Position numbers and translations under genes: made by a program
Origin: Chloroherpeton thalassium ATCC 35110
Lineage (GTDB): Bacteria > Bacteroidota > Chlorobiia > Chlorobiales > Chloroherpetonaceae
Length of the DNA: 64,000 bases
Assembly: GCF_000020525.1 (NCBI RefSeq)
Contig: NC_011026.1
Span: 434,001-498,000, forward strand
Direction of reading: 5' to 3'
The notes under the pieces: generated by a model
The model's database searches: none
What the model was told of the DNA's origin: nothing
What the model saw: only the letters and a program-made list of their open reading frames with translations
In this document: one piece after another, positions 1-64,000 of the stretch
Layout of the letters: each line of letters opens with the position of its first letter
How positions within the stretch are numbered: position 1 is the stretch's first letter

Positions 1-1043
1 TGCCTGTAATCCGATGCGACGTAGGCATTAAAATCTTTAACCGACCATTTGATTTGGCTTTTTTCAGTGACCTCTCTGGTTGAAGAATTCCATCCGTCTG
101 GCACCAAAAACCAGCCGATTCCTATTCCAGCTGAAAACGTCCCTAATTTTACTTTGTTGCCGCTCTGAAGTCCGCCGCCGCTGTTTTTGTAGGAAACATT
201 TGGGAAAATCATGTAGAGCACATCAATTTCGTCAGGCGATGAGGGCGGGTTATCAATATCGTAGGTATAAAAACCTAACGCATTTCGCCAACCAGCGCCT
301 TCATGAACAAACGTAATCCAAAGGTCGGCATCTTCTTTCAACTTGGTGTTCATGTCGCTATCGACCAAATATTCAGGATTGGCAGTTGGAACAGGCTGCG
401 ACTCTGGCAATGACGCATTCAAATCATCTAAAAGATCTTGGGTAATCACATCGCCTGGCGACTCAAGATAGTTCGGCACACCTTGATGGTTCCACGTTCC
501 TAACGTGGTGTACCAAGTTTCTGCAAGCACGCGAGCGGCTTGCTTGACCGCATCGAACACAAACGCTTCAGAGCTGCCAAAAGTACTTTCATTTGGGCCG
601 CCAATTGTTAGAGACAGCGAGCTTTGCTCGATCGACACGTACGCCTCATGAACCAACCCAATGTAGTTTGGCCGAATGGAAATCGAATCCAAATAAGAAG
701 GCACATTTAATATCAACGATATTTTTCCATTTTCATCCGTCAAACCTGACGCAATTAAAATGCCATCATTATCCTCTTTGTCGTTATAAAACCCAACCTT
801 AACCGTTTTGAGCGCACTTCCGTCAGGCGCTTGCAGCTCGAGCGCGATAGAAATTTCTTTTGTGGTTACAAAGTCAAATGACGAGGGAATTTCTAAATCC
901 TCTGTGCTACTGGCCAAAAGTGGCGTGCTGGTTGATGAATCTTCATCGTCGCAACCGAAGCTTGAAAATAGCAAGGCCAATGCAAGCCAAAATGTGGCTA
1001 AGCCTTGGTAAAATTTGTTTGAATATCGTTTTCTGTGGGGCAT
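1..1043 (-). CDS. DUF4114/LruC-like lipoprotein, C-terminus cut by the window edge
   Basis: The frame is open from an ATG at 1043 to the window edge, about 347 residues. The N-terminus has basic residues, a hydrophobic stretch and a cysteine (LLFSSFGC) followed by an acidic Asp/Ser-rich linker, which fits a lipoprotein signal with a relaxed lipobox. A beta-sandwich-like part (residues ~50-130) follows. Near the visible end are HEGAGWRNALGFYTYD and later GGGLQSGNKVKLGTF with GWFLVPDGW, the pattern of DUF4114/LruC-domain surface proteins as I remember them. The gene is probably an exported outer-surface lipoprotein. Its role is unknown. It lies downstream of the polysaccharide genes on the same strand, separated by 168 bp with a hairpin. 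Confidence 0.75.
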   Translation of the reverse strand, partial: MPHRKRYSNKFYQGLATFWLALALLFSSFGCDDEDSSTSTPLLASSTEDLEIPSSFDFVTTKEISIALELQAPDGSALKTVKVGFYNDKEDNDGILIASGLTDENGKISLILNVPSYLDSISIRPNYIGLVHEAYVSIEQSSLSLTIGGPNESTFGSSEAFVFDAVKQAARVLAETWYTTLGTWNHQGVPNYLESPGDVITQDLLDDLNASLPESQPVPTANPEYLVDSDMNTKLKEDADLWITFVHEGAGWRNALGFYTYDIDNPPSSPDEIDVLYMIFPNVSYKNSGGGLQSGNKVKLGTFSAGIGIGWFLVPDGWNSSTREVTEKSQIKWSVKDFNAYVASDYR

Positions 1044-1174
1044 GGTTTTAGAAAGTTTGGGGTTAAAAAACCTTTCTCATAAACAACTTGTGATAACGGC
1101 TTCGAAGCAATTACTCGTTCCTGAATTCTTTTCAAGCACCTCCTCTCATTGTTTGAATAACCAGATAAAATATT

Positions 1175-1194
1175 AATTAGGATGATTCCTAATT
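1175..1194 (-). terminator. Hairpin after the polysaccharide GT2 gene
   Basis: AATTAGGA and TCCTAATT form an 8-bp stem with a 4-nt loop, 17 bp beyond the glycosyltransferase stop codon. On the minus strand an AT-rich stretch follows, but there is no long T run. It is a weak intrinsic terminator candidate. Confidence 0.35.
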
Positions 1195-1211
1195 GTTTTA
1201 AAATTAAGCAT

Positions 1212-2393
1212 TTATGCTTTTGCACGCACGGAGCGTTCCCAAAGCACCGATTGGCGGCCTTTCAGGTAGCGGAAAAATCCGAGAAAGACGGCCAAGTTCA
1301 TGATGAAAAAATAGTACGGCACGAAAAAAAGCTTCACGCGCAAATGTCGTTGCTCCAAAATCCAGCCCGGCACGGCCATCAGGTAAAAGAGGAGTTGCAA
1401 GGCGAAAATGACTGCGTAAAGCCCGCCGAATTCGAGCATTAATTGCAAGTTCAGCGGGATGAGCAGGACGAGCGCAAGCGGCGCAAGCGTCCAACGCAAC
1501 ACGCGATGCGAGACATATTGAAAGCTCAAAATGCCGTATTTGAACGGGTTTAACAATTCCTTCAGCCACACGATCGATTGAATGCCGCCCGCGCAAATTC
1601 GCACCTTGCGCTTCAATTCTTCCTTGACATTTTCCGACGGCAGCTCTTCGGCATAAGCTTCCGGCTCGTAGGCGACCTTGTAGCCGTTTTTGGCGATGCG
1701 GAGCGAAATCATAAAATCGTCCAAAATCGCGTTTTTTTCCACCGGCGCGTAAAGCTCGGTTCGGATGGAAAAAAGCTCGCCCGCCGCGCCGACCACCGAA
1801 TGCAAATCCGAATCCCACTTTTTCAGCAGCGATTCATATTTCCAATAAATGCCTTCGCCTGCGCCGCTCGCCCGCTCTTCGGCCTGCCGCCGAATGCGCT
1901 TTTCGCCCGCAACCGCGCCGACCTTCGCGTCCCGATAATGCCGCACAATCATCCGCACCGTCTGCGGCGAAAGCATGGCGTTCGCGTCGGTAAAAATCGT
2001 AATCGGCGCTTGAATCGTCGGCATGATGCGATTGATGGCCGCAATTTTGCCCCGACGCTCCGGCTCGTGCAGCACCGCGATGCCGTCGTATTTTCGGAGC
2101 GCGTCCGGCGTGCCGTCGTCCGAGCCGTCCGTTACGAAGATGATTTTGAGTTTTTCTTTCGGATAATCCAGCGCGAAGCTATTGGCGACCTTTTCTCCGA
2201 CATAATCTTTTTCGTTATAAGCCGGAATCACGAGCGCCACCTCCGGCTCGAACACCTCCGATTCGTCCAGCTCATTTTTTCCAAAAAAAATCCGTTTGAG
2301 TTTTACCAAAACAAACAGCACCGCACCGTAGCCGACATAAGCATAAACGACGAGAAACGCGCTCGCCCAAAAAAGGATTTCAATTGCAGTCAT
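1212..2393 (-). CDS. Membrane-anchored glycosyltransferase family 2
   Basis: A 393-residue GT-A type glycosyltransferase. Residues ~7-32 form an N-terminal membrane helix. The catalytic domain shows PAYNE (57-61), TDGSDDGT (88-95), a FTDAN metal/nucleotide site (134-138) and a LDD acidic motif (224-226). The C-terminal ~90 residues form several hydrophobic helices. This is the architecture of membrane GT2 enzymes that add or polymerise sugars at the cytoplasmic face. It is the last gene of the minus-strand polysaccharide locus before the CHAT island is met on the other side. The donor and acceptor sugars cannot be told from the sequence. Confidence 0.9.
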   Translation of the reverse strand: MTAIEILFWASAFLVVYAYVGYGAVLFVLVKLKRIFFGKNELDESEVFEPEVALVIPAYNEKDYVGEKVANSFALDYPKEKLKIIFVTDGSDDGTPDALRKYDGIAVLHEPERRGKIAAINRIMPTIQAPITIFTDANAMLSPQTVRMIVRHYRDAKVGAVAGEKRIRRQAEERASGAGEGIYWKYESLLKKWDSDLHSVVGAAGELFSIRTELYAPVEKNAILDDFMISLRIAKNGYKVAYEPEAYAEELPSENVKEELKRKVRICAGGIQSIVWLKELLNPFKYGILSFQYVSHRVLRWTLAPLALVLLIPLNLQLMLEFGGLYAVIFALQLLFYLMAVPGWILEQRHLRVKLFFVPYYFFIMNLAVFLGFFRYLKGRQSVLWERSVRAKA

Positions 2394-2398
2394 AGGCT

Positions 2399-3361
2399 TT
2401 AAGATTTTGCCGATTGGTTAATCAACAGGGGTTTGTGGAGATTTTCTTTTAGCTTGAGATGCCATTTAAAAAGCGCCGCGTATTTGCCGAATTCCTCCGC
2501 CGCGCCCTTTTTGCCCGACATTTTTTTTATCCAAAAAGTGAAAAGCCAAATCAAAATCGAGAGCACCGCGCGGGCGCGATACAGTTCGAAATCCAATCGG
2601 GAATAATGCTTGCGGATGAAAAGATATAGGCTTTTGTAATTTTGGATAAACATCACGGTGCTGTGTTGGCGCGAACTTTGCTTTTCGTGATGGCGAATGA
2701 CGGCGTTCGGGAAAAACACGATTTTCCAACCGGCTTTTTTGATGCGATAACACAAATCGATCTCCTCGCCGTAAATCCAAAATTGTTCGTCAAATGCGCC
2801 AAGTTCGTCCAAAATCGATTTGCGCACCATGAGCGCCGCGCCCTTCGCCCAATCGATTTCGCGCTCCTCGTCGTGCGGCCAAAACGCATAGTTGTAGCTT
2901 TTCAGTCGTTTGGAGTTTTTAAATAAATAAGGAAACAAGCGGTTGTCGATGAGCGTGTCCCAAAAGGAATAAAACCGATGGACGGATTTTTGAAGCGAGT
3001 CGTCGGTATTAATCAGGCGCGGGGCGACGAGGCCGACATCGGGATGCGTGTCCAAATAGGTCACCAGCGCATCCACCGCGTCCGCGATGACTTCGGCGTC
3101 GGGGTTCAGGTAAAAAACATATTCGCCGGTCGCGTGTGGCAGAGCGATGTTATTTCCGGCGGCAAATCCGTCGTTCGTGGGGTTGGCGATGAGATGCACC
3201 CAAGGAAATTCCTCGCGCACCATTTCCACCGAGCCGTCGCCGCTGGCGTTGTCCGTGACAATCACTTCGCACTCGGCCTTGACCTGCTCGCGAATGCTTT
3301 GCAAACAAGCCCGAAGCAATTTGGGAACGCGATAGTTCACAACGATGATGCTTACTTTCAT
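2399..3361 (-). CDS. Rhamnosyltransferase-like glycosyltransferase family 2
   Basis: A soluble GT2 enzyme of about 320 residues. It starts MKVSIIVVNYRVPKLL and carries TDNASGDGS, NDGFAAGNN, LNPDAEV (DxD-like site) and IYGEEIDLCYRI, the pattern of WbbL/RfbF-type rhamnosyltransferases. I start it at 3361. The frame stays open to 3586, but the extra residues are basic, low-complexity and unlike the family. The stop is 5 bp from the next GT2 start, so the two are probably co-transcribed and act in the same glycan pathway. The sugar specificity is inferred from family resemblance only. Confidence 0.85.
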   Translation of the reverse strand: MKVSIIVVNYRVPKLLRACLQSIREQVKAECEVIVTDNASGDGSVEMVREEFPWVHLIANPTNDGFAAGNNIALPHATGEYVFYLNPDAEVIADAVDALVTYLDTHPDVGLVAPRLINTDDSLQKSVHRFYSFWDTLIDNRLFPYLFKNSKRLKSYNYAFWPHDEEREIDWAKGAALMVRKSILDELGAFDEQFWIYGEEIDLCYRIKKAGWKIVFFPNAVIRHHEKQSSRQHSTVMFIQNYKSLYLFIRKHYSRLDFELYRARAVLSILIWLFTFWIKKMSGKKGAAEEFGKYAALFKWHLKLKENLHKPLLINQSAKS

Positions 3362-3989
3362 ATTCAATAAAATTGATGAAACTTCCGTGCCTGCTTGAGC
3401 CGGTATTTTTCCACTTCGGTAAGATATGACCGGCTGTCGATGGCACAATTGACTTTGTCGCCCGGCTGTCTTTGTCCGAACCTTGATGTTCTTGATTGAC
3501 ATGATGAAAGGCAGGATAAAGACAAAAAAACATGGGCGGATTTCTTTGCCGGACTTGTTTTCTTTTGCCTTTATCCTCTTCATCAAGTTAATCGGGCGAA
3601 TCTCGGTTCAAGACAAAAAGGCCTCAGGATTTATGCTTGTCATTCACAGATTTATCTTTTTCCGCATCGGAAAAATTACCCGCTCAGCCCGACAGGAATT
3701 TTAAATAATTATGCGCTTAGCTATAACTCAATTTTTAACATTCGCGAGTTGTTCCCGAACCAAGTTTTATTTAGCGCAAAGGTACGAAAGTCAATCTTGG
3801 GTCATCTCAAAAAGTCGGCTATCGGGTAAAATTAATATATTTGCTTATTCGTTAAGTCCCGGGACGAAATTAAATCAAACAAATAGCAATTCGGTAAAAG
3901 CATAACCCCGTGTCGCCCCGAGCCGGTAATGTTTCCAGTTCGGAAACAGATATTAACCCGGCGGTATCATATTGTGATAAGAATGCTAC

Positions 3990-4043
3990 CAAGTCGGCAA
4001 ACGTAGAGACACATGGCAGTGCGTCACTACGTTTGCCGACTTG
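3990..4043. repeat. 21-bp inverted repeat hairpin
   Basis: The arms 3990-4010 and 4023-4043 are complementary at 20 of 21 positions (CAAGTCGGCAAACGTAG... against ...CTACGTTTGCCGACTTG) around a 12-nt loop. The inner part (GTAGAGAC ... GTCACTAC) resembles the small palindromes dispersed in many Bacteroidota and cyanobacterial genomes. That resemblance is from memory. It abuts the next element exactly. It could act as a bidirectional terminator or be a mobile palindrome. Confidence 0.7.
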
Positions 4044-4200
4044 TATAGTAGAATCAAAAATTAATGATTGATAAAAATTCCAGGATATGTCGAGCTGAGC
4101 GGAGACGAAGCATGTATTTGTTGCGCCGTTCGTCTGCGCTCAGAGTGACACGGACATGTTTTTGCATAATTTCCTATCACTATTTTCAGGACTTACTATA
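4044..4200. repeat. MITE-like dispersed element, copy 1
   Basis: The element begins TATAGTAGAATCAAAAATT and ends with CACTATTTTCAGGACTTACTATA. The ends are imperfect terminal inverted repeats (TATAGTA at both outer edges). The core holds a palindrome built from GAGCGGAGACGAAG and TTCGTCTGCGCTCAG. Copy 2 at 13305-13575 has nearly the same ends but a longer core. There is no transposase, so it would be non-autonomous. Confidence 0.65.
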
Positions 4201-4269
4201 AAATCCTAATTAACAGGCGCCGGATTAATAAGTATCGGGGCTGAATTATTGCCACTTTTTTTATAGCCG

Positions 4270-4395
4270 ATTTTTGAAAGATAACTCATGTCGCACTGAG
4301 TGCTTCGGCTCAGCTCAGCATAAACTCAAGACGAAGTGCGGCGTCTCGAAAGGCAAGCGGTCTTCGTCTCTGCCGGAGACCGGCACGGGTTTATG
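4270..4395. repeat. Palindromic dispersed repeat (Cys-free, GC-rich) upstream of the CHAT island
   Basis: This stretch contains the motif GTCGCACTGAGTGCTTCGG and later GACGAAGTGCGGC and TCTTCGTCTC, related to the other hairpin repeats of the window. It lies ~70 bp before the first gene of the island and may contain or insulate its promoter. Confidence 0.45.
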
Positions 4396-4465
4396 CTTCT
4401 ATTGCCTTTCTATTGTTTTATTTTAGTCCTTGTACTTATTATAAATAATTCTGAATTTAGCAGCC

Positions 4466-4909
4466 ATGAACGAACCCTTGCGAACCCGACTGCCAAATAA
4501 TGTTGAACTGAAGTTAAAAGAAAAATATGCCGAAAGCTTTGCCGGCCAAAGCGATTTGATGGACAAGTTGGCGCAACAGTTGCTTACGCTTGAACTGGCT
4601 ATTCCCGGCTTATATGCAACCGTATTGAAACTCGTTGCCGGCGACAAGGCCACCGTGCCGGTAAACCGGATGTTTTACCTGATATTTTCTTTGTGGCTTT
4701 TGGCTCTGCTTTTGACACTATGGGCGCTATTGCCCCGTGCATGGAAGGTAAATACCGAGATAATGCAAAAGGATCCCCGTTCCAAATCCGATGAATTAGG
4801 CATTAAAGATTTCTTTGTAAAATCCGCCGAATTTAAACGCAATTGCTTGGTTGCCGCGGCGATCCTGTTTTTCCTCGGAATCGCTTTGGCCGCATTAACC
4901 GTAACATAA
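4466..4909 (+). CDS. Small two-helix membrane protein, first gene of the CHAT island
   Basis: A 147-residue protein with no family I recognise. The N-terminal ~60 residues are soluble and amphipathic. Hydrophobic helices span roughly residues 73-92 (FYLIFSLWLLALLLTLWALL) and 126-145 at the extreme C-terminus, joined by a charged ~30-residue loop. The gene leads a three-gene plus-strand set: 19 bp to the zinc-ribbon gene, then the CHAT-STAND-TPR gene. A small membrane partner next to a CHAT protease/STAND protein could be a membrane effector, an anchor or a substrate. That is inference from position only. Confidence 0.75.
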   Translation: MNEPLRTRLPNNVELKLKEKYAESFAGQSDLMDKLAQQLLTLELAIPGLYATVLKLVAGDKATVPVNRMFYLIFSLWLLALLLTLWALLPRAWKVNTEIMQKDPRSKSDELGIKDFFVKSAEFKRNCLVAAAILFFLGIALAALTVT

Positions 4910-4928
4910 ACACTTTAGGAGAAGACCC

Positions 4929-5177
4929 GTGCAAAAACGACTGGAATTTCGTTGCTGGAATTGTGATAAACCCTATTCACTCTTCCGGAAGATTGATGAA
5001 GATAATCCCCAACTTTGGGTGGCTTGTCCCTTTTGCCATAAAGAAGCGATAGTTGATCTTGACCCGTATCGGAAGCCGGTAGATAAAATTTACCGAGGAA
5101 AATCATCCTCAAATGATAACTCGGGAGAAACCGAATTTGACCTGCCGGATATTTTGCCGACCCGTCCCAAATCGTAA
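4929..5177 (+). CDS. Small zinc-ribbon protein of the CHAT island
   Basis: An 82-residue protein starting at GTG. An AGGAG eight bases upstream decides the start. A treble-clef/zinc-ribbon core is visible: RCWNC near residue 9 and CPFC near residue 36, so a CxxC...CxxC metal site. The C-terminal half is polar and probably disordered (Ser/Asn/Asp-rich, ending LPDILPTRPKS). It lies 19 bp after the membrane-protein gene and 28 bp before the CHAT gene. It may be an adaptor for, or a cleavage substrate of, the CHAT protein. No direct evidence supports either role. Confidence 0.75.
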   Translation: MQKRLEFRCWNCDKPYSLFRKIDEDNPQLWVACPFCHKEAIVDLDPYRKPVDKIYRGKSSSNDNSGETEFDLPDILPTRPKS

Positions 5178-5205
5178 ATCACTAAAAATAATCAGGAGCT
5201 TTGTC

Positions 5206-8200
5206 ATGCCGTCAAATGTTTGTCCCGTCCCGTTTATCATCGAACCGCCGGATGATTTACTCAGCAAATATCCTGAGATAAAGCGAAACGGCAATACGCT
5301 GGCGATGAACTACGCCTTCAACCGATTGGTTGAAGAAAAGGATTTGAAAATCGTGGGCGAGCAGTTATGGCAGGCGTTGGATTTGAACGAGGCCTTCGCT
5401 GCCGCTTGCGCCGCAGCCGGGCGACAAATTTTGCCGCTCGTCGTTCGCAGCGCCCAGCCCGCCCTTTTGCAACTTCCGTGGGAAACGCTCTATCATCCCG
5501 AACATGGTTTTTTAGGCCTCCATCCGGCTTTTACCCTCAGTCGGAATTTCGGGCGACCGGCGCCCGACGGCGAGCACTCCCCGCCGACCGCCGGCCCGCT
5601 GCGCATTCTTCTTTTCACGAGCCTGCCGGATAATGTGGATCAGGAAAACTCACGCTTGGACGTTGAACGCGAGCAGGCCGAAGTTCAAGCCGCCCTCATG
5701 CCGTGGATTCTCGACGGCACGGCAAAATTGGAAATGCCGGACGACGGCAGGCTGGAAACTTTGAAAGAATACCTTAAAAAATTTGATCCCCATCTGCTGT
5801 TTTTAAGCGGTCACGGAAAATTTTTCGGCGACCCCCATCAGGATAAGCATTATGCCGAATTTGTTTTTGAAGATGAATACGGACGCGCCGAGGGGGTTCA
5901 TGAAAAAGAGTTGGCCGAGGCGTTCGTCGGCAGCAATGTCAGGGCGGTGGTTCTTTCGGCTTGTGAGTCGGGCATGTCCGCTTCCGATGCGCTCAATGTG
6001 GGTTTGGCCAACCGTTTGAGCCGATTTGTGCCGCATGTGATCGGCATGAGGGAAAGCATTCTGGATGAGGCAGGCATTCAATTTGCCCGCGCCGTTGCCG
6101 ACGCCGTCGCTACGGGGGAGCGCTTGGATGTCGCCCTGCAAACCGCCCGAAAAATGATTACCAAACCGCTGAAAGGACGCGCTATATTTCGGCGCGAAGG
6201 GGAGGCGACTGACCTTTCCGAACTGAGCTTCGGCCAATGGTGCTTGCCGATGCTCCTGACTGCCGACCCGGCATTGCCGTTATTAGATGATTGGAATTTT
6301 GTACGCCAAGCCCCGACCGCTCGACCTGCCGCCGAAAGCTTGCAGGGCATTGTGCTTCCGCCTGAATTTTCGGGTCGGCGAAGCGAATTACGCACGTTGA
6401 AATCCCGACTGCTCAGTGGGAAGCTTCGCCGATTATTGATTACCGGACCGGGCGGGCAAGGCAAAACGGCGCTTGCCGGAAAATTGGCGCGTGATATGCA
6501 GGCTGCGGGCTTTGCCGTTCTGGCCTGGGCCGCGCGACCCGAAAACGATTGGGATGAGTTTCTTTTTGACTTGGAACTGAGCCTGAATGAATATGATGCA
6601 AAAAAATACGACCGTGTAAAGGCGCGCTATAAAGACGACCTTGTTAAACAAGCGCACTATTTACTCGGTTTTTTGTTGAACCGGCATAAGGGCAAGCTTT
6701 TGCTTTTTTTTGACAACTTGGAAAGCGTGCAAGACCCGGAGAGCCTTACCTTGACCGATGCCAATTTTTCCGCTTGGATTGAAGCCGCGCAAAGCCTCGG
6801 CGAAAAAGGCCTGACGCTGCTTTTAACCTCTCGCTGGAAACTGCCCGAGTGGTCGGAGGCAGAGCATCATGCGTTACGGCATCCCCTCTACGGAGACTTT
6901 TTGCGGATGGTTCGAAACGAAAAACTTCCGCCGGAATTTTCAAAAGAACGATACCGGCTCTGGCGCTTGTACGATACGCTTCACGGGAACGGGCGCGGCT
7001 TGACCTTTTTTGCCTCCGCCGTTCGCGGCATGACGGCGGTTGAAGAAGAGGCGTTCTTAAACAAATTGGCCGAAGTTTCCGCCGAAAGTCAAACGGATAT
7101 GGCTTTGGACACCGTGATTTCCCACCTGCCCGCCGAAGCGCGTACCTTGCTGGAGCGCCTGCCCGCTTACCGCACACCCGCGCCGAAAGAGGGCGTTTTT
7201 GTGCTTGCGCCCGACCTGCCCGAGCCTGCTGCGCTTTTGAGCCGACTGACCGACGTTTCGCTGGTGGAATATTATGATGAACCGACTTGGCAATGCCGTG
7301 AATATCAGGTTCATCCCCGCGTTACGGATTGGCTTGAAAAAAACGCGCCGCAATTAAACATTCGGTGGTTGAAAGTTGCCGCCCGTTACCGGCGCTACCT
7401 TTTTGATTGGGAAAGGCCAACGCTTAACCAAGCCTTCATCGTACATGCCGCCCTTCAAAGAGCCGAGCAAACCGACGAAGCCGACCGGTTCGCTTTGGAT
7501 TATATTGTAGGGAAACTCAATTTGGCCGGCTTATACCGAACCCTGCTCAGCGACTGGCTACCTCCGATTTGTCAATCCGAGGATAATTTCACTCGCGCCG
7601 AAGCCTTGGGGCAAACCGGTAAACAAAACTTGCACATCGGCGACTACGATACCGCCCTCAAATACCTTCAGCAATCGCTTCAAATCCGTCAAGACATTGG
7701 CGACAAACAGGGCGAAGGCACCACACTGAATAATATCTCACTAATTTATCAAGCCCGAGGCGACTACGAAACCGCCCTCAAATACCTTCAGCAATCGCTT
7801 CAAATCCGTCAAGACATCGGCAACAAAGAGGGCGAAGGCACCACACTGAATAATATTTCACTAATTTATGACGCCCGAGGCGACTACGAAACCGCCCTCA
7901 AATACCTTGAGCAATCGCTTCAAATCTGTCAAGACATCGGCGACAAAAAGGGCGAAGGAGCCACACTGAATAATTTGGCCACAACTTCTTACGCCCGTGG
8001 CGACTACGATACCGCGCTCAAATACCTTCAGCAATCGCTTCAAATAAAATCTGAGCCTGCTGGCGAGGCCTCCGTCAGCGCCCTCAAATACCTTCAGCAA
8101 TCGCTGCAAATCCAACAAGACATCGGAGACAAACAGGGCGAAGGCAAGACACTGAATAATATCTCACAAATTTATGACGCCCGAGGCGACTACGATACCG

Positions 8201-8733
8201 CCCTCAAATACCTTCAGCAATCGCTACAAATCAGTCAAGACATCGGCGACAAACAGGGCGAAGGCGCCACACTAAATAATTTGGCCACAACTTCTTACGC
8301 CCGTGGCGACTACGATACCGCCCTCAAATACCTTCAGCAATCGCTGCAAATCTGTCAAGACATCGGCGACAAACAGGTCGAAGGCACCACACTGAATAAT
8401 ATCTCACAAATTTATCAAGCCCGAGGCGACTACGATACCTCCCTCAAATACCTTCAGCAATCGCTTCAAATCAGTCAAGACATCGGAGATGCCTCCGGCG
8501 TTTGCAATAGCTTGTTTAACATGGGACATATTCATTGGCAAAACGGAGAACAACAAGAAGCCGTTAGCGCCTGGGTTACGGTTTATAAGCTCGCTAAAAA
8601 GATAAACTTGGCCGAAGCGTTGAACGCCCTTGCCGGTTTGGCGGAGCAGCTTGGCCTCACTGGCGGTCTGCAAGCGTGGGAAGAACTTGCAAAAAAAATG
8701 GATGAGGGCGCGTCGGGAGAAAACGGCGATTGA
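5206..8733 (+). CDS. CHAT protease-STAND NTPase-TPR protein
   Basis: About 1175 residues. I start at the ATG at 5206, where CAGGAGC precedes it at good spacing. The same frame is open from 5113, but that would overlap the zinc-ribbon gene. Domain order: CHAT caspase-like peptidase (~50-370) with the candidate dyad His203 (LFLSGHGKF) and Cys253 (VVLSACESG); STAND/NB-ARC-like NTPase with P-loop GPGGQGKT (414-421) and hhhhD-type Walker B (LLLFFDNLES); a winged-helix-like linker; then about eight 40-residue TPR units from residue 812 to ~1115 and a last TPR-like stretch. Such CHAT-STAND-TPR proteins are known or suspected as ligand-triggered proteases in signalling and anti-phage defence. The TPRs would sense, the NTPase oligomerise and the CHAT domain cut. 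The target is unknown. Confidence 0.93.
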   Translation: MPSNVCPVPFIIEPPDDLLSKYPEIKRNGNTLAMNYAFNRLVEEKDLKIVGEQLWQALDLNEAFAAACAAAGRQILPLVVRSAQPALLQLPWETLYHPEHGFLGLHPAFTLSRNFGRPAPDGEHSPPTAGPLRILLFTSLPDNVDQENSRLDVEREQAEVQAALMPWILDGTAKLEMPDDGRLETLKEYLKKFDPHLLFLSGHGKFFGDPHQDKHYAEFVFEDEYGRAEGVHEKELAEAFVGSNVRAVVLSACESGMSASDALNVGLANRLSRFVPHVIGMRESILDEAGIQFARAVADAVATGERLDVALQTARKMITKPLKGRAIFRREGEATDLSELSFGQWCLPMLLTADPALPLLDDWNFVRQAPTARPAAESLQGIVLPPEFSGRRSELRTLKSRLLSGKLRRLLITGPGGQGKTALAGKLARDMQAAGFAVLAWAARPENDWDEFLFDLELSLNEYDAKKYDRVKARYKDDLVKQAHYLLGFLLNRHKGKLLLFFDNLESVQDPESLTLTDANFSAWIEAAQSLGEKGLTLLLTSRWKLPEWSEAEHHALRHPLYGDFLRMVRNEKLPPEFSKERYRLWRLYDTLHGNGRGLTFFASAVRGMTAVEEEAFLNKLAEVSAESQTDMALDTVISHLPAEARTLLERLPAYRTPAPKEGVFVLAPDLPEPAALLSRLTDVSLVEYYDEPTWQCREYQVHPRVTDWLEKNAPQLNIRWLKVAARYRRYLFDWERPTLNQAFIVHAALQRAEQTDEADRFALDYIVGKLNLAGLYRTLLSDWLPPICQSEDNFTRAEALGQTGKQNLHIGDYDTALKYLQQSLQIRQDIGDKQGEGTTLNNISLIYQARGDYETALKYLQQSLQIRQDIGNKEGEGTTLNNISLIYDARGDYETALKYLEQSLQICQDIGDKKGEGATLNNLATTSYARGDYDTALKYLQQSLQIKSEPAGEASVSALKYLQQSLQIQQDIGDKQGEGKTLNNISQIYDARGDYDTALKYLQQSLQISQDIGDKQGEGATLNNLATTSYARGDYDTALKYLQQSLQICQDIGDKQVEGTTLNNISQIYQARGDYDTSLKYLQQSLQISQDIGDASGVCNSLFNMGHIHWQNGEQQEAVSAWVTVYKLAKKINLAEALNALAGLAEQLGLTGGLQAWEELAKKMDEGASGENGD
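7639..8550 (+). repeat. 120-bp tandem repeats encoding the TPR array
   Basis: Eight in-frame 40-codon units, each beginning near GDYDTALKYLQQSLQI, are almost identical at the DNA level (7639, 7759, 7879, 7999, then after a scar ~8083, 8188, 8308 and 8428). Units alternate between LNNISLIY- and LNNLATTSY-type second helices. The fourth unit is broken off after 16 residues and fused to the fifth through an unrelated 11-residue stretch. Such near-identity implies recent duplication or gene conversion, so copy number may vary between strains. Confidence 0.9.
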
Positions 8734-8756
8734 GGCTATGAATCAGGGATAATCAA

Positions 8757-8790
8757 AAAAGGCTACCGCCTGTTCGCGGGAGCCTTTTGT
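8757..8790 (+). terminator. Intrinsic terminator of the CHAT island
   Basis: AAAAGGCTACCGC and GCGGGAGCCTTTT pair across a 5-8 nt loop, ~24 bp after the CHAT stop codon, with T residues following. It ends the plus-strand unit. The opposing polysaccharide genes converge on it. Confidence 0.8.
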
Positions 8791-8813
8791 CGTTTTGCCC
8801 GAACCGGATAGCA

Positions 8814-8892
8814 ATGTCATGCCGAGCCTTCTTAGTGAAGCATCCATCCTGCGGGCGTGTGGATGCTTCGCTAAGCAGCTCGGAATGACATG
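8814..8892. repeat. Long palindromic dispersed repeat
   Basis: The arms 8814-8846 and 8860-8892 pair over ~33 bp with few mismatches (ATGTCATGCCGAG... against ...CTCGGAATGACAT, with GTGAAGCATCCA against TGGATGCTTCGC). The unit is related to the arrays at 46387-47090 and 51476-51866, which share GAAGCATCCAT and CAGAATGACA-like motifs. Confidence 0.75.
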
Positions 8893-8968
8893 GTTGTTAT
8901 TTTTATTATAAATCCGATAAAAATGGATTTATAGCTAAATGTGTAATTATTTGCATACTAAAAATTGT

Positions 8969-9097
8969 GTCGTGTTGAGCGGAGACGAAACACGGCAATC
9001 CTGAAGCCTTCGTTTTAGTTCCGATTAAAAGCTGTCGCCCTGAAACGAAGGTCTGCCTTTTAAAGAAGCCGCACTTCGTCTCCGCTCAGTGCGACAT
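8969..9097. repeat. Dispersed palindromic repeat with GAGCGGAGACGAA ends
   Basis: The ends GTCGTGTTGAGCGGAGACGAA and TTCGTCTCCGCTCAGTGCGAC are inverted copies ~85 bp apart. The same end motif sits in the cores of the elements at 4044-4200 and 13305-13575. It lies between two convergent transcription units. Confidence 0.7.
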
Positions 9098-9136
9098 GAT
9101 AAATTTTGTCATTGGCAACCGAGCCTTTAAACCCCA

Positions 9137-9754
9137 TTACACCTTCACCCATTTTTTTTCCGCAAAATCGTATTTCTTGATCACTTTGGCCGGATTGCCG
9201 ACGGCGATGTGAAACGGCGGCACGGATTTCGTCACCACGCTGCCTGCGCCGACGACCGCGTGTTTGCCGACGGTCACGCCCGCCGCGATGCTCACATTTG
9301 CGCCGATCCAACAATCGTCTTCGATGACGATTTCCTTTTTGCTCACGGGCTGGTCTTTGATGGGCAGGTCGGGATTTTCGTAGCCGTGATTCAGTCCCGA
9401 GATGACGATGTTTTGCGCCAAAATGCAGTTATTGCCGATGCGAACCGGCGCAATCAGCACGTTGGAAATGCCGATGCGCGTGTTGTCGCCGATGCACAAA
9501 TCGCCGACGCCGTTGTTGAGCGTCACGAAATCTTCCACCGTGCTGCCCGCGCCAAGCTCAAAGCGGTTGAACGGAAACAAGTCCAGCCGCGCCGAACCGG
9601 CCACCTTCGCGCCCCTGCCGCGCCGATGCACCCACGGGTTGATGAACACGCGCGTCGTCCAGCGCGGACGCGCCTGCCCTTTCGGAATCAAAAGCCGATG
9701 CACCGTATTTTTTAGCCACGGCTTGCCGTCCAACAGCGATTTCAGGCCGCTCAT
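9137..9754 (-). CDS. Left-handed beta-helix acyltransferase (sugar O-acetyltransferase type)
   Basis: About 205 residues from the ATG at 9754, with a GGAAAGGA-like Shine-Dalgarno upstream. Hexapeptide repeats run through the protein (for example IGDNTRIGISNVLIAP, IEDDCWIGANVSIAAGVTVGKHAVVGAGSVV). The catalytic-type His lies in SGLNHGYENP, and the tail AVGNPAKVIKKY is typical of maltose/galactoside O-acetyltransferase relatives (NodL/WbbJ group). It probably acetylates a sugar of the polysaccharide. Its start overlaps the preceding glycosyltransferase stop by ATGA, so translation is likely coupled. An upstream in-frame extension to 9880 lies inside the neighbouring gene and is not used. Confidence 0.9.
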   Translation of the reverse strand: MSGLKSLLDGKPWLKNTVHRLLIPKGQARPRWTTRVFINPWVHRRGRGAKVAGSARLDLFPFNRFELGAGSTVEDFVTLNNGVGDLCIGDNTRIGISNVLIAPVRIGNNCILAQNIVISGLNHGYENPDLPIKDQPVSKKEIVIEDDCWIGANVSIAAGVTVGKHAVVGAGSVVTKSVPPFHIAVGNPAKVIKKYDFAEKKWVKV

Positions 9755-11022
9755 ATTTTTTTCCTTTCCGAATTTTTTTGCCCGTGCGCATCCTTTTTCA
9801 GTTGCGACTTTTCGATTTGCGACCTTTCGCGCAGCCCGTCTTCCAAAATTTTGTCGAACCGCTTGCCGCGCTCTTCCCATGTGTTGGCCGACGCGACTTT
9901 TTTCCGCGCCGCTTCTTTTTCGGGCGAATTTTCCTTCACGGCCTGCATGATGGCGTCGTAAAGCATTTCGGGCGATTCGTAGATTTGAACCGTCGTTTCA
10001 AACTCGGTTAAATCGGCGAAACGCGATGTCACCACCGGTTTGCCCGTGCCTAAATATTCATTGATTTTAAGCGGATAAATGAATTTCGTCAGGTCGTTCG
10101 GGATGAACGGAATCAGGCAAACATCGGCGGCGTGCGCGTAATCGGGCAGCTCGGCGTAAGGCTTTGCGCCCAAAAACCACACATTCGGCAGCGCCTCCAA
10201 CGCCTGCCCCCGAAACTCGCGCGGGTCTTTCGGCCCGACGAAGACAAGCTGCCATTCCGGGTGATTTTTGGCCAAATCCTCGAGCGCGTCATAATCGATG
10301 CGCAGGCCGATGTTTCCCATGTAAAGCACACGCGGCTTCGGGATTTTTTCAAACGCCTTCGGCTCGCCGGCGCACGGTCGGCTGAACAGGGCATAATCGG
10401 CGGCGTTCGGCACAAAATGCGATTTCGGATTCAGCGCACGAAGTTTTTCCGTCAGCGCAAGCGAAGTCGAAATCGTCAAATCGGCGATTTTGGCAAATTC
10501 CTGTTCGCGCCGCACGCCGTGACGCGCGATATAGCGTTCGCCCGCGATGTTATCCACCGAATGATAGACTTTCAGCGCAACTTCAAACGGCGTGTAGATG
10601 CGGCTAAAACACGGGTCAAACGAATTGATATAAATAAACTTTGAAATCCCTTGCGCCGAAAGCACACGGTTCAGCGTCTTCCAAATGTGCCGATTGACGA
10701 AATTTTCCGCCAAATCGTAAAGAACGGATTTCGGCAAAAAATTAATGACGAGCGTCGGCGCGGGCGAAACGACCGATAAATTCGGAAAATCCGCAAACGG
10801 CTGATAAACCGGCGAAGATTTGCCCGCCCAAATCGGCTTGCGAAACCGGATGTCTTGCCGGGTTTTGCCGGTAAAAAGATCTTTATAGGTAAAAGGATGG
10901 TCGCAATAAAAAACGCGGCGTTCTTTGGAAAGCTCTTTGGCCAAATTGAGCGAAGTCGACGCATATTTTCCGTCCCAGCGCGGCAGCGCCTGCATGACGA
11001 CGGGCAGCTTCGCGGTGTTCAT
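9751..11022 (-). CDS. GT-B fold glycosyltransferase (family 4-like)
   Basis: A 423-residue protein with an N-terminal acceptor domain and a C-terminal donor domain. The latter has RVLYMGNIGLRIDYDALEDLA and the GTGKPVVTSRFADL nucleotide-sugar end typical of GT1/GT4 enzymes. The usual E-x7-E is weak (INEYLGTGKPVV). The last ~30 residues are lysine-rich. The start is fixed by GGAGG upstream and by an ATGA overlap with the GT2 gene before it. It overlaps the acetyltransferase the same way. It is part of an unbroken translation-coupled block 13243-9137. Confidence 0.87.
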   Translation of the reverse strand: MNTAKLPVVMQALPRWDGKYASTSLNLAKELSKERRVFYCDHPFTYKDLFTGKTRQDIRFRKPIWAGKSSPVYQPFADFPNLSVVSPAPTLVINFLPKSVLYDLAENFVNRHIWKTLNRVLSAQGISKFIYINSFDPCFSRIYTPFEVALKVYHSVDNIAGERYIARHGVRREQEFAKIADLTISTSLALTEKLRALNPKSHFVPNAADYALFSRPCAGEPKAFEKIPKPRVLYMGNIGLRIDYDALEDLAKNHPEWQLVFVGPKDPREFRGQALEALPNVWFLGAKPYAELPDYAHAADVCLIPFIPNDLTKFIYPLKINEYLGTGKPVVTSRFADLTEFETTVQIYESPEMLYDAIMQAVKENSPEKEAARKKVASANTWEERGKRFDKILEDGLRERSQIEKSQLKKDAHGQKNSERKKI

Positions 11023-11930
11023 CTTGCGCCTCCGCGATATTTTTGTTCATAAAGCCGATTTGCGGCCAAAAATTTCGGGAACAGTTTTACCAAGCTGAAC
11101 CACCACGCAAAATTCAGCGCAAGCCCGATGAAAAAATATTTCGGGCGAAACAGATATTTGAGCGTCGATTTCAAATTTCGGAGTTGATGCACAAAAAAAA
11201 CTTCCCAATAGATGGTCTTCCAAGGCGAGCTTGTGCGGTATTTTTGATAGGCCGCCGGGTCTTTGTGATAAAGCAAAAATTCGCTTTGCAAAATTTTCAT
11301 CCGGCCTGCCAGCTTTTTGAACGTGTCTTGGCGCGGCGGATGGATGACATGGACGGACGGCTCGAAGGAAATTTCGCCGAGCTTTTTCATGCGCCAAGCC
11401 AAATCGGCGTCCTCGTTGTGCGCAAACGGAAACGAGCAATCAAAGCCGCCGATGGATTCGAACGCGGATTTGCGAAACGCCGCGTTGCAGGTCGGCAAGG
11501 CCGGATGGCCGGTTTCATTTTCAATTTGATGCGTGAGCGGCGTGCGTTCTTCGCGGACGGTGGTCGTTCGGCCTTGAATGCCCACGATATTTTTTTTGCC
11601 GAAAATCTCCAGAATTTCTTTGAGCCAAGTCGGGCTGACATGGCAATCGTCGTCGGTGAAGGCGATGATGTCGGCGCGGGCGAGCTTTGCGCCGTTGTTT
11701 CGCGCCGCCGCCGGGCCTTGATTTTGCTGGCGAACATAGCGCAAATTCGGATGCGCCGCCGTCATGCCGGCCATCAGCTCGTCCGTGCCGTCGCTTGAGC
11801 CGTCGCTGACGACGACGACCTCGTAGTCGCTTTCGGGCAAGGCCTGCCGATAAACGGTTTCGAGCAGCTCGGCCAAGAGCGCCTTGCGATTGTAAGTCGG
11901 CACAATCAACGAAATTTTCGGCTGTGTCAT
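11019..11930 (-). CDS. Glycosyltransferase family 2
   Basis: 303 residues. The GT2 motifs are IVPTYNRKALL (9-19), VVVSDGSSDGTDEL, NQGPAAARNNGAKLA, FTDDDCHVSPTWL (DxD site) and a C-terminal HNEDADLAWRM motif that supplies the catalytic base region. A short hydrophobic stretch near residues 265-285 may associate with the membrane. It has ATGA overlaps on both sides, with wzx-like and GT4-like genes. The sugar is unknown. Confidence 0.9.
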   Translation of the reverse strand: MTQPKISLIVPTYNRKALLAELLETVYRQALPESDYEVVVVSDGSSDGTDELMAGMTAAHPNLRYVRQQNQGPAAARNNGAKLARADIIAFTDDDCHVSPTWLKEILEIFGKKNIVGIQGRTTTVREERTPLTHQIENETGHPALPTCNAAFRKSAFESIGGFDCSFPFAHNEDADLAWRMKKLGEISFEPSVHVIHPPRQDTFKKLAGRMKILQSEFLLYHKDPAAYQKYRTSSPWKTIYWEVFFVHQLRNLKSTLKYLFRPKYFFIGLALNFAWWFSLVKLFPKFLAANRLYEQKYRGGAR

Positions 11931-13243
11931 GTTCCCGTCCTTCCCGGGCTAAGTTTTTGCCTCACGGCCACATAAAGGTTTTGATAGCTTTTCGGAATTA
12001 AAAGAAAGCAGCGCAAAAAACTAATGTCAAGTTCTTTTTTCAGTAAAATTCCAATCCAGAAAAACCCGAAAGTTTCCGTTAGGAACGGCGCAATCACCGC
12101 GCCGTAAAGCCCGACGGTTGAGATGAGCGTGACCGACAGCGCGATGTTAATCACCGAATTGACGGTTACGACCATGACATTGATTTCCGGCTTGGAAATC
12201 GCGTTGATGACGCTGCCGAACGCATTGCCGAACGGCGAATAAAGCGCGACCGTTATCACCATCACCGTTAGGAGCGGCGCGGCGGCCAGATACGCGCTGC
12301 CGTTGAAGAGCAAAATAATTTGCTCGGCAAACAGGGCGATGACCGCCACCATCGGCAAAAACATCCCGAGCAACATCGCAACCGATGTTTCATAAAGCGT
12401 TTTCAAATCTCGGTTTTTAGCTTGATTGTTTAATTCGCAAGCTTTGGGGAAAATCAAGGTTTGAATCGCGGCGTTGGGAATCAAGACAAGCTGCGTGAAT
12501 CGCTGTGCCACGCCGAGCAAACCGGCTTCGGCAAATGTCAAAAGTCCCGCCGTCAAAAACACGTTGATGCGCGTGGAAAGCGTCCCCGCAATTTCGCGTA
12601 GCAGCCCGTATTTTCCGAATGCGAGAAGGTCTTTGACCATTTGGCGTTGCGCCTTCGCTTGCAAGAGATTTTTAATTCCCAGCCGCCAAGTCCCGTAAAC
12701 GGCGGCCAAACCGGACGCGCTGCCAAGCACCAGCACCATCGCCCAAAGCGGCCACGCCTGCCGAACGAGCAAGCCGAAGCCCACGCCCAAAACGCTCACG
12801 ATGATGAGGTTCATCCGAAAAATCAGTTCAACCTCCAAGCGACTTTGAAAGACAAAAAGCATCCAGCGGTAAATTGACCAGCCGACGGAATAAACCGGAT
12901 AAATCATCAGCAAGGCGCTCAGAAGCGGGAAAAATCCTAACGCGCCGCTGGTGGAAATCGTCATGCAAATGGCAACTTCAATTGCGAGGTTGATCCAAAA
13001 ACTGGACTTGAGAACTGTCCAATAACTCTCGCCATCGATACCGGCGGAATATTTAACAAGCGCAGTTTGAACGATTCCCTCGCGAATTTTCGTCACGAAG
13101 AAAAATAGCGCGGTAAAAACGCTCCACGCGCCGACATCTTCGGGCGTGTAGAGCCGCGTCACCAACACGATTGAGCCTAACCCAATCAGGATTTCCAAAC
13201 TATTGTTGATGAGCGTCCAGGCTATTTTTCGGTAGTTTAGCAT
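11927..13243 (-). CDS. Wzx-type polysaccharide flippase
   Basis: A 438-residue polytopic protein with about 12 hydrophobic helices and the MOP/PST-family start (INNSLEILIGLGSIVLVTRLYTPEDVGAWSVF). The family moves lipid-linked oligosaccharide repeat units across the inner membrane for polymerisation by Wzy. It opens the translation-coupled block that runs down to the acetyltransferase. Upstream is a MITE-like repeat rather than another gene, so a promoter may lie in or near 13244-13305. Confidence 0.9.
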   Translation of the reverse strand: MLNYRKIAWTLINNSLEILIGLGSIVLVTRLYTPEDVGAWSVFTALFFFVTKIREGIVQTALVKYSAGIDGESYWTVLKSSFWINLAIEVAICMTISTSGALGFFPLLSALLMIYPVYSVGWSIYRWMLFVFQSRLEVELIFRMNLIIVSVLGVGFGLLVRQAWPLWAMVLVLGSASGLAAVYGTWRLGIKNLLQAKAQRQMVKDLLAFGKYGLLREIAGTLSTRINVFLTAGLLTFAEAGLLGVAQRFTQLVLIPNAAIQTLIFPKACELNNQAKNRDLKTLYETSVAMLLGMFLPMVAVIALFAEQIILLFNGSAYLAAAPLLTVMVITVALYSPFGNAFGSVINAISKPEINVMVVTVNSVINIALSVTLISTVGLYGAVIAPFLTETFGFFWIGILLKKELDISFLRCFLLIPKSYQNLYVAVRQKLSPGRTGT

Positions 13244-13304
13244 GAAAGCGTGTGGATTGCGTGGTCAATTGTGAAAAACAAAAGCATGAATTCTATGTTT
13301 ATTT

Positions 13305-13575
13305 TATAGTAGAATCAAAAATTGATGATTGAGAAAAATTCTGTCATGTGTCATGCTGAGCCTTCTTAGGGGAAGCATCCATGATTTCGGTCACGTTGGA
13401 TTCTTCGGCTAAGAAGCCTCAGAATGACAGGGTGCTTTTCGTTTTTATCACCCTGAGCGGAGACGAAGCCCTGCCTTTTAAAGAAGCGCCCCTTCGCCTC
13501 CAATCAAAACGACACAGGGCGGCACAGCTAAATTTTCGTATCGTTTTCTATCACTATTTTCAGGATTTGCTACAA
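13305..13575. repeat. MITE-like dispersed element, copy 2
   Basis: The left end is TATAGTAGAATCAAAAATTG and the right end is CTATCACTATTTTCAGGATT, matching copy 1 at 4044-4200. The 271-bp core holds both families of palindrome: CATGCTGAGCCTTCTTAG / CTAAGAAGCCTCAGAATG and CTGAGCGGAGACGAAG with partners. Its right edge overlaps the stop codon (13570-13572) of the neighbouring GT4 gene, so the insertion may have set that protein's C-terminus. It fills the gap between two polysaccharide sub-operons. Confidence 0.65.
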
Positions 13576-14625
13576 CCGCCCATAAATCCCCAAAGTTTGT
13601 TTGGCCGTTTTTTCCCACGTGTATTCGGCTGCCGTTTTTAGGCCGCGCTCGCGCAACGCATGAAGTTTTGACGGATGGCGGTAGAGCGATTCGATGGCGT
13701 TTGCGAAATTTTCGGGTGTTGGCTCGCAGCAAATAGCCCCATTTTGCAGGACTTCCGGTAGCGATCCCCGATTAGATGAAACGGTTGCCGTGCCGCAGGC
13801 CATCGCTTCGAGCGGCGGAAAACCGAATCCCTCGTAAAGACTTGGATATAAAAAAACATCCGCAGAGGCGAGAAACGCTCTGAGTTTATCGTTGGAAATA
13901 AATCCTTTGAACTCAACATTTTGCACCTTCAGCTCGCGCACGAGCTTCGGCAGCGTTGTTTGCTGATGAAATCCGCCGCCAATTTGAATTTTGCATGTAA
14001 TATTTTTTCGTTCCAAAAGCAACGCGGTATAAATTAACGATTCCACATTTTTATGCTTCGCAAGCCCGCCGATGTAGCGAATCGTGAAAACACTATTTTC
14101 CTTTCGATTTGGCTCAGGATAAAAAAAATCGTGATTAATGCCGTTATGCACCACATGAATTTTCTCTTCAGGAATTTGCGCGTGCCGGATCAAATCATCT
14201 TTGGATTTTTGCGAAACCACGATAATTGCATCAGCAATTTCCGTCGTTTTTTTCAGCTCATATTGATAAACCCAGCGATCTAAAGGTTTAGCATAAATAA
14301 ATGGAATCGCATCGTGCGCCGTAACAATCACAGGCTGGCGAGATTTTTTTGCTAAAGCGAGCGCCCAACCCGCATCCACATAATCGGCGTGCCAAATGTC
14401 GCTTTCCACCGACTCCAACGCCTTGCTTAAATAATATGGCGCAACATAGTACCGAAGATTTTTAAACGACCGATACGGGTAGCCCTTGATGTAAGGCTCC
14501 GCGCCGCCGTCCTTGCGATAGAGCGTGACCTCTAATCCCGATTGATGAAAATAACTCGCCAATTCGTGCGTGTAGCGACCGATGCCGCAATTTTGCGTCA
14601 AACAAGACGTGAGCGTTAGTTTCAT
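13570..14625 (-). CDS. Glycosyltransferase family 4
   Basis: A 351-residue GT-B enzyme. Near the start, CGIGRYTHELASYF is the glycine-rich acceptor-domain loop. The donor domain shows IRYIGGLAKHKNVESLI and the E-x7-E motif in SLYEGFGFPPLEAMACGTATV. It is a close paralogue of the next gene (14630-15724), 4 bp away, so the pair arose by duplication and probably adds consecutive sugars such as mannoses. The stop codon falls within the edge of the repeat element at 13305-13575. Confidence 0.92.
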   Translation of the reverse strand: MKLTLTSCLTQNCGIGRYTHELASYFHQSGLEVTLYRKDGGAEPYIKGYPYRSFKNLRYYVAPYYLSKALESVESDIWHADYVDAGWALALAKKSRQPVIVTAHDAIPFIYAKPLDRWVYQYELKKTTEIADAIIVVSQKSKDDLIRHAQIPEEKIHVVHNGINHDFFYPEPNRKENSVFTIRYIGGLAKHKNVESLIYTALLLERKNITCKIQIGGGFHQQTTLPKLVRELKVQNVEFKGFISNDKLRAFLASADVFLYPSLYEGFGFPPLEAMACGTATVSSNRGSLPEVLQNGAICCEPTPENFANAIESLYRHPSKLHALRERGLKTAAEYTWEKTAKQTLGIYGRL

Positions 14626-14629
14626 CGCG

Positions 14630-15724
14630 TTAGGAAAGTTTGTTTTTGAAAATGGACAGCGTTTTTTCCGCAGCTTTTTCCCAAGTGTATTGCTGAACCC
14701 AATTTCGGCCTTTTTCGATCAGCGTGCGGCGTTTTGCTTCACTTGCGATGAGCTCGTTTGCCGCTTCCGAAATTTGATGTTCGTCATAGTCCGTGCAAAT
14801 TCCGCCGCCGCCGGAAATTTCTTTGAGCGACCCGCCCGAAGTTGTGATAACCGGAACGCCAGCGGCCATTGCTTCGAGCGGCGCAAATCCGAAGCCTTCA
14901 TAAAGCGATGTGTAAATGAGCAAGTCGCCGCTGTTGTAAAACGCATTCATTTCCTCGTCGGGCAAATAGCCGGTGAAGCGCACATTTTTTAGCGCCATGT
15001 CGCGAGCTATTTGCGGATAGGCTGTTCGCTCGGGATACGCGCCAGCAATCACAAGTTCAACATCTGAATGCTTTTGTGAAATGAGCTTATAGGCATTGAA
15101 AAGAAGCTCAAGATTTTTTCGCTTGCCAAGTCCGCCGGAATAAATAATCCGAAAATGCGCCTTTTTGGCGTCCTCTGCTTCTGTAGGCAAAGGATAAAAT
15201 CGCTGTTGGTTAATCCCATTTGGCACAACTTCAATCAAGTTTTCTGGATAGCCAGCGTATTTTACGGCGTCTTGCTTCGCCGTTTCGGAAACCATGACGA
15301 GCGTGAAACGCTTTTTTTGAAATCGCTCGAGCGCCCATTTGTAATAAGCCTCGTATGTGGCAGAAGCTTCTTTGATGTGCAAAAGCGAAACATCGTGCAT
15401 CGTGACGACAGCGGGACGCCCAAGCGCGTAGCCGAGCGCCAACCCGGACAAAAACCAATGCGCGTGGTAAATATCAGCTTTTGTATTTCCTAACGCTTTG
15501 CGAATAAAAAGCGGCAAAATGTAGGGGTGTAAATCGCGAAACGATTTGTAAGGAATCGGGTGAATCCATGCCTGTTCATGAAACGAGCTATCGGCATGGC
15601 CGGGCTTATAGACTTTGAAAAGCGACAGCTCGGGATTTTCGGCTCGAACATGTTTGGCAAGTTCGTACGCGTAATTGCCAATTCCGGAAGTGAAATGTTG
15701 GCAGGAAACCATGACGATATTCAT
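14630..15724 (-). CDS. Glycosyltransferase family 4
   Basis: A 364-residue GT-B enzyme with SGIGNYAYELAKHV near the start, RIIYSGGLGKRKNLELLF as the donor-domain hinge, and E-x7-E in SLYEGFGFAPLEAMAAGVPVI. It resembles its downstream neighbour along the whole length. Its ATG overlaps the stop of the Wzy/ligase-like gene (ATGA at 15721-15724). The acceptor is presumably the growing lipid-linked oligosaccharide. Confidence 0.92.
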   Translation of the reverse strand: MNIVMVSCQHFTSGIGNYAYELAKHVRAENPELSLFKVYKPGHADSSFHEQAWIHPIPYKSFRDLHPYILPLFIRKALGNTKADIYHAHWFLSGLALGYALGRPAVVTMHDVSLLHIKEASATYEAYYKWALERFQKKRFTLVMVSETAKQDAVKYAGYPENLIEVVPNGINQQRFYPLPTEAEDAKKAHFRIIYSGGLGKRKNLELLFNAYKLISQKHSDVELVIAGAYPERTAYPQIARDMALKNVRFTGYLPDEEMNAFYNSGDLLIYTSLYEGFGFAPLEAMAAGVPVITTSGGSLKEISGGGGICTDYDEHQISEAANELIASEAKRRTLIEKGRNWVQQYTWEKAAEKTLSIFKNKLS

Positions 15725-17238
15725 GCAATTTCTCCTTTCGCGATTTCCTCCACGTGCTCGTCTAATTTAATTGCTTTAAAAAGAATGGCGCAAAAGACCC
15801 AAAAAAGCAAGTTAAATGGCGTTTTGCCAATAATATCTTGGGCGTACTCTACCACGAAAACCCCAGCAAGCATACACAAAATCGCTAGCACAATGACTTT
15901 GAGTTCCTCATCTTGAAGCTTCCAATATTGGAGCGTGCCTTTAATCAGAATGTTTAACCAAAGAAAAATGTAGAAAATGAACCCTATCCAGCCGAGTTCC
16001 ACCGCAACCCGAACAAATCCCGAATCAGGCGGAAAATTTGCTAAAAACGTGCCCGGGGAAAATTTCTGTCCCCAAACGCCAGTTGAGCCAAGCCCGCCAC
16101 CAATTGGATGCGCCAAAATCCATGGGAAAATCATTTCGCGATTTCGTTTTCGCACCATATAAGATTCATCTTTTTTTCCGCTAAATGTGGATTGCAACCG
16201 CTGTATATGATAGTTATTTGTTGGCATGTTGATAATTCCCATAAAAATAACGCCCATCACCGCACCGGCCAGATACAGCCGCCAATTTTTAGCCAGCACC
16301 ACAAGCGCCAAAATGGAAACCGGAAGAATCGCAATGGCGGAGCGCGTGCCGGAGTAGACCATTGCAAGCAAGACAAAAAGCGTGGCCACGCGATAAAACC
16401 ATTTCTTTAGCCAACTGTGTTTGCCTCGCGTAAGCAAAGGAATGAGAATGAGCATTCCCGCCATCACCACGCCGTATTGCGCGGGCGAGGCCATTGTGCC
16501 GAATGAGCGCCAGCGCCCGTTGATGTAGACAAGGTGCACTGCGTCGTTAGCAACCACAAAACTCATTTCAAATGGAAAATATCCATTGAAAAATTGCACC
16601 AGCCCCCAAGTTGCAGAAACGAAACACAAAATGACGATGAGATGCAATATATTTTTGACATCTTGTTTGGTCTCCAACATTCGATACGTTAGAAAAAATA
16701 CCAGGATATACCCAACCGCCGGGCGCATCACAAAAAACCATGCGGTACGAGAAGCCGCTATCGGATTCGCTATTTCCAAAATGTTATAGACAATCCAGAT
16801 GATAATAGGGACATTGAGCTGAGTTTTGAACCCTTCCCATTGTTTTTGGGTGTAGCATTTATACAAATACCCTATCATCATAAACAAAACTAATGCATCT
16901 TGGAGCAATCCAATTTTCACATTTGGCAAAGCCATTAAAATCGTGCCGAGCATACACGAAATGGTAATCGCGAGATAAACACCAAGGCGAATGCTGACCA
17001 TCGTTGAAAACAAAATCGGCGCGCCGACCGCACCCGCGATGATCAACACAGCCAAAATCAGCCCGAATTTAGCGATGCCAACGGAAATGCCTAAAGTAAC
17101 CGCGGTTAAAATTGCCCAACCTAACGGCGAATCAAACCGCCGCAGCACGAGCTCTGAAGCTAAATATTCATTCAATTTGGATTTTGGGGACTTTCCGATG
17201 GCGCTGGATTCAAGATTTTCGTTTTTCATTCGCGCCAT
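15721..17238 (-). CDS. O-antigen polymerase/ligase-like membrane protein (Wzy/WaaL/ExoQ type)
   Basis: About 505 residues with roughly 11 membrane helices and a large periplasmic loop between the later helices. The loop contains FSGKKDESYMVRKRNREMIFPWILAHPIGGGLGSTG, a region typical of Wzy_C proteins. The family polymerises repeat units or joins glycan to an acceptor in the periplasm. I use the ATG at 17238 (or 17229). The frame can start at a GTG at 17271, but that overlaps the upstream GT2 gene further. An acidic/basic tail follows the last helix. Confidence 0.88.
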   Translation of the reverse strand: MARMKNENLESSAIGKSPKSKLNEYLASELVLRRFDSPLGWAILTAVTLGISVGIAKFGLILAVLIIAGAVGAPILFSTMVSIRLGVYLAITISCMLGTILMALPNVKIGLLQDALVLFMMIGYLYKCYTQKQWEGFKTQLNVPIIIWIVYNILEIANPIAASRTAWFFVMRPAVGYILVFFLTYRMLETKQDVKNILHLIVILCFVSATWGLVQFFNGYFPFEMSFVVANDAVHLVYINGRWRSFGTMASPAQYGVVMAGMLILIPLLTRGKHSWLKKWFYRVATLFVLLAMVYSGTRSAIAILPVSILALVVLAKNWRLYLAGAVMGVIFMGIINMPTNNYHIQRLQSTFSGKKDESYMVRKRNREMIFPWILAHPIGGGLGSTGVWGQKFSPGTFLANFPPDSGFVRVAVELGWIGFIFYIFLWLNILIKGTLQYWKLQDEELKVIVLAILCMLAGVFVVEYAQDIIGKTPFNLLFWVFCAILFKAIKLDEHVEEIAKGEIA

Positions 17239-18472
17239 TTGCTTGATGTTCCGTGTGTAAAAATTTTCCACGATTCTTCGACTTCACGCCTTCAAGCATC
17301 GAAAAAAGATTGTTCAAGGCAAATTTAGGCAATTTAAACATCATTGCGCTTAAATTTTTCCACCCATTTGTATGGCTGATAAATAGCACAAACGCGATGA
17401 ACAACATGCCAAGCGATAAAAGCATGCCTGGAATCGAATAGGGCAATTTGCCGTAAATCGCTAAAATGATGCTTTCGGCAACGGCCAAAATAGGCACCAC
17501 AAAAAGCTGCAACGATCGCGGCGGTCGATATAGTGAAATCGCATAATCGATCGGGGAAAGACGCCCTGTTTTCAATCCGAACAAAATCAATTGCCAACCA
17601 TAGCGCATGGCAATATAATATTGCACACCCAGCCAGCGCGTTCGCTGTTTTTTTATCGCAGCTTCCGACTCAGTTTTTTCCTCAAAAACTTTCGCTCGCG
17701 GATTATAAACGCTTTTGAGATTGTGCTTCAAAAGTCCCACCATCAGATTTTTGTCCATGCCGGGCGCAACGCCGTCCAAACCCGCAACGGCATCGGCAAA
17801 AATATCATAGCGAACGCCAAAACCACTTCCACTAATTTCCAACATCATGCCCAATTTAGATTTCGCAGCACGAAACATCACATCGTTCAGTGCCTCCGAT
17901 GTGGCATCAAAGGATTGCGTTGCATTTTGCGCGGCCAGCGGCAGCCGTTGCCCTTGAACAAGATCGTAGCCCGATTTGAAGCCGGCTTCAAGCTCATGAA
18001 AAAAATCGCCGTCGACCAAATTATCTTTATCCAAAATCACCACATGGCTTGGCGACCAAATGCCTCGTTCGGTTTGAGCCGCAATATGTGCGGACAAAAA
18101 CTTCAAAGCGTGATGATATGGATTGCCGCTCAAATGCGAAAAAGCTTTTTCCAATGTGTAAAAGTCAAACTGCTTGACTGCCAAACTTAGATCTGGCGAC
18201 GCTTCTTGCAGCAAAATAATTGGCTTAATATGACTTTGCCCTTCGATGGATTTTGTGAGCGATTCCAAAACAGTCAAAAAGAAGCGATTGGGCTTATAAG
18301 CTGGGAGAAGCACCAAAATATCTTTCACCTCCGAGGAGCTTTTTGAGTCAAACTTGGGCGGCTTATATAGCACACCAAAAAGAATGGTTGCCATCCAATA
18401 AAATGAGTAGAAAAAGAAATAGGCGACAATCACCATCAAGAGGCTCGTTCCAAAATAAATTGCCCACGTCAT
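17210..18472 (-). CDS. Processive-type membrane glycosyltransferase family 2
   Basis: 420 residues. An N-terminal membrane helix (~5-38) precedes a GT2 core with VLLPAYKPNRFF, a DxD in VVILDKDNLVDGDF and a QxxRW-type motif (KKQRTRWLGVQYY). Two or three C-terminal helices follow. QxxRW and flanking helices characterise BcsA/HAS/chitin-synthase-like polymerising GT2s, so it may build a backbone chain rather than add one residue. It overlaps both neighbours: ATGA with the Wzc-like gene and about 29 bp with the Wzy-like gene. Confidence 0.88.
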   Translation of the reverse strand: MTWAIYFGTSLLMVIVAYFFFYSFYWMATILFGVLYKPPKFDSKSSSEVKDILVLLPAYKPNRFFLTVLESLTKSIEGQSHIKPIILLQEASPDLSLAVKQFDFYTLEKAFSHLSGNPYHHALKFLSAHIAAQTERGIWSPSHVVILDKDNLVDGDFFHELEAGFKSGYDLVQGQRLPLAAQNATQSFDATSEALNDVMFRAAKSKLGMMLEISGSGFGVRYDIFADAVAGLDGVAPGMDKNLMVGLLKHNLKSVYNPRAKVFEEKTESEAAIKKQRTRWLGVQYYIAMRYGWQLILFGLKTGRLSPIDYAISLYRPPRSLQLFVVPILAVAESIILAIYGKLPYSIPGMLLSLGMLFIAFVLFISHTNGWKNLSAMMFKLPKFALNNLFSMLEGVKSKNRGKFLHTEHQANGANEKRKS

Positions 18473-20724
18473 GTTTTCACTTTCTTTTTTCTGTTGAATT
18501 TTAATTCATCTTTAATCTTCATGAAATCGCGGTTTATTAAATGCTTGGCGATCAAGCGCAGCTTTGAGCGGCGTTTTGAAACGCTGCCAATGTAGTTTTC
18601 CATCTTCTCGATATCGATTTTGCTCAACACCGCGCCCGCAACCTGAAGCGAACTATCTGCAATCATTTGCATCGATCTGGCATCGATCGATTGGAAAATT
18701 TTATGCGCGCGGAATAAATAAAAGGCCGATTTGGCAAACATAGCCCATTCTTTCCAGTCCGCTGATTTTTCCAAAGCCGGCGGCACAATGAAGATATAAT
18801 CATACTTCGCGCGAATCTCCTGGAAAAATTGCTGCCAATTCGCCGAATCCATGATCTCCAAAGGCGAAAGTTGCGATTCGGTTAAATCCAGAATACCGGA
18901 TTTTTCATGGCCTAAAATGGCAAACGGCTGCGTACCAAGAATCGGCATACTGGCATCGGGGACGGAGTTGTCGTGCGGATCGCCATAAATGAGTAACACC
19001 TTCTGATTGATCTTTTGCAGCGATTCCATCACCTGCGAAGTGAACCAAACTTTTCCATCCATGCGATGGCCAGAAAGCCACAAAACAATGCGATTCTCAG
19101 GCTCGATTTTCAAAATCTCCTGCCGCAATGCCTTGAGCTGCTGTTGCAAAATATGGAAGGCTTCGGCTTGCGACAAGCTGCCATTTTTCACACACTCCGA
19201 CTGCATGTCGGGAATCGCTGCAACAACGCCAAACATAGAAACCTTTTCAAATCGGTCGACGGTAGAAATTGAGGCGTCTAAAATTTCAATTAAAACCAGA
19301 ACAACCACGATGAGAAGAAAAATGACGACACCCGAAGCGACAACCAAAACGCCTCTTTTTCCTGGCTTTGGCTTAATGGGAATGCTCGGAAAATCAACTG
19401 TGTAAATTTCCGCCGAGCCTTTTCCCTCCGCAACCGTTTTGGCGAGATTGAGCTTATTGAGCAAAATCAAATAGCCTTGCTGAGCAACATAAATCTCATT
19501 TTCCATGCCGCCAATAGTCGATTCCAATGGCGCGAACGAGCGAGCATATTCAAGAATGCGGCTAATCTCATTTTGGACGACCGGAATTGATTCTTCGGCA
19601 ATTTCCACATCCAGCTGATAACCGATAAGGCGATAAACCATTTCCTGCTTGGTTTGCTTCGGATCGTAAGGCACATCCTTCACCAACTTGACAATTTCAT
19701 GGCTCACTTGATCTTTAATTTCTTGAACTTCCTTTTCCTGCTTTTGTATATCAATGGATGGATTGGGCTTAAATTTATTGGCGATGAGCGTCGAATTTGC
19801 CGCCGAAAGCTTTCGCTTCAAATCCACAATTTTTTGATTCGCCTCTAAATTGACGGGCATCGGAAGCTCTGTCTCATAATCTTCTTTGATGCGCTCAACC
19901 GCTTTTTGGCGCGAAGCACGCACTTCCTTAAGATGGCTGAGCTGTATTTCCATATTCACAATCTGATTCACAATGGCCTTTGTATGCTCAGGCAAGTTGA
20001 TCACATTGTTTTTAATTTTGTACTGCTCGAGTCGCTTGATCTTTTTGTCCAACTCGTCCTTTGAACTGACAACCAATTTTTCAAACATGTCGCGGTCGTA
20101 GTCAGTCCGATGCTTGGAAATAGACTGATACAATTGCTTCATGGTTTCAATGATGAGACCATTGATATAAGCGGCTTTAAACGGCGTGTCCGCTTCATAA
20201 ACCACGCTGATATAATTGCTCTTGCCAATTCTGGCCATTCCCAAATTGGCGTTGATATAATCGTGCGAGAGATTGTTTTTTTTTAGAAAGAAATTGATTT
20301 CGGCATGGGTTTTATCCAGTAAGTTGAGCATTTCTTTCTCTTTGATAAGCCTATTGATAATGGGCATAATCTGCGAAGTGTCCAGCACGGCTGCATCATT
20401 TTCATCAAATTTTAAATGATTGTGCTTCTTGAGGTAAAACTCTTTTAGAAGTTGGAGGCGAACCAGTTCAATGTTTTTTCTAGACCGCGTGAGTTGAATG
20501 AGATTTTCGAAATATTCGTTAATCTCATATTGCTGGAGCACGTCGTCAGTCAGGCTTAATCCTTTACTGCTTTGAAAATTGATATTTAACGTGGCTTCTG
20601 AAACATACGTTTTGGGCTGAGATCTGGTTAAAAAGAACACAACAGCCATGGCCAAAATGGGCAAAGCTGTCCAAAGTTTCCAACGGTGTAAAACCGCTCG
20701 TATGATTGAAAAAAATTGCTCCAT
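18469..20724 (-). CDS. Wzc-like polysaccharide co-polymerase with degenerate kinase domain
   Basis: 751 residues. A Wzz-type N-terminus carries a membrane helix at ~17-35. A long periplasmic region with coiled coils (~200-400) follows, then a second helix (~455-482) and a cytoplasmic P-loop-like domain. That domain looks inactive: the Walker A position reads SGHRMDGKVW instead of a GxxxxGK[ST] loop, Walker A' and B positions lack their usual Asp residues, and there is no C-terminal tyrosine cluster (the tail is lysine-rich, ending KKKVKT). It probably sets chain length and connects synthesis to export without tyrosine-kinase cycling. The TolC-like gene lies 10 bp upstream. Confidence 0.88.
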   Translation of the reverse strand: MEQFFSIIRAVLHRWKLWTALPILAMAVVFFLTRSQPKTYVSEATLNINFQSSKGLSLTDDVLQQYEINEYFENLIQLTRSRKNIELVRLQLLKEFYLKKHNHLKFDENDAAVLDTSQIMPIINRLIKEKEMLNLLDKTHAEINFFLKKNNLSHDYINANLGMARIGKSNYISVVYEADTPFKAAYINGLIIETMKQLYQSISKHRTDYDRDMFEKLVVSSKDELDKKIKRLEQYKIKNNVINLPEHTKAIVNQIVNMEIQLSHLKEVRASRQKAVERIKEDYETELPMPVNLEANQKIVDLKRKLSAANSTLIANKFKPNPSIDIQKQEKEVQEIKDQVSHEIVKLVKDVPYDPKQTKQEMVYRLIGYQLDVEIAEESIPVVQNEISRILEYARSFAPLESTIGGMENEIYVAQQGYLILLNKLNLAKTVAEGKGSAEIYTVDFPSIPIKPKPGKRGVLVVASGVVIFLLIVVVLVLIEILDASISTVDRFEKVSMFGVVAAIPDMQSECVKNGSLSQAEAFHILQQQLKALRQEILKIEPENRIVLWLSGHRMDGKVWFTSQVMESLQKINQKVLLIYGDPHDNSVPDASMPILGTQPFAILGHEKSGILDLTESQLSPLEIMDSANWQQFFQEIRAKYDYIFIVPPALEKSADWKEWAMFAKSAFYLFRAHKIFQSIDARSMQMIADSSLQVAGAVLSKIDIEKMENYIGSVSKRRSKLRLIAKHLINRDFMKIKDELKFNRKKKVKT

Positions 20725-20734
20725 GCGTTCAATT

Positions 20735-21478
20735 CTATTCCCTAAACATTAAGTTGTTTAGGTCTTCGAACTGGCCTGAGACGATTGAAATTTCACGATA
20801 GATTTGTTCGGAGCTAAACCGCAGTTCCAAAATCGCCTCGCGCGTTTGCGAAACAGCGTTCATTGCATCAATATACCCTTCTATTTGGCCTTCACCTCGT
20901 TGAAAGCGTTCCAACGCTAAACGCGCTTGCTCCTCCTGAGATGCCAAAATCTCTTGCTTAAGCTGCATAGCGCTCAACATTTGAGTGTATTGTTGATATT
21001 TCTCTTCTACCCAGATTCTTAGCGTTCGTTTTCTTTTCATAATTTCGTCTTCAACGCGACGCGCGCCAGCCTCTGCCAACCTAACTCGACTGGGAAGCGT
21101 GAAGAGGCCTTCCAAATCTAAATTTAAGGTTAAACCAAATGCCGGCACAAAATTCACCTGCGCCGATTGATTGGCCTCTGAGCTATTTTCATAATTCAAA
21201 AATTGAATACCAAACCGAAAACTCCCAAGCCAACTCATTTTTTCTTGAATAATGCGCTCCTTCTCTTGAATATGCTCTTCTCTTAACGCTTCAATATCGT
21301 ATGAATGACGAAAAACTTGAATGACTAACGAATCAATAATTTTTTTGTCGGTTGAATCCAGTTCAGTTTTCAACGTTTGCGATTGGGCAAACAAAACGGA
21401 CGGCACTTCAAGCAATGCGATTGTTAGCCAAACAATTAAAATCTTGAACATTTGCTTGGGAAAATGATTAAGTAGCAT
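20735..21478 (-). CDS. Short TolC-like outer-membrane protein
   Basis: About 247 residues from ATG 21478 (an ATG at 21451 is also possible). An N-terminal signal (MFKILIVWLTIALLEVPSVLFAQS) precedes a stretch with LVIQVFRHSYDIEALREE, a beta-strand pair, and long helices LRIWVEEKYQQYTQMLS and LALERFQRGEGQIEGYIDA. These match half of a TolC/OEP repeat. Full TolC proteins are around 430 residues with two such halves. The frame extends upstream to 21658 but that part does not look like a protein. Beside the Wzc-like gene it may be the outer-membrane part of the export path, possibly as a higher oligomer. Confidence 0.75.
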   Translation of the reverse strand: MLLNHFPKQMFKILIVWLTIALLEVPSVLFAQSQTLKTELDSTDKKIIDSLVIQVFRHSYDIEALREEHIQEKERIIQEKMSWLGSFRFGIQFLNYENSSEANQSAQVNFVPAFGLTLNLDLEGLFTLPSRVRLAEAGARRVEDEIMKRKRTLRIWVEEKYQQYTQMLSAMQLKQEILASQEEQARLALERFQRGEGQIEGYIDAMNAVSQTREAILELRFSSEQIYREISIVSGQFEDLNNLMFRE

Positions 21479-21706
21479 GTAAAAAACAACTCTGGATGCG
21501 TCACTTGAGGCGTTTTTTACGAACGATGACATGCTTTCAGGCGATTCGTGCGAAAGCAAACATCGGGATTTTTCTTCAAAGAAGATTAAAATCCAGCTTT
21601 TGTTGGAATGGACAAAGGCAAAAAGAGATGCTGAAGTTGCGTTTTTCTTTTTTAGCAACCTTTTTCATTGCGGCTATTATCAAAGCGAATCATTAGCGTT
21701 GAACAA

Positions 21707-22999
21707 TCATACATTTTCTGATTGCAGTAGCGCTGGGAATGTTTTCAAAATAATTTGAATATCGAACCAAACGGAGCAATTCTGAGCGTAATGATTATCT
21801 AATGCGATTCGCTCTGCTTCAGACATATCAGACTTGCCTCGCTTTGTAACTTGCCAAAGCCCAGTGATGCCTGCCGGCGCCATGAACCGCTCTGTCCATG
21901 CATCTGTTGTCAGTTTTTCCGCTTCGTAAAGCGGCAAAGGCCGATTTCCAACAATGGAGATGTCGCCAATTAAAACATTTATCAACTGAGGCAATTCATC
22001 AATGCTTGTATTTCGAATAAAGCGACCAAATTTTGTAACCCTTGGATCGTCTTTAAACTTCATAAAAATGCCGGATTGTTTACTTTTCTGCAGATTGGCA
22101 TATTCGCTTTGAGTATAAATGACATTATCAGCAATGAATACGTCTTTGGCGTTTGCAATCGGCGCTAATATCGCTTCATCTTCCACTGCTTGATGAAATC
22201 CGTCATGAACACCGACCTTTTGTAGAACAGCCTCCTGATTCTGATACATATTCAGGTGCTTTAACTTCTCTATATTTTTATCAGCACCTGCTGCCATCGA
22301 ACGAAACTTGTATAAATCAAAAATTTGATACCCCATCCCTACACGTTTAGACTTGTAGAGAACCGGTCCTTTGGACTCAAGCTTAATTATCAACCCAACA
22401 ATGAAAAGCACTGGCGAAAGTAAAATGAGCGCCATAGCCGATGAAAAAATATCAAAAGCCCGCTTGAGAATAGGAATTTTATAGCTCTTAAAAACTTGCT
22501 TCTCTTCCGATTGCTTGAAGTTTTTGATTTGAAATAAATAGCTTAAGCGATAAGCCAGCGCATCTATTTCGATTGGCTTTACAAAAAAGTCATCGACGCC
22601 TTCTTTTAATAAAGCAATGCGTTCTGGTTTTGATAATTCAACTGTAGAAGTAAAAAGGAAAAGGGATTTTTTTAGACTACCGCTAGATTTAAGCAGATGC
22701 AAAAACTGCAGCTTGTTCATGTCTGTCAAAGTATATTCCGAGATGATAGCATCTGGAATATTTCCTGCTTGTAGCCACTTGAACACTTCATGGCAACTAC
22801 AAAATGCTGTTACAAGGAATCTACCTTGATGATTATTTTCAAATCCGGCTTGTAAGCTATTACATGCGTCTTTATCAGGGTCAATACATAGGATGTGGCG
22901 GATTTTTTTATCAGTACCCATTTCGTCTTTTGAGTTTGGGAGGTTTAACTCAAGGCTATTTGATAGAGACGACTCGAATTCTACTTTAGAGTTATTCAC
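21707..22999 (-). CDS. Receiver domain fused to initiating sugar (phosphoglycosyl) transferase
   Basis: 430 residues. Residues ~34-150 are a CheY-like receiver: HILCIDPDKD acidic pocket, IPDAIISEYTL in which Glu88 occupies the phospho-acceptor Asp position, FTSTVE, and Lys141 in FFVKPIE. Residues ~170-430 form a WcaJ/RfbP-type bacterial sugar transferase: a membrane hairpin (RAFDIFSSAMALILLSPVLF), KFRSMAAGAD, DELPQLINVLIGDISIVGNRPLP and PAGITGLWQVTKRGK. The enzyme loads the first sugar-phosphate on undecaprenyl phosphate. The fused receiver suggests signal-controlled initiation, yet the D-to-E change mimics a phosphorylated state. Confidence 0.92.
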   Translation of the reverse strand: MNNSKVEFESSLSNSLELNLPNSKDEMGTDKKIRHILCIDPDKDACNSLQAGFENNHQGRFLVTAFCSCHEVFKWLQAGNIPDAIISEYTLTDMNKLQFLHLLKSSGSLKKSLFLFTSTVELSKPERIALLKEGVDDFFVKPIEIDALAYRLSYLFQIKNFKQSEEKQVFKSYKIPILKRAFDIFSSAMALILLSPVLFIVGLIIKLESKGPVLYKSKRVGMGYQIFDLYKFRSMAAGADKNIEKLKHLNMYQNQEAVLQKVGVHDGFHQAVEDEAILAPIANAKDVFIADNVIYTQSEYANLQKSKQSGIFMKFKDDPRVTKFGRFIRNTSIDELPQLINVLIGDISIVGNRPLPLYEAEKLTTDAWTERFMAPAGITGLWQVTKRGKSDMSEAERIALDNHYAQNCSVWFDIQIILKTFPALLQSENV

Positions 23000-23030
23000 A
23001 AGTATAAATTTTTATACAAAGTGGCATTGG

Positions 23031-23408
23031 TCAGCTACCCACACGCCTAAAAATAGAGGAAATACGCGCTTTCAATTCTTCTGGATTAAAAGGCTTCACG
23101 ATAAAATCATCCGCACCAATATTTAAACACTTAATGCGGTCTTCACTTTTATCATTAGCTGATAGAACAACAATAGGGATGTCTTTGAAAAAGCCGCTGA
23201 CACGCACATTTTTGATAAATGAATATCCATCAACATTTGGCATATTGATGTCGACAATAACCAGATCTGGAATATTGCCTTGCTGCAACCAAAATAGAGC
23301 TTCATCTCCATCTTTTTTTGTGACAACATCATAAGATTTTGTCAAAATGAAAGATAAAATCTTAAGCATCGCAACTTCATCATCAACGACAAGAATTGTT
23401 TTTTTCAT
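23031..23408 (-). CDS. Single-domain response regulator (CheY-like)
   Basis: 125 residues comprising a complete receiver only. VVDDE acidic pair, Asp at PDLVIVDINMP, VVLSAND and FIVKPFN are intact, so it should be phosphorylatable. It lies 31 bp upstream of the receiver-sugar transferase fusion, and the two receivers share phrases (WLQ-GNIPD-). No histidine kinase is adjacent. It may relay a signal to the polysaccharide machinery or to motility. Confidence 0.93.
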   Translation of the reverse strand: MKKTILVVDDEVAMLKILSFILTKSYDVVTKKDGDEALFWLQQGNIPDLVIVDINMPNVDGYSFIKNVRVSGFFKDIPIVVLSANDKSEDRIKCLNIGADDFIVKPFNPEELKARISSIFRRVGS

Positions 23409-23663
23409 TGCTACTTGTTAAATGAAGTAAAAATCTTGTGAAATCAATTTTGTAAATAAATAACTTAAAATTCGCCTTAGCTTTTTATTCGAATGAGAGA
23501 TCCTTCAGGCCAAGAACAAATTTCATCGTTATTTGATTCCTTTATTTTTTCACTTTTCTTACTTGCATGTTTAAGGAATGCTAAGGTTTAGTCACTGCTG
23601 TAAAAATAGGAAAATGGGGGCTTTTTTGAAAGCAATTTAGGAAATAGATTCATTATAACAATG

Positions 23664-24512
23664 TCACACAGCAAACTTCGCTTCAAATGGATAGTCTTTC
23701 AGTGTGTTTTTGTAACATTCATACTCAAGAGGATTTTTCACAGCTGTTCGCCCTAAAGCCATTTGATAAACAGGCTTTCCCTCGTATGCTTCTAACGTAG
23801 TTGCATCAAACAAGTACAAATGTTCCCCTTTCACATTCTGCTGAATAGCTTTTGTCCCATAGTATTTTCTTAAAAAGACATACCTTGATGAAAAAATTAA
23901 CGTGCTCAATTCATCATCATAATACAACGATAACGGATTTAAGTGCTTTGCAACCAAGAGTTTATGAGGAGTGCGACGGTCGCAAGAAAGAAAAGTGAGC
24001 TGACCTTTCAAAAGCTGCAGTTTTGATTGAACTTTTGGAAGAGTCTTTTCCGTAATGCCATCTCTGGAATATCGCTCGATATAGCGAAAAATAATTTCGC
24101 TGTCAACTTCACCTGTTCTTGTGCAACCACACTCAGCAAACTGCTGCTCATCATTTTCAACCTGACCGTTGTGAATGCCAAGGATTGCACCCGTCACAAT
24201 CGGATGATTGTTATGATGGCAAAGGACATCGCCTTTGGTAGGCCTCCGAGTATGACCTAAAATGACGACGGTATTGCTATCGATTTTTTCCAACAATTTT
24301 GCGTAGCGTTCGGAATCCACAAAATCTGAAGCCGATACAGGCTGCTTTTCAATGAAAGCTTCCCCATCTTTTTGAATTATAGCAACGCCTGTGGCTTCTT
24401 TACCACGCTCTTCATTTGCAAGTAAATTCTTTGTAAGAAGATTTCTAATTTCTGCAAGAGCGCTCTCATTTCTTTGACGGGGATATAATAACATCGAAGC
24501 AATTCCACACAT
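23664..24512 (-). CDS. Stand-alone class II glutamine amidotransferase
   Basis: 282 residues beginning MCGIASMLLY, so Cys2 becomes the N-terminal nucleophile. Other GATase II (Ntn-hydrolase) signatures are GHTRRPTKGDV, HHNNHPIV and LGIHNGQVENDEQ. It would release ammonia from glutamine. There is no synthetase or isomerase domain as in AsnB, GlmS or PurF, so it must serve a separate partner. The putative amidoligase at 25957 is the obvious candidate in the neighbourhood. A hairpin at 24685-24710 lies between it and the upstream GT9 gene, so it may be transcribed separately. Confidence 0.88.
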   Translation of the reverse strand: MCGIASMLLYPRQRNESALAEIRNLLTKNLLANEERGKEATGVAIIQKDGEAFIEKQPVSASDFVDSERYAKLLEKIDSNTVVILGHTRRPTKGDVLCHHNNHPIVTGAILGIHNGQVENDEQQFAECGCTRTGEVDSEIIFRYIERYSRDGITEKTLPKVQSKLQLLKGQLTFLSCDRRTPHKLLVAKHLNPLSLYYDDELSTLIFSSRYVFLRKYYGTKAIQQNVKGEHLYLFDATTLEAYEGKPVYQMALGRTAVKNPLEYECYKNTLKDYPFEAKFAV

Positions 24513-24684
24513 AATAAAAACAGATAGTAGTTATGGAGTTTCGAAAAGCCTCTGCTGGGCTTCTCGCACCTTAATCGAACAAAACAAGAGCTACTGATAC
24601 ACTACCATTGTAGAGTCAGTGCAAATGATTTTTTTCTTTGTTTTTAAATCGGGCTTGCGTTAGTAACTCATGGAAGGTACGATG

Positions 24685-24710
24685 AAAAAATCAAACAAGT
24701 TTGATTTTTT
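24685..24710 (-). terminator. AT-rich perfect hairpin right after the GT9 stop codon
   Basis: AAAAAATCAAAC and GTTTGATTTTTT pair perfectly around a 2-nt loop and end in six T on either strand. It begins immediately after the TAA of the GT9 gene. It probably terminates the long 30830-24711 unit. Confidence 0.7.
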
Positions 24711-25892
24711 TTATTTTGCTCGCTTTTTAAGTAACATTTCTGCCTGTTCTACAATTTCTTCCGGCGTAATCATATTCAAACAATAAGGCCGCTTAAAATC
24801 TTTTGTTTGAGTAGATTCTTCAACCATGCAATGGTTTTCACGACAGGGTGCGCACGGCAAAGCCACCTTTAGAACTTTCGCATTCGGATTTTGATAAGGG
24901 CCAAACTCAATGCTGTCTGTGGCACCGAAAAGAACAATGTGATTGAGTTTTAAAGCAGAGGCCATATGAGAAACGCCACTGTCATTTGAAATGAGAAGTG
25001 CTGATTGCTTAAGCAATTGTGTGGATTCAAGCAGGGTTAAATCACCGCATAAATTAATGATGTTTTTACCATCACAGAGAGCCATCTTATCAACATAATC
25101 ACGCTCCCCTTTTGAACCGATCATTACAAATCTGCGCTTAGGATTATTTTCTCTAAGTAACCTTATGGTTTGAACAAACTTTTCCGGAGGCGCTGTTTTT
25201 ATTGCTGCGTCAGGTTTGACACCACCACCTGCAGAAGGCGCAATCGCAATAAATTCATGCTCATCACACCATCCCAGCGATTGAAAGATTTCATCTATTC
25301 TATTTTTTTCAACGTCGGAAAGAAAAATTTCTAATCCGGTCGTTTCTGCCTGCACATTATAATTTGGATGAAGCCGTCGCAACATTTCCAAGTAAAGCTG
25401 CGCCACATGCCGTTTTCTTGGAATTTCTTTCAGATCGATATACACATAATCACTTAGCATAAAATTGCTTAGCCCTATCACCCCGTATGCAACGGTATCA
25501 AATCCGATTTTATAGGTATTCCTGAAGAGAAGAAGCGCTGCTTTGTAAATCAGTTGTGTTGTTGGACTGAAAACGATATCATAATTTTTTTTTGCAAGCT
25601 CAGAAAAAAATGACAGCCTTTTTTTGAGCAAATCCATTTTGCTTCCAAAAATCAATTCATTGCTAACTTGATAAACACGATCGATATTTGAATTGTGTGC
25701 TAAAATGCTACTTGCCCAATCAACCACAACATATTCTATCGTGGCTTTAGGGTATAACTTTCTTAATTGTTTTAAAAATGGGGTAATTAAAATGACGTCG
25801 CCTATTGCAGCTTCTCTAATCACGAGAATCTTTTTTGGCTCATCTGGCGGATTGGTGTTTGTAAAAAACAGCCTAAGAAACTTCCAAATCAT
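24711..25892 (-). CDS. Glycosyltransferase family 9 (heptosyltransferase-like)
   Basis: 393 residues. The GT9 pattern is clear: ILVIREAAIGDVILITPFLKQLRKLYP near the start, IAIAPSAGGGVKP for the donor domain, LISNDSGVSHMASALKLNHIVLFGATD and the end APCRENHCMV with a Cys-rich stretch. The family transfers heptose or other sugars to LPS cores or glycan acceptors. It follows the amidoligase gene by 64 bp and is probably co-transcribed. In green sulfur bacteria the acceptor could be a lipid A core or a surface glycan. That part is inference. Confidence 0.9.
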   Translation of the reverse strand: MIWKFLRLFFTNTNPPDEPKKILVIREAAIGDVILITPFLKQLRKLYPKATIEYVVVDWASSILAHNSNIDRVYQVSNELIFGSKMDLLKKRLSFFSELAKKNYDIVFSPTTQLIYKAALLLFRNTYKIGFDTVAYGVIGLSNFMLSDYVYIDLKEIPRKRHVAQLYLEMLRRLHPNYNVQAETTGLEIFLSDVEKNRIDEIFQSLGWCDEHEFIAIAPSAGGGVKPDAAIKTAPPEKFVQTIRLLRENNPKRRFVMIGSKGERDYVDKMALCDGKNIINLCGDLTLLESTQLLKQSALLISNDSGVSHMASALKLNHIVLFGATDSIEFGPYQNPNAKVLKVALPCAPCRENHCMVEESTQTKDFKRPYCLNMITPEEIVEQAEMLLKKRAK

Positions 25893-25956
25893 TCATCTAA
25901 AAACTGCATTAAAATAAGGCAACTTTCGTATTTCTGCGATCACCAAAAAAACGACA

Positions 25957-27249
25957 TCAACTTGTAAAAGTCATAGTCCCTTTTTGATTATCCCAACGCA
26001 ATTCGCGAAATTCTTGGATTTTTTTAATCCGTTTTTCAATATCGCCTGGCGATAGCAAAAGCTCTTTTGCAACATGACTTTCCCAGTGTTGTTGAGATAA
26101 TTGTTTTGTCCATTCACACAGTTCAATCCCTAACATAAGCCGACGCTCTACTTTTTCAAAATCAAAATCCATCAGCTTGACTTTTTGATGCAAGCGCTGC
26201 TCTATTGTTGGCCAATCATAACCAGCACAACGCATTAACGAAATAGGTTGATCAGCCAATGCTTGTAGCACTTCAAATGCCTGATTATGATTAAACCGTT
26301 GAAACAATGATTGAAGAAGCTCTAACAGTTCATTAGCCCCGTTTCGTAATTCAGAAACCACCTCGTCCGAAACACCTGAAGTATCACTCGTGGCCAAGTC
26401 ACCATCATTATTGCTTAATAGGTTTAATATTTCCTGCTTTCTTCTCCATTGCTTTATCTTTCCAACATGGATCACCCCAAATTGGCTTAAGTTCACCGCC
26501 TTAAGTAACAATGCTAAAAAAAGAAAACTAAATGCAGTAACAGCAGATGCAGAAAGTGTTGCATCTGGGAATCTATATTCAAGATGAAGCGGCAAAATGG
26601 AACCTGATTCTACAAAACCGAGATGCTGTATGTTAAAAAAGTTTTGATGCTCAGGAACAATTTTACTTTTTTTAAGCTGCTCATAAATATCTTTCATCGT
26701 CATCGTTGCTGGCGAGTGTCTCACCATTTCAAGATGACTGTTGTGATTTCTACGGCGGCATAACGCCTCGCGCTTATCACCTGTACTTGTTAAATACTTT
26801 AATTCAGGAGCATATCGGCGAACGAGATTCCACAGATTTGCCATGATAATTTCAGGGACAGGCTCTGCTAAACCTGGAGTCAGAAGGTGAAAATGCAACC
26901 CGCATGTTGATTTAACGCGCCCACCATTTAAGGTGATCACCTGCATAATTTGATTATACTGCTTCTGAAGCGCTCTAAAACTCGGATGCCTTCCAATTAC
27001 TCTGATTTCTATTCCGCAATGCTCAGTTTGTACATCCAAAACACCGTTAGGACCTAACCGCTCAAAACTGCCCGACGGCTCTAATGCACTGCGAATTGCA
27101 TCTTCAAAAACTGGTCTACGAACCCCTGATGGAGTTGCAACTTCAATTTCTGTCCCGATTTTTGATGCCCGATAAAGTAAATCTTTCCAATATTGCGCTT
27201 CAACTGGCGATAAAATATCATCTCGCCTTAAAATAATTGGGTCTTGCAT
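25957..27249 (-). CDS. Putative amidoligase (COOH-NH2 ligase, Amidoligase_2-like)
   Basis: 430 residues. The motif set I connect with amidoligases is present in order: GTEIEV (32-37, GxExE), STCGLHFHL (114-122, GxHxH) and LEYRFPDATLS (223-233, ExR..D.T). The C-terminal ~190 residues are helical, with a charged coiled-coil feel. The family, related to the glutamine-synthetase fold, is predicted to form amide or peptide bonds with ATP. Here it sits between a protoglobin sensor and a GT9, with a class II glutamine amidotransferase close by. The substrate is unknown. I assign the family from motifs only. Confidence 0.68.
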   Translation of the reverse strand: MQDPIILRRDDILSPVEAQYWKDLLYRASKIGTEIEVATPSGVRRPVFEDAIRSALEPSGSFERLGPNGVLDVQTEHCGIEIRVIGRHPSFRALQKQYNQIMQVITLNGGRVKSTCGLHFHLLTPGLAEPVPEIIMANLWNLVRRYAPELKYLTSTGDKREALCRRRNHNSHLEMVRHSPATMTMKDIYEQLKKSKIVPEHQNFFNIQHLGFVESGSILPLHLEYRFPDATLSASAVTAFSFLFLALLLKAVNLSQFGVIHVGKIKQWRRKQEILNLLSNNDGDLATSDTSGVSDEVVSELRNGANELLELLQSLFQRFNHNQAFEVLQALADQPISLMRCAGYDWPTIEQRLHQKVKLMDFDFEKVERRLMLGIELCEWTKQLSQQHWESHVAKELLLSPGDIEKRIKKIQEFRELRWDNQKGTMTFTS

Positions 27250-27296
27250 AATTAATTGCCAGGGACATAATCATCATCAATTCAACCTAAAAAGAA

Positions 27297-27848
27297 CTAT
27301 TCTACATCATCTTGAGTCAAAATCCGGCGCGCCAGCATCTCATTTCCTACCATTTTAGCCAAGTGCTTCAACTGTGTGCTTTCATAGGCTTGGTTAAAAA
27401 TCGCAATATCTAACGCCGCTAACTTCCGAAAAGCACTTGATGCAATTTCTGGCTGAGATGACTGCAGCGCAGCTTTTTGACCATATTCCATAATAACATC
27501 CATCATAGCTAATGGATAACGAACAGGCAGCCCTATACGAACATGCACCTTGCCAATTTGTAACCTTGACTTGACGTATTTATCATTGTAGTCACCAGTG
27601 AACAACTCCAAAAACCACCCTTTTAAGGTTTCACGCATTCTTTCAATTTTATCACTGAGATATTCAGAAGTATTCTCATGGCTAAGAAGTCTGTCATAAA
27701 AGGCATTAATCATTTCGCCAACAATACTTTCCGCCTGAGACCGCATTTCTCCGAGAACTTTCTTCTCTTCTTCTGTCATGCGCGTCATCGCAAGGAGTTC
27801 TTCCAAAATGGCTTCGTCTTTTATAACCCAGCTTTTACGCTCTTCCAT
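27297..27848 (-). CDS. Protoglobin-type haem sensor domain protein
   Basis: 183 residues. Residues ~15-165 read as a protoglobin/globin-sensor domain. RLQIGKVHVRIGLPVRYPLAMMDVI contains the likely proximal His102 and the family's conserved GLP-RYPLAM stretch. No output domain is fused, so it should act by protein contact or by gas binding. The start has CGGAGAT upstream at good spacing. It lies 47 bp before the amidoligase gene and 166 bp after the CPIMNAC protein gene. Protoglobin sensors bind O2, CO or NO. In an anaerobic phototroph, oxygen avoidance is a plausible use. Confidence 0.86.
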   Translation of the reverse strand: MEERKSWVIKDEAILEELLAMTRMTEEEKKVLGEMRSQAESIVGEMINAFYDRLLSHENTSEYLSDKIERMRETLKGWFLELFTGDYNDKYVKSRLQIGKVHVRIGLPVRYPLAMMDVIMEYGQKAALQSSQPEIASSAFRKLAALDIAIFNQAYESTQLKHLAKMVGNEMLARRILTQDDVE

Positions 27849-27918
27849 GGATATTATCTCCGATTTGTGTTTTTTGTAATTTGGTGTCTTAAGGGGGCTC
27901 GCTGTAATTCATAATACT

Positions 27919-27942
27919 TTTTGAGACGCTAAGATCTCAAAA
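27919..27942 (-). terminator. TTTTGAGA/TCTCAAAA hairpin between sensor genes
   Basis: An 8-bp stem with an 8-nt loop lies in the 166-bp gap downstream of the 28015 gene, followed on the minus strand by a few A/T. It may terminate the roadblock operon in part, or cap the mRNA of the protoglobin gene. The GC content is too low for a strong call. Confidence 0.35.
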
Positions 27943-28014
27943 GTCTTCACGCTCTACGAGACCCCTGAAAATATGCGAGACCGCGAACCATTCAAATAGT
28001 ATTTTATCTAAAAG

Positions 28015-28491
28015 TTACGCAACCCGCTCAAAAGTAATAATAGATCCACCGCCTTCATGCCACTTATGAACTTCTTCACGCATTTTATACCCTAATCGCC
28101 GCAATCCTGCTTGGCATGCGTTCATAATAGGACAAATAAAAGGCTTCTCAACCCCTGCTGCATCAAGACGGTCGCTAAATTTACGATTAATACATTGACG
28201 AACTTTAAGCGTTATAAGAGTATCGTCGTCCCCTTCCACTTCAATGTCAGAAGCATAACCAAACTCATCAACGAAAATACGGGAAACTTCCATTATAACT
28301 TCTTTTGGAGTATGGCCAGCAATTTCAAGCCCCATCTCCTTTTCCATTACACGCAGCAGTTCATCGCCCATTAACCCGCTGTATGAAAACGCTGATTCGC
28401 CCAAAGTTTCCCACACAGCTTGAGCTAAGCTTGTTAGAGCCATACTAGTAAGGCGCAGCTGATTTTGTTTCTTTTGTTCTTCGCTTGCCAT
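28015..28491 (-). CDS. Cys-containing sensor-like protein of the MglA cluster, family not identified
   Basis: About 158 residues from ATG 28491. The frame is open to 28548, but the extra residues are not convincing. Helical N-terminal half; then an alpha/beta part with VEGDDDTLITLKVRQCINRKFSD and KPFICPIMNACQAGLRRLGYKM, ending in beta strands (GGGSIITFERVA). The spaced cysteines (C...CPIMNAC) resemble metal-binding output/sensor domains such as V4R- or MetOD1-type folds, but I cannot assign one. It ends the roadblock-MglA gene set, 66 bp from the DUF4388-roadblock gene, so a role in the same switch is likely. Confidence 0.72.
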   Translation of the reverse strand: MASEEQKKQNQLRLTSMALTSLAQAVWETLGESAFSYSGLMGDELLRVMEKEMGLEIAGHTPKEVIMEVSRIFVDEFGYASDIEVEGDDDTLITLKVRQCINRKFSDRLDAAGVEKPFICPIMNACQAGLRRLGYKMREEVHKWHEGGGSIITFERVA

Positions 28492-28557
28492 TAAATACCA
28501 ATTCTTTAAGTTTATTTTTGAACTAAACATTTTAAAAGGACAGTGCAAGCACAGTCA

Positions 28558-29274
28558 TCAAACAAGATCGCGAAGTCTACTTGCAAAGTCACGGACTTCC
28601 GCAAAGGCCATTCCTAAATTCACTCCGTGTGCAGTTAAGCCAATTAAGAGTGTTCTATCATTTAAGCCTGCAACAATAACATTTCCGTTATCTCCTTGAA
28701 TCAAAGTTTGAGAAAACGTGCCTCTTTTAAGCTGCTGAACACTTCTCTTGCTTAATCCAAGAATTGCAGCGGAAACCGCCCCAACCATATTTTCATCCAG
28801 TCCTTTGTCTGGGACGTTCGCAGAATAAACAAGCCCATCGGTACCAACGATTGCTGCTCCTTGAATGTCGGTAGATTGTTGCAGAAGTTCTTGCAGGGCT
28901 TCAGCAATGATTTCGCCTTTCTTCTTTACCATAGTTTTTTCTACAGGTTTAGTTACAGGTTGATTTGTAGATGAAGACTCATCTAAAAGTTGGGCACCAT
29001 GTAAAAGCAATCCTTTCCATGAGCGCTCAATGGTTTTAAATGAAGGCTCCGTATCCATATCAAGATTAAAAGTCCCCTCATTCCACGCTAAAATGTTAAA
29101 TACAACTTGCTCACCGACAATGTCACCCATTGTTGCATGAACCACGTTTCCATCTTTCAGAAACAGTTCAGCTTCCTGCCCATCGTTATTGAGTGTTATT
29201 TTCGCAGTTTTATGATCTTCACAATAGTGCTGAATTAAGTCTGCGACACTCATATGCTTTATATCACCTTGCAT
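28558..29274 (-). CDS. DUF4388 (PATAN)-roadblock/LC7 protein
   Basis: 238 residues. Residues 1-~95 match the DUF4388/PATAN pattern (GDIKHMSVADLIQHYCEDHKTAKI..., LKDGNVVHATMGDIVGEQVVFNILAWNEGTF). A Ser/Thr-rich linker follows. Residues ~120-238 are a roadblock/LC7 domain (GAAIVGTDGLVYSANVP, AILGLSKRSVQQLKRG, TLLIGLTAHGVNLGMAF). Roadblock proteins regulate small GTPases, and PATAN domains occur in signalling adaptors for twitching and gliding. It is 23 bp downstream of a second roadblock gene. Confidence 0.88.
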   Translation of the reverse strand: MQGDIKHMSVADLIQHYCEDHKTAKITLNNDGQEAELFLKDGNVVHATMGDIVGEQVVFNILAWNEGTFNLDMDTEPSFKTIERSWKGLLLHGAQLLDESSSTNQPVTKPVEKTMVKKKGEIIAEALQELLQQSTDIQGAAIVGTDGLVYSANVPDKGLDENMVGAVSAAILGLSKRSVQQLKRGTFSQTLIQGDNGNVIVAGLNDRTLLIGLTAHGVNLGMAFAEVRDFASRLRDLV

Positions 29275-29297
29275 ATCGCTTAACTCGATTTTTATTT

Positions 29298-29699
29298 TTA
29301 AAGCTTCCAGACACGTTGAATTGATTTAATAGAGTGATTCATTAGGCTCCTGTAGGACTGATGCTTATCCGGTATTTGCAACGCAAGAATAAGCTCATAA
29401 TTTTTCACTCTAAATGTTCTACTGACAAGCCGGCACCCTTCTTCATCAAACAAGCAAACCTCGTCCGTTTGTCCCATCCCTAAATGGTTCTTTACTTGTA
29501 TTGCTGTTTTTTGAACCATAGCAACAACTGCTGCCTGGCGCTCAGGATCATACCCTTCAGTTGTTGCATATGCTATTGGAAACCCTTGTAAATCAGTTAA
29601 AACCGAGATTGCAAACGAACCTTTTTCGTTCATTTCAGCTAATATTTTTGTGAGCTCGGCTGAACCGGTTTTTGTATAGGTATTTTTGTTAGGCACCAT
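29298..29699 (-). CDS. Roadblock/LC7-like protein
   Basis: 133 residues. A single domain with the roadblock order: SAELTKILAEMNEKGSFAISVLTDLQGFPIAYATTEG, then VAMVQKTAIQVKNHLG, DEVCLFDEEGCRLVSRTF and ELILALQIPDKHQSYR. This is a MglB-type GAP/scaffold fold. It sits 9 bp after mglA, the usual position of a GTPase partner. An AGGATAAAT-like sequence precedes the start. Confidence 0.82.
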   Translation of the reverse strand: MVPNKNTYTKTGSAELTKILAEMNEKGSFAISVLTDLQGFPIAYATTEGYDPERQAAVVAMVQKTAIQVKNHLGMGQTDEVCLFDEEGCRLVSRTFRVKNYELILALQIPDKHQSYRSLMNHSIKSIQRVWKL

Positions 29700-29708
29700 T
29701 TATCCTTT

Positions 29709-30299
29709 CTAAGCATATAATTCTTGCTGAACTCGTGCGACTACCACTTGAGTAATCGCTTTTAACGTCTCAAAAACTCCAATATTTTTTACCGCTACAG
29801 CCTCATAAGTTCGATAGCCAGTTACGCCTAACTTTCTTTTTAAGACTTCTGGCGGAACAGGGTATGGCAAATCTCTTTTATTTAATTGAATAACGATCGG
29901 AAAGTCATCAGTATATAGTTGTAACGAGGATAACTGAGACTTTAAATTATGCCAAGAATCAATATTATCAGTTAATCTTGTTGGGGAAGAATCAGCCACA
30001 AAAACAACCCCATCAGCTCTCCGAAGTACCATCTTTCGGGTTGCTTCATAATACGTTTGTCCAGGAACTGTATATAAATTTAATTTGGGAGTGAGGCCAC
30101 CTATTTTTCCAAGCTCAAGCTGAAAAAAGTCGAAGTATAATGTTCTGTCCTCTCTGTTTTTTAAAGAGAGCAACTTCCCTTTTCTTCCTGGATCCACATG
30201 GGCATGAACTTGCTCTAAATTAGTGGTCTTTCCACTTAAGGCAGGCCCATAATACACGATCTTTAAATTCAGTTCTTTTCTTTCCCAGTTAATTTGCAT
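29709..30299 (-). CDS. mglA: MglA-type small GTPase
   Basis: 196 residues covering a complete Ras-like domain. P-loop GPALSGKT (18-25); the conserved long loop KGKLLSLKNREDRTLYFDFFQ; TVPGQ (77-81) in place of the usual DxxG, as in MglA; guanine motif NKRD (140-143). MglA sets polarity and drives gliding or pilus switching in Myxococcus and Thermus, with MglB roadblock proteins as GAPs. Here three roadblock genes flank it, suggesting an expanded regulator set. Spacing is 3 bp to the upstream roadblock gene. Confidence 0.95.
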   Translation of the reverse strand: MQINWERKELNLKIVYYGPALSGKTTNLEQVHAHVDPGRKGKLLSLKNREDRTLYFDFFQLELGKIGGLTPKLNLYTVPGQTYYEATRKMVLRRADGVVFVADSSPTRLTDNIDSWHNLKSQLSSLQLYTDDFPIVIQLNKRDLPYPVPPEVLKRKLGVTGYRTYEAVAVKNIGVFETLKAITQVVVARVQQELYA

Positions 30300-30302
30300 T
30301 TC

Positions 30303-30830
30303 TTACCCTTTCCATAATGCGTCTAATGAATCACCTATTTGGTCAGAGAGATTTGTTGGATCACCTAATAGGTCTAATTTTTTAGCGTCAGGAATTTGCT
30401 CTGCATCACTTGACTCTTGATAATCGCTCTCTTGACAATTATCGTCAATTTTTTTTGCAGCTTCCTGAATTAACATTCTTGCCCAGCCCAGTGGAACACT
30501 TTTATCTAACTGCACCAAAATTGCAAAATCAGGACCTGCGCCTGCCATAAAAGTATTGGCAGATAGACCTTCATGCAAAACAAGTTGGTACTCTTGTTCT
30601 CCACCAAGCATTTGGGCAACTTCTTGAGCAGCGGAAAGCCCGCCAGCCATAACTGAGCCTAATGCAATCAAATCAAACTGAGAACTTGGGCCACATGCAG
30701 AAACAACTTGGCCACTGACATCAGTTAATAAAATAAATTTAGCAGGGGCCTTTTGCAACAAATTTTCTAAGACTTGCTCAAACTTTTTATGCTGAGATGA
30801 GTCGATCGAAATTCCACTTCTTAATCTCAT
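30303..30830 (-). CDS. Roadblock/LC7 protein with acidic tail
   Basis: 175 residues. Residues ~15-125 form a roadblock domain (FEQVLENLLQKAPAKFILLTDVSGQVVSACGPS, DLIALGSVMAGGLSAAQEVAQMLGG, DFAILVQLDKSVPLGWARMLI). The last ~50 residues are acidic and probably disordered (ESDYQESSDAEQIPD...). It is the first gene of the MglA operon, 3 bp before mglA, and is the most likely MglB-like GAP. Confidence 0.88.
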   Translation of the reverse strand: MRLRSGISIDSSQHKKFEQVLENLLQKAPAKFILLTDVSGQVVSACGPSSQFDLIALGSVMAGGLSAAQEVAQMLGGEQEYQLVLHEGLSANTFMAGAGPDFAILVQLDKSVPLGWARMLIQEAAKKIDDNCQESDYQESSDAEQIPDAKKLDLLGDPTNLSDQIGDSLDALWKG

Positions 30831-31425
30831 TACAATAGGTATTTAACACATCGTTGAAACAAAAATATTTGAATTCCTATGCTGCAAAACCAAGCAGCGA
30901 AGAAACCTTTATTTTAGAAGAAGCTGTATTATCAATTTGAACATACATATAAACACATGAAATATGTACGTTTTAAATGGGTGATAGCTTAACAAAATAA
31001 AGTAGTAACTTTTTGTATAACAGCCTCAGTGAAAAGAAGAAAAAACTTCTTGCCTTCCTATAAATTTTTCAATAAAACTGTTGTAATGAAGAATTTCATA
31101 ACCTGCCTTTTTTCAAGCTACTAAAAAAAGAATCGGTTATTTTTGCGTTGGCTTCTAAGGGCTAATATAAGGATTTTACTGTGCTCCCCAAATAAAGATA
31201 TTTTTAGAATTTATTCAGGTGCAACGGTATTAGGAACGACAATAAGGTTAGGCTTGTTTCGTTTTTCTATTGTAAATAGAACATACTCTTTTTTATAAAA
31301 TTTATAACTATCCTGAAAAAGTATCATGCGTTATAAAAGTTTTTTTCGAACATTTTTTCCGGCATAACCACCATCTGCGCAATTGCAAAAGATTTTTTTT
31401 ACCCTTTTTCTATCAATTTCAATCC
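30831..31425. other. AT-rich non-coding region before the MglA operon
   Basis: About 595 bp between the MglA operon and the FtsX-like permease gene. It is strongly AT-rich and must hold the promoter of the minus-strand MglA operon, but I see no confident promoter, RNA gene or hairpin. No gene is visible here. Confidence 0.5.
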
Positions 31426-32694
31426 CTATAAATTCGCATCTCTTAGAACCTGAACAGGCTGAAGTTTTGCCGCTTTTCGGGAAGGAATCATCGCAGCAAC
31501 GGTGCTGATAAAAACCGTTAAACCAATAGTAATCAAATAATAAATCGGGCTTTGAGACATCGCAAACCCTTTGCGAACAACAGGGCCTTGCGCGCTTTCG
31601 GTTGGAAGAGAGGCCAGCAAGTTTGTGGAACCAATCGCTAAAATGGCCCCAAGCAAAGCGCCAGCTAATCCGACTAACACACCTTCTAAAACAAATAACG
31701 CGACAATTTGATTGGACGTAAAACCATACGATTTCATAATGGCAATGTCTCGTGTTTTTTCATAAATGGTCGTAACTAAAATGTTTGCCACGCCAAAACC
31801 CGAAACGAGCGCAACAAATCCAACCAGTGAATACACAATATTGCCAATTCGGTTAAACAACCCAATAATGCTGTCATTTGCCTCTTGCCATGTCTCGCAC
31901 TTATAACCAGTGACTCGCTCGAGCTCTCTGGCCAGTTCGGTGTTTTGCAACAAGTCCTTAACCCGCAAGTTGATCCCCGTCACTTTGTTTGGCGGCATTT
32001 CTTCCAAAAGTTGCCCGACTTTCAAATTCACAAATGCTTTGTTATCAATGGATTTTACCCCTGTAAAAAATGTACCAACCACTTTTGCTCGCACCGTCAC
32101 GCCGCTTGAAGCAACCAATGTCAATTCATCAAAAAGCTGAATTTCTAAATCTTCCGCAATTTTTTCACCAAGAAGCAAGCCATTTGGCGTTTTTTGAAGC
32201 GACTCCAAACTGCCGCTTTTTAGATTTGACTCGATTTTTGCAACCTTGTTTTCACGATCGATTAAAACACCATTGACTTCAATCGGTTGGTTAGCTGTTC
32301 CTTTAATGGCCATCACTTGCGAGGAAACATACGGCGAAGCAACGGAAATCGCCTCGTCGTAGGGAGCTTCTTCCATCAGTGATAAAATTTGCCGATAATT
32401 GGTAATTTCTTCAGGATCTTCTTCCTGCACATTATCCACAACAAAAGCACGACGCGTTCCCTTATCGTTGCTAATTAGATCGATTTTGTCAGGAATAATG
32501 GATTCGCCGCGAACCACAATGTGAGGCGCAATGTCGACAATGGATTCGGTAAAAGAGTCAACCAAGCCGCGCATGAGAGAAATGGTTGTAATTAACACCA
32601 TCGTGCTAACCGAAACCCCAACTAAAGTCGTGACCGTTTGGCGCGCACGACCCACAAGATGCCCAATGGCAATTTTAAAAATAGTTTGAATCAT
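31426..32694 (-). CDS. FtsX/MacB-like ABC transporter permease
   Basis: 422 residues. An N-terminal membrane helix (~20-42), a ~220-residue periplasmic MacB_PCD-like domain (with GLLLGEKIAEDLEIQLFDELTL) and three C-terminal helices with the FtsX core (VNILVTTIYEKTRDIAIMKSYGFTSNQI). This is the layout of LolC/E, MacB and DevC permeases, which extract lipoproteins or export substrates by mechanotransmission. No ATP-binding subunit is encoded on either side, so the partner lies elsewhere. It is divergent from fni. Confidence 0.9.
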   Translation of the reverse strand: MIQTIFKIAIGHLVGRARQTVTTLVGVSVSTMVLITTISLMRGLVDSFTESIVDIAPHIVVRGESIIPDKIDLISNDKGTRRAFVVDNVQEEDPEEITNYRQILSLMEEAPYDEAISVASPYVSSQVMAIKGTANQPIEVNGVLIDRENKVAKIESNLKSGSLESLQKTPNGLLLGEKIAEDLEIQLFDELTLVASSGVTVRAKVVGTFFTGVKSIDNKAFVNLKVGQLLEEMPPNKVTGINLRVKDLLQNTELARELERVTGYKCETWQEANDSIIGLFNRIGNIVYSLVGFVALVSGFGVANILVTTIYEKTRDIAIMKSYGFTSNQIVALFVLEGVLVGLAGALLGAILAIGSTNLLASLPTESAQGPVVRKGFAMSQSPIYYLITIGLTVFISTVAAMIPSRKAAKLQPVQVLRDANL

Positions 32695-32838
32695 CCCTGA
32701 AACTATGAAGTAAAAATTTGGTTTGCACCCTCTCTTTGCATATTATCCACACGTTAGTAACCCCTTGTAGCATCGTCCTTTTCTATCTTGACGGAAGATA
32801 GCAATAAAAAAAGCAATTGAACCAACGTTGAAAGAAAT

Positions 32839-33984
32839 ATGCACAACCGGCACTTTACACGACCGTCAGAGCTAACTGAAATCGTTGAGCGCAAGCAAAG
32901 CCATGTAGAGATTTGTTTGAATGGTCCAATTGATTATGAAAACAAAACCAACGGGTTTGATCATTATTTTTTTGAGCACACTGCCACTCCAGAAGTCAAT
33001 TTTAGCGAAATAGACCTTTCTACAACCTTTTTAGGCCGAAAAATTTCCTATCCTTTGATGATTTCCTCGATGACGGGCGGATATAGCGGCGCGATGTTCG
33101 TCAATCAAATGCTTGCTGAAATTTGCCAGCATTTGAATATTCCGCTTGGCGTTGGCAGTATGCGCCAAGCTTTAGAGGACAAATCCTACCAGCAAAGTTT
33201 TGAAATTGTCAGAAAAGTGGCGCAAAATGTGCAAATTTTTGCAAACATTGGCGCGCCAGAAGTGGCACAAGGTCTTTCTCGTGATCAGTTAAAATTCCTG
33301 ACCAATTTGATCAAAGCTGACGGCCTGATTATACATATTAACCCTGCGCAAGAGCTTTTTCAGCCCGAAGGAAATACGAACTTTAAAGGTTTTCTCAGCC
33401 AATTGAAAGCGCTCATTGATGCCGTGCAAATTCCTGTGATTGCAAAAGAAGTAGGTGCTGGCATTTCGGGAAAGGTTGCCGCACGATTAATTGATGCTGG
33501 CGTTACAGCTATTGATGTGGCAGGCGCAGGCGGAACAAGCTGGCAAAAAGTAGAAAAAGTTCGCTACGAACGAAAATATGGCATCGATAAGCGCTTCAGT
33601 GCAACGGCAATGAATGAGCTTTTGAATTGGGGCATCCCAACAGCCGAATGCTTGGTGCAAATCACCAAACTAAAAGCCTCTGAACCTGAAAAGTATAATA
33701 ACATAGAATTGATTTCTTCAGGAGGAATTTCGAACGGGGTTGAAATTGCGAAATCACTTGCGCTTGGGGCACAAATTGCCGCTTCAGCCAGACCCATTCT
33801 GAAACAACTGCTGGCTCGCGAAGATAGCAGCCAAGACAACTTGGAACGCACCATTATGACTTGGATGAATGACTTGCGGGCAACCATGTTTCTTGCAGGC
33901 GTCTCTTCTATCGCACAGCTACGCCAAACGAAACTGATTTGTCGACAAAGACAGGACTTTTTCCAAAGTGCCCATGAATTATGA
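32839..33984 (+). CDS. fni: Type 2 isopentenyl-diphosphate isomerase
   Basis: 381 residues (family usually ~350). FMN-dependent TIM-barrel enzyme that interconverts IPP and DMAPP. Visible marks are [10 protein letters not shown] near the start, [21 protein letters not shown], the phosphate/flavin loops [16 protein letters not shown] and GAGGTSW, and [19 protein letters not shown] near the end. It is followed, after 246 bp, by a polyprenyl synthase gene, so the two serve isoprenoid, quinone and carotenoid supply. The last ~40 residues are an extra helical tail. Confidence 0.95.
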
Positions 33985-34230
33985 GACACTGATGATTTCA
34001 CCACCCAGAGTGCTAAAATTTTTTATATTGGCACACAAAATCTCAAAAGAATGCGATTGAACGATGCACTTTTAAAAGCCGCTTTTGCTGAGCGCTTCCC
34101 AAGGTGATAGGCGCACCTTTTTATTCCCACACATTTGAAATTAAGCCGCTGCAGCGATCATAGCTTTTTTGCGATTTTGTTGAAATACAATTTCATGCAC
34201 GTCTTTAAAAACCGAAACCAAACAGCTTTA

Positions 34231-35238
34231 ATGAAAACGACAACAACGGAAAATATCGGGATGGATATTCAACAAAAGTATCTTGAGTTTCACACGCGAA
34301 TCAATGAAGAACTTCAACAATGCTTGTTGGGAAAAGAACCCAAATCGCTTTATGAGCCGGCAACTTACATTTTAACGGGAAAAGGAAAACGCGTTCGCCC
34401 TGTTCTGGTTCTACTTGGCGCTGAAAGCATTTGTGGAACATCCGATCATGCGCTGAACCTCGCCCTGTCGGTTGAAGTGCTTCACAACTTCACGCTCATC
34501 CATGACGATATTATGGACAACGCCGCGTTGCGCCATGGCCGTGAAACCGTTCATTTGAAATGGAATGAAAATGCGGCGATTCTTTCCGGCGACATGATGC
34601 TTGCCTTTGCTTATGAACTTGCACTGAAAACGAATTCCTCACGCCTTACCAAAATTCTTGACGTCATTACGCAAAGCACTATTGTCATTTGCGAAGGTCA
34701 AACCTATGATATGGATTTTGAGAAGCGCACCGATGTTACCATGTCCGAGTACCTCGACATGATTTCCAAAAAAACAGGCCGCTTAATTGCCGCATCGCTT
34801 GAGCTTGGCGGACTTGCTGCCGAAGCGACCGATGAGCAGTTGGCCATTTTAACAGAATACGGCGAGCTTATTGGACAAGCCTTTCAAGTTCAAGACGACT
34901 TGCTCGACATCATGGCCGATGATAAAAAATTTGGAAAAGTCCCTGGCGGCGATTTGATGGAAGGGAAAAAAACCTTCTTGCTGCTTCGCGCTTTGGAGCT
35001 TACAACGGGCGAAGATCATCTGCTGCTTCAATCTGTCATTGATAATCACGGGATCGCTCAAGAGCGTATTCCTGAAATCAAGGACATTTACGAGCGCTGC
35101 GGCATCCTAAATGAAGCGCAAGAACTTATTAATAGCAATTTTGAAAAAGCCGTTACACTTTCAGAAAAACTTCCTAACGAAGCTGGCCGCGAAGCTTTAG
35201 TTGGATTTACGGCAATGGTCATGAAACGCGATTCTTAA
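34231..35238 (+). CDS. Polyprenyl diphosphate synthase
   Basis: About 335 residues from the ATG at 34231. The frame is open from 34135, but the preceding residues look non-coding. First aspartate-rich motif LIHDDIMDNAALRHG, GKGKRVRPVL near the start, and the second motif FQVQDDLLDIMADD. The enzyme condenses IPP onto allylic diphosphates. Chain length (geranylgeranyl versus longer) is not settled by these motifs: the residues just before the first DDxxD are FTL. It is the partner of fni in the same orientation. A strong terminator follows. Confidence 0.93.
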   Translation: MKTTTTENIGMDIQQKYLEFHTRINEELQQCLLGKEPKSLYEPATYILTGKGKRVRPVLVLLGAESICGTSDHALNLALSVEVLHNFTLIHDDIMDNAALRHGRETVHLKWNENAAILSGDMMLAFAYELALKTNSSRLTKILDVITQSTIVICEGQTYDMDFEKRTDVTMSEYLDMISKKTGRLIAASLELGGLAAEATDEQLAILTEYGELIGQAFQVQDDLLDIMADDKKFGKVPGGDLMEGKKTFLLLRALELTTGEDHLLLQSVIDNHGIAQERIPEIKDIYERCGILNEAQELINSNFEKAVTLSEKLPNEAGREALVGFTAMVMKRDS

Positions 35239-35251
35239 CCTTCTTTTACTT

Positions 35252-35288
35252 GGCAATTGACCAGCGATTTGGTCAATTGCCTTTTTAT
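35252..35288. terminator. Strong intrinsic terminator
   Basis: A perfect 12-bp stem GGCAATTGACCA / TGGTCAATTGCC with a 6-nt loop, followed by TTTTT. It lies 14 bp after the polyprenyl synthase stop. DUF2851 converges from the other side, so it may serve both. Confidence 0.9.
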
Positions 35289-35290
35289 TT

Positions 35291-36664
35291 TCAAAACTTC
35301 TCACTTTCAGCAGCTCGTCCCAAAGCAACTTGTCCAATTTTGCAGTCTAAACAAGTCTGTTTTTCACAATAATTTTTCTTTAGTTCCAAAAGACCCTGCT
35401 CAAAACATGCCGAATTCACTGTATAGTCCTCGCCTAAAAGTTCATATAGAACCTTTTTAGCCACCTCCGACGACAGCTTTTTCGGATATTTTTCATAAAG
35501 TTCCTGTACTTTGGCCACACCAATGGCATCAAAAGTTTCTTGATAAAAGCTTAGCAGCGCCGGCAAAAGTGTATTAATTACGATTTCCGAAGAGCGATTT
35601 TTTCCGACAAGTTTTTCGATTTTATGACTCGATGCTTTGCAAAAGCGATAATGACTTCGCCAAAAAAAATCGGCATCAGCATCAAATAGCGCTTCCAGCA
35701 GAATTATTTTTTGTTTTAACGGCAGCGATAACTTCAGGACTTGGTTTGCTTTTTGGAGAAATCCTTTCTGGAGGTTCTTTGAAAGAATCTCTGCCAAACC
35801 AGCAATTCGCAAGGTGGGAAAATTATTGGGTCTTAACCGAAAAAAAACCCATTCCAAACTGCGAAGTGGCTCTATTTGTGAAAAAGAAGTCGTTTGAAAT
35901 AAGAATTTCGATTGTTTGATATACGCTTTCGAATCCTCATCGCATGGCTGTAATTCTTTGAGCAAACCGGAAAGCGAGAAAAAAATAGCTTCGATTTTCA
36001 TTTTTCTGGCGACCATACTTTCAGAAGAATACGCCTGTATGTCGCCAAAAGAAATTTTTTGGGCAAGCGCTCCCATTGGCAAAACATTCTCGCTATAACC
36101 AAGCGCTCGCGCAACCCCTTGATAAATCATTTCATCGTAGCTTTTTCCATTTCGATTTTCTTTTATCAAAGTGGCTTTCTGATGAAGCCGCTTAAAGGCA
36201 AGGGATTTAATCCAATCCAGCTTCGTGCCGTCACTTACCTGACTTACAAGAGGAAAGCATGCCAGCAAATGCTTTTTCCCAGCTCGGTTTTCATCAGCGA
36301 TACATTGCTTAAGAATTTCGTGCAAGGGGGAACTTAAAAAATGACGCAGCTCAAAAACGGGCAAATTCACATCAATTTCAGCATCGTGCTGAAAAACAAC
36401 ATGCAGTATAACGTTCTGATATTTCTCGGCCTTGCTGTGGCGATGTTTGAGCCAATCGGTCGTCTGAAAATGCAATTCAACAGAACCGGTCTGCGCGTTT
36501 CCATTTATACAGATTTTCGCGTCTTGGAAATCCGGCCCTTCATTAAAATTCGGCGTACCCGGCGATAGCACTTTTAGCAAATGCCCATCTACAGTGTGAA
36601 GGGAACTCTTTGCGAAATACAAGTTTTGCCAAATATGTCGGAGGTATTTTTCGGGGATTCTCAT
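35291..36664 (-). CDS. DUF2851 family protein
   Basis: About 457 residues from ATG 36664 (MRIPEKYLRHIWQNLYF). Conserved-looking blocks are GTPNFNEGPDFQDAKI, GSVELHFQTTDWLKHRHS, and a Cys-rich end (CEKQTCLDCKIGQVAL). This is a Bacteroidota/Chlorobiota-restricted family of unknown function. The N-terminal block has a nuclease-like flavour (acidic and His residues). It is a single gene with its own terminator at the 3' end. Confidence 0.88.
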   Translation of the reverse strand: MRIPEKYLRHIWQNLYFAKSSLHTVDGHLLKVLSPGTPNFNEGPDFQDAKICINGNAQTGSVELHFQTTDWLKHRHSKAEKYQNVILHVVFQHDAEIDVNLPVFELRHFLSSPLHEILKQCIADENRAGKKHLLACFPLVSQVSDGTKLDWIKSLAFKRLHQKATLIKENRNGKSYDEMIYQGVARALGYSENVLPMGALAQKISFGDIQAYSSESMVARKMKIEAIFFSLSGLLKELQPCDEDSKAYIKQSKFLFQTTSFSQIEPLRSLEWVFFRLRPNNFPTLRIAGLAEILSKNLQKGFLQKANQVLKLSLPLKQKIILLEALFDADADFFWRSHYRFCKASSHKIEKLVGKNRSSEIVINTLLPALLSFYQETFDAIGVAKVQELYEKYPKKLSSEVAKKVLYELLGEDYTVNSACFEQGLLELKKNYCEKQTCLDCKIGQVALGRAAESEKF

Positions 36665-36748
36665 AAAAAACAAGGTATAGGAGAAAAAAAGGAATCCTTA
36701 TTTGTTTAGGGAAAATAAGGTAAACTGGCGGAGAAAGAAACAGTTAAC

Positions 36749-36806
36749 CGGAAAAGCCCCAGTAGCAAAATTAGCAAAGTAATTTAAGCTACTTGGGGCT
36801 CTCCGG
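36749..36806 (-). terminator. Terminator of the porin-amt-PII operon
   Basis: CCGG..AGCCCCAGTAGC and GCTACTTGGGGCT..CCGG form a long stem with a loop of about 20 nt, 26 bp beyond the PII stop on the minus strand. The minus-strand 3' side ends in TTTT inside the stem. It is also upstream of the DUF2851 start, so it isolates the two units. Confidence 0.7.
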
Positions 36807-36831
36807 TCACCCAAAATGAAAGAAACTGAGA

Positions 36832-37173
36832 TTAACCTATGGCGTCATGTCCTGTTTCGCCAGTTCTGATGCGAATACATTGTGGTAAATCTAAAACGAA
36901 TATTTTTCCATCGCCGATGTTTCCAGAGCGAGCGCCCTTTGTAATCGCGTCGATGGCTTTTTGAGCATAATCTTCGTTTACGGCAATTTCAATTTTGACC
37001 TTTTTCAACAAATTGATCTCGGTTGGCACGCCACGATAGGTTTCTTCATACCCACCTTGCTGTCCGCAGCCAAGCACATTTGTAACGGTCATTTTTCTAA
37101 TATCAGCATCGAAAAGCGCCTGCTTGACGTCCGGGAGCTTATGCGGCTGAATCATTGCAATGATATATTTCAT
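36832..37173 (-). CDS. glnK: PII nitrogen-regulatory protein
   Basis: 113 residues. The ferredoxin-like PII fold is clear: [21 protein letters not shown]-loop [24 protein letters not shown], and the ATP-binding [14 protein letters not shown]. It would bind ATP/ADP and 2-oxoglutarate and plug AmtB. In the T-loop the uridylylation Tyr51 position is Thr (YRGVPTEIN instead of YRGAEYMVD), so control by uridylylation is unlikely. It lies 27 bp downstream of amtB. Confidence 0.95.
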
Positions 37174-37200
37174 TTTATTCTCTCCTTTCGTGATTAGGCG

Positions 37201-38550
37201 TTATTCAACGCTGAAAAATTGAAAACCTGCATAAGCTTCTTCTTCGTGCTCTGTGATATCCAATCCTTTAATTTCATCTTCTTCGGAGACGCGAAGCAAT
37301 CCAATTGCTTTAAGGATGGTAAAGAGAATAAACATCGTCACAAAAGCCCAAATTGGAATCACAACAGATCCTACGATTTGCGCAACCATTGGATGACCAC
37401 CAAAAATACCAGTTGCAAGACCACCCCAAACACCGGCCATACCATGTACTGGGAACGCACCAACTGGATCATCAATTTTCAACATATCTAACAACTTAAC
37501 ACCAACCACAACCAGAATACCAGCAATAATACCGATAATAATGGCTTCATTATTTGTAACGGAGTCACAGTTAGCTGTGATACCAACCAAGCCGCCGAGC
37601 ACACCGTTTAAAGCCATGGTCAGATCAGGCTTTTTAAACATAATCCAAGCTAAAATCAAGGCACCAACTGCACCAGCCGCCGCCGCAAGGGTCGTATTGG
37701 TTGCAATTAACATGACCGCATGGGTATTATCAGCACCAACAATTGCAAGCTGACTACCAGGGTTAAATCCATACCATCCAATTAAGAGAATAAAAACGCC
37801 AAGAGCTGCAAGAGAAAGGTTATGACCTGGCATTGCTTTAGGCGTGCCATCTTTTGCAAAGCGACCCAAACGAGGCCCTAAAACGATTGCACCTGCCAAA
37901 CCTGCAAATCCACCAACAGCATGAACGACCAATGAACCAGCAAAGTCATAGAAGCCCATTTGATCAAGCCAGCCACCGCCCCATTTCCAGTAGCCACTAA
38001 TTGGATAAACGATACCTGTAATAACAGCAGAGTAAATCAGATAAGCACGGAACTGCAAGCGACCTGCGACTGCGCCGGAAACGATCGTAGCAGCTGTTGC
38101 AGCGAACGCAACCTGGAAGAGCCAATCAACCTGAGGATCTAAGACCCCAGCACCAGGCGCATCTGGAGCAACTGAGCTAATTCCGAAACCATTAAATCCA
38201 AAGAAACCACCAATAACTGGTGCGCCGTACATCATGCTATAACCAACCACATAGTAAAGCAACGCACCAATGCAAAGATCCATTAAGTTTTTGAACAGAA
38301 TATTGACAGCATTTTTAGCAGAGTTCAAGCCTGTTTCAACCATTGCAAAACCAGCCTGCATAAACAGCACTAAAACGGCGGCAAAAAAGAGAAACATGTT
38401 ATCAATTGCGTAGGCATCAATCGCAACTGATGTAGGTGCCGCCGCTGCCGCAGCTTCCTCCGCGTAGGCAGGGACGCTCAGCCCTAAGACTCCCAACCCC
38501 AAAAGCAACAGCATGAGCTTTGGAGAGTCCAATTTTTTCATTATCTTCAT
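37201..38550 (-). CDS. amtB: Ammonium transporter with signal peptide
   Basis: 449 residues. A cleavable signal (LLLLGLGVLGLSVPAYAEEA) precedes 11 membrane helices. Hallmarks are DNMFLFFAAVLVLFMQAGFAMVETG, NILFKNLMDLCIGAL, FDFAGSLVVHAVGGFAGL (pore His) and DDPVGAFPVHGMAGVWG (second pore His). It conducts ammonium/ammonia. The C-terminal tail, needed for PII docking, is ~50 residues (SEEDEIKGLDITEHEEEAYAG). Cistron order is porin, amtB, glnK on the minus strand. Confidence 0.96.
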   Translation of the reverse strand: MKIMKKLDSPKLMLLLLGLGVLGLSVPAYAEEAAAAAAPTSVAIDAYAIDNMFLFFAAVLVLFMQAGFAMVETGLNSAKNAVNILFKNLMDLCIGALLYYVVGYSMMYGAPVIGGFFGFNGFGISSVAPDAPGAGVLDPQVDWLFQVAFAATAATIVSGAVAGRLQFRAYLIYSAVITGIVYPISGYWKWGGGWLDQMGFYDFAGSLVVHAVGGFAGLAGAIVLGPRLGRFAKDGTPKAMPGHNLSLAALGVFILLIGWYGFNPGSQLAIVGADNTHAVMLIATNTTLAAAAGAVGALILAWIMFKKPDLTMALNGVLGGLVGITANCDSVTNNEAIIIGIIAGILVVVGVKLLDMLKIDDPVGAFPVHGMAGVWGGLATGIFGGHPMVAQIVGSVVIPIWAFVTMFILFTILKAIGLLRVSEEDEIKGLDITEHEEEAYAGFQFFSVE

Positions 38551-38586
38551 CTTCGTTTTTCAGTTATTGTTTGTAAGTAAATTTTC

Positions 38587-38618
38587 AGGGGAAATGCAAT
38601 GGCAGTTGCATTTCCCCT
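38587..38618. terminator. Perfect hairpin between porin and amtB
   Basis: AGGGGAAATGCAA / TTGCATTTCCCCT is a 13-bp perfect stem with loop TGGCAG. T residues follow on the plus strand, while the genes are on the minus strand, where TGAAAATTT follows. It is either an imperfect attenuator or an RNA stabiliser that sets porin:amtB ratio, or a block on antisense reading. Confidence 0.65.
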
Positions 38619-38634
38619 TTTTTATTAGCAACTC

Positions 38635-39711
38635 TTAGAAGCCATAAACGACTGCAAAAAGTAACGTTGGTGATGTGCTGGTTGGTTTTCCATCGGTATC
38701 AACAAAGATATCTTCGCTCGCCATATCAATTCTGAACTCAGGAATGAATGTCAAAGGACCGGATTTCATGTTAGCTGAGAAGGTCAGGTCGATGACATTT
38801 GAACCAGAAGCAACACCTAAGTTAACGCCATCTGGATCATCAAAGTATTCACCTCTGAAGCCAAGGCCAAGCCCATCATTTACCATGTAGTTTAAGTAAA
38901 GTGCAGCGCCCATCCATGATTGATCATCAGCGCCGTCGGTATCAATTGAGATCATTTTATAAGTCGCATTCAAACCGACCATCAAGTCTTTAGAAGCTTG
39001 ATAAGTACCAGTTAAATCAAACTGAGTGCCTTTTTGGTCGATAGCTTCGCGGCCATGCAACACGTTGAAATAAGCGCTCAACTCTTCGGATGGTGCGTAA
39101 GAGAGTTGGCAGCCATAGTGGTTAATGCCGTTTGCATCGGTTTTAGAATCGGTATCATTGAAAAGTCCAACCATGAAACCAAACTGGTCATTTACTGCAT
39201 AGTCAGCTTTAACACCAGTGTGGTAGAATGGACCATTTGAGAACATATAAGAAGTGCTGTAGTTGAAGTTGCCAGTCGCATCAATTACTTCATAACCAAC
39301 AAAGGTGCTGAAGTTACCAGCCGTAATGGTAAGATCATCAGTCGCAGCATAAGTCATAAACAATTGCTTAATCGCATCTGTTGAAGAGCCAGCGCTTCCA
39401 TTTGCGGCATCAGCGCGTGGGCCCCATGCGAGGTCGGCAACAAAGCTGACTTTATCCATTTTCTGAGAAAGGATGACATTTGCCATGCCTAACTCAAATG
39501 AATTATGAACACCAGTGAAGCTGGTTTTCATCGCCTCTTCATTGAAATTGTAACCAAAATAAGCATCTACGCCCCCATGAACTTCCAGTCCACTTACTTC
39601 TTCTTTCTTTTCCGAGCCCTCAGTTTTAGCAGCATCCTGTGCTTTTGCTGTAAAAGCGACAAGAAGTAGCGCTACTAAAACAAGTAAAAATGATTTTTTC
39701 ATTTTCGACAC
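38635..39711 (-). CDS. BBP2-type outer-membrane porin
   Basis: 358 residues. Signal peptide (MKKSFLLVLVALLLVAFTAKAQ), a short charged linker and then a beta-barrel of alternating strands (LEVHGGVDAYFGYNF, NSFELGMANVILSQK, VSFVADLAWGPRADA, LTITAGNFSTFVGYEVID, HTGVKADYAVNDQFGFMVGLF), ending in the outer-membrane signature FAVVYGF. The pattern fits the putative beta-barrel porin-2 family. Being first in the amtB-glnK operon, it probably admits ammonium or small amines across the outer membrane. Confidence 0.9.
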   Translation of the reverse strand: MSKMKKSFLLVLVALLLVAFTAKAQDAAKTEGSEKKEEVSGLEVHGGVDAYFGYNFNEEAMKTSFTGVHNSFELGMANVILSQKMDKVSFVADLAWGPRADAANGSAGSSTDAIKQLFMTYAATDDLTITAGNFSTFVGYEVIDATGNFNYSTSYMFSNGPFYHTGVKADYAVNDQFGFMVGLFNDTDSKTDANGINHYGCQLSYAPSEELSAYFNVLHGREAIDQKGTQFDLTGTYQASKDLMVGLNATYKMISIDTDGADDQSWMGAALYLNYMVNDGLGLGFRGEYFDDPDGVNLGVASGSNVIDLTFSANMKSGPLTFIPEFRIDMASEDIFVDTDGKPTSTSPTLLFAVVYGF

Positions 39712-40280
39712 TGTTTTGTTTTAAATGTGTTTCAAGGTCAATGTTAGAATAAAAGGCGAAACAACGCCTTGGTGCGTAATTAATAAAAAACCAATTAATC
39801 ACAAACTATCTTCGCTTCATGAAGCTTGTTTTTGTGACTGGATGCAAAGATAAGGGGCATAAAGGTTATATCCAAAAAATATCTAATTTTTTTAACAAAA
39901 ATGTAGGATAAAGCTTAATTTTCTAAACGTTGCAGCATTTTATCAACAATATTGTGGAAATAATTTTACAATATTGTATTCAACTTTATCAAAAAAAATG
40001 CAATTATTCGATAGTAAAAGTGCCAACACCAAACATTTGTTAGGAATAAACCTTCAATAAAAATTCACCTTAATTTTTAACGTTAATTCAATGAAGTCAC
40101 CTGCGTTAGGAAAATGCAACGAGCAGAAGCTTGTTTTGGAAGAGGGAAATACGGTTGAAGATTGAAGAAAGCTATCATTGCATTCAATACAAAAACTGCC
40201 AAAGTTTTGACTGATTTCACATTTTTTTTGTAGAAACGCGCACATCTCTGCGTTTCTACTTTTGCGGTCAAAAATATTTT
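39712..40280. other. Regulatory intergenic region upstream of the porin-amt operon
   Basis: About 570 bp, AT-rich. It holds two ACAATATTGT palindromes (39946, 39968). Two short minus-strand frames (40054-40271) overlap each other and lack any protein feature. Otherwise nothing is visible. Confidence 0.5.
39946..39977. promoter_or_regulatory. Twin ACAATATTGT palindromes
   Basis: Two exact 10-bp palindromes with centres 22 bp apart (about two helical turns) lie 235 bp upstream of the porin start. Same-face spacing is typical of cooperative dimer binding sites. The regulator is unknown. Nitrogen control is the natural guess from the operon content. Confidence 0.5.
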
Positions 40281-42365
40281 CTAATCCGCATTTTCCACCG
40301 TCGCCTTTTGAATCACATCGCCGACTTCAATTTGATCGACAACCGCCATGCCACGAACGACTTTGCCAAACGGCGTGTATTGGCCGTCCAAATGAGGATA
40401 GTGCGAGTGCATGATGAAAAATTGCGAGCCTTCGGTGTCTTTGCCAGCTGAAGCCATGCCCACAATCCCGCGATCAAAGGATTGCGGCGTAAATTCCGAG
40501 CGGATGGTGTAGCCTGGGCCGCCTGTGCCATCGCCGTTCGGGTCGCCGCTTTGCACCACGAAGTTCGGCACGACACGATGAAAAGTTAGCCCGTCGTAGA
40601 AGCCCTGTTGCACAAGCTTCATAAAGTTTGCAACCGTGAATGTCGCTTCGCGCAAAAAAAGCTCGATTTCAATCGCGCCTTTGTCTGTTTCGAGCCGCAC
40701 GACAGGATTTTTCTCAATTTCGCGATAAGGCGTCATGTCGATTTTCTTGGGCGGGATAAAGGTCGGCGGAATCGGAGCGTCCTTTCCGGTCACGAGCGTA
40801 TAAACTTCGGACGCCTTGCGCCGAACCGAGAGGTCTTTGTAATAAATATATTTTTCGATCACTGGCACGCTGGACTTTTCCTTCAAATTGCCGAGCGATT
40901 CCAAAAGCTGCAAAATCGTGCTAACGTCTTCAGCATCAGCGAACATGTCTAACGCCTCACTTAGCACTTTCAAATATTTCTTTTTGGGCAAAAACTCGTC
41001 GGAAAGAATGGCCGAAATGGTCTTAACGGCGGCGGGACTGGGCGTTTTCTTCGCACTATGTTTTTTGAGCGCACGCAACAGCACGCCTTCAAAAAGGGTG
41101 TCCGTCGGCGTCCAATAGGAGCTGCCAGCCATTGTGTTGCGATAGACATTCCAGCATTGCCCCCAAGAATTGAGCGCCGCCGTGGCAATTTGCTTGCGAT
41201 CGTCATTGACATGCTCGTAAAGCCAAGGCATAAAGTCCAAATTGATTTCCTGATTCGCAATTGCCAATTCCCCAACCGCAGCAAGCATGGCGGGCGTGTC
41301 CGTTTTTCGGTCAATTTCCTTCAACAAAAGTTTCTCCGCCACTCTGGGATAAGCTCGCACGAGCGTTTGCATCGCTTTGTTGCGTAAGCGAACGGACGGC
41401 GATTTGAGCAAGCGCCGAAGATGCGGCACAGCAAGCGTGTCGTGCGGCGTCAGTAGCGAGAGGGTGTTCAGGCAAGCGTCGAGCACATGCGGATGCGTGC
41501 TTGTGGCCAGCAACTCGGTGATGACTTTCGCCGCAATGGATTTATAGCCGCGCGTGGAGTTCAGGTATTTCGAGAGCGCTTGCGCTGCAAACGCGCTGAT
41601 GCGCCAATCCGGGTCTTTTGCCGCCAGCAACACCGCATTGATGGTTTTCGGCGTAGCAAGTTTGCTCAGGGCAAAAACGGCGTGCATTCGCACTTCAGGA
41701 TTTGACGATTCCGAGGCTTCGAGCAAAACCGGAATATGCGGATAAAGCAACGCACGATTTTGAATGCGCGAGAGCGCGTACATCGCGTAGTTCATGCCTT
41801 CTGTAACGGAATCCTTTGTGCTGAGATAAAGCGCTACCGCGCGCTGAGCCGCTTCGGGCAAAATTGTGTCGCGCATGGCAAAGCGAGCCAGCGAGAGCGC
41901 GGCGGCTTGCCTGAGCTCGATTTCTTGAAACGGCAAATTGATTAATTTTTTCAAAGCCGTTGAACTGCCGAATTTTCCCAGCGCATCCAAGAGCAAGGCT
42001 TTTGTGCGAACGTCCGTTTCAGTCTCAAGTTTTTCAAAAATCTCCGATTCATAAACAGAAATGCTTCCAGAATCCTGAACCGACTGTCCAAGCGCAAACG
42101 CTGCCATGCGGCGAACCGGCGCGCTGGGCGACGACAAACGCGCCGCAATGCGCCCCGCAACGCTATCGACTTGAAGGCTGCCAAGCGAAAGCAACACCTG
42201 TTCGTCAAGCTCGTCAAAAAAGCCGAAGTAGGAAATCACCTGTTTGGTATCGCGGTTATACGCGGCTTGCTTGAGCGCCACAATTGCCGAGTTTTCCAAA
42301 AATTGAGCAGGAAGCGGCGCGAGAAAACTAAAAAGAGCAATACACAGAAAAATAGCTTTTTTCAT
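40281..42365 (-). CDS. HEAT-repeat protein with C-terminal cyclophilin domain
   Basis: About 694 residues from ATG 42365. Signal peptide ([19 protein letters not shown]), then ~450 residues of HEAT/Armadillo-like helix pairs (for example [62 protein letters not shown]). Residues ~555-694 are a cyclophilin peptidyl-prolyl isomerase ([67 protein letters not shown]). An exported foldase with a large protein-docking surface is likely. It resembles a fusion seen in Bacteroidota. Confidence 0.92.
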
Positions 42366-42536
42366 AGCGGTCAAACGGAAGCGGTCGTTTTAATATTTAT
42401 GCGATGATGGATGAGCCTGTTATTTTTTCCCCGAAAAGCGAAAGCAAAACACAGAAGCGGTTGTGCGGCGTTGAACAAAAACAGCGCGTTTCATAGAACT
42501 TTCGTTTTGCATTCATGACAAGACAGCATCAAAATG

Positions 42537-44054
42537 CTATTTCGAAAAACGATTTGGTGGCACAACAGGCAACTTCACGGAAACAATTGCGCCACCAGCA
42601 ACGGCGTTTTTCAAGTCCAATTCGCCGTGGTGTTCGCGAATAATTTTGTAGCAAATCGAAAGCCCCAAGCCGGTTCCGGAAGGCTTTGTCGTAAAAAACG
42701 GATCAAAGACTTTTTCAAAAGCTGATTCGGGAATGCCTGGCCCGCTGTCTTCAAACAAAGTTTCGACAAACGGCGTGAGCACGTGATTTATTCGCATCGA
42801 AGTTTTACGAGCCATTACTTTAATAAACGGCGGATTTCGGCGCTCAGCAGACGGCTGCTCTTTGATGGCTTCGATGGCGTTCATCAGTATATTTAAAAAA
42901 ACTTGATGAATTTGGTCGGGATCGACCTTCACGGCGGGCAGCTCCGGTTCAAACTGCTTTTCAACCTGAATCTGATTTTCTTTAAGATTTTCAGTCAAAA
43001 GCGAAACCACGGCGTTCACAATGCTGGAAATTTCCACCTTGACCAAATATTGACGCCGATGCCGAGCAAACGCGAACGTATCTTCAATAAACGTGTTGAT
43101 TCGATCAACCTCCTGCAAAATCCGCTGCGTATAATGATAATTATCGCTTTCTGGTTCTAAATCGTACATCATCGCCTGAACCATCGATTTGATGCCGGCC
43201 AACGGGTTTTTGACCTCGTGCGAAATGGCAGCGGCAATTTCACCAAGCGTTTGCATTTTTTCGGCTTTTTCGGCCTGAAAACGCAAATGCTTATCTTCGG
43301 TAATATCCTTAAACAACATCATGGCGCCGTCCAAGTGGCCATTTATCGAGTAGCGCGGCGAAATGGCGTATCCGATCGTGATATCTTGATCTTCATGACG
43401 AATGCGAAGTTCACCTCGATGCGACTCGCCTTGAACGAAAATTTTTTCCTTGTCCTGCTCACTCAGATTTAAAATCGCCGAAATATCTTTCCCTTGCAAC
43501 CCCAATTCATCATCATCGCCAATCAGCTTTTCAGCCGCCCGATTAAACGAAATCACCTTCGCACTTTGATCGATGATGACCACCGCTTGCTGCATCTGAT
43601 TTAAAAATCCACCGCTTTCACCACGATTCACATCGAAAGGAAATGCGTCGCAGGTTTTTTCGGCTAAAGTTTGCCGCACCACCACTTTGTTCTGGCGAAC
43701 GCGAAGCCCACGATACACGGAGTTTGCAATTTCCACATTGTCATTGACCGGATCGCCGCTAATATAAACCACATCACACGCGCCGCAGCGAATGGCTCTT
43801 ATGGCGTATTCAATTTTGTTTTCCGTAATCAACACAATGATGGGCGTTTGCACCAATCGTTGATGCAAATATTCTATCGACTCGCCGTCGTGTCCGTCAT
43901 TGTTCAGGCCAAAATAAATCAGGTCGGTGTCTTGCGGAATGGCATCGAGGGCGGTGTGCGAAAAAATCTCAACTTTGTTGGCTTGTAACTTAATGGCGCG
44001 CTGAACTTGAACAATCAGCATCGATAAAGATGATACAATGGCAATGTTCGGCAT
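42537..44054 (-). CDS. Orphan soluble histidine kinase with pseudo-receiver and PAS domain (NtrB-like)
   Basis: 505 residues, no membrane segment. Residues 1-~115 look receiver-like but lack the acidic pocket and phospho-acceptor (IAIVSSLS, DLIYFGLNNDG). A PAS domain follows (~150-250: QAVVIIDQSAKVISFNRAAEKLIG). The H-box is AAISHEVKNPLAG with His279, and the HATPase has NILMNAIEAI, EDSGPGIP, FFTTKPSGTGLGLSI. This matches the NtrB/AtoS cytoplasmic type, whose partner is usually a sigma-54 activator. No response regulator is adjacent. Confidence 0.92.
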   Translation of the reverse strand: MPNIAIVSSLSMLIVQVQRAIKLQANKVEIFSHTALDAIPQDTDLIYFGLNNDGHDGESIEYLHQRLVQTPIIVLITENKIEYAIRAIRCGACDVVYISGDPVNDNVEIANSVYRGLRVRQNKVVVRQTLAEKTCDAFPFDVNRGESGGFLNQMQQAVVIIDQSAKVISFNRAAEKLIGDDDELGLQGKDISAILNLSEQDKEKIFVQGESHRGELRIRHEDQDITIGYAISPRYSINGHLDGAMMLFKDITEDKHLRFQAEKAEKMQTLGEIAAAISHEVKNPLAGIKSMVQAMMYDLEPESDNYHYTQRILQEVDRINTFIEDTFAFARHRRQYLVKVEISSIVNAVVSLLTENLKENQIQVEKQFEPELPAVKVDPDQIHQVFLNILMNAIEAIKEQPSAERRNPPFIKVMARKTSMRINHVLTPFVETLFEDSGPGIPESAFEKVFDPFFTTKPSGTGLGLSICYKIIREHHGELDLKNAVAGGAIVSVKLPVVPPNRFSK

Positions 44055-44285
44055 AACTCAAACATGAATGAGGTTGTGAGCCTTTTTTTCAACGAAAAAT
44101 AATATCGCTTTTCGTCGCTTAACTTAACCTAAAAAAACATTTCTCTTTTCATAATCGTGCGACTCGTTGATGACCGACAACATCGCCAGTTTTTAGCTGA
44201 ACGCCCGAATCTTTTCGATAGCTTTTCAGCCGCATGCTACGCTTGTGATTTTTCTCTGAAAAAATGCTCAAAAATGATCCCGCGC

Positions 44286-45260
44286 TCACGATTTGGTTTC
44301 AGCGTCTTCCATCGAAGCCGGCGCTTGCTGCACTGTCGGTTTGGCGACTTCGACCACTTTTATCGCGAGTTGGAGGCTTTCACCAGCTTCAAGCTTCGAC
44401 GGATAATATTTTGCAAATTTTACCAAATCGGCTTTTTCCAAAATGAGCTTCGCATTTTCGGCTTGCTCGCGAAGCTGCGCTTTCAACATGGCCGAGTGGA
44501 TTTCGGCTGTCAGCTGCTCCTGAGCCGGAATTTGATAAAATCGTTCTAAGAACACGCGAAGCGCATCGCTCAAGTCGGTGTAGTAATTTCTATAATGAAC
44601 CTCCGTTTCAAACGGATATTGCTTCAACGCACTGAGTTTTTCCATCGCCTCGTCGTAAGGCGGCTTTTGTGGTTTTGGTTTCGATGTGGTTGCAGGCGTT
44701 TGGCGGTTCTTGGCTTTATAAATCAAATACGCAATCAAAGCCACAAGCGCGATTCCGGCAATCACCGCCGCGTAAATCCAAGCAGGAAGGTCGGGCGTTT
44801 GTACGGGTTTGATGTCGGCAATGCTTTTCTGTGTCGAATCCAAAACGGAACGCACAAAAACGGGTTTTGCAGGAACTTGCAATTTTCCTTCCGCTGCACC
44901 GGGTTGATCTTCTATGTAGCGCAAAATGATCGGCGGCACATAGTGAAGCCCCGTTTCAAAAATGGTCAGCGTGTAGTGAAGGTCATCTTGAACGCGCTCC
45001 GCGTTCGTTTCGCTATGGCGTTCAAGCTTTCTGATTTCAAATGGCGCAAAAATCGTATCGGCTTCGGTCGGATACGCAACGGAAACACTGGGCTCGTGCA
45101 AAACACGAAGCGTATAGAAAATATTGTCGCCGATGGTGCAAGTGTCGGTTGAAACTTCAACGCTGACGCTTGGCTCAGCTGCAGCGCTGACCTGCGGAAG
45201 CGCAACAAGCAAGCCATAGAGAAGCAACGCCCAAATTTTGTTTATCAAACTTTTCATCAT
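44286..45260 (-). CDS. BatD/DUF4381-like membrane protein
   Basis: 324 residues. Signal peptide (ALLLYGLLVALPQVSAAAE), beta-rich periplasmic region (~30-150: VSVEVSTDTCTIGDNIFYTLRV..., TLTIFETGLHYVPPIILRY), one membrane helix (~168-188: WIYAAVIAGIALVALIAYLIY), then a cytoplasmic helical domain with YRNYYTDLSDALRVFLERFYQIPAQEQLT as in DUF4381/BatD tails. Genes of this kind accompany MoxR-type AAA+ and VWA proteins (Bat operons). Here a DUF58 protein gene lies 76 bp upstream. Confidence 0.8.
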   Translation of the reverse strand: MMKSLINKIWALLLYGLLVALPQVSAAAEPSVSVEVSTDTCTIGDNIFYTLRVLHEPSVSVAYPTEADTIFAPFEIRKLERHSETNAERVQDDLHYTLTIFETGLHYVPPIILRYIEDQPGAAEGKLQVPAKPVFVRSVLDSTQKSIADIKPVQTPDLPAWIYAAVIAGIALVALIAYLIYKAKNRQTPATTSKPKPQKPPYDEAMEKLSALKQYPFETEVHYRNYYTDLSDALRVFLERFYQIPAQEQLTAEIHSAMLKAQLREQAENAKLILEKADLVKFAKYYPSKLEAGESLQLAIKVVEVAKPTVQQAPASMEDAETKS

Positions 45261-45336
45261 GCAAGAGACTTATCCAATTTTTGTTCCACCTGACGGACTT
45301 TATTTTTTTAACAAACCGCCGCTCTGCAAACATCCG

Positions 45337-46221
45337 TCAATGCCGTTTTTCTCTGCGACGGAAAAACGCGGTCAATGGCTTAATATAAGATTCGGCTGTC
45401 GAGACGCTCACCATATCAATTTTCATGCGCTGAAGTTGCGCTCTTCGATAATCCAAAAACTGCTCCATGCGTCGCGCGTAGCTGCCACGAAATTGCTCGT
45501 CGTAGGTATCCACTAAATAATGCTCGCCGGTTTCAGCATCTTCGAGCTCAAGCAAGCCAACACGTGGAAGCTCGAATTCGCGCGGGTCGGAGACATGAAT
45601 CGCGATAAAATCATGCTTGCGGCTCATCACGCGAAAGCTGTGCTCAAACTGATAGCCCATCAAATCGCTGACCAAAAAGACGATCGATCGCCGTTTCAAG
45701 ACGCGCGCGGCCAAATCCACCGCGCCGCCGATGTTGGTTTGCTTGCCTCTGGGGCGAAAATGAAAAATGTCGCGCAAAATCCGCAACACGTGGCTGCGAC
45801 CTTTGCGTGGCGGAATGAACTTTTCAACCACATCGGTAAAAATCATCAAGCCGACTTTGTCGTTATTTTTGATGGCGCTAAAAGCCAACGTTGCGCAAAT
45901 CTCCGCGGCCAAGTCGCGCTTAAATTGATTTGCCGTGCCAAACACGCCCGAGCCCGAACCATCAAACAAAATCATCATGCTTTGCTCGCGCTCTTCTTCA
46001 AACATCTTGATAAACACATCGTCGCTGCGAGCCGATACATTCCAATCGATGGTGCGCACATCGTCGCCAAACTGATACTCGCGCACTTCGGCAAATTCCA
46101 TTCCGCGCCCTTTGAACGCGGAGTGGTATTCGCCGCTGAAAATATTATTCACAAGCCCGCGTGTTCGAATTTCAAGCAGACGAATTTTCTGAAAAATGTC
46201 TTTATCTAATGCCTCGGACAT
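45337..46221 (-). CDS. DUF58 protein of a MoxR/Bat-type cluster
   Basis: 294 residues. Marks of DUF58: FSGEYHSAFKGRGMEFAEVREYQFGDDVRTIDWNVSARSDDVFIKMFEEERE, then a VWA-like core with MILFDGSGSGVFG (MIDAS-like DxSxS partly changed to DGSGS) and IVFLVSDLMG. DUF58 proteins work with MoxR ATPases in protein-complex maturation. No moxR is visible within the window; it may be just beyond or elsewhere. Confidence 0.88.
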   Translation of the reverse strand: MSEALDKDIFQKIRLLEIRTRGLVNNIFSGEYHSAFKGRGMEFAEVREYQFGDDVRTIDWNVSARSDDVFIKMFEEEREQSMMILFDGSGSGVFGTANQFKRDLAAEICATLAFSAIKNNDKVGLMIFTDVVEKFIPPRKGRSHVLRILRDIFHFRPRGKQTNIGGAVDLAARVLKRRSIVFLVSDLMGYQFEHSFRVMSRKHDFIAIHVSDPREFELPRVGLLELEDAETGEHYLVDTYDEQFRGSYARRMEQFLDYRRAQLQRMKIDMVSVSTAESYIKPLTAFFRRREKRH

Positions 46222-47107
46222 AATTTCCCTGAACCAAAATTAAGCAAAACGTTTGTGTTGATAATTGGTGCTGAATTTACGGGGATTCGTGCTGAACAAA
46301 AAAGCCTTTTTCAGCCCTTAAGCCAATAGCAGCATTTCTGGGATTTCTATGACCACAACCGATCGATTGACTTCGGTGGGATCAAACTCGTCTCCGCTAC
46401 CGATGACAAAAACGAACCATGTCATTCTGAGGCTTCTGAAGCCGAAGAATCCAACGTAGCCGGCGCATAGTTGCTTCGCTAAGAAGCTCAGCATGACAAC
46501 TCGCCGTTTGTCATCTTGACCGTTTATCACAATTCAATGTCGCCCTTTGTCGTACGCTCAGGGCGACTTCTTTAAAAGTCTATCCTCGTCTCCGCCTACC
46601 GATGACAAAAACGAACCATGTCATTCTGAGGCTTCTGAAGCCGAAGAATCCAACGTAGCCGGCGCATAGTTGCTTCGCTAAGAAGCTCAGCATGACAACT
46701 CGCCGTTTGTCATCTTGACCGTTTATCACAATTCAATGTCGCCGGCACATGGATGCTTCGCTAAGAAGCTCAGCATGACAACTCGCCGTTTGTCATCTTG
46801 ACCGTTTATCACAATTCAATGTCGCCCTTTGTCGTACGCTCAGGGCGACTTCTTTAAAAGTCTATCCTCGTCTCCGCTACCGATGACAAAAACGAACCAT
46901 GTCATTCTGAGGCTTCTGAAGCCGAAGAATCCAACGTATCCAGCATATGGATGCTTCGCTAAGAAGCTCAGCATGACAACTCGCCGTTTGTCATCTTGAC
47001 CGTTTATCACAATTCAATGTCGCCGGCACATGGATGCTTCGCTAAGAAGCTCAGCATGACAACTCGCCGTTTGTCATCTTGACTGTTTAGCTATAAGCAA
47101 CGATTAT
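46222..47107. repeat. Complex tandem array of palindromic repeats (46387-47090)
   Basis: The unit starts at CTCGTCTCCGCTACCGATG and occurs at 46387, 46586 and 46867. Spacing is ~199 and then 281 bp, the second longer because an ~82-bp sub-unit (CAATGTCGCCGGCACATGG ... TTGACC) is duplicated. Within each unit TCATTCTGAGGCTTCTGAAG and GCTTCGCTAAGAAGCTCAGC pair into hairpins. The last copy ends 17 bp from the czcA stop codon. The other bases of this stretch (46222-46386, 47091-47107) carry nothing I recognise. Confidence 0.85.
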
Positions 47108-50100
47108 TCATCCCCGCTTCCGTCTCAAAACCCGTTCTTCCATTGTTTCATAAACCGTCGGCAAGACGAGCAGCGTTAAGAGCGTTGAGGTGATGAGGCC
47201 GCCGATGACAACCGTCGCAAGCGGTCGCTGCACTTCCGCGCCGACGCCGTGCGACGTCGCCATCGGGATGAAGCCCAAGCTGGCCACGAGCGCCGTCATC
47301 AAGACCGGGCGCAGCCGCGTTTTGCACGCCGAGATGATCGCCGTGTTTAAGTCCCAATCGGGATGCGTTTCGCGCAAATCGTTGATGTAGGAAATCAGCA
47401 CCACGCCGTTTAGCACCGCCACGCCGAACAGCGCAATAAATCCGATGGATGCCGTCACCGACAGCGGCAAATCGCGCAAGAGCAACGCAAATACCCCGCC
47501 AATCGTCGCAAACGGCAAATTCACAAGAATCAACGCCGCGTAGCGAATTTGCCCGAACATCAAATACAGCAGCACGAAAATGATGAAAATCGCCAGCGGC
47601 ACGACGATTGCAAGCCGTGTCATCGCGCGTTCCTGATTTTCAAATTGCCCGCCGTAATCGATTAAATACCCGGGCTTCATCTTCACGGTGGATTCAATTT
47701 TTGTGCGAAGCTCTTCGACATAGCTGCCGATGTCGCGCCCGTCGATGTTGCACTCGACGACGAGCCGGCGTTGGCTGCTTTCGTGGCTGACTTGCGCCGG
47801 CCCTTCGGTCTGTTCAAACCGCGCCAGTTGCCCCAACGGCAGACGGCTGTTTCGATCTGGCAGCGGAATCAAAATATTTTTCAGCGATAGGATTTGTTCT
47901 CGGGCGTTTTTTTCAAATCTGACCAACACGCCGTAGCGCTGCCGCCCTTCCAAAATTTCCGTCGCAACCTTGCCGCCGACGGCGGTTTCAATTGCCGTTT
48001 GCACATCGGCGATGCTCAGGCCGTAACGCGCCGTTTCGTTCCGATCGATATGCAGGTTCAAATACGGCTGCCCGCTGACTTGCTCGACCAGCACCGACGC
48101 CGTACCTTGCACGCCGAGCGCGATTTCTTCAATCGCATGGGCGTAACGCTCCAAGTCGTCGTAATCGTCGCCGAAAATTTTGACCGCCACATCAGCTTTC
48201 GTGCCAGAAACCAGCTCGTTCACACGCATGGCAATCGGCTGCGAAAAATTAATATACATGCCCGAAGTGACCGGCTCAATCGCCTTGCGCAAGGTGTCTT
48301 CCAGCGCGGATTTGGTCTCGGCGGTCGTCCAAGTTTCAATCGGGTTGAGGATGACGAAAATGTCCGTTTCATGCACGCCCATGTAATCGTTGGCGATATC
48401 GGGGCGTCCGGTTTTGGCGACCACCGTTTTCACCTCCGGGAATTTTTTCAAAATGCGCGAAATTTTTTCGCCCTTCTCGATGCTTTTGTCAAGCGAAACC
48501 GACGGCAGCATTTTCGCCTCAATCAAACTGTTGCCTTCGTCAAGCTCCGGCAAAAATTCGCGCCCCATAAACGGCACGGTCGCAAAGGTGAGCGCGAGCA
48601 GCACGACCGCAATCGCAAGCGTCAGGAAACGATGCCGAAGCGCCGCGCGAAGTACGGTTTCGTAATGCGGCTGAAGCCAGGTTAAAAGCTTGTTTTCCTT
48701 TTCCTTCACATCGCCTTTAAAAACAAACGTTGCGAAAACCGGAACAACCCCGAGCGCAAGAATCAGCGAGCCGAAAATCGCAAAGCCGACCGCAAAGGCC
48801 ATCGGCGAAAAAAGCTTGCCCTCCATGCCCTGCAAAGTGAGAATCGGGACATAAACCATCAGAATAATCATCACGCCGAAGAAAATCGGGCGCGAGACCT
48901 CGTAGGCGCTCTCGCGAATCACATGAATGCGATCGCCTTTTTTATCGTGTTCGAGCCGCCGAATGATGTTTTCCATCATCACCACCGAACCGTCGACGAC
49001 CATGCCGAAGTCAATCGCGCCGAGCGACATCAAGTTGGCCGAAAGCCCCAGCCAATTCATGCCGATAAAGGTGAAAAACATGGAAAATGGAATCACCGCC
49101 GCCACAATCAGCGCCGCGCGCAAGTTGCCCAAAAACGCAACCAACACGAACACCACCAGCAAACCGCCTTCAATCAGGTTGGTTTGAACGGTTTGGATGG
49201 TGCGCAAAACGAGTGTGGTTTGATCGTAAAATGACTCAATTTCGATGCCTTGCGGTTTTAAAATCCGGTTCAAATCGTCGACTTTTTCCTGAACGCGCTG
49301 AATCACCTCGCGCGAATTTTCGCCGCGAAGCATCATCACAATGCCGGTCACAGCCTCGCCCTTGCCATCGCGCGTGACCGCACCCTGCCGAATCTCGCTG
49401 CCGACGCTCACCTCCGCCACATCCTTGATGAAAATCGGCACGTTGTTGTTTGTGCCAACGGCGATGTTTTTCAAGTCCTCCGTCCCGCTTGCCATGCCCA
49501 GCCCGCGAATGATGTACTGCTCGTCGTTATGCTCGATGAAATTGCCGGAGCTGATGGAATTTCCCTTTTCCAGCGCTTCGAAAACGTCCGAGAGCGTCAG
49601 CCCGTAGGTTTGCAATTTAAGCGGCGAAACGGCCACTTGATATTGCTTGACAAACCCGCCGAAGCTGTTGACCTCCGTGACGCCCGGAATGGTTTTGAGC
49701 TGCTGCTTGACGACATAGTCTTGAATGCCGCGCAACTCCATCGCCGAATAATGAGCGCCTTTCACCTCGTATTGGTAAATTTCACCTAACGCCGAACTTA
49801 GCGGCCCGATCGTCGGTTCGGAAGCCGCTGGCGGCAAATCGCCTTTGACACTTTGAAGCCGCTCCATCACAATTTGCCTTGCAAAATACGGATCGACGTT
49901 GTCCTCAAAAACGACCGTTACCACCGACAGGCCGTATTTGGAAATCGAGCGAAGCTCCGTCATATCGGGCAGGCCGTTCATGGCGGTTTCAATCGGAAAA
50001 GTTACCAATCGTTCGGTTTCAACCGGCGACAGCCCACTGACTGCCGTGATAATTTGAACTTGGTTGTTGGTTACATCGGGCTGCGAATCGATAGGAATTT

Positions 50101-50197
50101 CGCGCAAGGAATAAAATCCTAACGCCGCGAGAATGATAATGCCGCCAATCACGCCGAGGCGCTCGCGCATCGAGATTTCTATAAATTTATTTAACAT
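47108..50197 (-). CDS. czcA: HME-type RND efflux pump, czcA-like
   Basis: 1029 residues, the full RND length. Twelve membrane helices in two halves with large periplasmic loops. The proton-relay helix reads AIDFGMVVDGSVVMMENI, the DFG...DGxxVMxEN type of divalent-cation (Zn/Co/Cd/Ni) pumps rather than the Cu/Ag type. N-terminal REIPIDSQPDVTNNQVQIITAV and C-terminal DGRDIGSYVEELRTKI are typical. The substrate metal is uncertain. The gene follows czcB and czcC on the minus strand. Confidence 0.94.
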   Translation of the reverse strand: MLNKFIEISMRERLGVIGGIIILAALGFYSLREIPIDSQPDVTNNQVQIITAVSGLSPVETERLVTFPIETAMNGLPDMTELRSISKYGLSVVTVVFEDNVDPYFARQIVMERLQSVKGDLPPAASEPTIGPLSSALGEIYQYEVKGAHYSAMELRGIQDYVVKQQLKTIPGVTEVNSFGGFVKQYQVAVSPLKLQTYGLTLSDVFEALEKGNSISSGNFIEHNDEQYIIRGLGMASGTEDLKNIAVGTNNNVPIFIKDVAEVSVGSEIRQGAVTRDGKGEAVTGIVMMLRGENSREVIQRVQEKVDDLNRILKPQGIEIESFYDQTTLVLRTIQTVQTNLIEGGLLVVFVLVAFLGNLRAALIVAAVIPFSMFFTFIGMNWLGLSANLMSLGAIDFGMVVDGSVVMMENIIRRLEHDKKGDRIHVIRESAYEVSRPIFFGVMIILMVYVPILTLQGMEGKLFSPMAFAVGFAIFGSLILALGVVPVFATFVFKGDVKEKENKLLTWLQPHYETVLRAALRHRFLTLAIAVVLLALTFATVPFMGREFLPELDEGNSLIEAKMLPSVSLDKSIEKGEKISRILKKFPEVKTVVAKTGRPDIANDYMGVHETDIFVILNPIETWTTAETKSALEDTLRKAIEPVTSGMYINFSQPIAMRVNELVSGTKADVAVKIFGDDYDDLERYAHAIEEIALGVQGTASVLVEQVSGQPYLNLHIDRNETARYGLSIADVQTAIETAVGGKVATEILEGRQRYGVLVRFEKNAREQILSLKNILIPLPDRNSRLPLGQLARFEQTEGPAQVSHESSQRRLVVECNIDGRDIGSYVEELRTKIESTVKMKPGYLIDYGGQFENQERAMTRLAIVVPLAIFIIFVLLYLMFGQIRYAALILVNLPFATIGGVFALLLRDLPLSVTASIGFIALFGVAVLNGVVLISYINDLRETHPDWDLNTAIISACKTRLRPVLMTALVASLGFIPMATSHGVGAEVQRPLATVVIGGLITSTLLTLLVLPTVYETMEERVLRRKRG

Positions 50198-50229
50198 GTG
50201 CGTCTTGTTTGTATCAAAATTAGCTGCGA

Positions 50230-51396
50230 TTACTCCTCCATTTCCGAGGCTTTAATTTCTGACTTCAGGAAGAAAACGCCTTCCGAAACCACCGTTTCAC
50301 CCTCGCCGACGCCTTCGCTCAGGGCGACCTGCGCTTGCGTCTCGTAAAGTGGCACAACCGTGCGCTGCTCAAAAACCCGCTCGGCTTTTCTGACAAACAC
50401 GAACTTCTTTTCCCCGTCAATGCCGACCGCGCCGGCAGGCAGAAGAAAAGCTGGCTCTTTGGCGCGCGCGTGGATCCACATTTCCGCGTGCATCGAAGGC
50501 TTGAGCCGATAATCGGGATTTTGCAAAACGGCGCGAACCGAAAGTGCATGGGTGACTTCATCTAATGTTGTCCCGACGCTTTCAATCGTGGCCAAAAGTT
50601 TTTCGCGATGATTTTCGCCGAAAAAGACTTCCACTTTTTGCCCTTCAGCGACTTTATGAAAATCCGGTTCGAAGATGCTTCCGACGAGCATCACTTTGGA
50701 AAGGTTGTGAATTTTGAAAAGCGTTTGTTCGGGCAAAACATACTCACCGATTCGCGCCGAGCGGGCGCTTAAAAAACCGGAAATCGGTGCGCGAATCCCG
50801 ACGCTCGTTACCCGCGTGTCGGGATTTTTTTTCATGTCCTCAATTTCGCGCGAGCTAAAACCGATGGCTGCCACCCGACTTTCTGCCGCATAGAGCGACG
50901 CTTTGGCGATTTTCAGTCGCGCTTCAGCTTCGGCAAGCGCCTTGCCTGAAATGATATTTTCGTCGGACAGCGAGGCTTTGCGCCGCAAATCGCTTTCAGC
51001 AACTTCCAGTTCGGCGGCGCACTGTTTTAAGTCCGCCGTCGCTGCACCGATTTCGGCGCTTTCCAAAACCGCGAGCGGTGCGCCGGCCTGCACAAATTGG
51101 CTGAGCTTCGCACCCACGCTTTTTATCCGTCCCGCCACAAGCGAGCCGACAAAGGCTTCGCTATTTGGCATCGGGAAAATTTCCGCCGGAACGGTCAGCA
51201 AAAATTCAATCGGCTCGTAAGTGACCGTCGCAAAGGCCAAATTCGCCCGCTGAAATTTCGCCTCACTCAGTTCGACCACCGACGCTTGAACGGTGCTTGG
51301 CGCGTCTTCCGTCTCCTTCGGTGCATCGTCGTTTTGGCAACCCGCTAAAATGAATAGGCTAAGCAGCCAAGCCAAAAATGTAGCAATGTGTTTCAT
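50230..51396 (-). CDS. czcB: Membrane-fusion lipoprotein, czcB-like
   Basis: About 388 residues from ATG 51396, supported by CAGGAG upstream. Lipoprotein signal ending LFILAGC, then an HlyD/MFP layout: barrel strand (FVGSLVAGRIKSVGAKLSQFVQAGAPLAVLESAEIG), helical hairpin with ALAEAEARLKIAKASLYAAESR, barrel and membrane-proximal domains. It connects the CzcA pump to the CzcC outer-membrane channel. A 95-bp tandem array separates it from czcC. Confidence 0.93.
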   Translation of the reverse strand: MKHIATFLAWLLSLFILAGCQNDDAPKETEDAPSTVQASVVELSEAKFQRANLAFATVTYEPIEFLLTVPAEIFPMPNSEAFVGSLVAGRIKSVGAKLSQFVQAGAPLAVLESAEIGAATADLKQCAAELEVAESDLRRKASLSDENIISGKALAEAEARLKIAKASLYAAESRVAAIGFSSREIEDMKKNPDTRVTSVGIRAPISGFLSARSARIGEYVLPEQTLFKIHNLSKVMLVGSIFEPDFHKVAEGQKVEVFFGENHREKLLATIESVGTTLDEVTHALSVRAVLQNPDYRLKPSMHAEMWIHARAKEPAFLLPAGAVGIDGEKKFVFVRKAERVFEQRTVVPLYETQAQVALSEGVGEGETVVSEGVFFLKSEIKASEMEE

Positions 51397-51913
51397 AACT
51401 GTTCTCCTGATACATGTTCGCATTAAATGTTTCCGACTGCCTGAAAAATGTAAATCGATGGATGACAAGTTTCTTTTCTGTCATGCTGAACGAAGTGAAG
51501 CATCCATAGTGGATTCTTCGCCTCGCCGGCTCAGAATGACATTCGCTTTCGCCATTCAGAATGACATTTCCTTTGTCATGCTGAACGACTTGCTTCCGAA
51601 TCAGTGAAGCATCCATAGTGGATTCTTCGCCTCGCCGGCTCAGAATGACATTCGCTTTCGCCATTCAGAATGACATTTCCTTTGTCATGCTGAACGAAGT
51701 GAAGCATCCATAGTGGATTCTTCGCCTCGCCGGCTCAGAATGACATTCGCTTTCGCCATTCAGAATGACATTTCCTTTGTCATGCTGAACGAAGTGAAGC
51801 ATCCATAGTGGATTCTTCGCCTCGCCGGCTCAGAATGACATTCGCTTTCGCCATTCAGAATGACAGGATTCCTCTTTGTCTTATTCATATTCAACATTTC
51901 GCTCTAAGCGTTT
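51397..51913. repeat. 95-bp tandem repeats between czcB and czcC (51476-51866)
   Basis: Four copies beginning TCATGCTGAACGAAGTGAAG at 51481, 51576, 51685 and 51780. Spacings are 95, 109 and 95; the second copy carries a 14-bp insertion. Each contains GAAGCATCCATAGTGGATTC and CTCGCCGGCTCAGAATGACA, inverted against TCATGCTGA. Related to the repeats at 8814 and 46387. It is not a CRISPR: the copies are contiguous, with no variable spacers. Otherwise the gap contains the czcB ribosome-binding site. Confidence 0.85.
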
Positions 51914-53155
51914 TTAAATTTTTCCGATTGCCTGAAAAAGCTCGGCCAACGCGCTCTCAGCCGCGAGGCGTTTTTCAAGCTCGTGAAGCTTGGCTTCGTA
52001 ATAGGCTTGTTTGCTGTCCAAAAATTCCAAGTAGCCGATGCTGCCCGCGGCGAAAGCTTTTTGCGCGGCATGAAAGGCTTGTTGCGCAAAGGGCAAATAG
52101 GTTTTGCGCGCGTTTTCAAGTTGGCTAACAGCGGCGGTGTAGTGCAGCGCGGCGTTTCGAACTTCAGTTTCGAGCTGGCGCTTGGCGTCTTCAAACGCGT
52201 ATTTGGCCGCCTCGCTGAGCGCTGCTTTCTCCTGAATATTTCCACGATCGCCAAACCAAAACCACACGGGCAAGGACAGCGTAATTTCGCCACCGGTAAA
52301 AGTGCGGTCAGGTTCGAGCGCCGGCGAAAAGCTTTGCCAAAAATATGCCAGCCGAATTTCCGGCAGCACTTCCGACCAAGCCGCTTGCGCCGTGCGGCTT
52401 TCAGCCAGCCATTCCTGCTTAGCCGATTGCAACGCGCCGCGCCCAGATTGCGCGATTTCGTGAAGCCCTGCTATTTGGAACACGGGAAAATCGCAGCGCA
52501 GCGTGTCGGTTAGTTGCAGCGTCGCGCCGAGCGGCAAGGCAAGCAACGTGCACAGGTTATTTTCCGCCGCGCCGTTTTGAGCGTTGGCCTCCTCAAGCAA
52601 ATTTTCGGCTTTGGCAAGCTCGGATTTTGCACGAAGCGCCTCCAGCGGACTTGTTTCCCCAACTTCTGCCAGTCGCGCGGATTTTTTCGCAAAGTCCTGC
52701 AACAGCGCAAGATTTTCCCGAAGCAACACCGCTTGCGAGCGCGAAAAAAGCACTTCGGCATAAGCCTTCCGAACGGCGGCAGCAACGCGCGTTTTTTGCT
52801 CAATCACGCGAAATGCCGCGGCGTCCGAAAGCGCGTGTTGCGCACCGGCGCGAAAGTAAGTCGTTAGCGGAAACTCAAAACTTTGCGCGATTTGCAATCG
52901 CTTGATTTCCTGCGCTTCGCCGGGCAATTCGTAAGGGGTTTTCTCTTTGTAAAAAGTGAGCTCTGTTTTTTCGGGGGAAATAACGGAAAGCGTGCGAGCG
53001 CTGACGGCCTCACTTTCGGCCTGCTCGGCTTTCAGCGAGAAGTTGTTTTTCAAAGCCAGTTCAATTGCTTGATCCGCCGAAAGCTGAATCCTTTCCTGAG
53101 CAAACAACGAGCCTGCAATAAATAACGTTAGGATTGATGTGAAAAAGTGTTTCAT
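51914..53155 (-). CDS. czcC: TolC-family outer-membrane channel, czcC-like
   Basis: About 413 residues from ATG 53155 (or 53164). Signal peptide (FFTSILTLFIAGSLFAQE), then two OEP halves. Examples are LSADQAIELALKNNFSLKAEQAE and, in the second half, EVRNAALHYTAAVSQLENARKTYLPFAQQAFHAAQKAFAAGSIGYLEFLDSKQAYYEAKLHELEKR, typical of Czc/Cus-type OMFs. It is the first gene of the efflux set. The intergenic region upstream has a perfect hairpin at 53278-53299. Confidence 0.92.
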   Translation of the reverse strand: MKHFFTSILTLFIAGSLFAQERIQLSADQAIELALKNNFSLKAEQAESEAVSARTLSVISPEKTELTFYKEKTPYELPGEAQEIKRLQIAQSFEFPLTTYFRAGAQHALSDAAAFRVIEQKTRVAAAVRKAYAEVLFSRSQAVLLRENLALLQDFAKKSARLAEVGETSPLEALRAKSELAKAENLLEEANAQNGAAENNLCTLLALPLGATLQLTDTLRCDFPVFQIAGLHEIAQSGRGALQSAKQEWLAESRTAQAAWSEVLPEIRLAYFWQSFSPALEPDRTFTGGEITLSLPVWFWFGDRGNIQEKAALSEAAKYAFEDAKRQLETEVRNAALHYTAAVSQLENARKTYLPFAQQAFHAAQKAFAAGSIGYLEFLDSKQAYYEAKLHELEKRLAAESALAELFQAIGKI

Positions 53156-53470
53156 AACGTGCATTCATGATATTAAAAAGCTTCATAGTTATATGACAAA
53201 GCTTGAGGGCATGGGTTTAACAAAAAATTCAAGTAGAATCAATTTGCCTAAAAATAAATTTTAAAAACCAAGGTATGATTTTTGAGCGAGGCTCAAAAAT
53301 GCGTTCCGAATTTGCGTTTCGCATCAAAGCAAAAAAGCAACCCGACGCCTGAAAAGCGCTGAATGGAAATTAGATCTCGCGAAAATGAAGATTTTGTCAG
53401 GGCTTATCGGGCTCGTATCTTTATTAAGAAGTTCAGAGAATTTTAACAAAAAGCGATTTTGGACAGCCCC
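53156..53470. other. Divergent promoter region between czcC and herA with a small hairpin
   Basis: A perfect 9-bp stem TTTTTGAGC / GCTCAAAAA with a 3-nt loop sits at 53278-53299. A second weak palindrome follows (GCGTTCC...GCGTTTCGC). Nothing else is recognised in ~315 bp. It must carry promoters for both directions. Confidence 0.5.
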
Positions 53471-55138
53471 ATGGAAAGAAAACATATCGGGAAAATTATT
53501 CGCGGCTCGCTGCTCGAAGGCTTGGAGATGAAGCTCGATGCGTTTGAGCATGTGGAAAGCGTCAAGGCCGGCAAGTTTGTCGTGGTTGAAGGCGAGCAGT
53601 ACGATTTTTTTTCCATCATCACCGACTTGCGCTTGGAGGCCACGAGCAACGCGCTTTTGAGCAATCCGCCGAGCCTTCAAAGCGATGTGCTGCGCGACAT
53701 CATCAGCGGGACGATTTCATATTCCGTCGTCAATTTGCGCCCGATGCTCATGCTTGAACGGCACTTATACCCGGAATTTGCCGCGCCGCTCGAACCCGTC
53801 AAAACGATTCCCTCGCACTTCGCCTTCGTCAGCGAGGCCACAGATGAGGACATCGCCAAAGTCTTCGGCAGCGAATCGGAAAATCAAAACGGGCGGAAAT
53901 TTTTCTACATCGGCACACCGCTCGACATGACGCAGCCCGTTTGTTTAGACCTCGAACGATTTTGCGAACGCAGCAGCGCCGTCTTCGGGCGAACCGGCAC
54001 GGGCAAAACCTTCATCACGCGCCTGTTGCTTGCCGGGCTGATTAAAACCGACGCGGCAGTTAATCTCGTTTTCGACATGCACAACGAGTACGGCACGAAA
54101 GGCACGTTTGAAGGACAAGGCGCGTCGTCGGTCAAGGGTTTGCAGCCACTTTTTGCCACAACGGGCAAGGTGAAAATTTATTCGCTCGATCCCGAATCCA
54201 CGCAGCGGCGCGGCGCTCACTGCGACCGGGAAGTGCGGCTGAGCATCGAACAAATCGAGCCGGACGACATCTTGCTTTTGCAAGAAGAACTTCGCTTAAA
54301 CCCGACCGCCGCCGAATATTCCAACATTTTGAAAAATCGCTACGGCAAAGATTGGCTCGCCCGCTTCATGGATTTGATGGAGGACGACGACGAAAAGGCG
54401 TTGGAAAATTTCGCCGCGCAAAACCATCTGTTGCCGAGTTCGCTCGAGGCGCTTTATCGCCGGCTCACGCGCCTTCGCGACATTTGCCAATTTCTTGATT
54501 TTTCGCCGAACAAAGGAAAATTGAACATCATCGAAGATTTGCTGAACGATCTTTCGCGCGGCACCAGCGTGGTAATGGAGTTCGGCAAATACGACAACAT
54601 GATGAGCTATTTGCTCGTCGCCAACATCATCACGCGGCGCGTCGAGGAGGCTTATAAGGAAAAAACCGACGTGTTTTTGCGAACCGGCAATGAGCTGGAC
54701 AAGCCGAAGCAACTTGTCATCACCATTGAAGAGGCGCATAAATTTTTAAATCCGAAATCGGCGCAGCAAACCTCGTTCGGTAAAATTGCCCGCGAGCTGA
54801 GAAAATATTTCGTCTCGCTGATGATTGTCGACCAGCGACCGTCGGGGATTTATGACGAAATTTTGAGCCAAATCGGGACAAAAATCGTGGCGGCGCTTTC
54901 CGACGAGCGCGACATCAACGCCGTCCTGACCGGCACGAGCAACCCGGGCGGGATGCGCAACATCTTGGCCAGCTTGGACACCAAACAGCAAGCCCTTGTG
55001 ATGGGACACGCCGTCCCGATGCCCGTCGTGATTCGCACACGCGACTACGACGAAAAATTTTACACCGATATGGGCTATACTGACCGTGAGGCTCGTAAAA
55101 GGAAAAATAAAGCTAATTTGAGCGATTTATACGATTAG
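53471..55138 (+). CDS. herA: HerA-like FtsK/VirB4-type ATPase
   Basis: About 555 residues from ATG 53471 (a TTG in frame at 53459 is less likely). N-terminal HAS-barrel (1-~110: IGKIIRGSLLEGLEMKLDAF..., VKAGKFVVVEGEQYDFFSII). P-loop GRTGTGKT (173-180), Walker B region QLVITIEEAHKFL, and DQRPSGIYDEILSQIGTKI near the end. The hexameric HerA pumps DNA with the NurA nuclease in archaeal end resection, or with SIR2/DUF4297-type partners in anti-phage systems. No nuclease-like gene is adjacent: the next gene is a small holin-like membrane protein. Confidence 0.92.
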   Translation: MERKHIGKIIRGSLLEGLEMKLDAFEHVESVKAGKFVVVEGEQYDFFSIITDLRLEATSNALLSNPPSLQSDVLRDIISGTISYSVVNLRPMLMLERHLYPEFAAPLEPVKTIPSHFAFVSEATDEDIAKVFGSESENQNGRKFFYIGTPLDMTQPVCLDLERFCERSSAVFGRTGTGKTFITRLLLAGLIKTDAAVNLVFDMHNEYGTKGTFEGQGASSVKGLQPLFATTGKVKIYSLDPESTQRRGAHCDREVRLSIEQIEPDDILLLQEELRLNPTAAEYSNILKNRYGKDWLARFMDLMEDDDEKALENFAAQNHLLPSSLEALYRRLTRLRDICQFLDFSPNKGKLNIIEDLLNDLSRGTSVVMEFGKYDNMMSYLLVANIITRRVEEAYKEKTDVFLRTGNELDKPKQLVITIEEAHKFLNPKSAQQTSFGKIARELRKYFVSLMIVDQRPSGIYDEILSQIGTKIVAALSDERDINAVLTGTSNPGGMRNILASLDTKQQALVMGHAVPMPVVIRTRDYDEKFYTDMGYTDREARKRKNKANLSDLYD

Positions 55139-55182
55139 CTGATTTTTCAAGGAGAAAAGTTCAACGAGAAAAGGAAAAAACA

Positions 55183-55524
55183 ATGAAACTCATTCTTTCG
55201 TGGATTATCAACGCTGTGGCGGTGTATGCAACGGCTTCTTTTTTGGACGGCATTTATGTGAAAAGCTTTTGGGCGGCCTTGATTGTGGCGCTGATTTTGG
55301 GACTGGTCAATACGATTATCAAGCCTATCCTGGTCTTTCTTTCGATGCCGTTCATTGTCCTAACGCTCGGTCTATTTTTGATTCTCATCAATGCGTTTAT
55401 GCTCTACATTGCATCGCAAGTCGTTGCGGGATTTGCGCTTGCGGGCTTTTGGCCGGCGGTCATCGGATCGATTTTCATCAGTGTCATTTCATGGATTTTA
55501 AGCACACTTTTCAACACAAAGTGA
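55183..55524 (+). CDS. Phage-holin-4-superfamily-like small membrane protein
   Basis: 113 residues with about four hydrophobic helices (KLILSWIINAVAVYATASFL, WAALIVALILGLVNTIIKPILVFLSMPFIVLTLGLFLILINAFMLYIAS...). The NTIIKPIL and LGLFLILINAF phrases match the Pfam holin_4_2 family of widespread bacterial membrane proteins, which are mostly not phage-derived. It follows herA by 44 bp; the pairing is probably coincidental. Confidence 0.85.
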   Translation: MKLILSWIINAVAVYATASFLDGIYVKSFWAALIVALILGLVNTIIKPILVFLSMPFIVLTLGLFLILINAFMLYIASQVVAGFALAGFWPAVIGSIFISVISWILSTLFNTK

Positions 55525-55582
55525 CTGCAATTTTCCAGAATTTCCGTTAGGAAACATTCATTTTTCAACAAAATCACTCATC

Positions 55583-56938
55583 ATGCTAAAAATCACCCAA
55601 TTGTTTTTGCTTGGCACGCTGCTTATTCAAACGGAGCTTGGCGCATTGCAGGCGCAAGATTTGGAGCGTAAATCGCTTGCGGTTACGGTTTATAACGCCA
55701 ATTTTGGCATTGTGAAAGATGTTCGTGAAGCTCAAATGAAATCTGGCATTTCAGAAATTCGCCTTACAGATGTTGCTGCACAAATCGATCCGACAAGTGT
55801 TTTGGTAAAATCGCAAGGTTCGATCATCGAGCAAAATTTCCGCTACGACCTTGCAAGCCTTTCAAAAATTCTTGAGCGCTACATCGAAAAAGAAATTCGC
55901 TTGATCGGCGAAGACAAAGAATTGCTGGAAGGCACGCTCCTTTCTGTGCAAGGAAACTCGGTGGTTTTGAGAAAAAAGGACGGCGGACTGTTGCTCATTC
56001 CGAGCATTGATGATTATCGCCTATCGGTGGAGGCGCTGCCCGACGGATTGATCACCAAGCCCACGCTGGTTTGGCTGGTGAATTCAAAAAAAAGTGGCAA
56101 GGAAAATCTGGAGGTTTCCTACAAAACCTACGGAATTCGCTGGCACGCGGAATATGTTGCGTTGCTAAATCCTAACGATGAGCAAATGGAGTTGAAAGCG
56201 TGGGTTAGCGTTGAAAATAATTCCGGCGCGAGTTATCCGAACGCGAAACTGAAATTGGTCGCGGGCGATGTGAATCAAGTTTCTACGCAGCCCGTGCTGG
56301 CTAAAGCGGAACGCGCAACTTTCGGGGCGGCGGTAGCGGACGAGGCGCAATTTCAGGAGAACTCGTTTTTTGAATATCACATCTACACGCTTGAGCGCCC
56401 GGCAACGCTCATGGAAAATGAGGTTAAGCAAATCTCGCTTTTTGAAGCCGATGGCGTGCGCGTCAAGAAAAAATATCTGTATCGCGGTGGAAATAGCAAG
56501 GTTTCCGTGGCGATTGAATTTCAAAACGACAAATCATCAGGGCTTGGCCAGCCCATGCCGAAAGGAACCGTTCGCGTGATGAAGTCGGATGGCCAGTCGC
56601 TTGAATTTATCGGCGAGGATGAACTTGATCACACGCCGCTGAAGGAAAAAGTGAATTTGAAAATTGGCGATGCGTTTGATGTTGTGGCCGAAGAAGTTCG
56701 CGAAAATTATAAGCGCATTTCGCAGTCGGTAAATGAGCAGACCTACAAAGTCACGCTGAAGAATCGCAAGAAGGAAAATATTTCGGTTGAAGTCGAGCGC
56801 TACTTGGGCTTGAATTGGGAAATTTTGGATTCGTCATTGAAATACGAAAAAAAGGACGCTTCCAGAGTTGTGTTTGATGTGCCGGTCAAAAGCGATAGCG
56901 AAACCGTTTTAAAATTCACTGTTCGCTATGTGAATTAA
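55583..56938 (+). CDS. Exported DUF4139-domain protein
   Basis: 451 residues. Signal peptide (LFLLGTLLIQTELGALQAQ), then a DUF4139-type beta-rich protein: SLAVTVYNANFGIVKDVREAQMKSGISEIRLTDVAAQIDPTSV, SYKTYGIRWHAEYVALLNPNDEQMELKAWVSVENNSGASYPNAKLKLVAGDVNQV and a C-terminal Ig-like end. Role unknown. The same family occurs in envelope/mucoidy operons. Confidence 0.88.
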   Translation: MLKITQLFLLGTLLIQTELGALQAQDLERKSLAVTVYNANFGIVKDVREAQMKSGISEIRLTDVAAQIDPTSVLVKSQGSIIEQNFRYDLASLSKILERYIEKEIRLIGEDKELLEGTLLSVQGNSVVLRKKDGGLLLIPSIDDYRLSVEALPDGLITKPTLVWLVNSKKSGKENLEVSYKTYGIRWHAEYVALLNPNDEQMELKAWVSVENNSGASYPNAKLKLVAGDVNQVSTQPVLAKAERATFGAAVADEAQFQENSFFEYHIYTLERPATLMENEVKQISLFEADGVRVKKKYLYRGGNSKVSVAIEFQNDKSSGLGQPMPKGTVRVMKSDGQSLEFIGEDELDHTPLKEKVNLKIGDAFDVVAEEVRENYKRISQSVNEQTYKVTLKNRKKENISVEVERYLGLNWEILDSSLKYEKKDASRVVFDVPVKSDSETVLKFTVRYVN

Positions 56939-56990
56939 AGAGGCATCCGCCCAAACACGCGCTGAATTTTATAGCAAACTGGATATGACG

Positions 56991-57050
56991 GTCTCGTGCG
57001 ATGTGAATCAATCTTTTTTTGACAAAAAGCATTTTTGCATCGTGCGAGAC
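56991..57050. terminator. Hairpin between convergent genes
   Basis: GTCTCGTGCGATG and CATCGTGCGAGAC pair over 13 positions (two G-U in RNA) around a 25-nt T/A-rich loop, followed by TTTTGGGTTTT. It lies in the gap between DUF4139 (+) and the outer-membrane protein (-). Confidence 0.65.
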
Positions 57051-57071
57051 TTTTGGGTTTTCTGGCGCAAA

Positions 57072-58031
57072 TTAATGGAGTGCGAATCCGAGCAAATAAG
57101 TTTCTCCCGACATGGCCGCTTTTCCAGAAACGCGATTTATATAATCGAACGAAACACTCACAACACGCGAAAAGCTAAACTCAAAGCCGAGCGCAAGCTG
57201 CGTGTAGGCCTCATCGCCAATTACAGACACAGAAGCATCGACATCGCCTGTTGAGTAATCGACATCGCTATAAGATAAGCCCACCACATTGTTTGTGCCG
57301 TCAGGCGAAGCGGAAATGCCGCCAACACTGGTTCGCAGCACAAGCTCCTTTGACACGCCAACCCGAAACTCAAGCAAGTAGGGAAGTTCATCGTCCAACC
57401 CGCCACCACGCATGCGATATCCCACCAAACCCGTGAGCGCGGCTGGAGAACCCCATGCCGAAACATCCAGTCGCGGCAAGAGCAAAAGCTCATAGTCCAT
57501 AGCGCCAGTGCCAGTTGGAATCGTTGTTGTCACATCGCCTGTCGGCAACTTTATACCGGGCTGCAATCCCGAGCTAAATGCGCCAACAATCGTTTGTTGC
57601 TGCCAAAGCTTAATCCGACCTGAAACCCAAAGTTCGCTAAACGCATCGGTTTTAATGGAACGAAATCGCGCTGGATCGGTGGGACGCACGTCTAAATCGG
57701 TATATTTTGTTGAAAAATTACGATAGCCCAGCCAAACAACCAGCGTCCAAAAATTCGAAATGCCTCTTTCATACTGGACGCTAATAGTTGTCTCGTAAAA
57801 TTTTCCGCCAGAAGTGCTTTCGCTGCTAAACAAGTCGCGTTTATCACCAGTAGCAGCAAATTCGGTTGTCGTCGAAAAAAAAGCGGCTTGAAAACCTGTA
57901 TAACCTTCGCCTTCAGGGTAAGGCAAAACTTGCGAAGCGGGATGAATTCGCGGTAAACCGGCAAATGCAGGCAAGGCGACGCTGAACGTCCAAAAGAATA
58001 CAAAGGAAATCGCGACGGTAAAACGAGCCAT
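57072..58031 (-). CDS. Outer-membrane beta-barrel protein
   Basis: 319 residues. Signal peptide (ISFVFFWTFSVALPAFAG), then ~12 amphipathic strands (for example TTISVQYERGISNFWTLVVWLGYRNF, IKLWQQQTIVGAFSSGLQPGIKLP, LLEFRVGVSKELVLRTSVGG) and a terminal LLGFALH. A transporter/phenol-degradation-like (meta-pathway) barrel is a possible family. It is downstream of murI on the same strand with a 188-bp gap. Confidence 0.78.
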   Translation of the reverse strand: MARFTVAISFVFFWTFSVALPAFAGLPRIHPASQVLPYPEGEGYTGFQAAFFSTTTEFAATGDKRDLFSSESTSGGKFYETTISVQYERGISNFWTLVVWLGYRNFSTKYTDLDVRPTDPARFRSIKTDAFSELWVSGRIKLWQQQTIVGAFSSGLQPGIKLPTGDVTTTIPTGTGAMDYELLLLPRLDVSAWGSPAALTGLVGYRMRGGGLDDELPYLLEFRVGVSKELVLRTSVGGISASPDGTNNVVGLSYSDVDYSTGDVDASVSVIGDEAYTQLALGFEFSFSRVVSVSFDYINRVSGKAAMSGETYLLGFALH

Positions 58032-58219
58032 ATTTTTTTATCATTAAAGAGTTAGCCTTGCAATCGTGTTCGCAAATATAGCCAAGCGACGCGGTGCGGA
58101 CAACCCTTTTGACTCGCCCGCATCGCCTTTAACATGACACGCCAAAAAACTTTTTCAAAGCGTCACTCAGATAAAAATCGGCTCATCAGAAAATTTTATA
58201 CAGAAATTGGCGAGGGAAA

Positions 58220-59056
58220 TTACATCTCAACCAGTTCGACATCGGGAAGACTTAGGCCGAGAAAAAGCTCGAACATGGTTTTAAATTTTTGTGGCAAATC
58301 GCTCACCAGCACTTTTGGCAACGCTTGATTGATCTCGCGATTCAGCAAGGATTTTTCCCGCAGCAAGTTTTCAACTTCCATCGCAACCGCTTCTGCCGAA
58401 TCGATAATGACAACGTTTTTGCCAGTCACTTCTGCCAACATTGATTTTAAAATCGGATAATGCGTGCAACCCAAAACCAACGAGTCGATTTTTTTGACGA
58501 GTAGTTCGGTGAGATATTCCGTGGCAATGAGCTTTGTTGCCTGATGCGAAATGAAGCCTTCTTCAGCAAGCGGCACAAAAAGTGGGCAGGCTTTGGAGTA
58601 GACTTCAGCCTCACAGTCAAGTTTTGAAATTTCTAACGGATAGGCATTCGATGAAATGGTAGCAATCGTTCCGATGACACCGATGTGCTTGGTTTGGCTA
58701 TATTTCACGGCCAGGTTTGCGCCAGCCTTGAGCACGCCTAAAACTGGCAGGCCGCCCGACTCGTGCTCTACCACATCCAGCGCAAGAGCCGAAACCGTAT
58801 TGCAGGCGACCACAATCATTTTCGGCTGATATTTCAACAGCAAACGCGTGTCTTCAGCTGCATAGCGACGAACGGTTACTTGCGACTTTGTGCCATAAGG
58901 AACACGCGCCGTGTCGCCAAAATAAATCAGTCGCTCGTTGGGCAAGCGCTCGCGAATTTTTCGGACAACGGTGAGGCCACCGATGCCAGAATCAAAAATG
59001 CCAATTGGCCGTTCGGCCTTGAGATTTAGCGTTTCCGCTGATGTTTGAAGATTCAT
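58220..59056 (-). CDS. murI: Glutamate racemase
   Basis: 278 residues. Supplies D-glutamate for peptidoglycan. [45 protein letters not shown] (first catalytic Cys) and [10 protein letters not shown] (second catalytic Cys) are all present and intact. The C-terminus continues with a short helical tail. The upstream TPR-like gene is only 27 bp away. Confidence 0.96.
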
Positions 59057-59083
59057 TCAACTCTAAACTTAAAAACCGTCTAC

Positions 59084-60430
59084 CTATTGATAATTGGCAA
59101 TTCGCCGTGAAAAATAGGCTTCAAATCCTTCGTTTGTTTGGTGCGTTTTTTCATAAACGTCTCGCAAACTTTCCTTTGTCCACTTTAGCCCCAAAATATA
59201 CGCTTTAAAGTATAAATCCTCAGCCTTCTGATATTTATGAAGCAACTCCCAACAACGCGCTTCCAACGCATAAAGCTCGCCGTCAATTTTCATATTTCGG
59301 TTGGCGCTATATCCATTTTTGAGTGCGGCCAAAGCTTTGTCGGTGTTTTCAAGCGCCATGTAGCTAACTGCCAACATTTTGGTTAAATATGGCCAAAGCA
59401 AAGGATATTGCTGTCCCGCCATTCTATCTTGAAAATACACGGCATCCGGCTGCTCCATCTGCATCAGCTCGCGAGCTTTGAGCGCATTTTCAATGGCTTT
59501 GTCATAGTTTAATCGCGCAAGATAAGCGCTTGCCGCGTTGTAGTAAATCATTGGAACATTGCCATGGCGACGGGTTTGCTCCGCAATGAAATTTTCAATG
59601 TCTTCAGCTGAGGCTTCATCATGACTGAGCAAATAGCCGTACTCGAAAAGATTTTCTGCCGATAGGTTGTTTGTGAAGTATCGAACGGCCAGTTCCTGAA
59701 CATCCTGAGGCAGCGACCAGCCACCTTCAGCAGCAATATCAGCACTGGCTTCATAGGTTTTTAGAAAATAGTGCGAGTGCGGAAAATCTTCCTCATAGCG
59801 CCCAAAACAGTGGCTGATGCGATCAGTATTTTGCATTTTCGCATACGCCCAAATGACGGCGTAGTAAAATTCTGCATTCCTTTTTTTGCCAAGATAGGCT
59901 TCAAGCGTGCCGGGCAGTTGCTGCTTTAACGCCGATGGCGAATCATATTTTTCGGTTATTTCCCAAGATTGCAAAAGCGCCTCGTAGCTATCGGGATACG
60001 CCGCAAACTCTTCTTTGATCATGCTCTTGGCGTTTGGCGTCACGCCAGGCCCGATCAAGCGAGCTCGCCGAACAAAGTTTCCTTTTTTGTCCAAAATGCG
60101 CAAAACGGTTGGGTCAATCAGCGCCGTGTCCTTTGTGGCATAAATAAAATGCACGCGTGCTGCACCTTTGGGGATAGAAAATGTGGCGGCAAACGCATCG
60201 GCTTGTTTTTTCATTTGAAAAACATGAACGCTATTTTCATCCGATTCTACTTGCTGAAAATCCACTTGAACTCTTGCCCAAACCGATTGAGCAGGTTTGA
60301 AATATTTATCGGAGATTGAAATGGCAATGCGTTCGCCCTCGTGCGCGGTTTCTGGAACTTTTGCCTGAAGTGAGCTGGCCGAAACCGCTCCAAATAAAAA
60401 ACAAATAGCAAAAAGCTGCGCAAGTTTCAT
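59084..60430 (-). CDS. Exported TPR-like protein
   Basis: 448 residues. Signal peptide (LAQLFAICFLFGAVSASSLQA), an Ig-like N-terminal part (~30-130: VWARVQVDFQQVES..., FVRRARLIGPGVTPNAKSMI) and then a TPR-like helical part (~150-440; for example YYNAASAYLARLNYDKAIENALKARELM, AVSYMALENTDKALAALKNGY). No enzyme motif. Role unknown, presumably a periplasmic docking protein. Confidence 0.82.
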   Translation of the reverse strand: MKLAQLFAICFLFGAVSASSLQAKVPETAHEGERIAISISDKYFKPAQSVWARVQVDFQQVESDENSVHVFQMKKQADAFAATFSIPKGAARVHFIYATKDTALIDPTVLRILDKKGNFVRRARLIGPGVTPNAKSMIKEEFAAYPDSYEALLQSWEITEKYDSPSALKQQLPGTLEAYLGKKRNAEFYYAVIWAYAKMQNTDRISHCFGRYEEDFPHSHYFLKTYEASADIAAEGGWSLPQDVQELAVRYFTNNLSAENLFEYGYLLSHDEASAEDIENFIAEQTRRHGNVPMIYYNAASAYLARLNYDKAIENALKARELMQMEQPDAVYFQDRMAGQQYPLLWPYLTKMLAVSYMALENTDKALAALKNGYSANRNMKIDGELYALEARCWELLHKYQKAEDLYFKAYILGLKWTKESLRDVYEKTHQTNEGFEAYFSRRIANYQ

Positions 60431-60593
60431 AGCAGTGGCTTTTGGTTGTACAAAGAAGCTCTTAAGTCACGATGTTTATACCATTTCAGGAGGGAGAAGA
60501 TTCAGCTGAGCCAATCGCAAATCCTGTCGGTTTTATCGACTTTTCAGTCTACATGCGCTGAATTCTGGCGATTGAAAAAAGGGTGTAAACTCA

Positions 60594-60620
60594 CAAAGCC
60601 TTTCGAATAGAAAGGCTTTG
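60594..60620. terminator. Perfect 11-bp hairpin (CAAAGCCTTTC/GAAAGGCTTTG)
   Basis: An 11-bp perfect stem with a 5-nt loop lies 47 bp beyond the FmdB-type stop codon. No T tract follows on either strand, so termination is uncertain. Confidence 0.5.
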
Positions 60621-60666
60621 CGAAAACGAGTATTTGTTCAGTCAGCATCCTTACAGGATTCAACCA

Positions 60667-60912
60667 TTATAAGTTGCAAGCGCCGTTAGCACACGCACAT
60701 GGAGGGGCTGCAGCCTGAGATTTTGAAGCGTTTTTATAATCTGTGTTGTAAAAGCCGCTTCCTTTAAGCATAAAACCACCACCTGCTGAAATAACACGCT
60801 TAAGCTGCTCTGCTCCACATTCTGGACAAACTGTCAGAGGCTCGTCGTTCATGCTTTGAAAGGCTTCAAGTTCGTGGCTACAGCTGCTGCAACGATACTG
60901 ATATGTTGGCAT
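60667..60912 (-). CDS. FmdB-family zinc-ribbon protein
   Basis: 81 residues. [21 protein letters not shown], then CPECG, a typical FmdB zinc ribbon, followed by [17 protein letters not shown]. The C-terminus is Cys-rich ([13 protein letters not shown]), a second possible metal site not typical of the core family. FmdB-like proteins are small regulators or zinc adaptors of uncertain role. Confidence 0.92.
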
Positions 60913-61059
60913 AGGGTATTCCTCCTTGATAAGAATTTGAATATCAAAAGTTTATAGTAAAAAACGCCCGAAAGTTTAGCTTAATTCACGAGCGAATATA
61001 ACATGCGCTCCTTGAAAACGCAACATGCGCCAAGAATGTTTCAGCCCTGAAACAGCAAA

Positions 61060-61091
61060 GCCTCGCTCACTTTGCAAGATGAGAACGAGGC
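61060..61091 (-). terminator. Terminator-like hairpin downstream of the outer-membrane protein
   Basis: GCCTCG...CGAGGC with additional pairing (TCTCATC / GTGAGC) forms a stem in the 209-bp gap 3' of the 61122 gene, read on the minus strand. T-tract is poor. Confidence 0.45.
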
Positions 61092-61121
61092 GCTGATTTA
61101 AAATTTTTGGGAACTCGCGGT

Positions 61122-61877
61122 TTAATTGAAGAACATGTGATAGCCAACCTGCAAAGCAAGGTCTGGAGCACCGTCATCTAACCCAAAACCAAGCATGCCT
61201 CTAAAGCAGCCATCTGGGCTTAAACGATAGTCCATTCCTGCAGAAAGCAGACCGTAATCGCCTTCTGTTTTTAGATTGAGCTCGCCAATCAAGTACATTT
61301 TTGGCGACACTTGGTAAATCGATCCAACGGCAAAAAGTAAGGACGACTCGCGATCATCATTGACAGACTCCAAGAATTCCAGCATCACTGTGCCGGTGAG
61401 CACCACATCTTTGGTCAGCGGATGGCGAACCGAGCCAAATCCGCCAAAATTGACATTTCCATAACCGGCTTCTTCTTTTCCAACCGGGAGCGTGATGTAG
61501 CCGCCAGCCGCAATTTTGGTATAACTGGAAGTCGGAAAGTTATAACGACCAATCACCTTTAAATCCGAAAGGCCTGATTCGCCATCGCCAATTTCTGGGT
61601 TGGTATTGATGAAGCCAAGCTCTGCGCCTAATTGAAATTCCTTTTGGTCGCCAAGAGGAATGGCAGCCTGAACTGGCAAGTAAATCGAGCTGAGCTGATC
61701 ATAATCGCTATAACGCAGAGAAATTTGGCCATACGGCGTTCTGCTCATCGAGGCGTCTTCAAAAAACGTCTGGAACAGATGAACCTGATCAAATGTGGAT
61801 GTTTGAGCATAAACCGCATTAAACTGAAGCATGGTGGCCAATGCAACCGCAAACACAATGAATTTTATTTTTTTCAT
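61122..61877 (-). CDS. Outer-membrane beta-barrel protein
   Basis: About 251 residues from ATG 61877. Signal peptide (IKFIVFAVALATMLQFNAVYAQ), then barrel strands with repeated patterns (YGQISLRYSDYDQLSSIYLPVQAAIPLGDQKEFQLGAELGFI, KIAAGGYITLPVGKEEAGYGN, MYLIGELNLKTEGDYGLLSAGMDYRL) and an end ALQVGYHMFFN. No assigned role. The frame is open to 61958, but that extension lacks a start other than TTG. Confidence 0.82.
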   Translation of the reverse strand: MKKIKFIVFAVALATMLQFNAVYAQTSTFDQVHLFQTFFEDASMSRTPYGQISLRYSDYDQLSSIYLPVQAAIPLGDQKEFQLGAELGFINTNPEIGDGESGLSDLKVIGRYNFPTSSYTKIAAGGYITLPVGKEEAGYGNVNFGGFGSVRHPLTKDVVLTGTVMLEFLESVNDDRESSLLFAVGSIYQVSPKMYLIGELNLKTEGDYGLLSAGMDYRLSPDGCFRGMLGFGLDDGAPDLALQVGYHMFFN

Positions 61878-62008
61878 AGCAACTTGGTTTTTAGTTGTAA
61901 AAAATCGTGCACCCAACTTGTCACTCTTATGATAATGGGATTGCGAAACCAAAATCAAAAAAGTTACGCATTTTGTGTGTGACGGCCTTCACAGATAAAC
62001 CAATAACT

Positions 62009-62425
62009 TTATTCATTTATTTTTTTCTTGGCTTCGTTACTTTGATGACGCTTGCCTGCTATCCGCACAATCACATAAGCAATTAGGGCAAAAACAAAGA
62101 AGGAAAAAAGCAACCAGGCAATGGATTGAAGGGTTTCAATAATGGTTCGGTAAACTTCTAAAACCCACCGCTCAAGGTTGAGGTCGGGCATGTTCGAATC
62201 AGTGTAGCGAGACGTGATATATTTCTCCAGTTCAAAAATTCTGACGCCGCCAGAAATCCCAACCACGTAAATCGCAAACGTAAGATAGCGAGTCCAGGCA
62301 TAGCGGATGTCGTCCTCTACAATTCTGCCTAAAATGCGTTCAACAGGCTGCGAAAAAAAACGCCCGACTAAGCCTGAAACAATCAATGCAATTAAAAATG
62401 TGACGATGAGAAGTGAAATAAACAT
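62009..62425 (-). CDS. Small integral membrane protein
   Basis: 138 residues with three hydrophobic segments: ~1-20, ~48-62 (RYLTFAIYVVGISGGV) and ~97-121 (SIAWLLFSFFVFALIAYVIVRIAG). A cytoplasmic lysine-rich tail ends KKKINE. No family recognised. Divergent from the clpB-like gene. Confidence 0.72.
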   Translation of the reverse strand: MFISLLIVTFLIALIVSGLVGRFFSQPVERILGRIVEDDIRYAWTRYLTFAIYVVGISGGVRIFELEKYITSRYTDSNMPDLNLERWVLEVYRTIIETLQSIAWLLFSFFVFALIAYVIVRIAGKRHQSNEAKKKINE

Positions 62426-62684
62426 GGCTGTGATGTGTTGATTTTTGTAGCGTTAAATTATCGTAAATAAAAAACGCGTGTTTGCCTCGCATGAATGCTG
62501 AAAACGTATACGAACATTGTCCATCAAGATCGCATTCTTCTTTTTTCATCTTTTCGCATTTCCCCAAAAACAGGATGTTGCTTTGCTTGAACATGCTTGA
62601 ACATATTTATCCTTTTTTCCGAATAACCTGAGTGGCGATTTTTGTTCTTAACTCTACATTTAACATTAAAAATTGAACTAAACT

Positions 62685-64000
62685 ATGCCGGTGAAAGACA
62701 CATTACATCAGGATATTGAGACGAGATTGGCTGAAATTGATCAGCAATTGGCAAATTTGCGCGAGGAACAAGAGCGAATACAAGCAAAGTGGCAATCGCA
62801 AAAAGAGCTGATTATGAGCATCCGCAAGCTCAAGTCAGACATAGAAGAAGCCAAAGTACAAGCGGAAGAGTTTGAGCGCCAGGGCAATTACGGCAAAGTG
62901 GCCGAACTGCGCTATGGAAAGATTACGCAGCTTGAAAAAGAGCTTGAGCAAGGCAAAAAAAAGGTGGAAGCGCTTCGCGCGTCTGGCAATATGTTGATGA
63001 AAGAAGACATCGAGAGCAAAGATATTGCTGACGTCGTTTCGAAATGGACGGGCATTCCTGTTTCAAAAATGCTGCAATCCGAGCGGCAGAAAATTTTAAA
63101 CATCGAAGATGAATTGCGCAAACGCGTTATTGGACAGCGAGAAGCCATTCACGCTGTTAGCGAAGCGGTCAAACGTGCACGCGCTGGCTTAAGCGATGAA
63201 AAGCGACCAATTGGCTCGTTTATCTTTCTTGGCACCACGGGCGTTGGAAAAACTGAGCTTGCCAGAAGCCTTGCGGCTTATCTTTTCAATGATGAGGACG
63301 CCATGGTACGAATTGATATGAGCGAATACATGGAAGCGTTTAATGTGAGCCGTTTGGTTGGCGCGCCTCCCGGATATGTCGGTTATGAAGAAGGCGGCCA
63401 GCTCACGGAAGCCGTTCGTCGCAAGCCGTTTTCGGTTGTGCTGCTGGATGAAATTGAGAAAGCACATCCCGATGTGTTCAATATTTTACTCCAAGTGCTC
63501 GACGACGGCAGGCTTACCGACAACAAAGGCCATACCGTGAATTTCAGAAACACCATTATCATTATGACCAGCAACCTTGGCTCGCATTTGATCCAAGAAG
63601 AAATGGCAAAGCTAACCGATGAAAATAAAGAGACGATTCTTCCTGAGCTGCGCGCCAAGCTTTTTGATTTGATGCGCAAAAGCCTTCGGCCAGAATTTCT
63701 GAACCGTGTGGACGAAACGATTCTCTTCACGCCGCTCACGCGCGAAGATCTCAAGCAAATCGTGGATATTCAATTTGAGCGCATTCGGCAAACGGCTCAG
63801 AAGCAAAATATTTTGCTTCGCATCACGGATGAAGCCAAAAATTGGCTTGGGCAATTGGGTTACGACCCGCACTTTGGCGCGCGCCCACTCAAACGGGTTA
63901 TGCAGCGATATATCACAAACGAACTTGCCGAAAAAATCCTTGGCGGAGAAGTTTCAGATGGGGATTCCATTGAAATCGTGTTGGAAAATAACCAGTTGGT
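62685..64000 (+). CDS. clpB: ClpB-like protein lacking N-domain and first AAA+ domain; 3' end beyond the window
   Basis: Starts [21 protein letters not shown] at 62685 and stays open to the window edge (~439 residues). Residues ~1-100 are the coiled-coil middle domain (ending [31 protein letters not shown]). AAA-2 follows with Walker A GTTGVGKT (183-190, Thr instead of the usual Pro), [44 protein letters not shown], sensor [11 protein letters not shown] and [12 protein letters not shown]. Nothing like the ClpB N-domain or NBD1 is encoded upstream, where a divergent gene sits. It is a half-size ClpB paralogue, not obviously a broken gene. Confidence 0.9.

Follow-up and report, generated by a model that had tools for sequence, protein, structure and literature searches.

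Does a haem globin encoded beside a Ras-like GTPase and its roadblock partners belong to one switch in Chloroherpeton thalassium, and what might such a switch control? C. thalassium is a gliding, strictly anaerobic phototroph (PMC9318685), and MglA and MglB control polarity in Myxococcus (PMC4316618). The original prediction proposed a gas sensor acting on motility through MglA. We analysed a window of 64,000 nucleotides (the whole stretch of DNA from positions 434,001 to 498,000 of NC_011026.1) from this genome, which is a single contig of 3,293,456 bases. The six genes predicted on the minus strand (roadblock, mglA, roadblock, DUF4388-roadblock, CPIMNAC protein, protoglobin) were found in that order and at the predicted coordinates. 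The features of the region, in window coordinates, are as follows:

30303..30830, minus strand: RbA, MglB-like roadblock protein, 175 aa (Robl_LC7, 30.6 bits)
29709..30299, minus strand: MglA2, MglA-family small GTPase, divergent paralogue (Thermus thermophilus MglA, 3t12, E 3e-59)
29298..29699, minus strand: RbB, small roadblock protein, 133 aa (Robl_LC7 match of the orthologue)
28558..29274, minus strand: DUF4388-roadblock fusion, 238 aa (PF14332, 70.4 bits, and Robl_LC7, PF03259, 50.6 bits)
28015..28491, minus strand: CPIM protein, 158 aa, predicted TRAPPC3/V4R/H-NOX-like fold (predicted structure and Foldseek)
27849..28014, minus strand: 166-nt spacer 5' of the globin gene, imperfect hairpin (fold z −2.3)
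27297..27848, minus strand: single-domain protoglobin, 183 aa (PF11563, 127.7 bits; cut-off 25)
25957..27249, minus strand: 430-aa conserved protein, no family match (orthologue at the equivalent place in the sister locus L005)
24711..25892, minus strand: heptosyltransferase-like gene (PF01075, 84 bits; missing from the L005 block)
23664..24512, minus strand: class II glutamine amidotransferase (GATase)-like gene, closing the conserved block (PF13522, 48.8 bits)

From RbA to the DUF4388-roadblock gene, the intergenic gaps were 3 to 23 nt, with RbA lying 3 nt upstream of MglA2. The spacer 5' of the globin gene was longer (166 nt, compared to ~59 nt in the sister genome). It had no Rfam match, belonged to no repeat family and had no second copy within the window.

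To place the block in its family, we compared it with the sole other genome of the same family among 98 genomes of the class, the Chloroherpetonaceae MAG PL23b_bin.36 (locus L005). Eight genes were collinear there: RbA, MglA2, RbB, DUF4388-roadblock, CPIM, globin, 430-aa protein and GATase. Protein identity was 58–77% for the pairs compared. The conserved block therefore reaches 23664, beyond the interval 27297–30830, and takes in the 430-aa protein and the class II GATase in both genomes; the heptosyltransferase gene lies between these two in C. thalassium and was not found in L005. Synteny of protoglobin and mglA in relatives had been named as the point on which the prediction could fail. 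We observed that it is kept in a second genus, with one relative genome as the anchor. The CPIM protein and the protoglobin, both searched for in all 98 class genomes, were each found in C. thalassium and the MAG (2/98), and a search of genome contigs for related loci returned the known sister only. Within a phylum sample of 385 genomes, the MglA2-type GTPase was confined to two, both Chloroherpetonaceae (sister ~74–75% identical, next best 49%). The 430-aa protein was found in the same two of the 385 and was 58% identical between them.

MglA2 is a recognizable member of the MglA family, scoring 203 bits against T. thermophilus MglA and 179 bits against that of M. xanthus. Its P-loop (GPALSGKTT), R52/T53 (the intrinsic Arg), T77 (the Thr of G3) and the catalytic Q81 were intact. 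It was 46% identical to the organism's own MglA1, and in the tree it formed a long branch in a separate clade (100/100). RbA matched M. xanthus MglB (51.5 bits, E 1.3e-12), its L005 orthologue being 60% identical, and RbA is a likely candidate GAP/GEF for MglA2. RbB fell below the Robl_LC7 threshold in C. thalassium (E 0.048); its orthologue, 61% identical, was above the cut-off (29 bits, 9e-7). The roadblock part of the DUF4388 fusion was related to roadblocks of the globin operons of Thermus and of family f34 (genome G388). DUF4388 and roadblock are separate genes of one Thermus operon, compared to a single fused protein in C. thalassium. Like the polarity modules of M. xanthus and T. thermophilus, the block has an MglA-family GTPase with an adjoining MglB homologue and keeps the intrinsic catalytic residues. 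It differs from these modules by adding three roadblocks, a protoglobin, the DUF4388 fusion and the TRAPPC3-like protein, and the C. thalassium genome has a second, canonical MglA elsewhere. A survey of prokaryotic small GTPases noted that some MglA genes have PATAN-domain genes nearby; it did not mention globins (PMC4316618).

We aligned the globin with solved sensor globins and observed that proximal His102 and Tyr51 are kept. Loss of the residue aligned with His102 would have counted against the prediction; this residue was invariant in all five globins linked to roadblock or GTPase genes, as was Tyr51. From these residues we infer that the protoglobin is a putative binder of haem and diatomic gas. 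Sensor globins with a fused output domain share with it the protoglobin fold, a proximal His in HVRIG and a distal-side Tyr in FY. Unlike them, the C. thalassium globin has no output domain and instead has a short conserved tail and the GTPase regulators of its operon. The C-terminal tail in C. thalassium is QLKHLAKMVGNEMLARRILTQDD, and the form common to the five linked globins, (Q)LxHLAxxxGxExLARRxLT, was invariant or near-invariant in all five. The 12 other single-domain globins of the phylum sample stop at the globin domain and lack the tail, and two multidomain globins of that sample carry unrelated sequence at the tail position.

The pairing of globin and roadblock recurs outside Chloroherpetonaceae. 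Protoglobins were present in 16 of 394 phylum-sample genomes, and among these 16 Pfam detected a roadblock in four only: G343, G388 and the two Chloroherpetonaceae. All Pfam-detected roadblocks of G343 (2/2) and G388 (1/1) lay within 1 kb of a globin of the C. thalassium subfamily, and these linked globins were 48–53% identical to the C. thalassium globin over the whole length. Two of these loci (L047 and L048) had the order roadblock, small GTPase, globin; the third (L046, of f34) had roadblock and globin with another roadblock-like frame, and no GTPase was seen adjoining that globin. The small GTPases beside globins outside Chloroherpetonaceae belong to a different subfamily from MglA2. Operons of DUF4388, small GTPase, roadblock and protoglobin genes, in this order, occurred on megaplasmids of T. 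thermophilus SNM1-7, T. oshimai JL-2 and T. brockianus GE-1, the last with three globin genes. A megaplasmid of T. brockianus SNM4-1 carried a DUF4388-GTPase-globin set, in which the GTPase and globin genes are not separated by any annotated roadblock. For Deinococcota, which were sampled through plasmids only, the three Deinococcus plasmids examined had the GTPase-roadblock core and no globin, so the globin is an add-on that the core can do without.

The adjacency of globin and GTPase module is more than chance, because gene order is kept at 58–77% protein identity and because globin-roadblock adjacency recurs elsewhere. Most Thermus globins grouped apart from the linked Bacteroidota globins, and the tree forces at least two label changes; long branches (Tbro2, Tlr1989) make its deep order unsafe, and we used only the separation of most Thermus globins from the linked Bacteroidota globins. 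Because most Thermus globins sit apart in this tree, the pairing with roadblock/GTPase genes probably arose more than once. The Thermus and f34 GTPases had many homologues on Streptomyces plasmids, where MglA2 had none. Actinobacterial conservons (CvnABCD) are likewise operons of a sensor, a roadblock and a small GTPase; their sensor is a histidine-kinase-like protein, whereas the sensor candidate in C. thalassium is a haem globin, and no CvnA-like histidine kinase gene lay inside the six-gene block or adjoining it. HGbRL of Methylacidiphilum infernorum (PMC4476040) is a fusion that also ties a haem globin to a roadblock domain, and an MglA-like/roadblock gene pair is found elsewhere in that genome. 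HGbRL differs in being one fused protein with an HGbI/Vitreoscilla-type globin, compared to a separate protoglobin within a GTPase operon. Our literature search returned no paper joining protoglobin, roadblock and MglA, with HGbRL as the nearest precedent. By these genomic comparisons, the block is a real, conserved module, of a known kind as an MglA/roadblock system and new in its haem-globin input.

Taken as a unit, the block is best read as a globin-gated roadblock/small-GTPase switch, to which we assign a probability of roughly 0.6. The protoglobin would bind a diatomic gas, most likely O2, with NO or CO possible. Ligand binding would alter the docking of its C-terminal tail on one of the roadblock proteins, the DUF4388 fusion being the most likely partner. 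The altered docking would in turn shift the GTP/GDP state of MglA2, with RbA as the likely GAP/GEF, and the CPIM protein may serve as a second ligand input or as a roadblock-GTPase scaffold. The output may be cell polarity and gliding, or surface or c-di-GMP-type outputs. The genes present, their conserved order, the intact haem-ligand and GTPase residues and the recurrence of the pairing were observed; haem and gas binding, the physical contacts, the direction of control and the output are predicted. Several points weigh against it: regulation of the GTPase may not involve the globin, SNM4-1 has no annotated roadblock, L046 has no GTPase in view, and the GTPase subfamily differs outside the family. 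The readings of output and of complex that follow overlap with the globin-gated switch; they refine it and are not all mutually exclusive.

We considered an output other than motility, namely envelope or exopolysaccharide functions, modification of a protein or metabolite by the 430-aa protein and the GATase, or second-messenger turnover. This is a tentative reading, with a sizeable though minority chance of being right. The 430-aa protein and the GATase belong to the conserved block, and an EAL gene directly follows the globin gene in three of the four Thermus operons (GE-1, SNM4-1 and JL-2). Next downstream of the block in C. thalassium lie a receiver gene and a receiver-sugar transferase gene. 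Against this reading, the 430-aa protein has no family match and its structure prediction was low (pLDDT 43), and the relative's contig ends before the sugar-transferase genes could be placed in the block. An amidoligase identity for the 430-aa protein, raised by a faint motif impression, was rejected (no HMM match, no PDB relative), and a literature search for amidoligase-GATase-roadblock neighbourhoods found none.

The original prediction favoured an oxygen-avoidance switch, in which the globin would directly steer gliding or pilus polarity controlled by MglA2. The gliding habit and strict anaerobiosis of the organism, the polarity role of MglA/MglB in Myxococcus and the intact catalytic residues of MglA2 are consistent with it. 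MglA1, however, is the better candidate. It lies at 2.84 Mb, with orthologues near-identical across non-Chlorobiaceae families, and ~12 kb from it we found an MCP, two roadblocks, two CheW-like proteins and a CheA-like protein of 2455 aa. The other MCP of the genome lies at 2.95 Mb. The idea that the switch works without chemotaxis receptors is thus contradicted for this genome, which has two MCPs, one of them in the chemosensory cluster near MglA1. Genomes of families f3 and f4 of the order have MglA1 and neither protoglobin nor MglA2, and MglA2 is long-branched. MglA1 is therefore the likelier motility GTPase on these comparisons, and a motility output of MglA2 is a guess, because MglA1 and not MglA2 is conserved in globin-less, non-Chlorobiaceae members of the order. 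Of the proposed path from gas sensor to motility, the first half has held up (a syntenic globin, its proximal His and the recurrent roadblock/GTPase pairing); the motility output we consider doubtful.

We also considered a TRAPP-like exchange complex, in which the CPIM protein would be a TRAPPC3/V4R-like subunit; together with the roadblocks it would act as a GEF platform for MglA2, and the globin would modulate this platform. The true start of the CPIM protein is the ATG at 28491, conserved in the sister, and C100, C120, C126 and H145 are conserved between the two sequences. An AlphaFold2 model from the two-sequence alignment had a pLDDT of 72.6, with most core blocks at 80–92. Foldseek matched this model to TRAPPC3 (E 2e-4, probability 1.0) and H-NOX (E 9e-4), and the best 50 PDB fold matches were all TRAPP subunits or H-NOX (E 2e-4 to 0.02, TM 0.43–0.53). 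These data, from a model of moderate confidence, suggest that the CPIM protein likely has a TRAPPC3/V4R/H-NOX-like fold. V4R domains and Bet3 share the same fold (PMC2253512), and TRAPP activates Rabs through Bet3 and longin subunits with a geometry like that of MglA/MglB (PMC10933270). The C. thalassium set resembles TRAPP in combining a Ras-like GTPase with roadblock/longin-type platforms and a protein predicted to have a TRAPPC3-like fold. It differs in that no sequence similarity to TRAPP was detected, and the likeness is one of the parts list alone.

A complex of this sort is unlikely, given a model built from two sequences, TM values of about 0.5, no Pfam V4R match, an hhalign comparison to XylR that was not significant (Neff 1.2) and operons of Thermus and f34 in which no CPIM-like protein was seen. 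The CPIM protein had no family match, and searches gave no sequence relative outside Chloroherpetonaceae. A match in G176 (E 0.009) was dismissed, as its frame is interrupted by stops. An H-NOX haem sensor was also rejected, as YxSxR is missing and the sole conserved His is H145, near the C-terminus. The CPIM protein had been described as an unassigned Cys sensor; conserved Cys residues and a predicted fold can now be given for it, and any sensing role is speculative. Broader still is the idea of a gas-gated TRAPP-like exchange assembly (TRAPPC3/V4R fold and roadblocks, Ras-like GTPase, globin gate), with the pairing as a recurrent signalling class of several origins and different GTPases, and we regard it as a long shot.

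A loose stress-gene operon, in which the globin would scavenge O2 or NO and merely share a promoter with the GTPase module, is improbable: protoglobins can show redox activities with reactive nitrogen species (PMC4020757), and the 166-nt spacer precedes the globin gene in C. thalassium, but globin-roadblock/GTPase adjacency recurs in separate lineages and the tail is specific to linked globins.

The proposed globin-gated roadblock/small-GTPase switch bears on a largely open field, how bacterial MglA/roadblock switches receive signals when no Frz-type chemosensory pathway is involved. The recurrence of the pairing and the TRAPPC3-like member raise the interest of the block, and the motility claim is weaker than first put. 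If the TRAPPC3-like protein is part of a complex, it would bear on the origin of TRAPP-type GTPase regulators. Recurrence in other phyla suggests repeated wiring of gas sensing to a molecular switch. With a conserved haem-sensor/switch operon in Chloroherpetonaceae and genetically accessible parallels in Thermus, gas control of Ras-like GTPases is directly testable.

We observed two features around the protoglobin and the conserved block in the window:

27849-28014: spacer of 166 nt with a strong imperfect hairpin, preceding the globin gene
21707-23408: receiver protein and a sugar transferase fused to a receiver, immediately downstream of the block

The spacer was about 107 nt longer than its counterpart in the relative and could represent an inserted palindromic element. 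Exopolysaccharide-type genes adjoin the receiver and sugar transferase pair.

Two loci were noted in other genomes:

L057:5049-5645: middle of three globin genes in the Thermus brockianus pTB1 operon
L075, G057:C120:1409-1999: divergent MglA standing alone in a Chlorobiaceae MAG

The middle pTB1 globin has lost the proximal His (YL replaces HV), and its HMM match to protoglobin was only marginal. This globin is possibly haem-free. The MAG carrying the divergent MglA is 82% complete, and this MglA could stem from contamination.

The C. thalassium genome also encodes:

L018, G000:C1:647601-649213: third GTPase-roadblock cluster, no globin
L064:9524-16891: CheA-like protein, 2455 aa
L066:6760-12943: second locus for an MCP, also encoding a CheW-like protein

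The L018 GTPase shares 41% identity with the globin-adjoining Thermus plasmid GTPase. The CheA-like protein contains a receiver, several Hpt-like segments and near-identical tandem repeats of ~26 residues each (ELQLPALEDDLEISSPEQAFSDSPAD); its gene neighbours encode an MCP, CheW-like proteins and two roadblock proteins. By eye, we also noted that another protein at L066 combines a receiver domain with an N-terminus resembling DUF4388.
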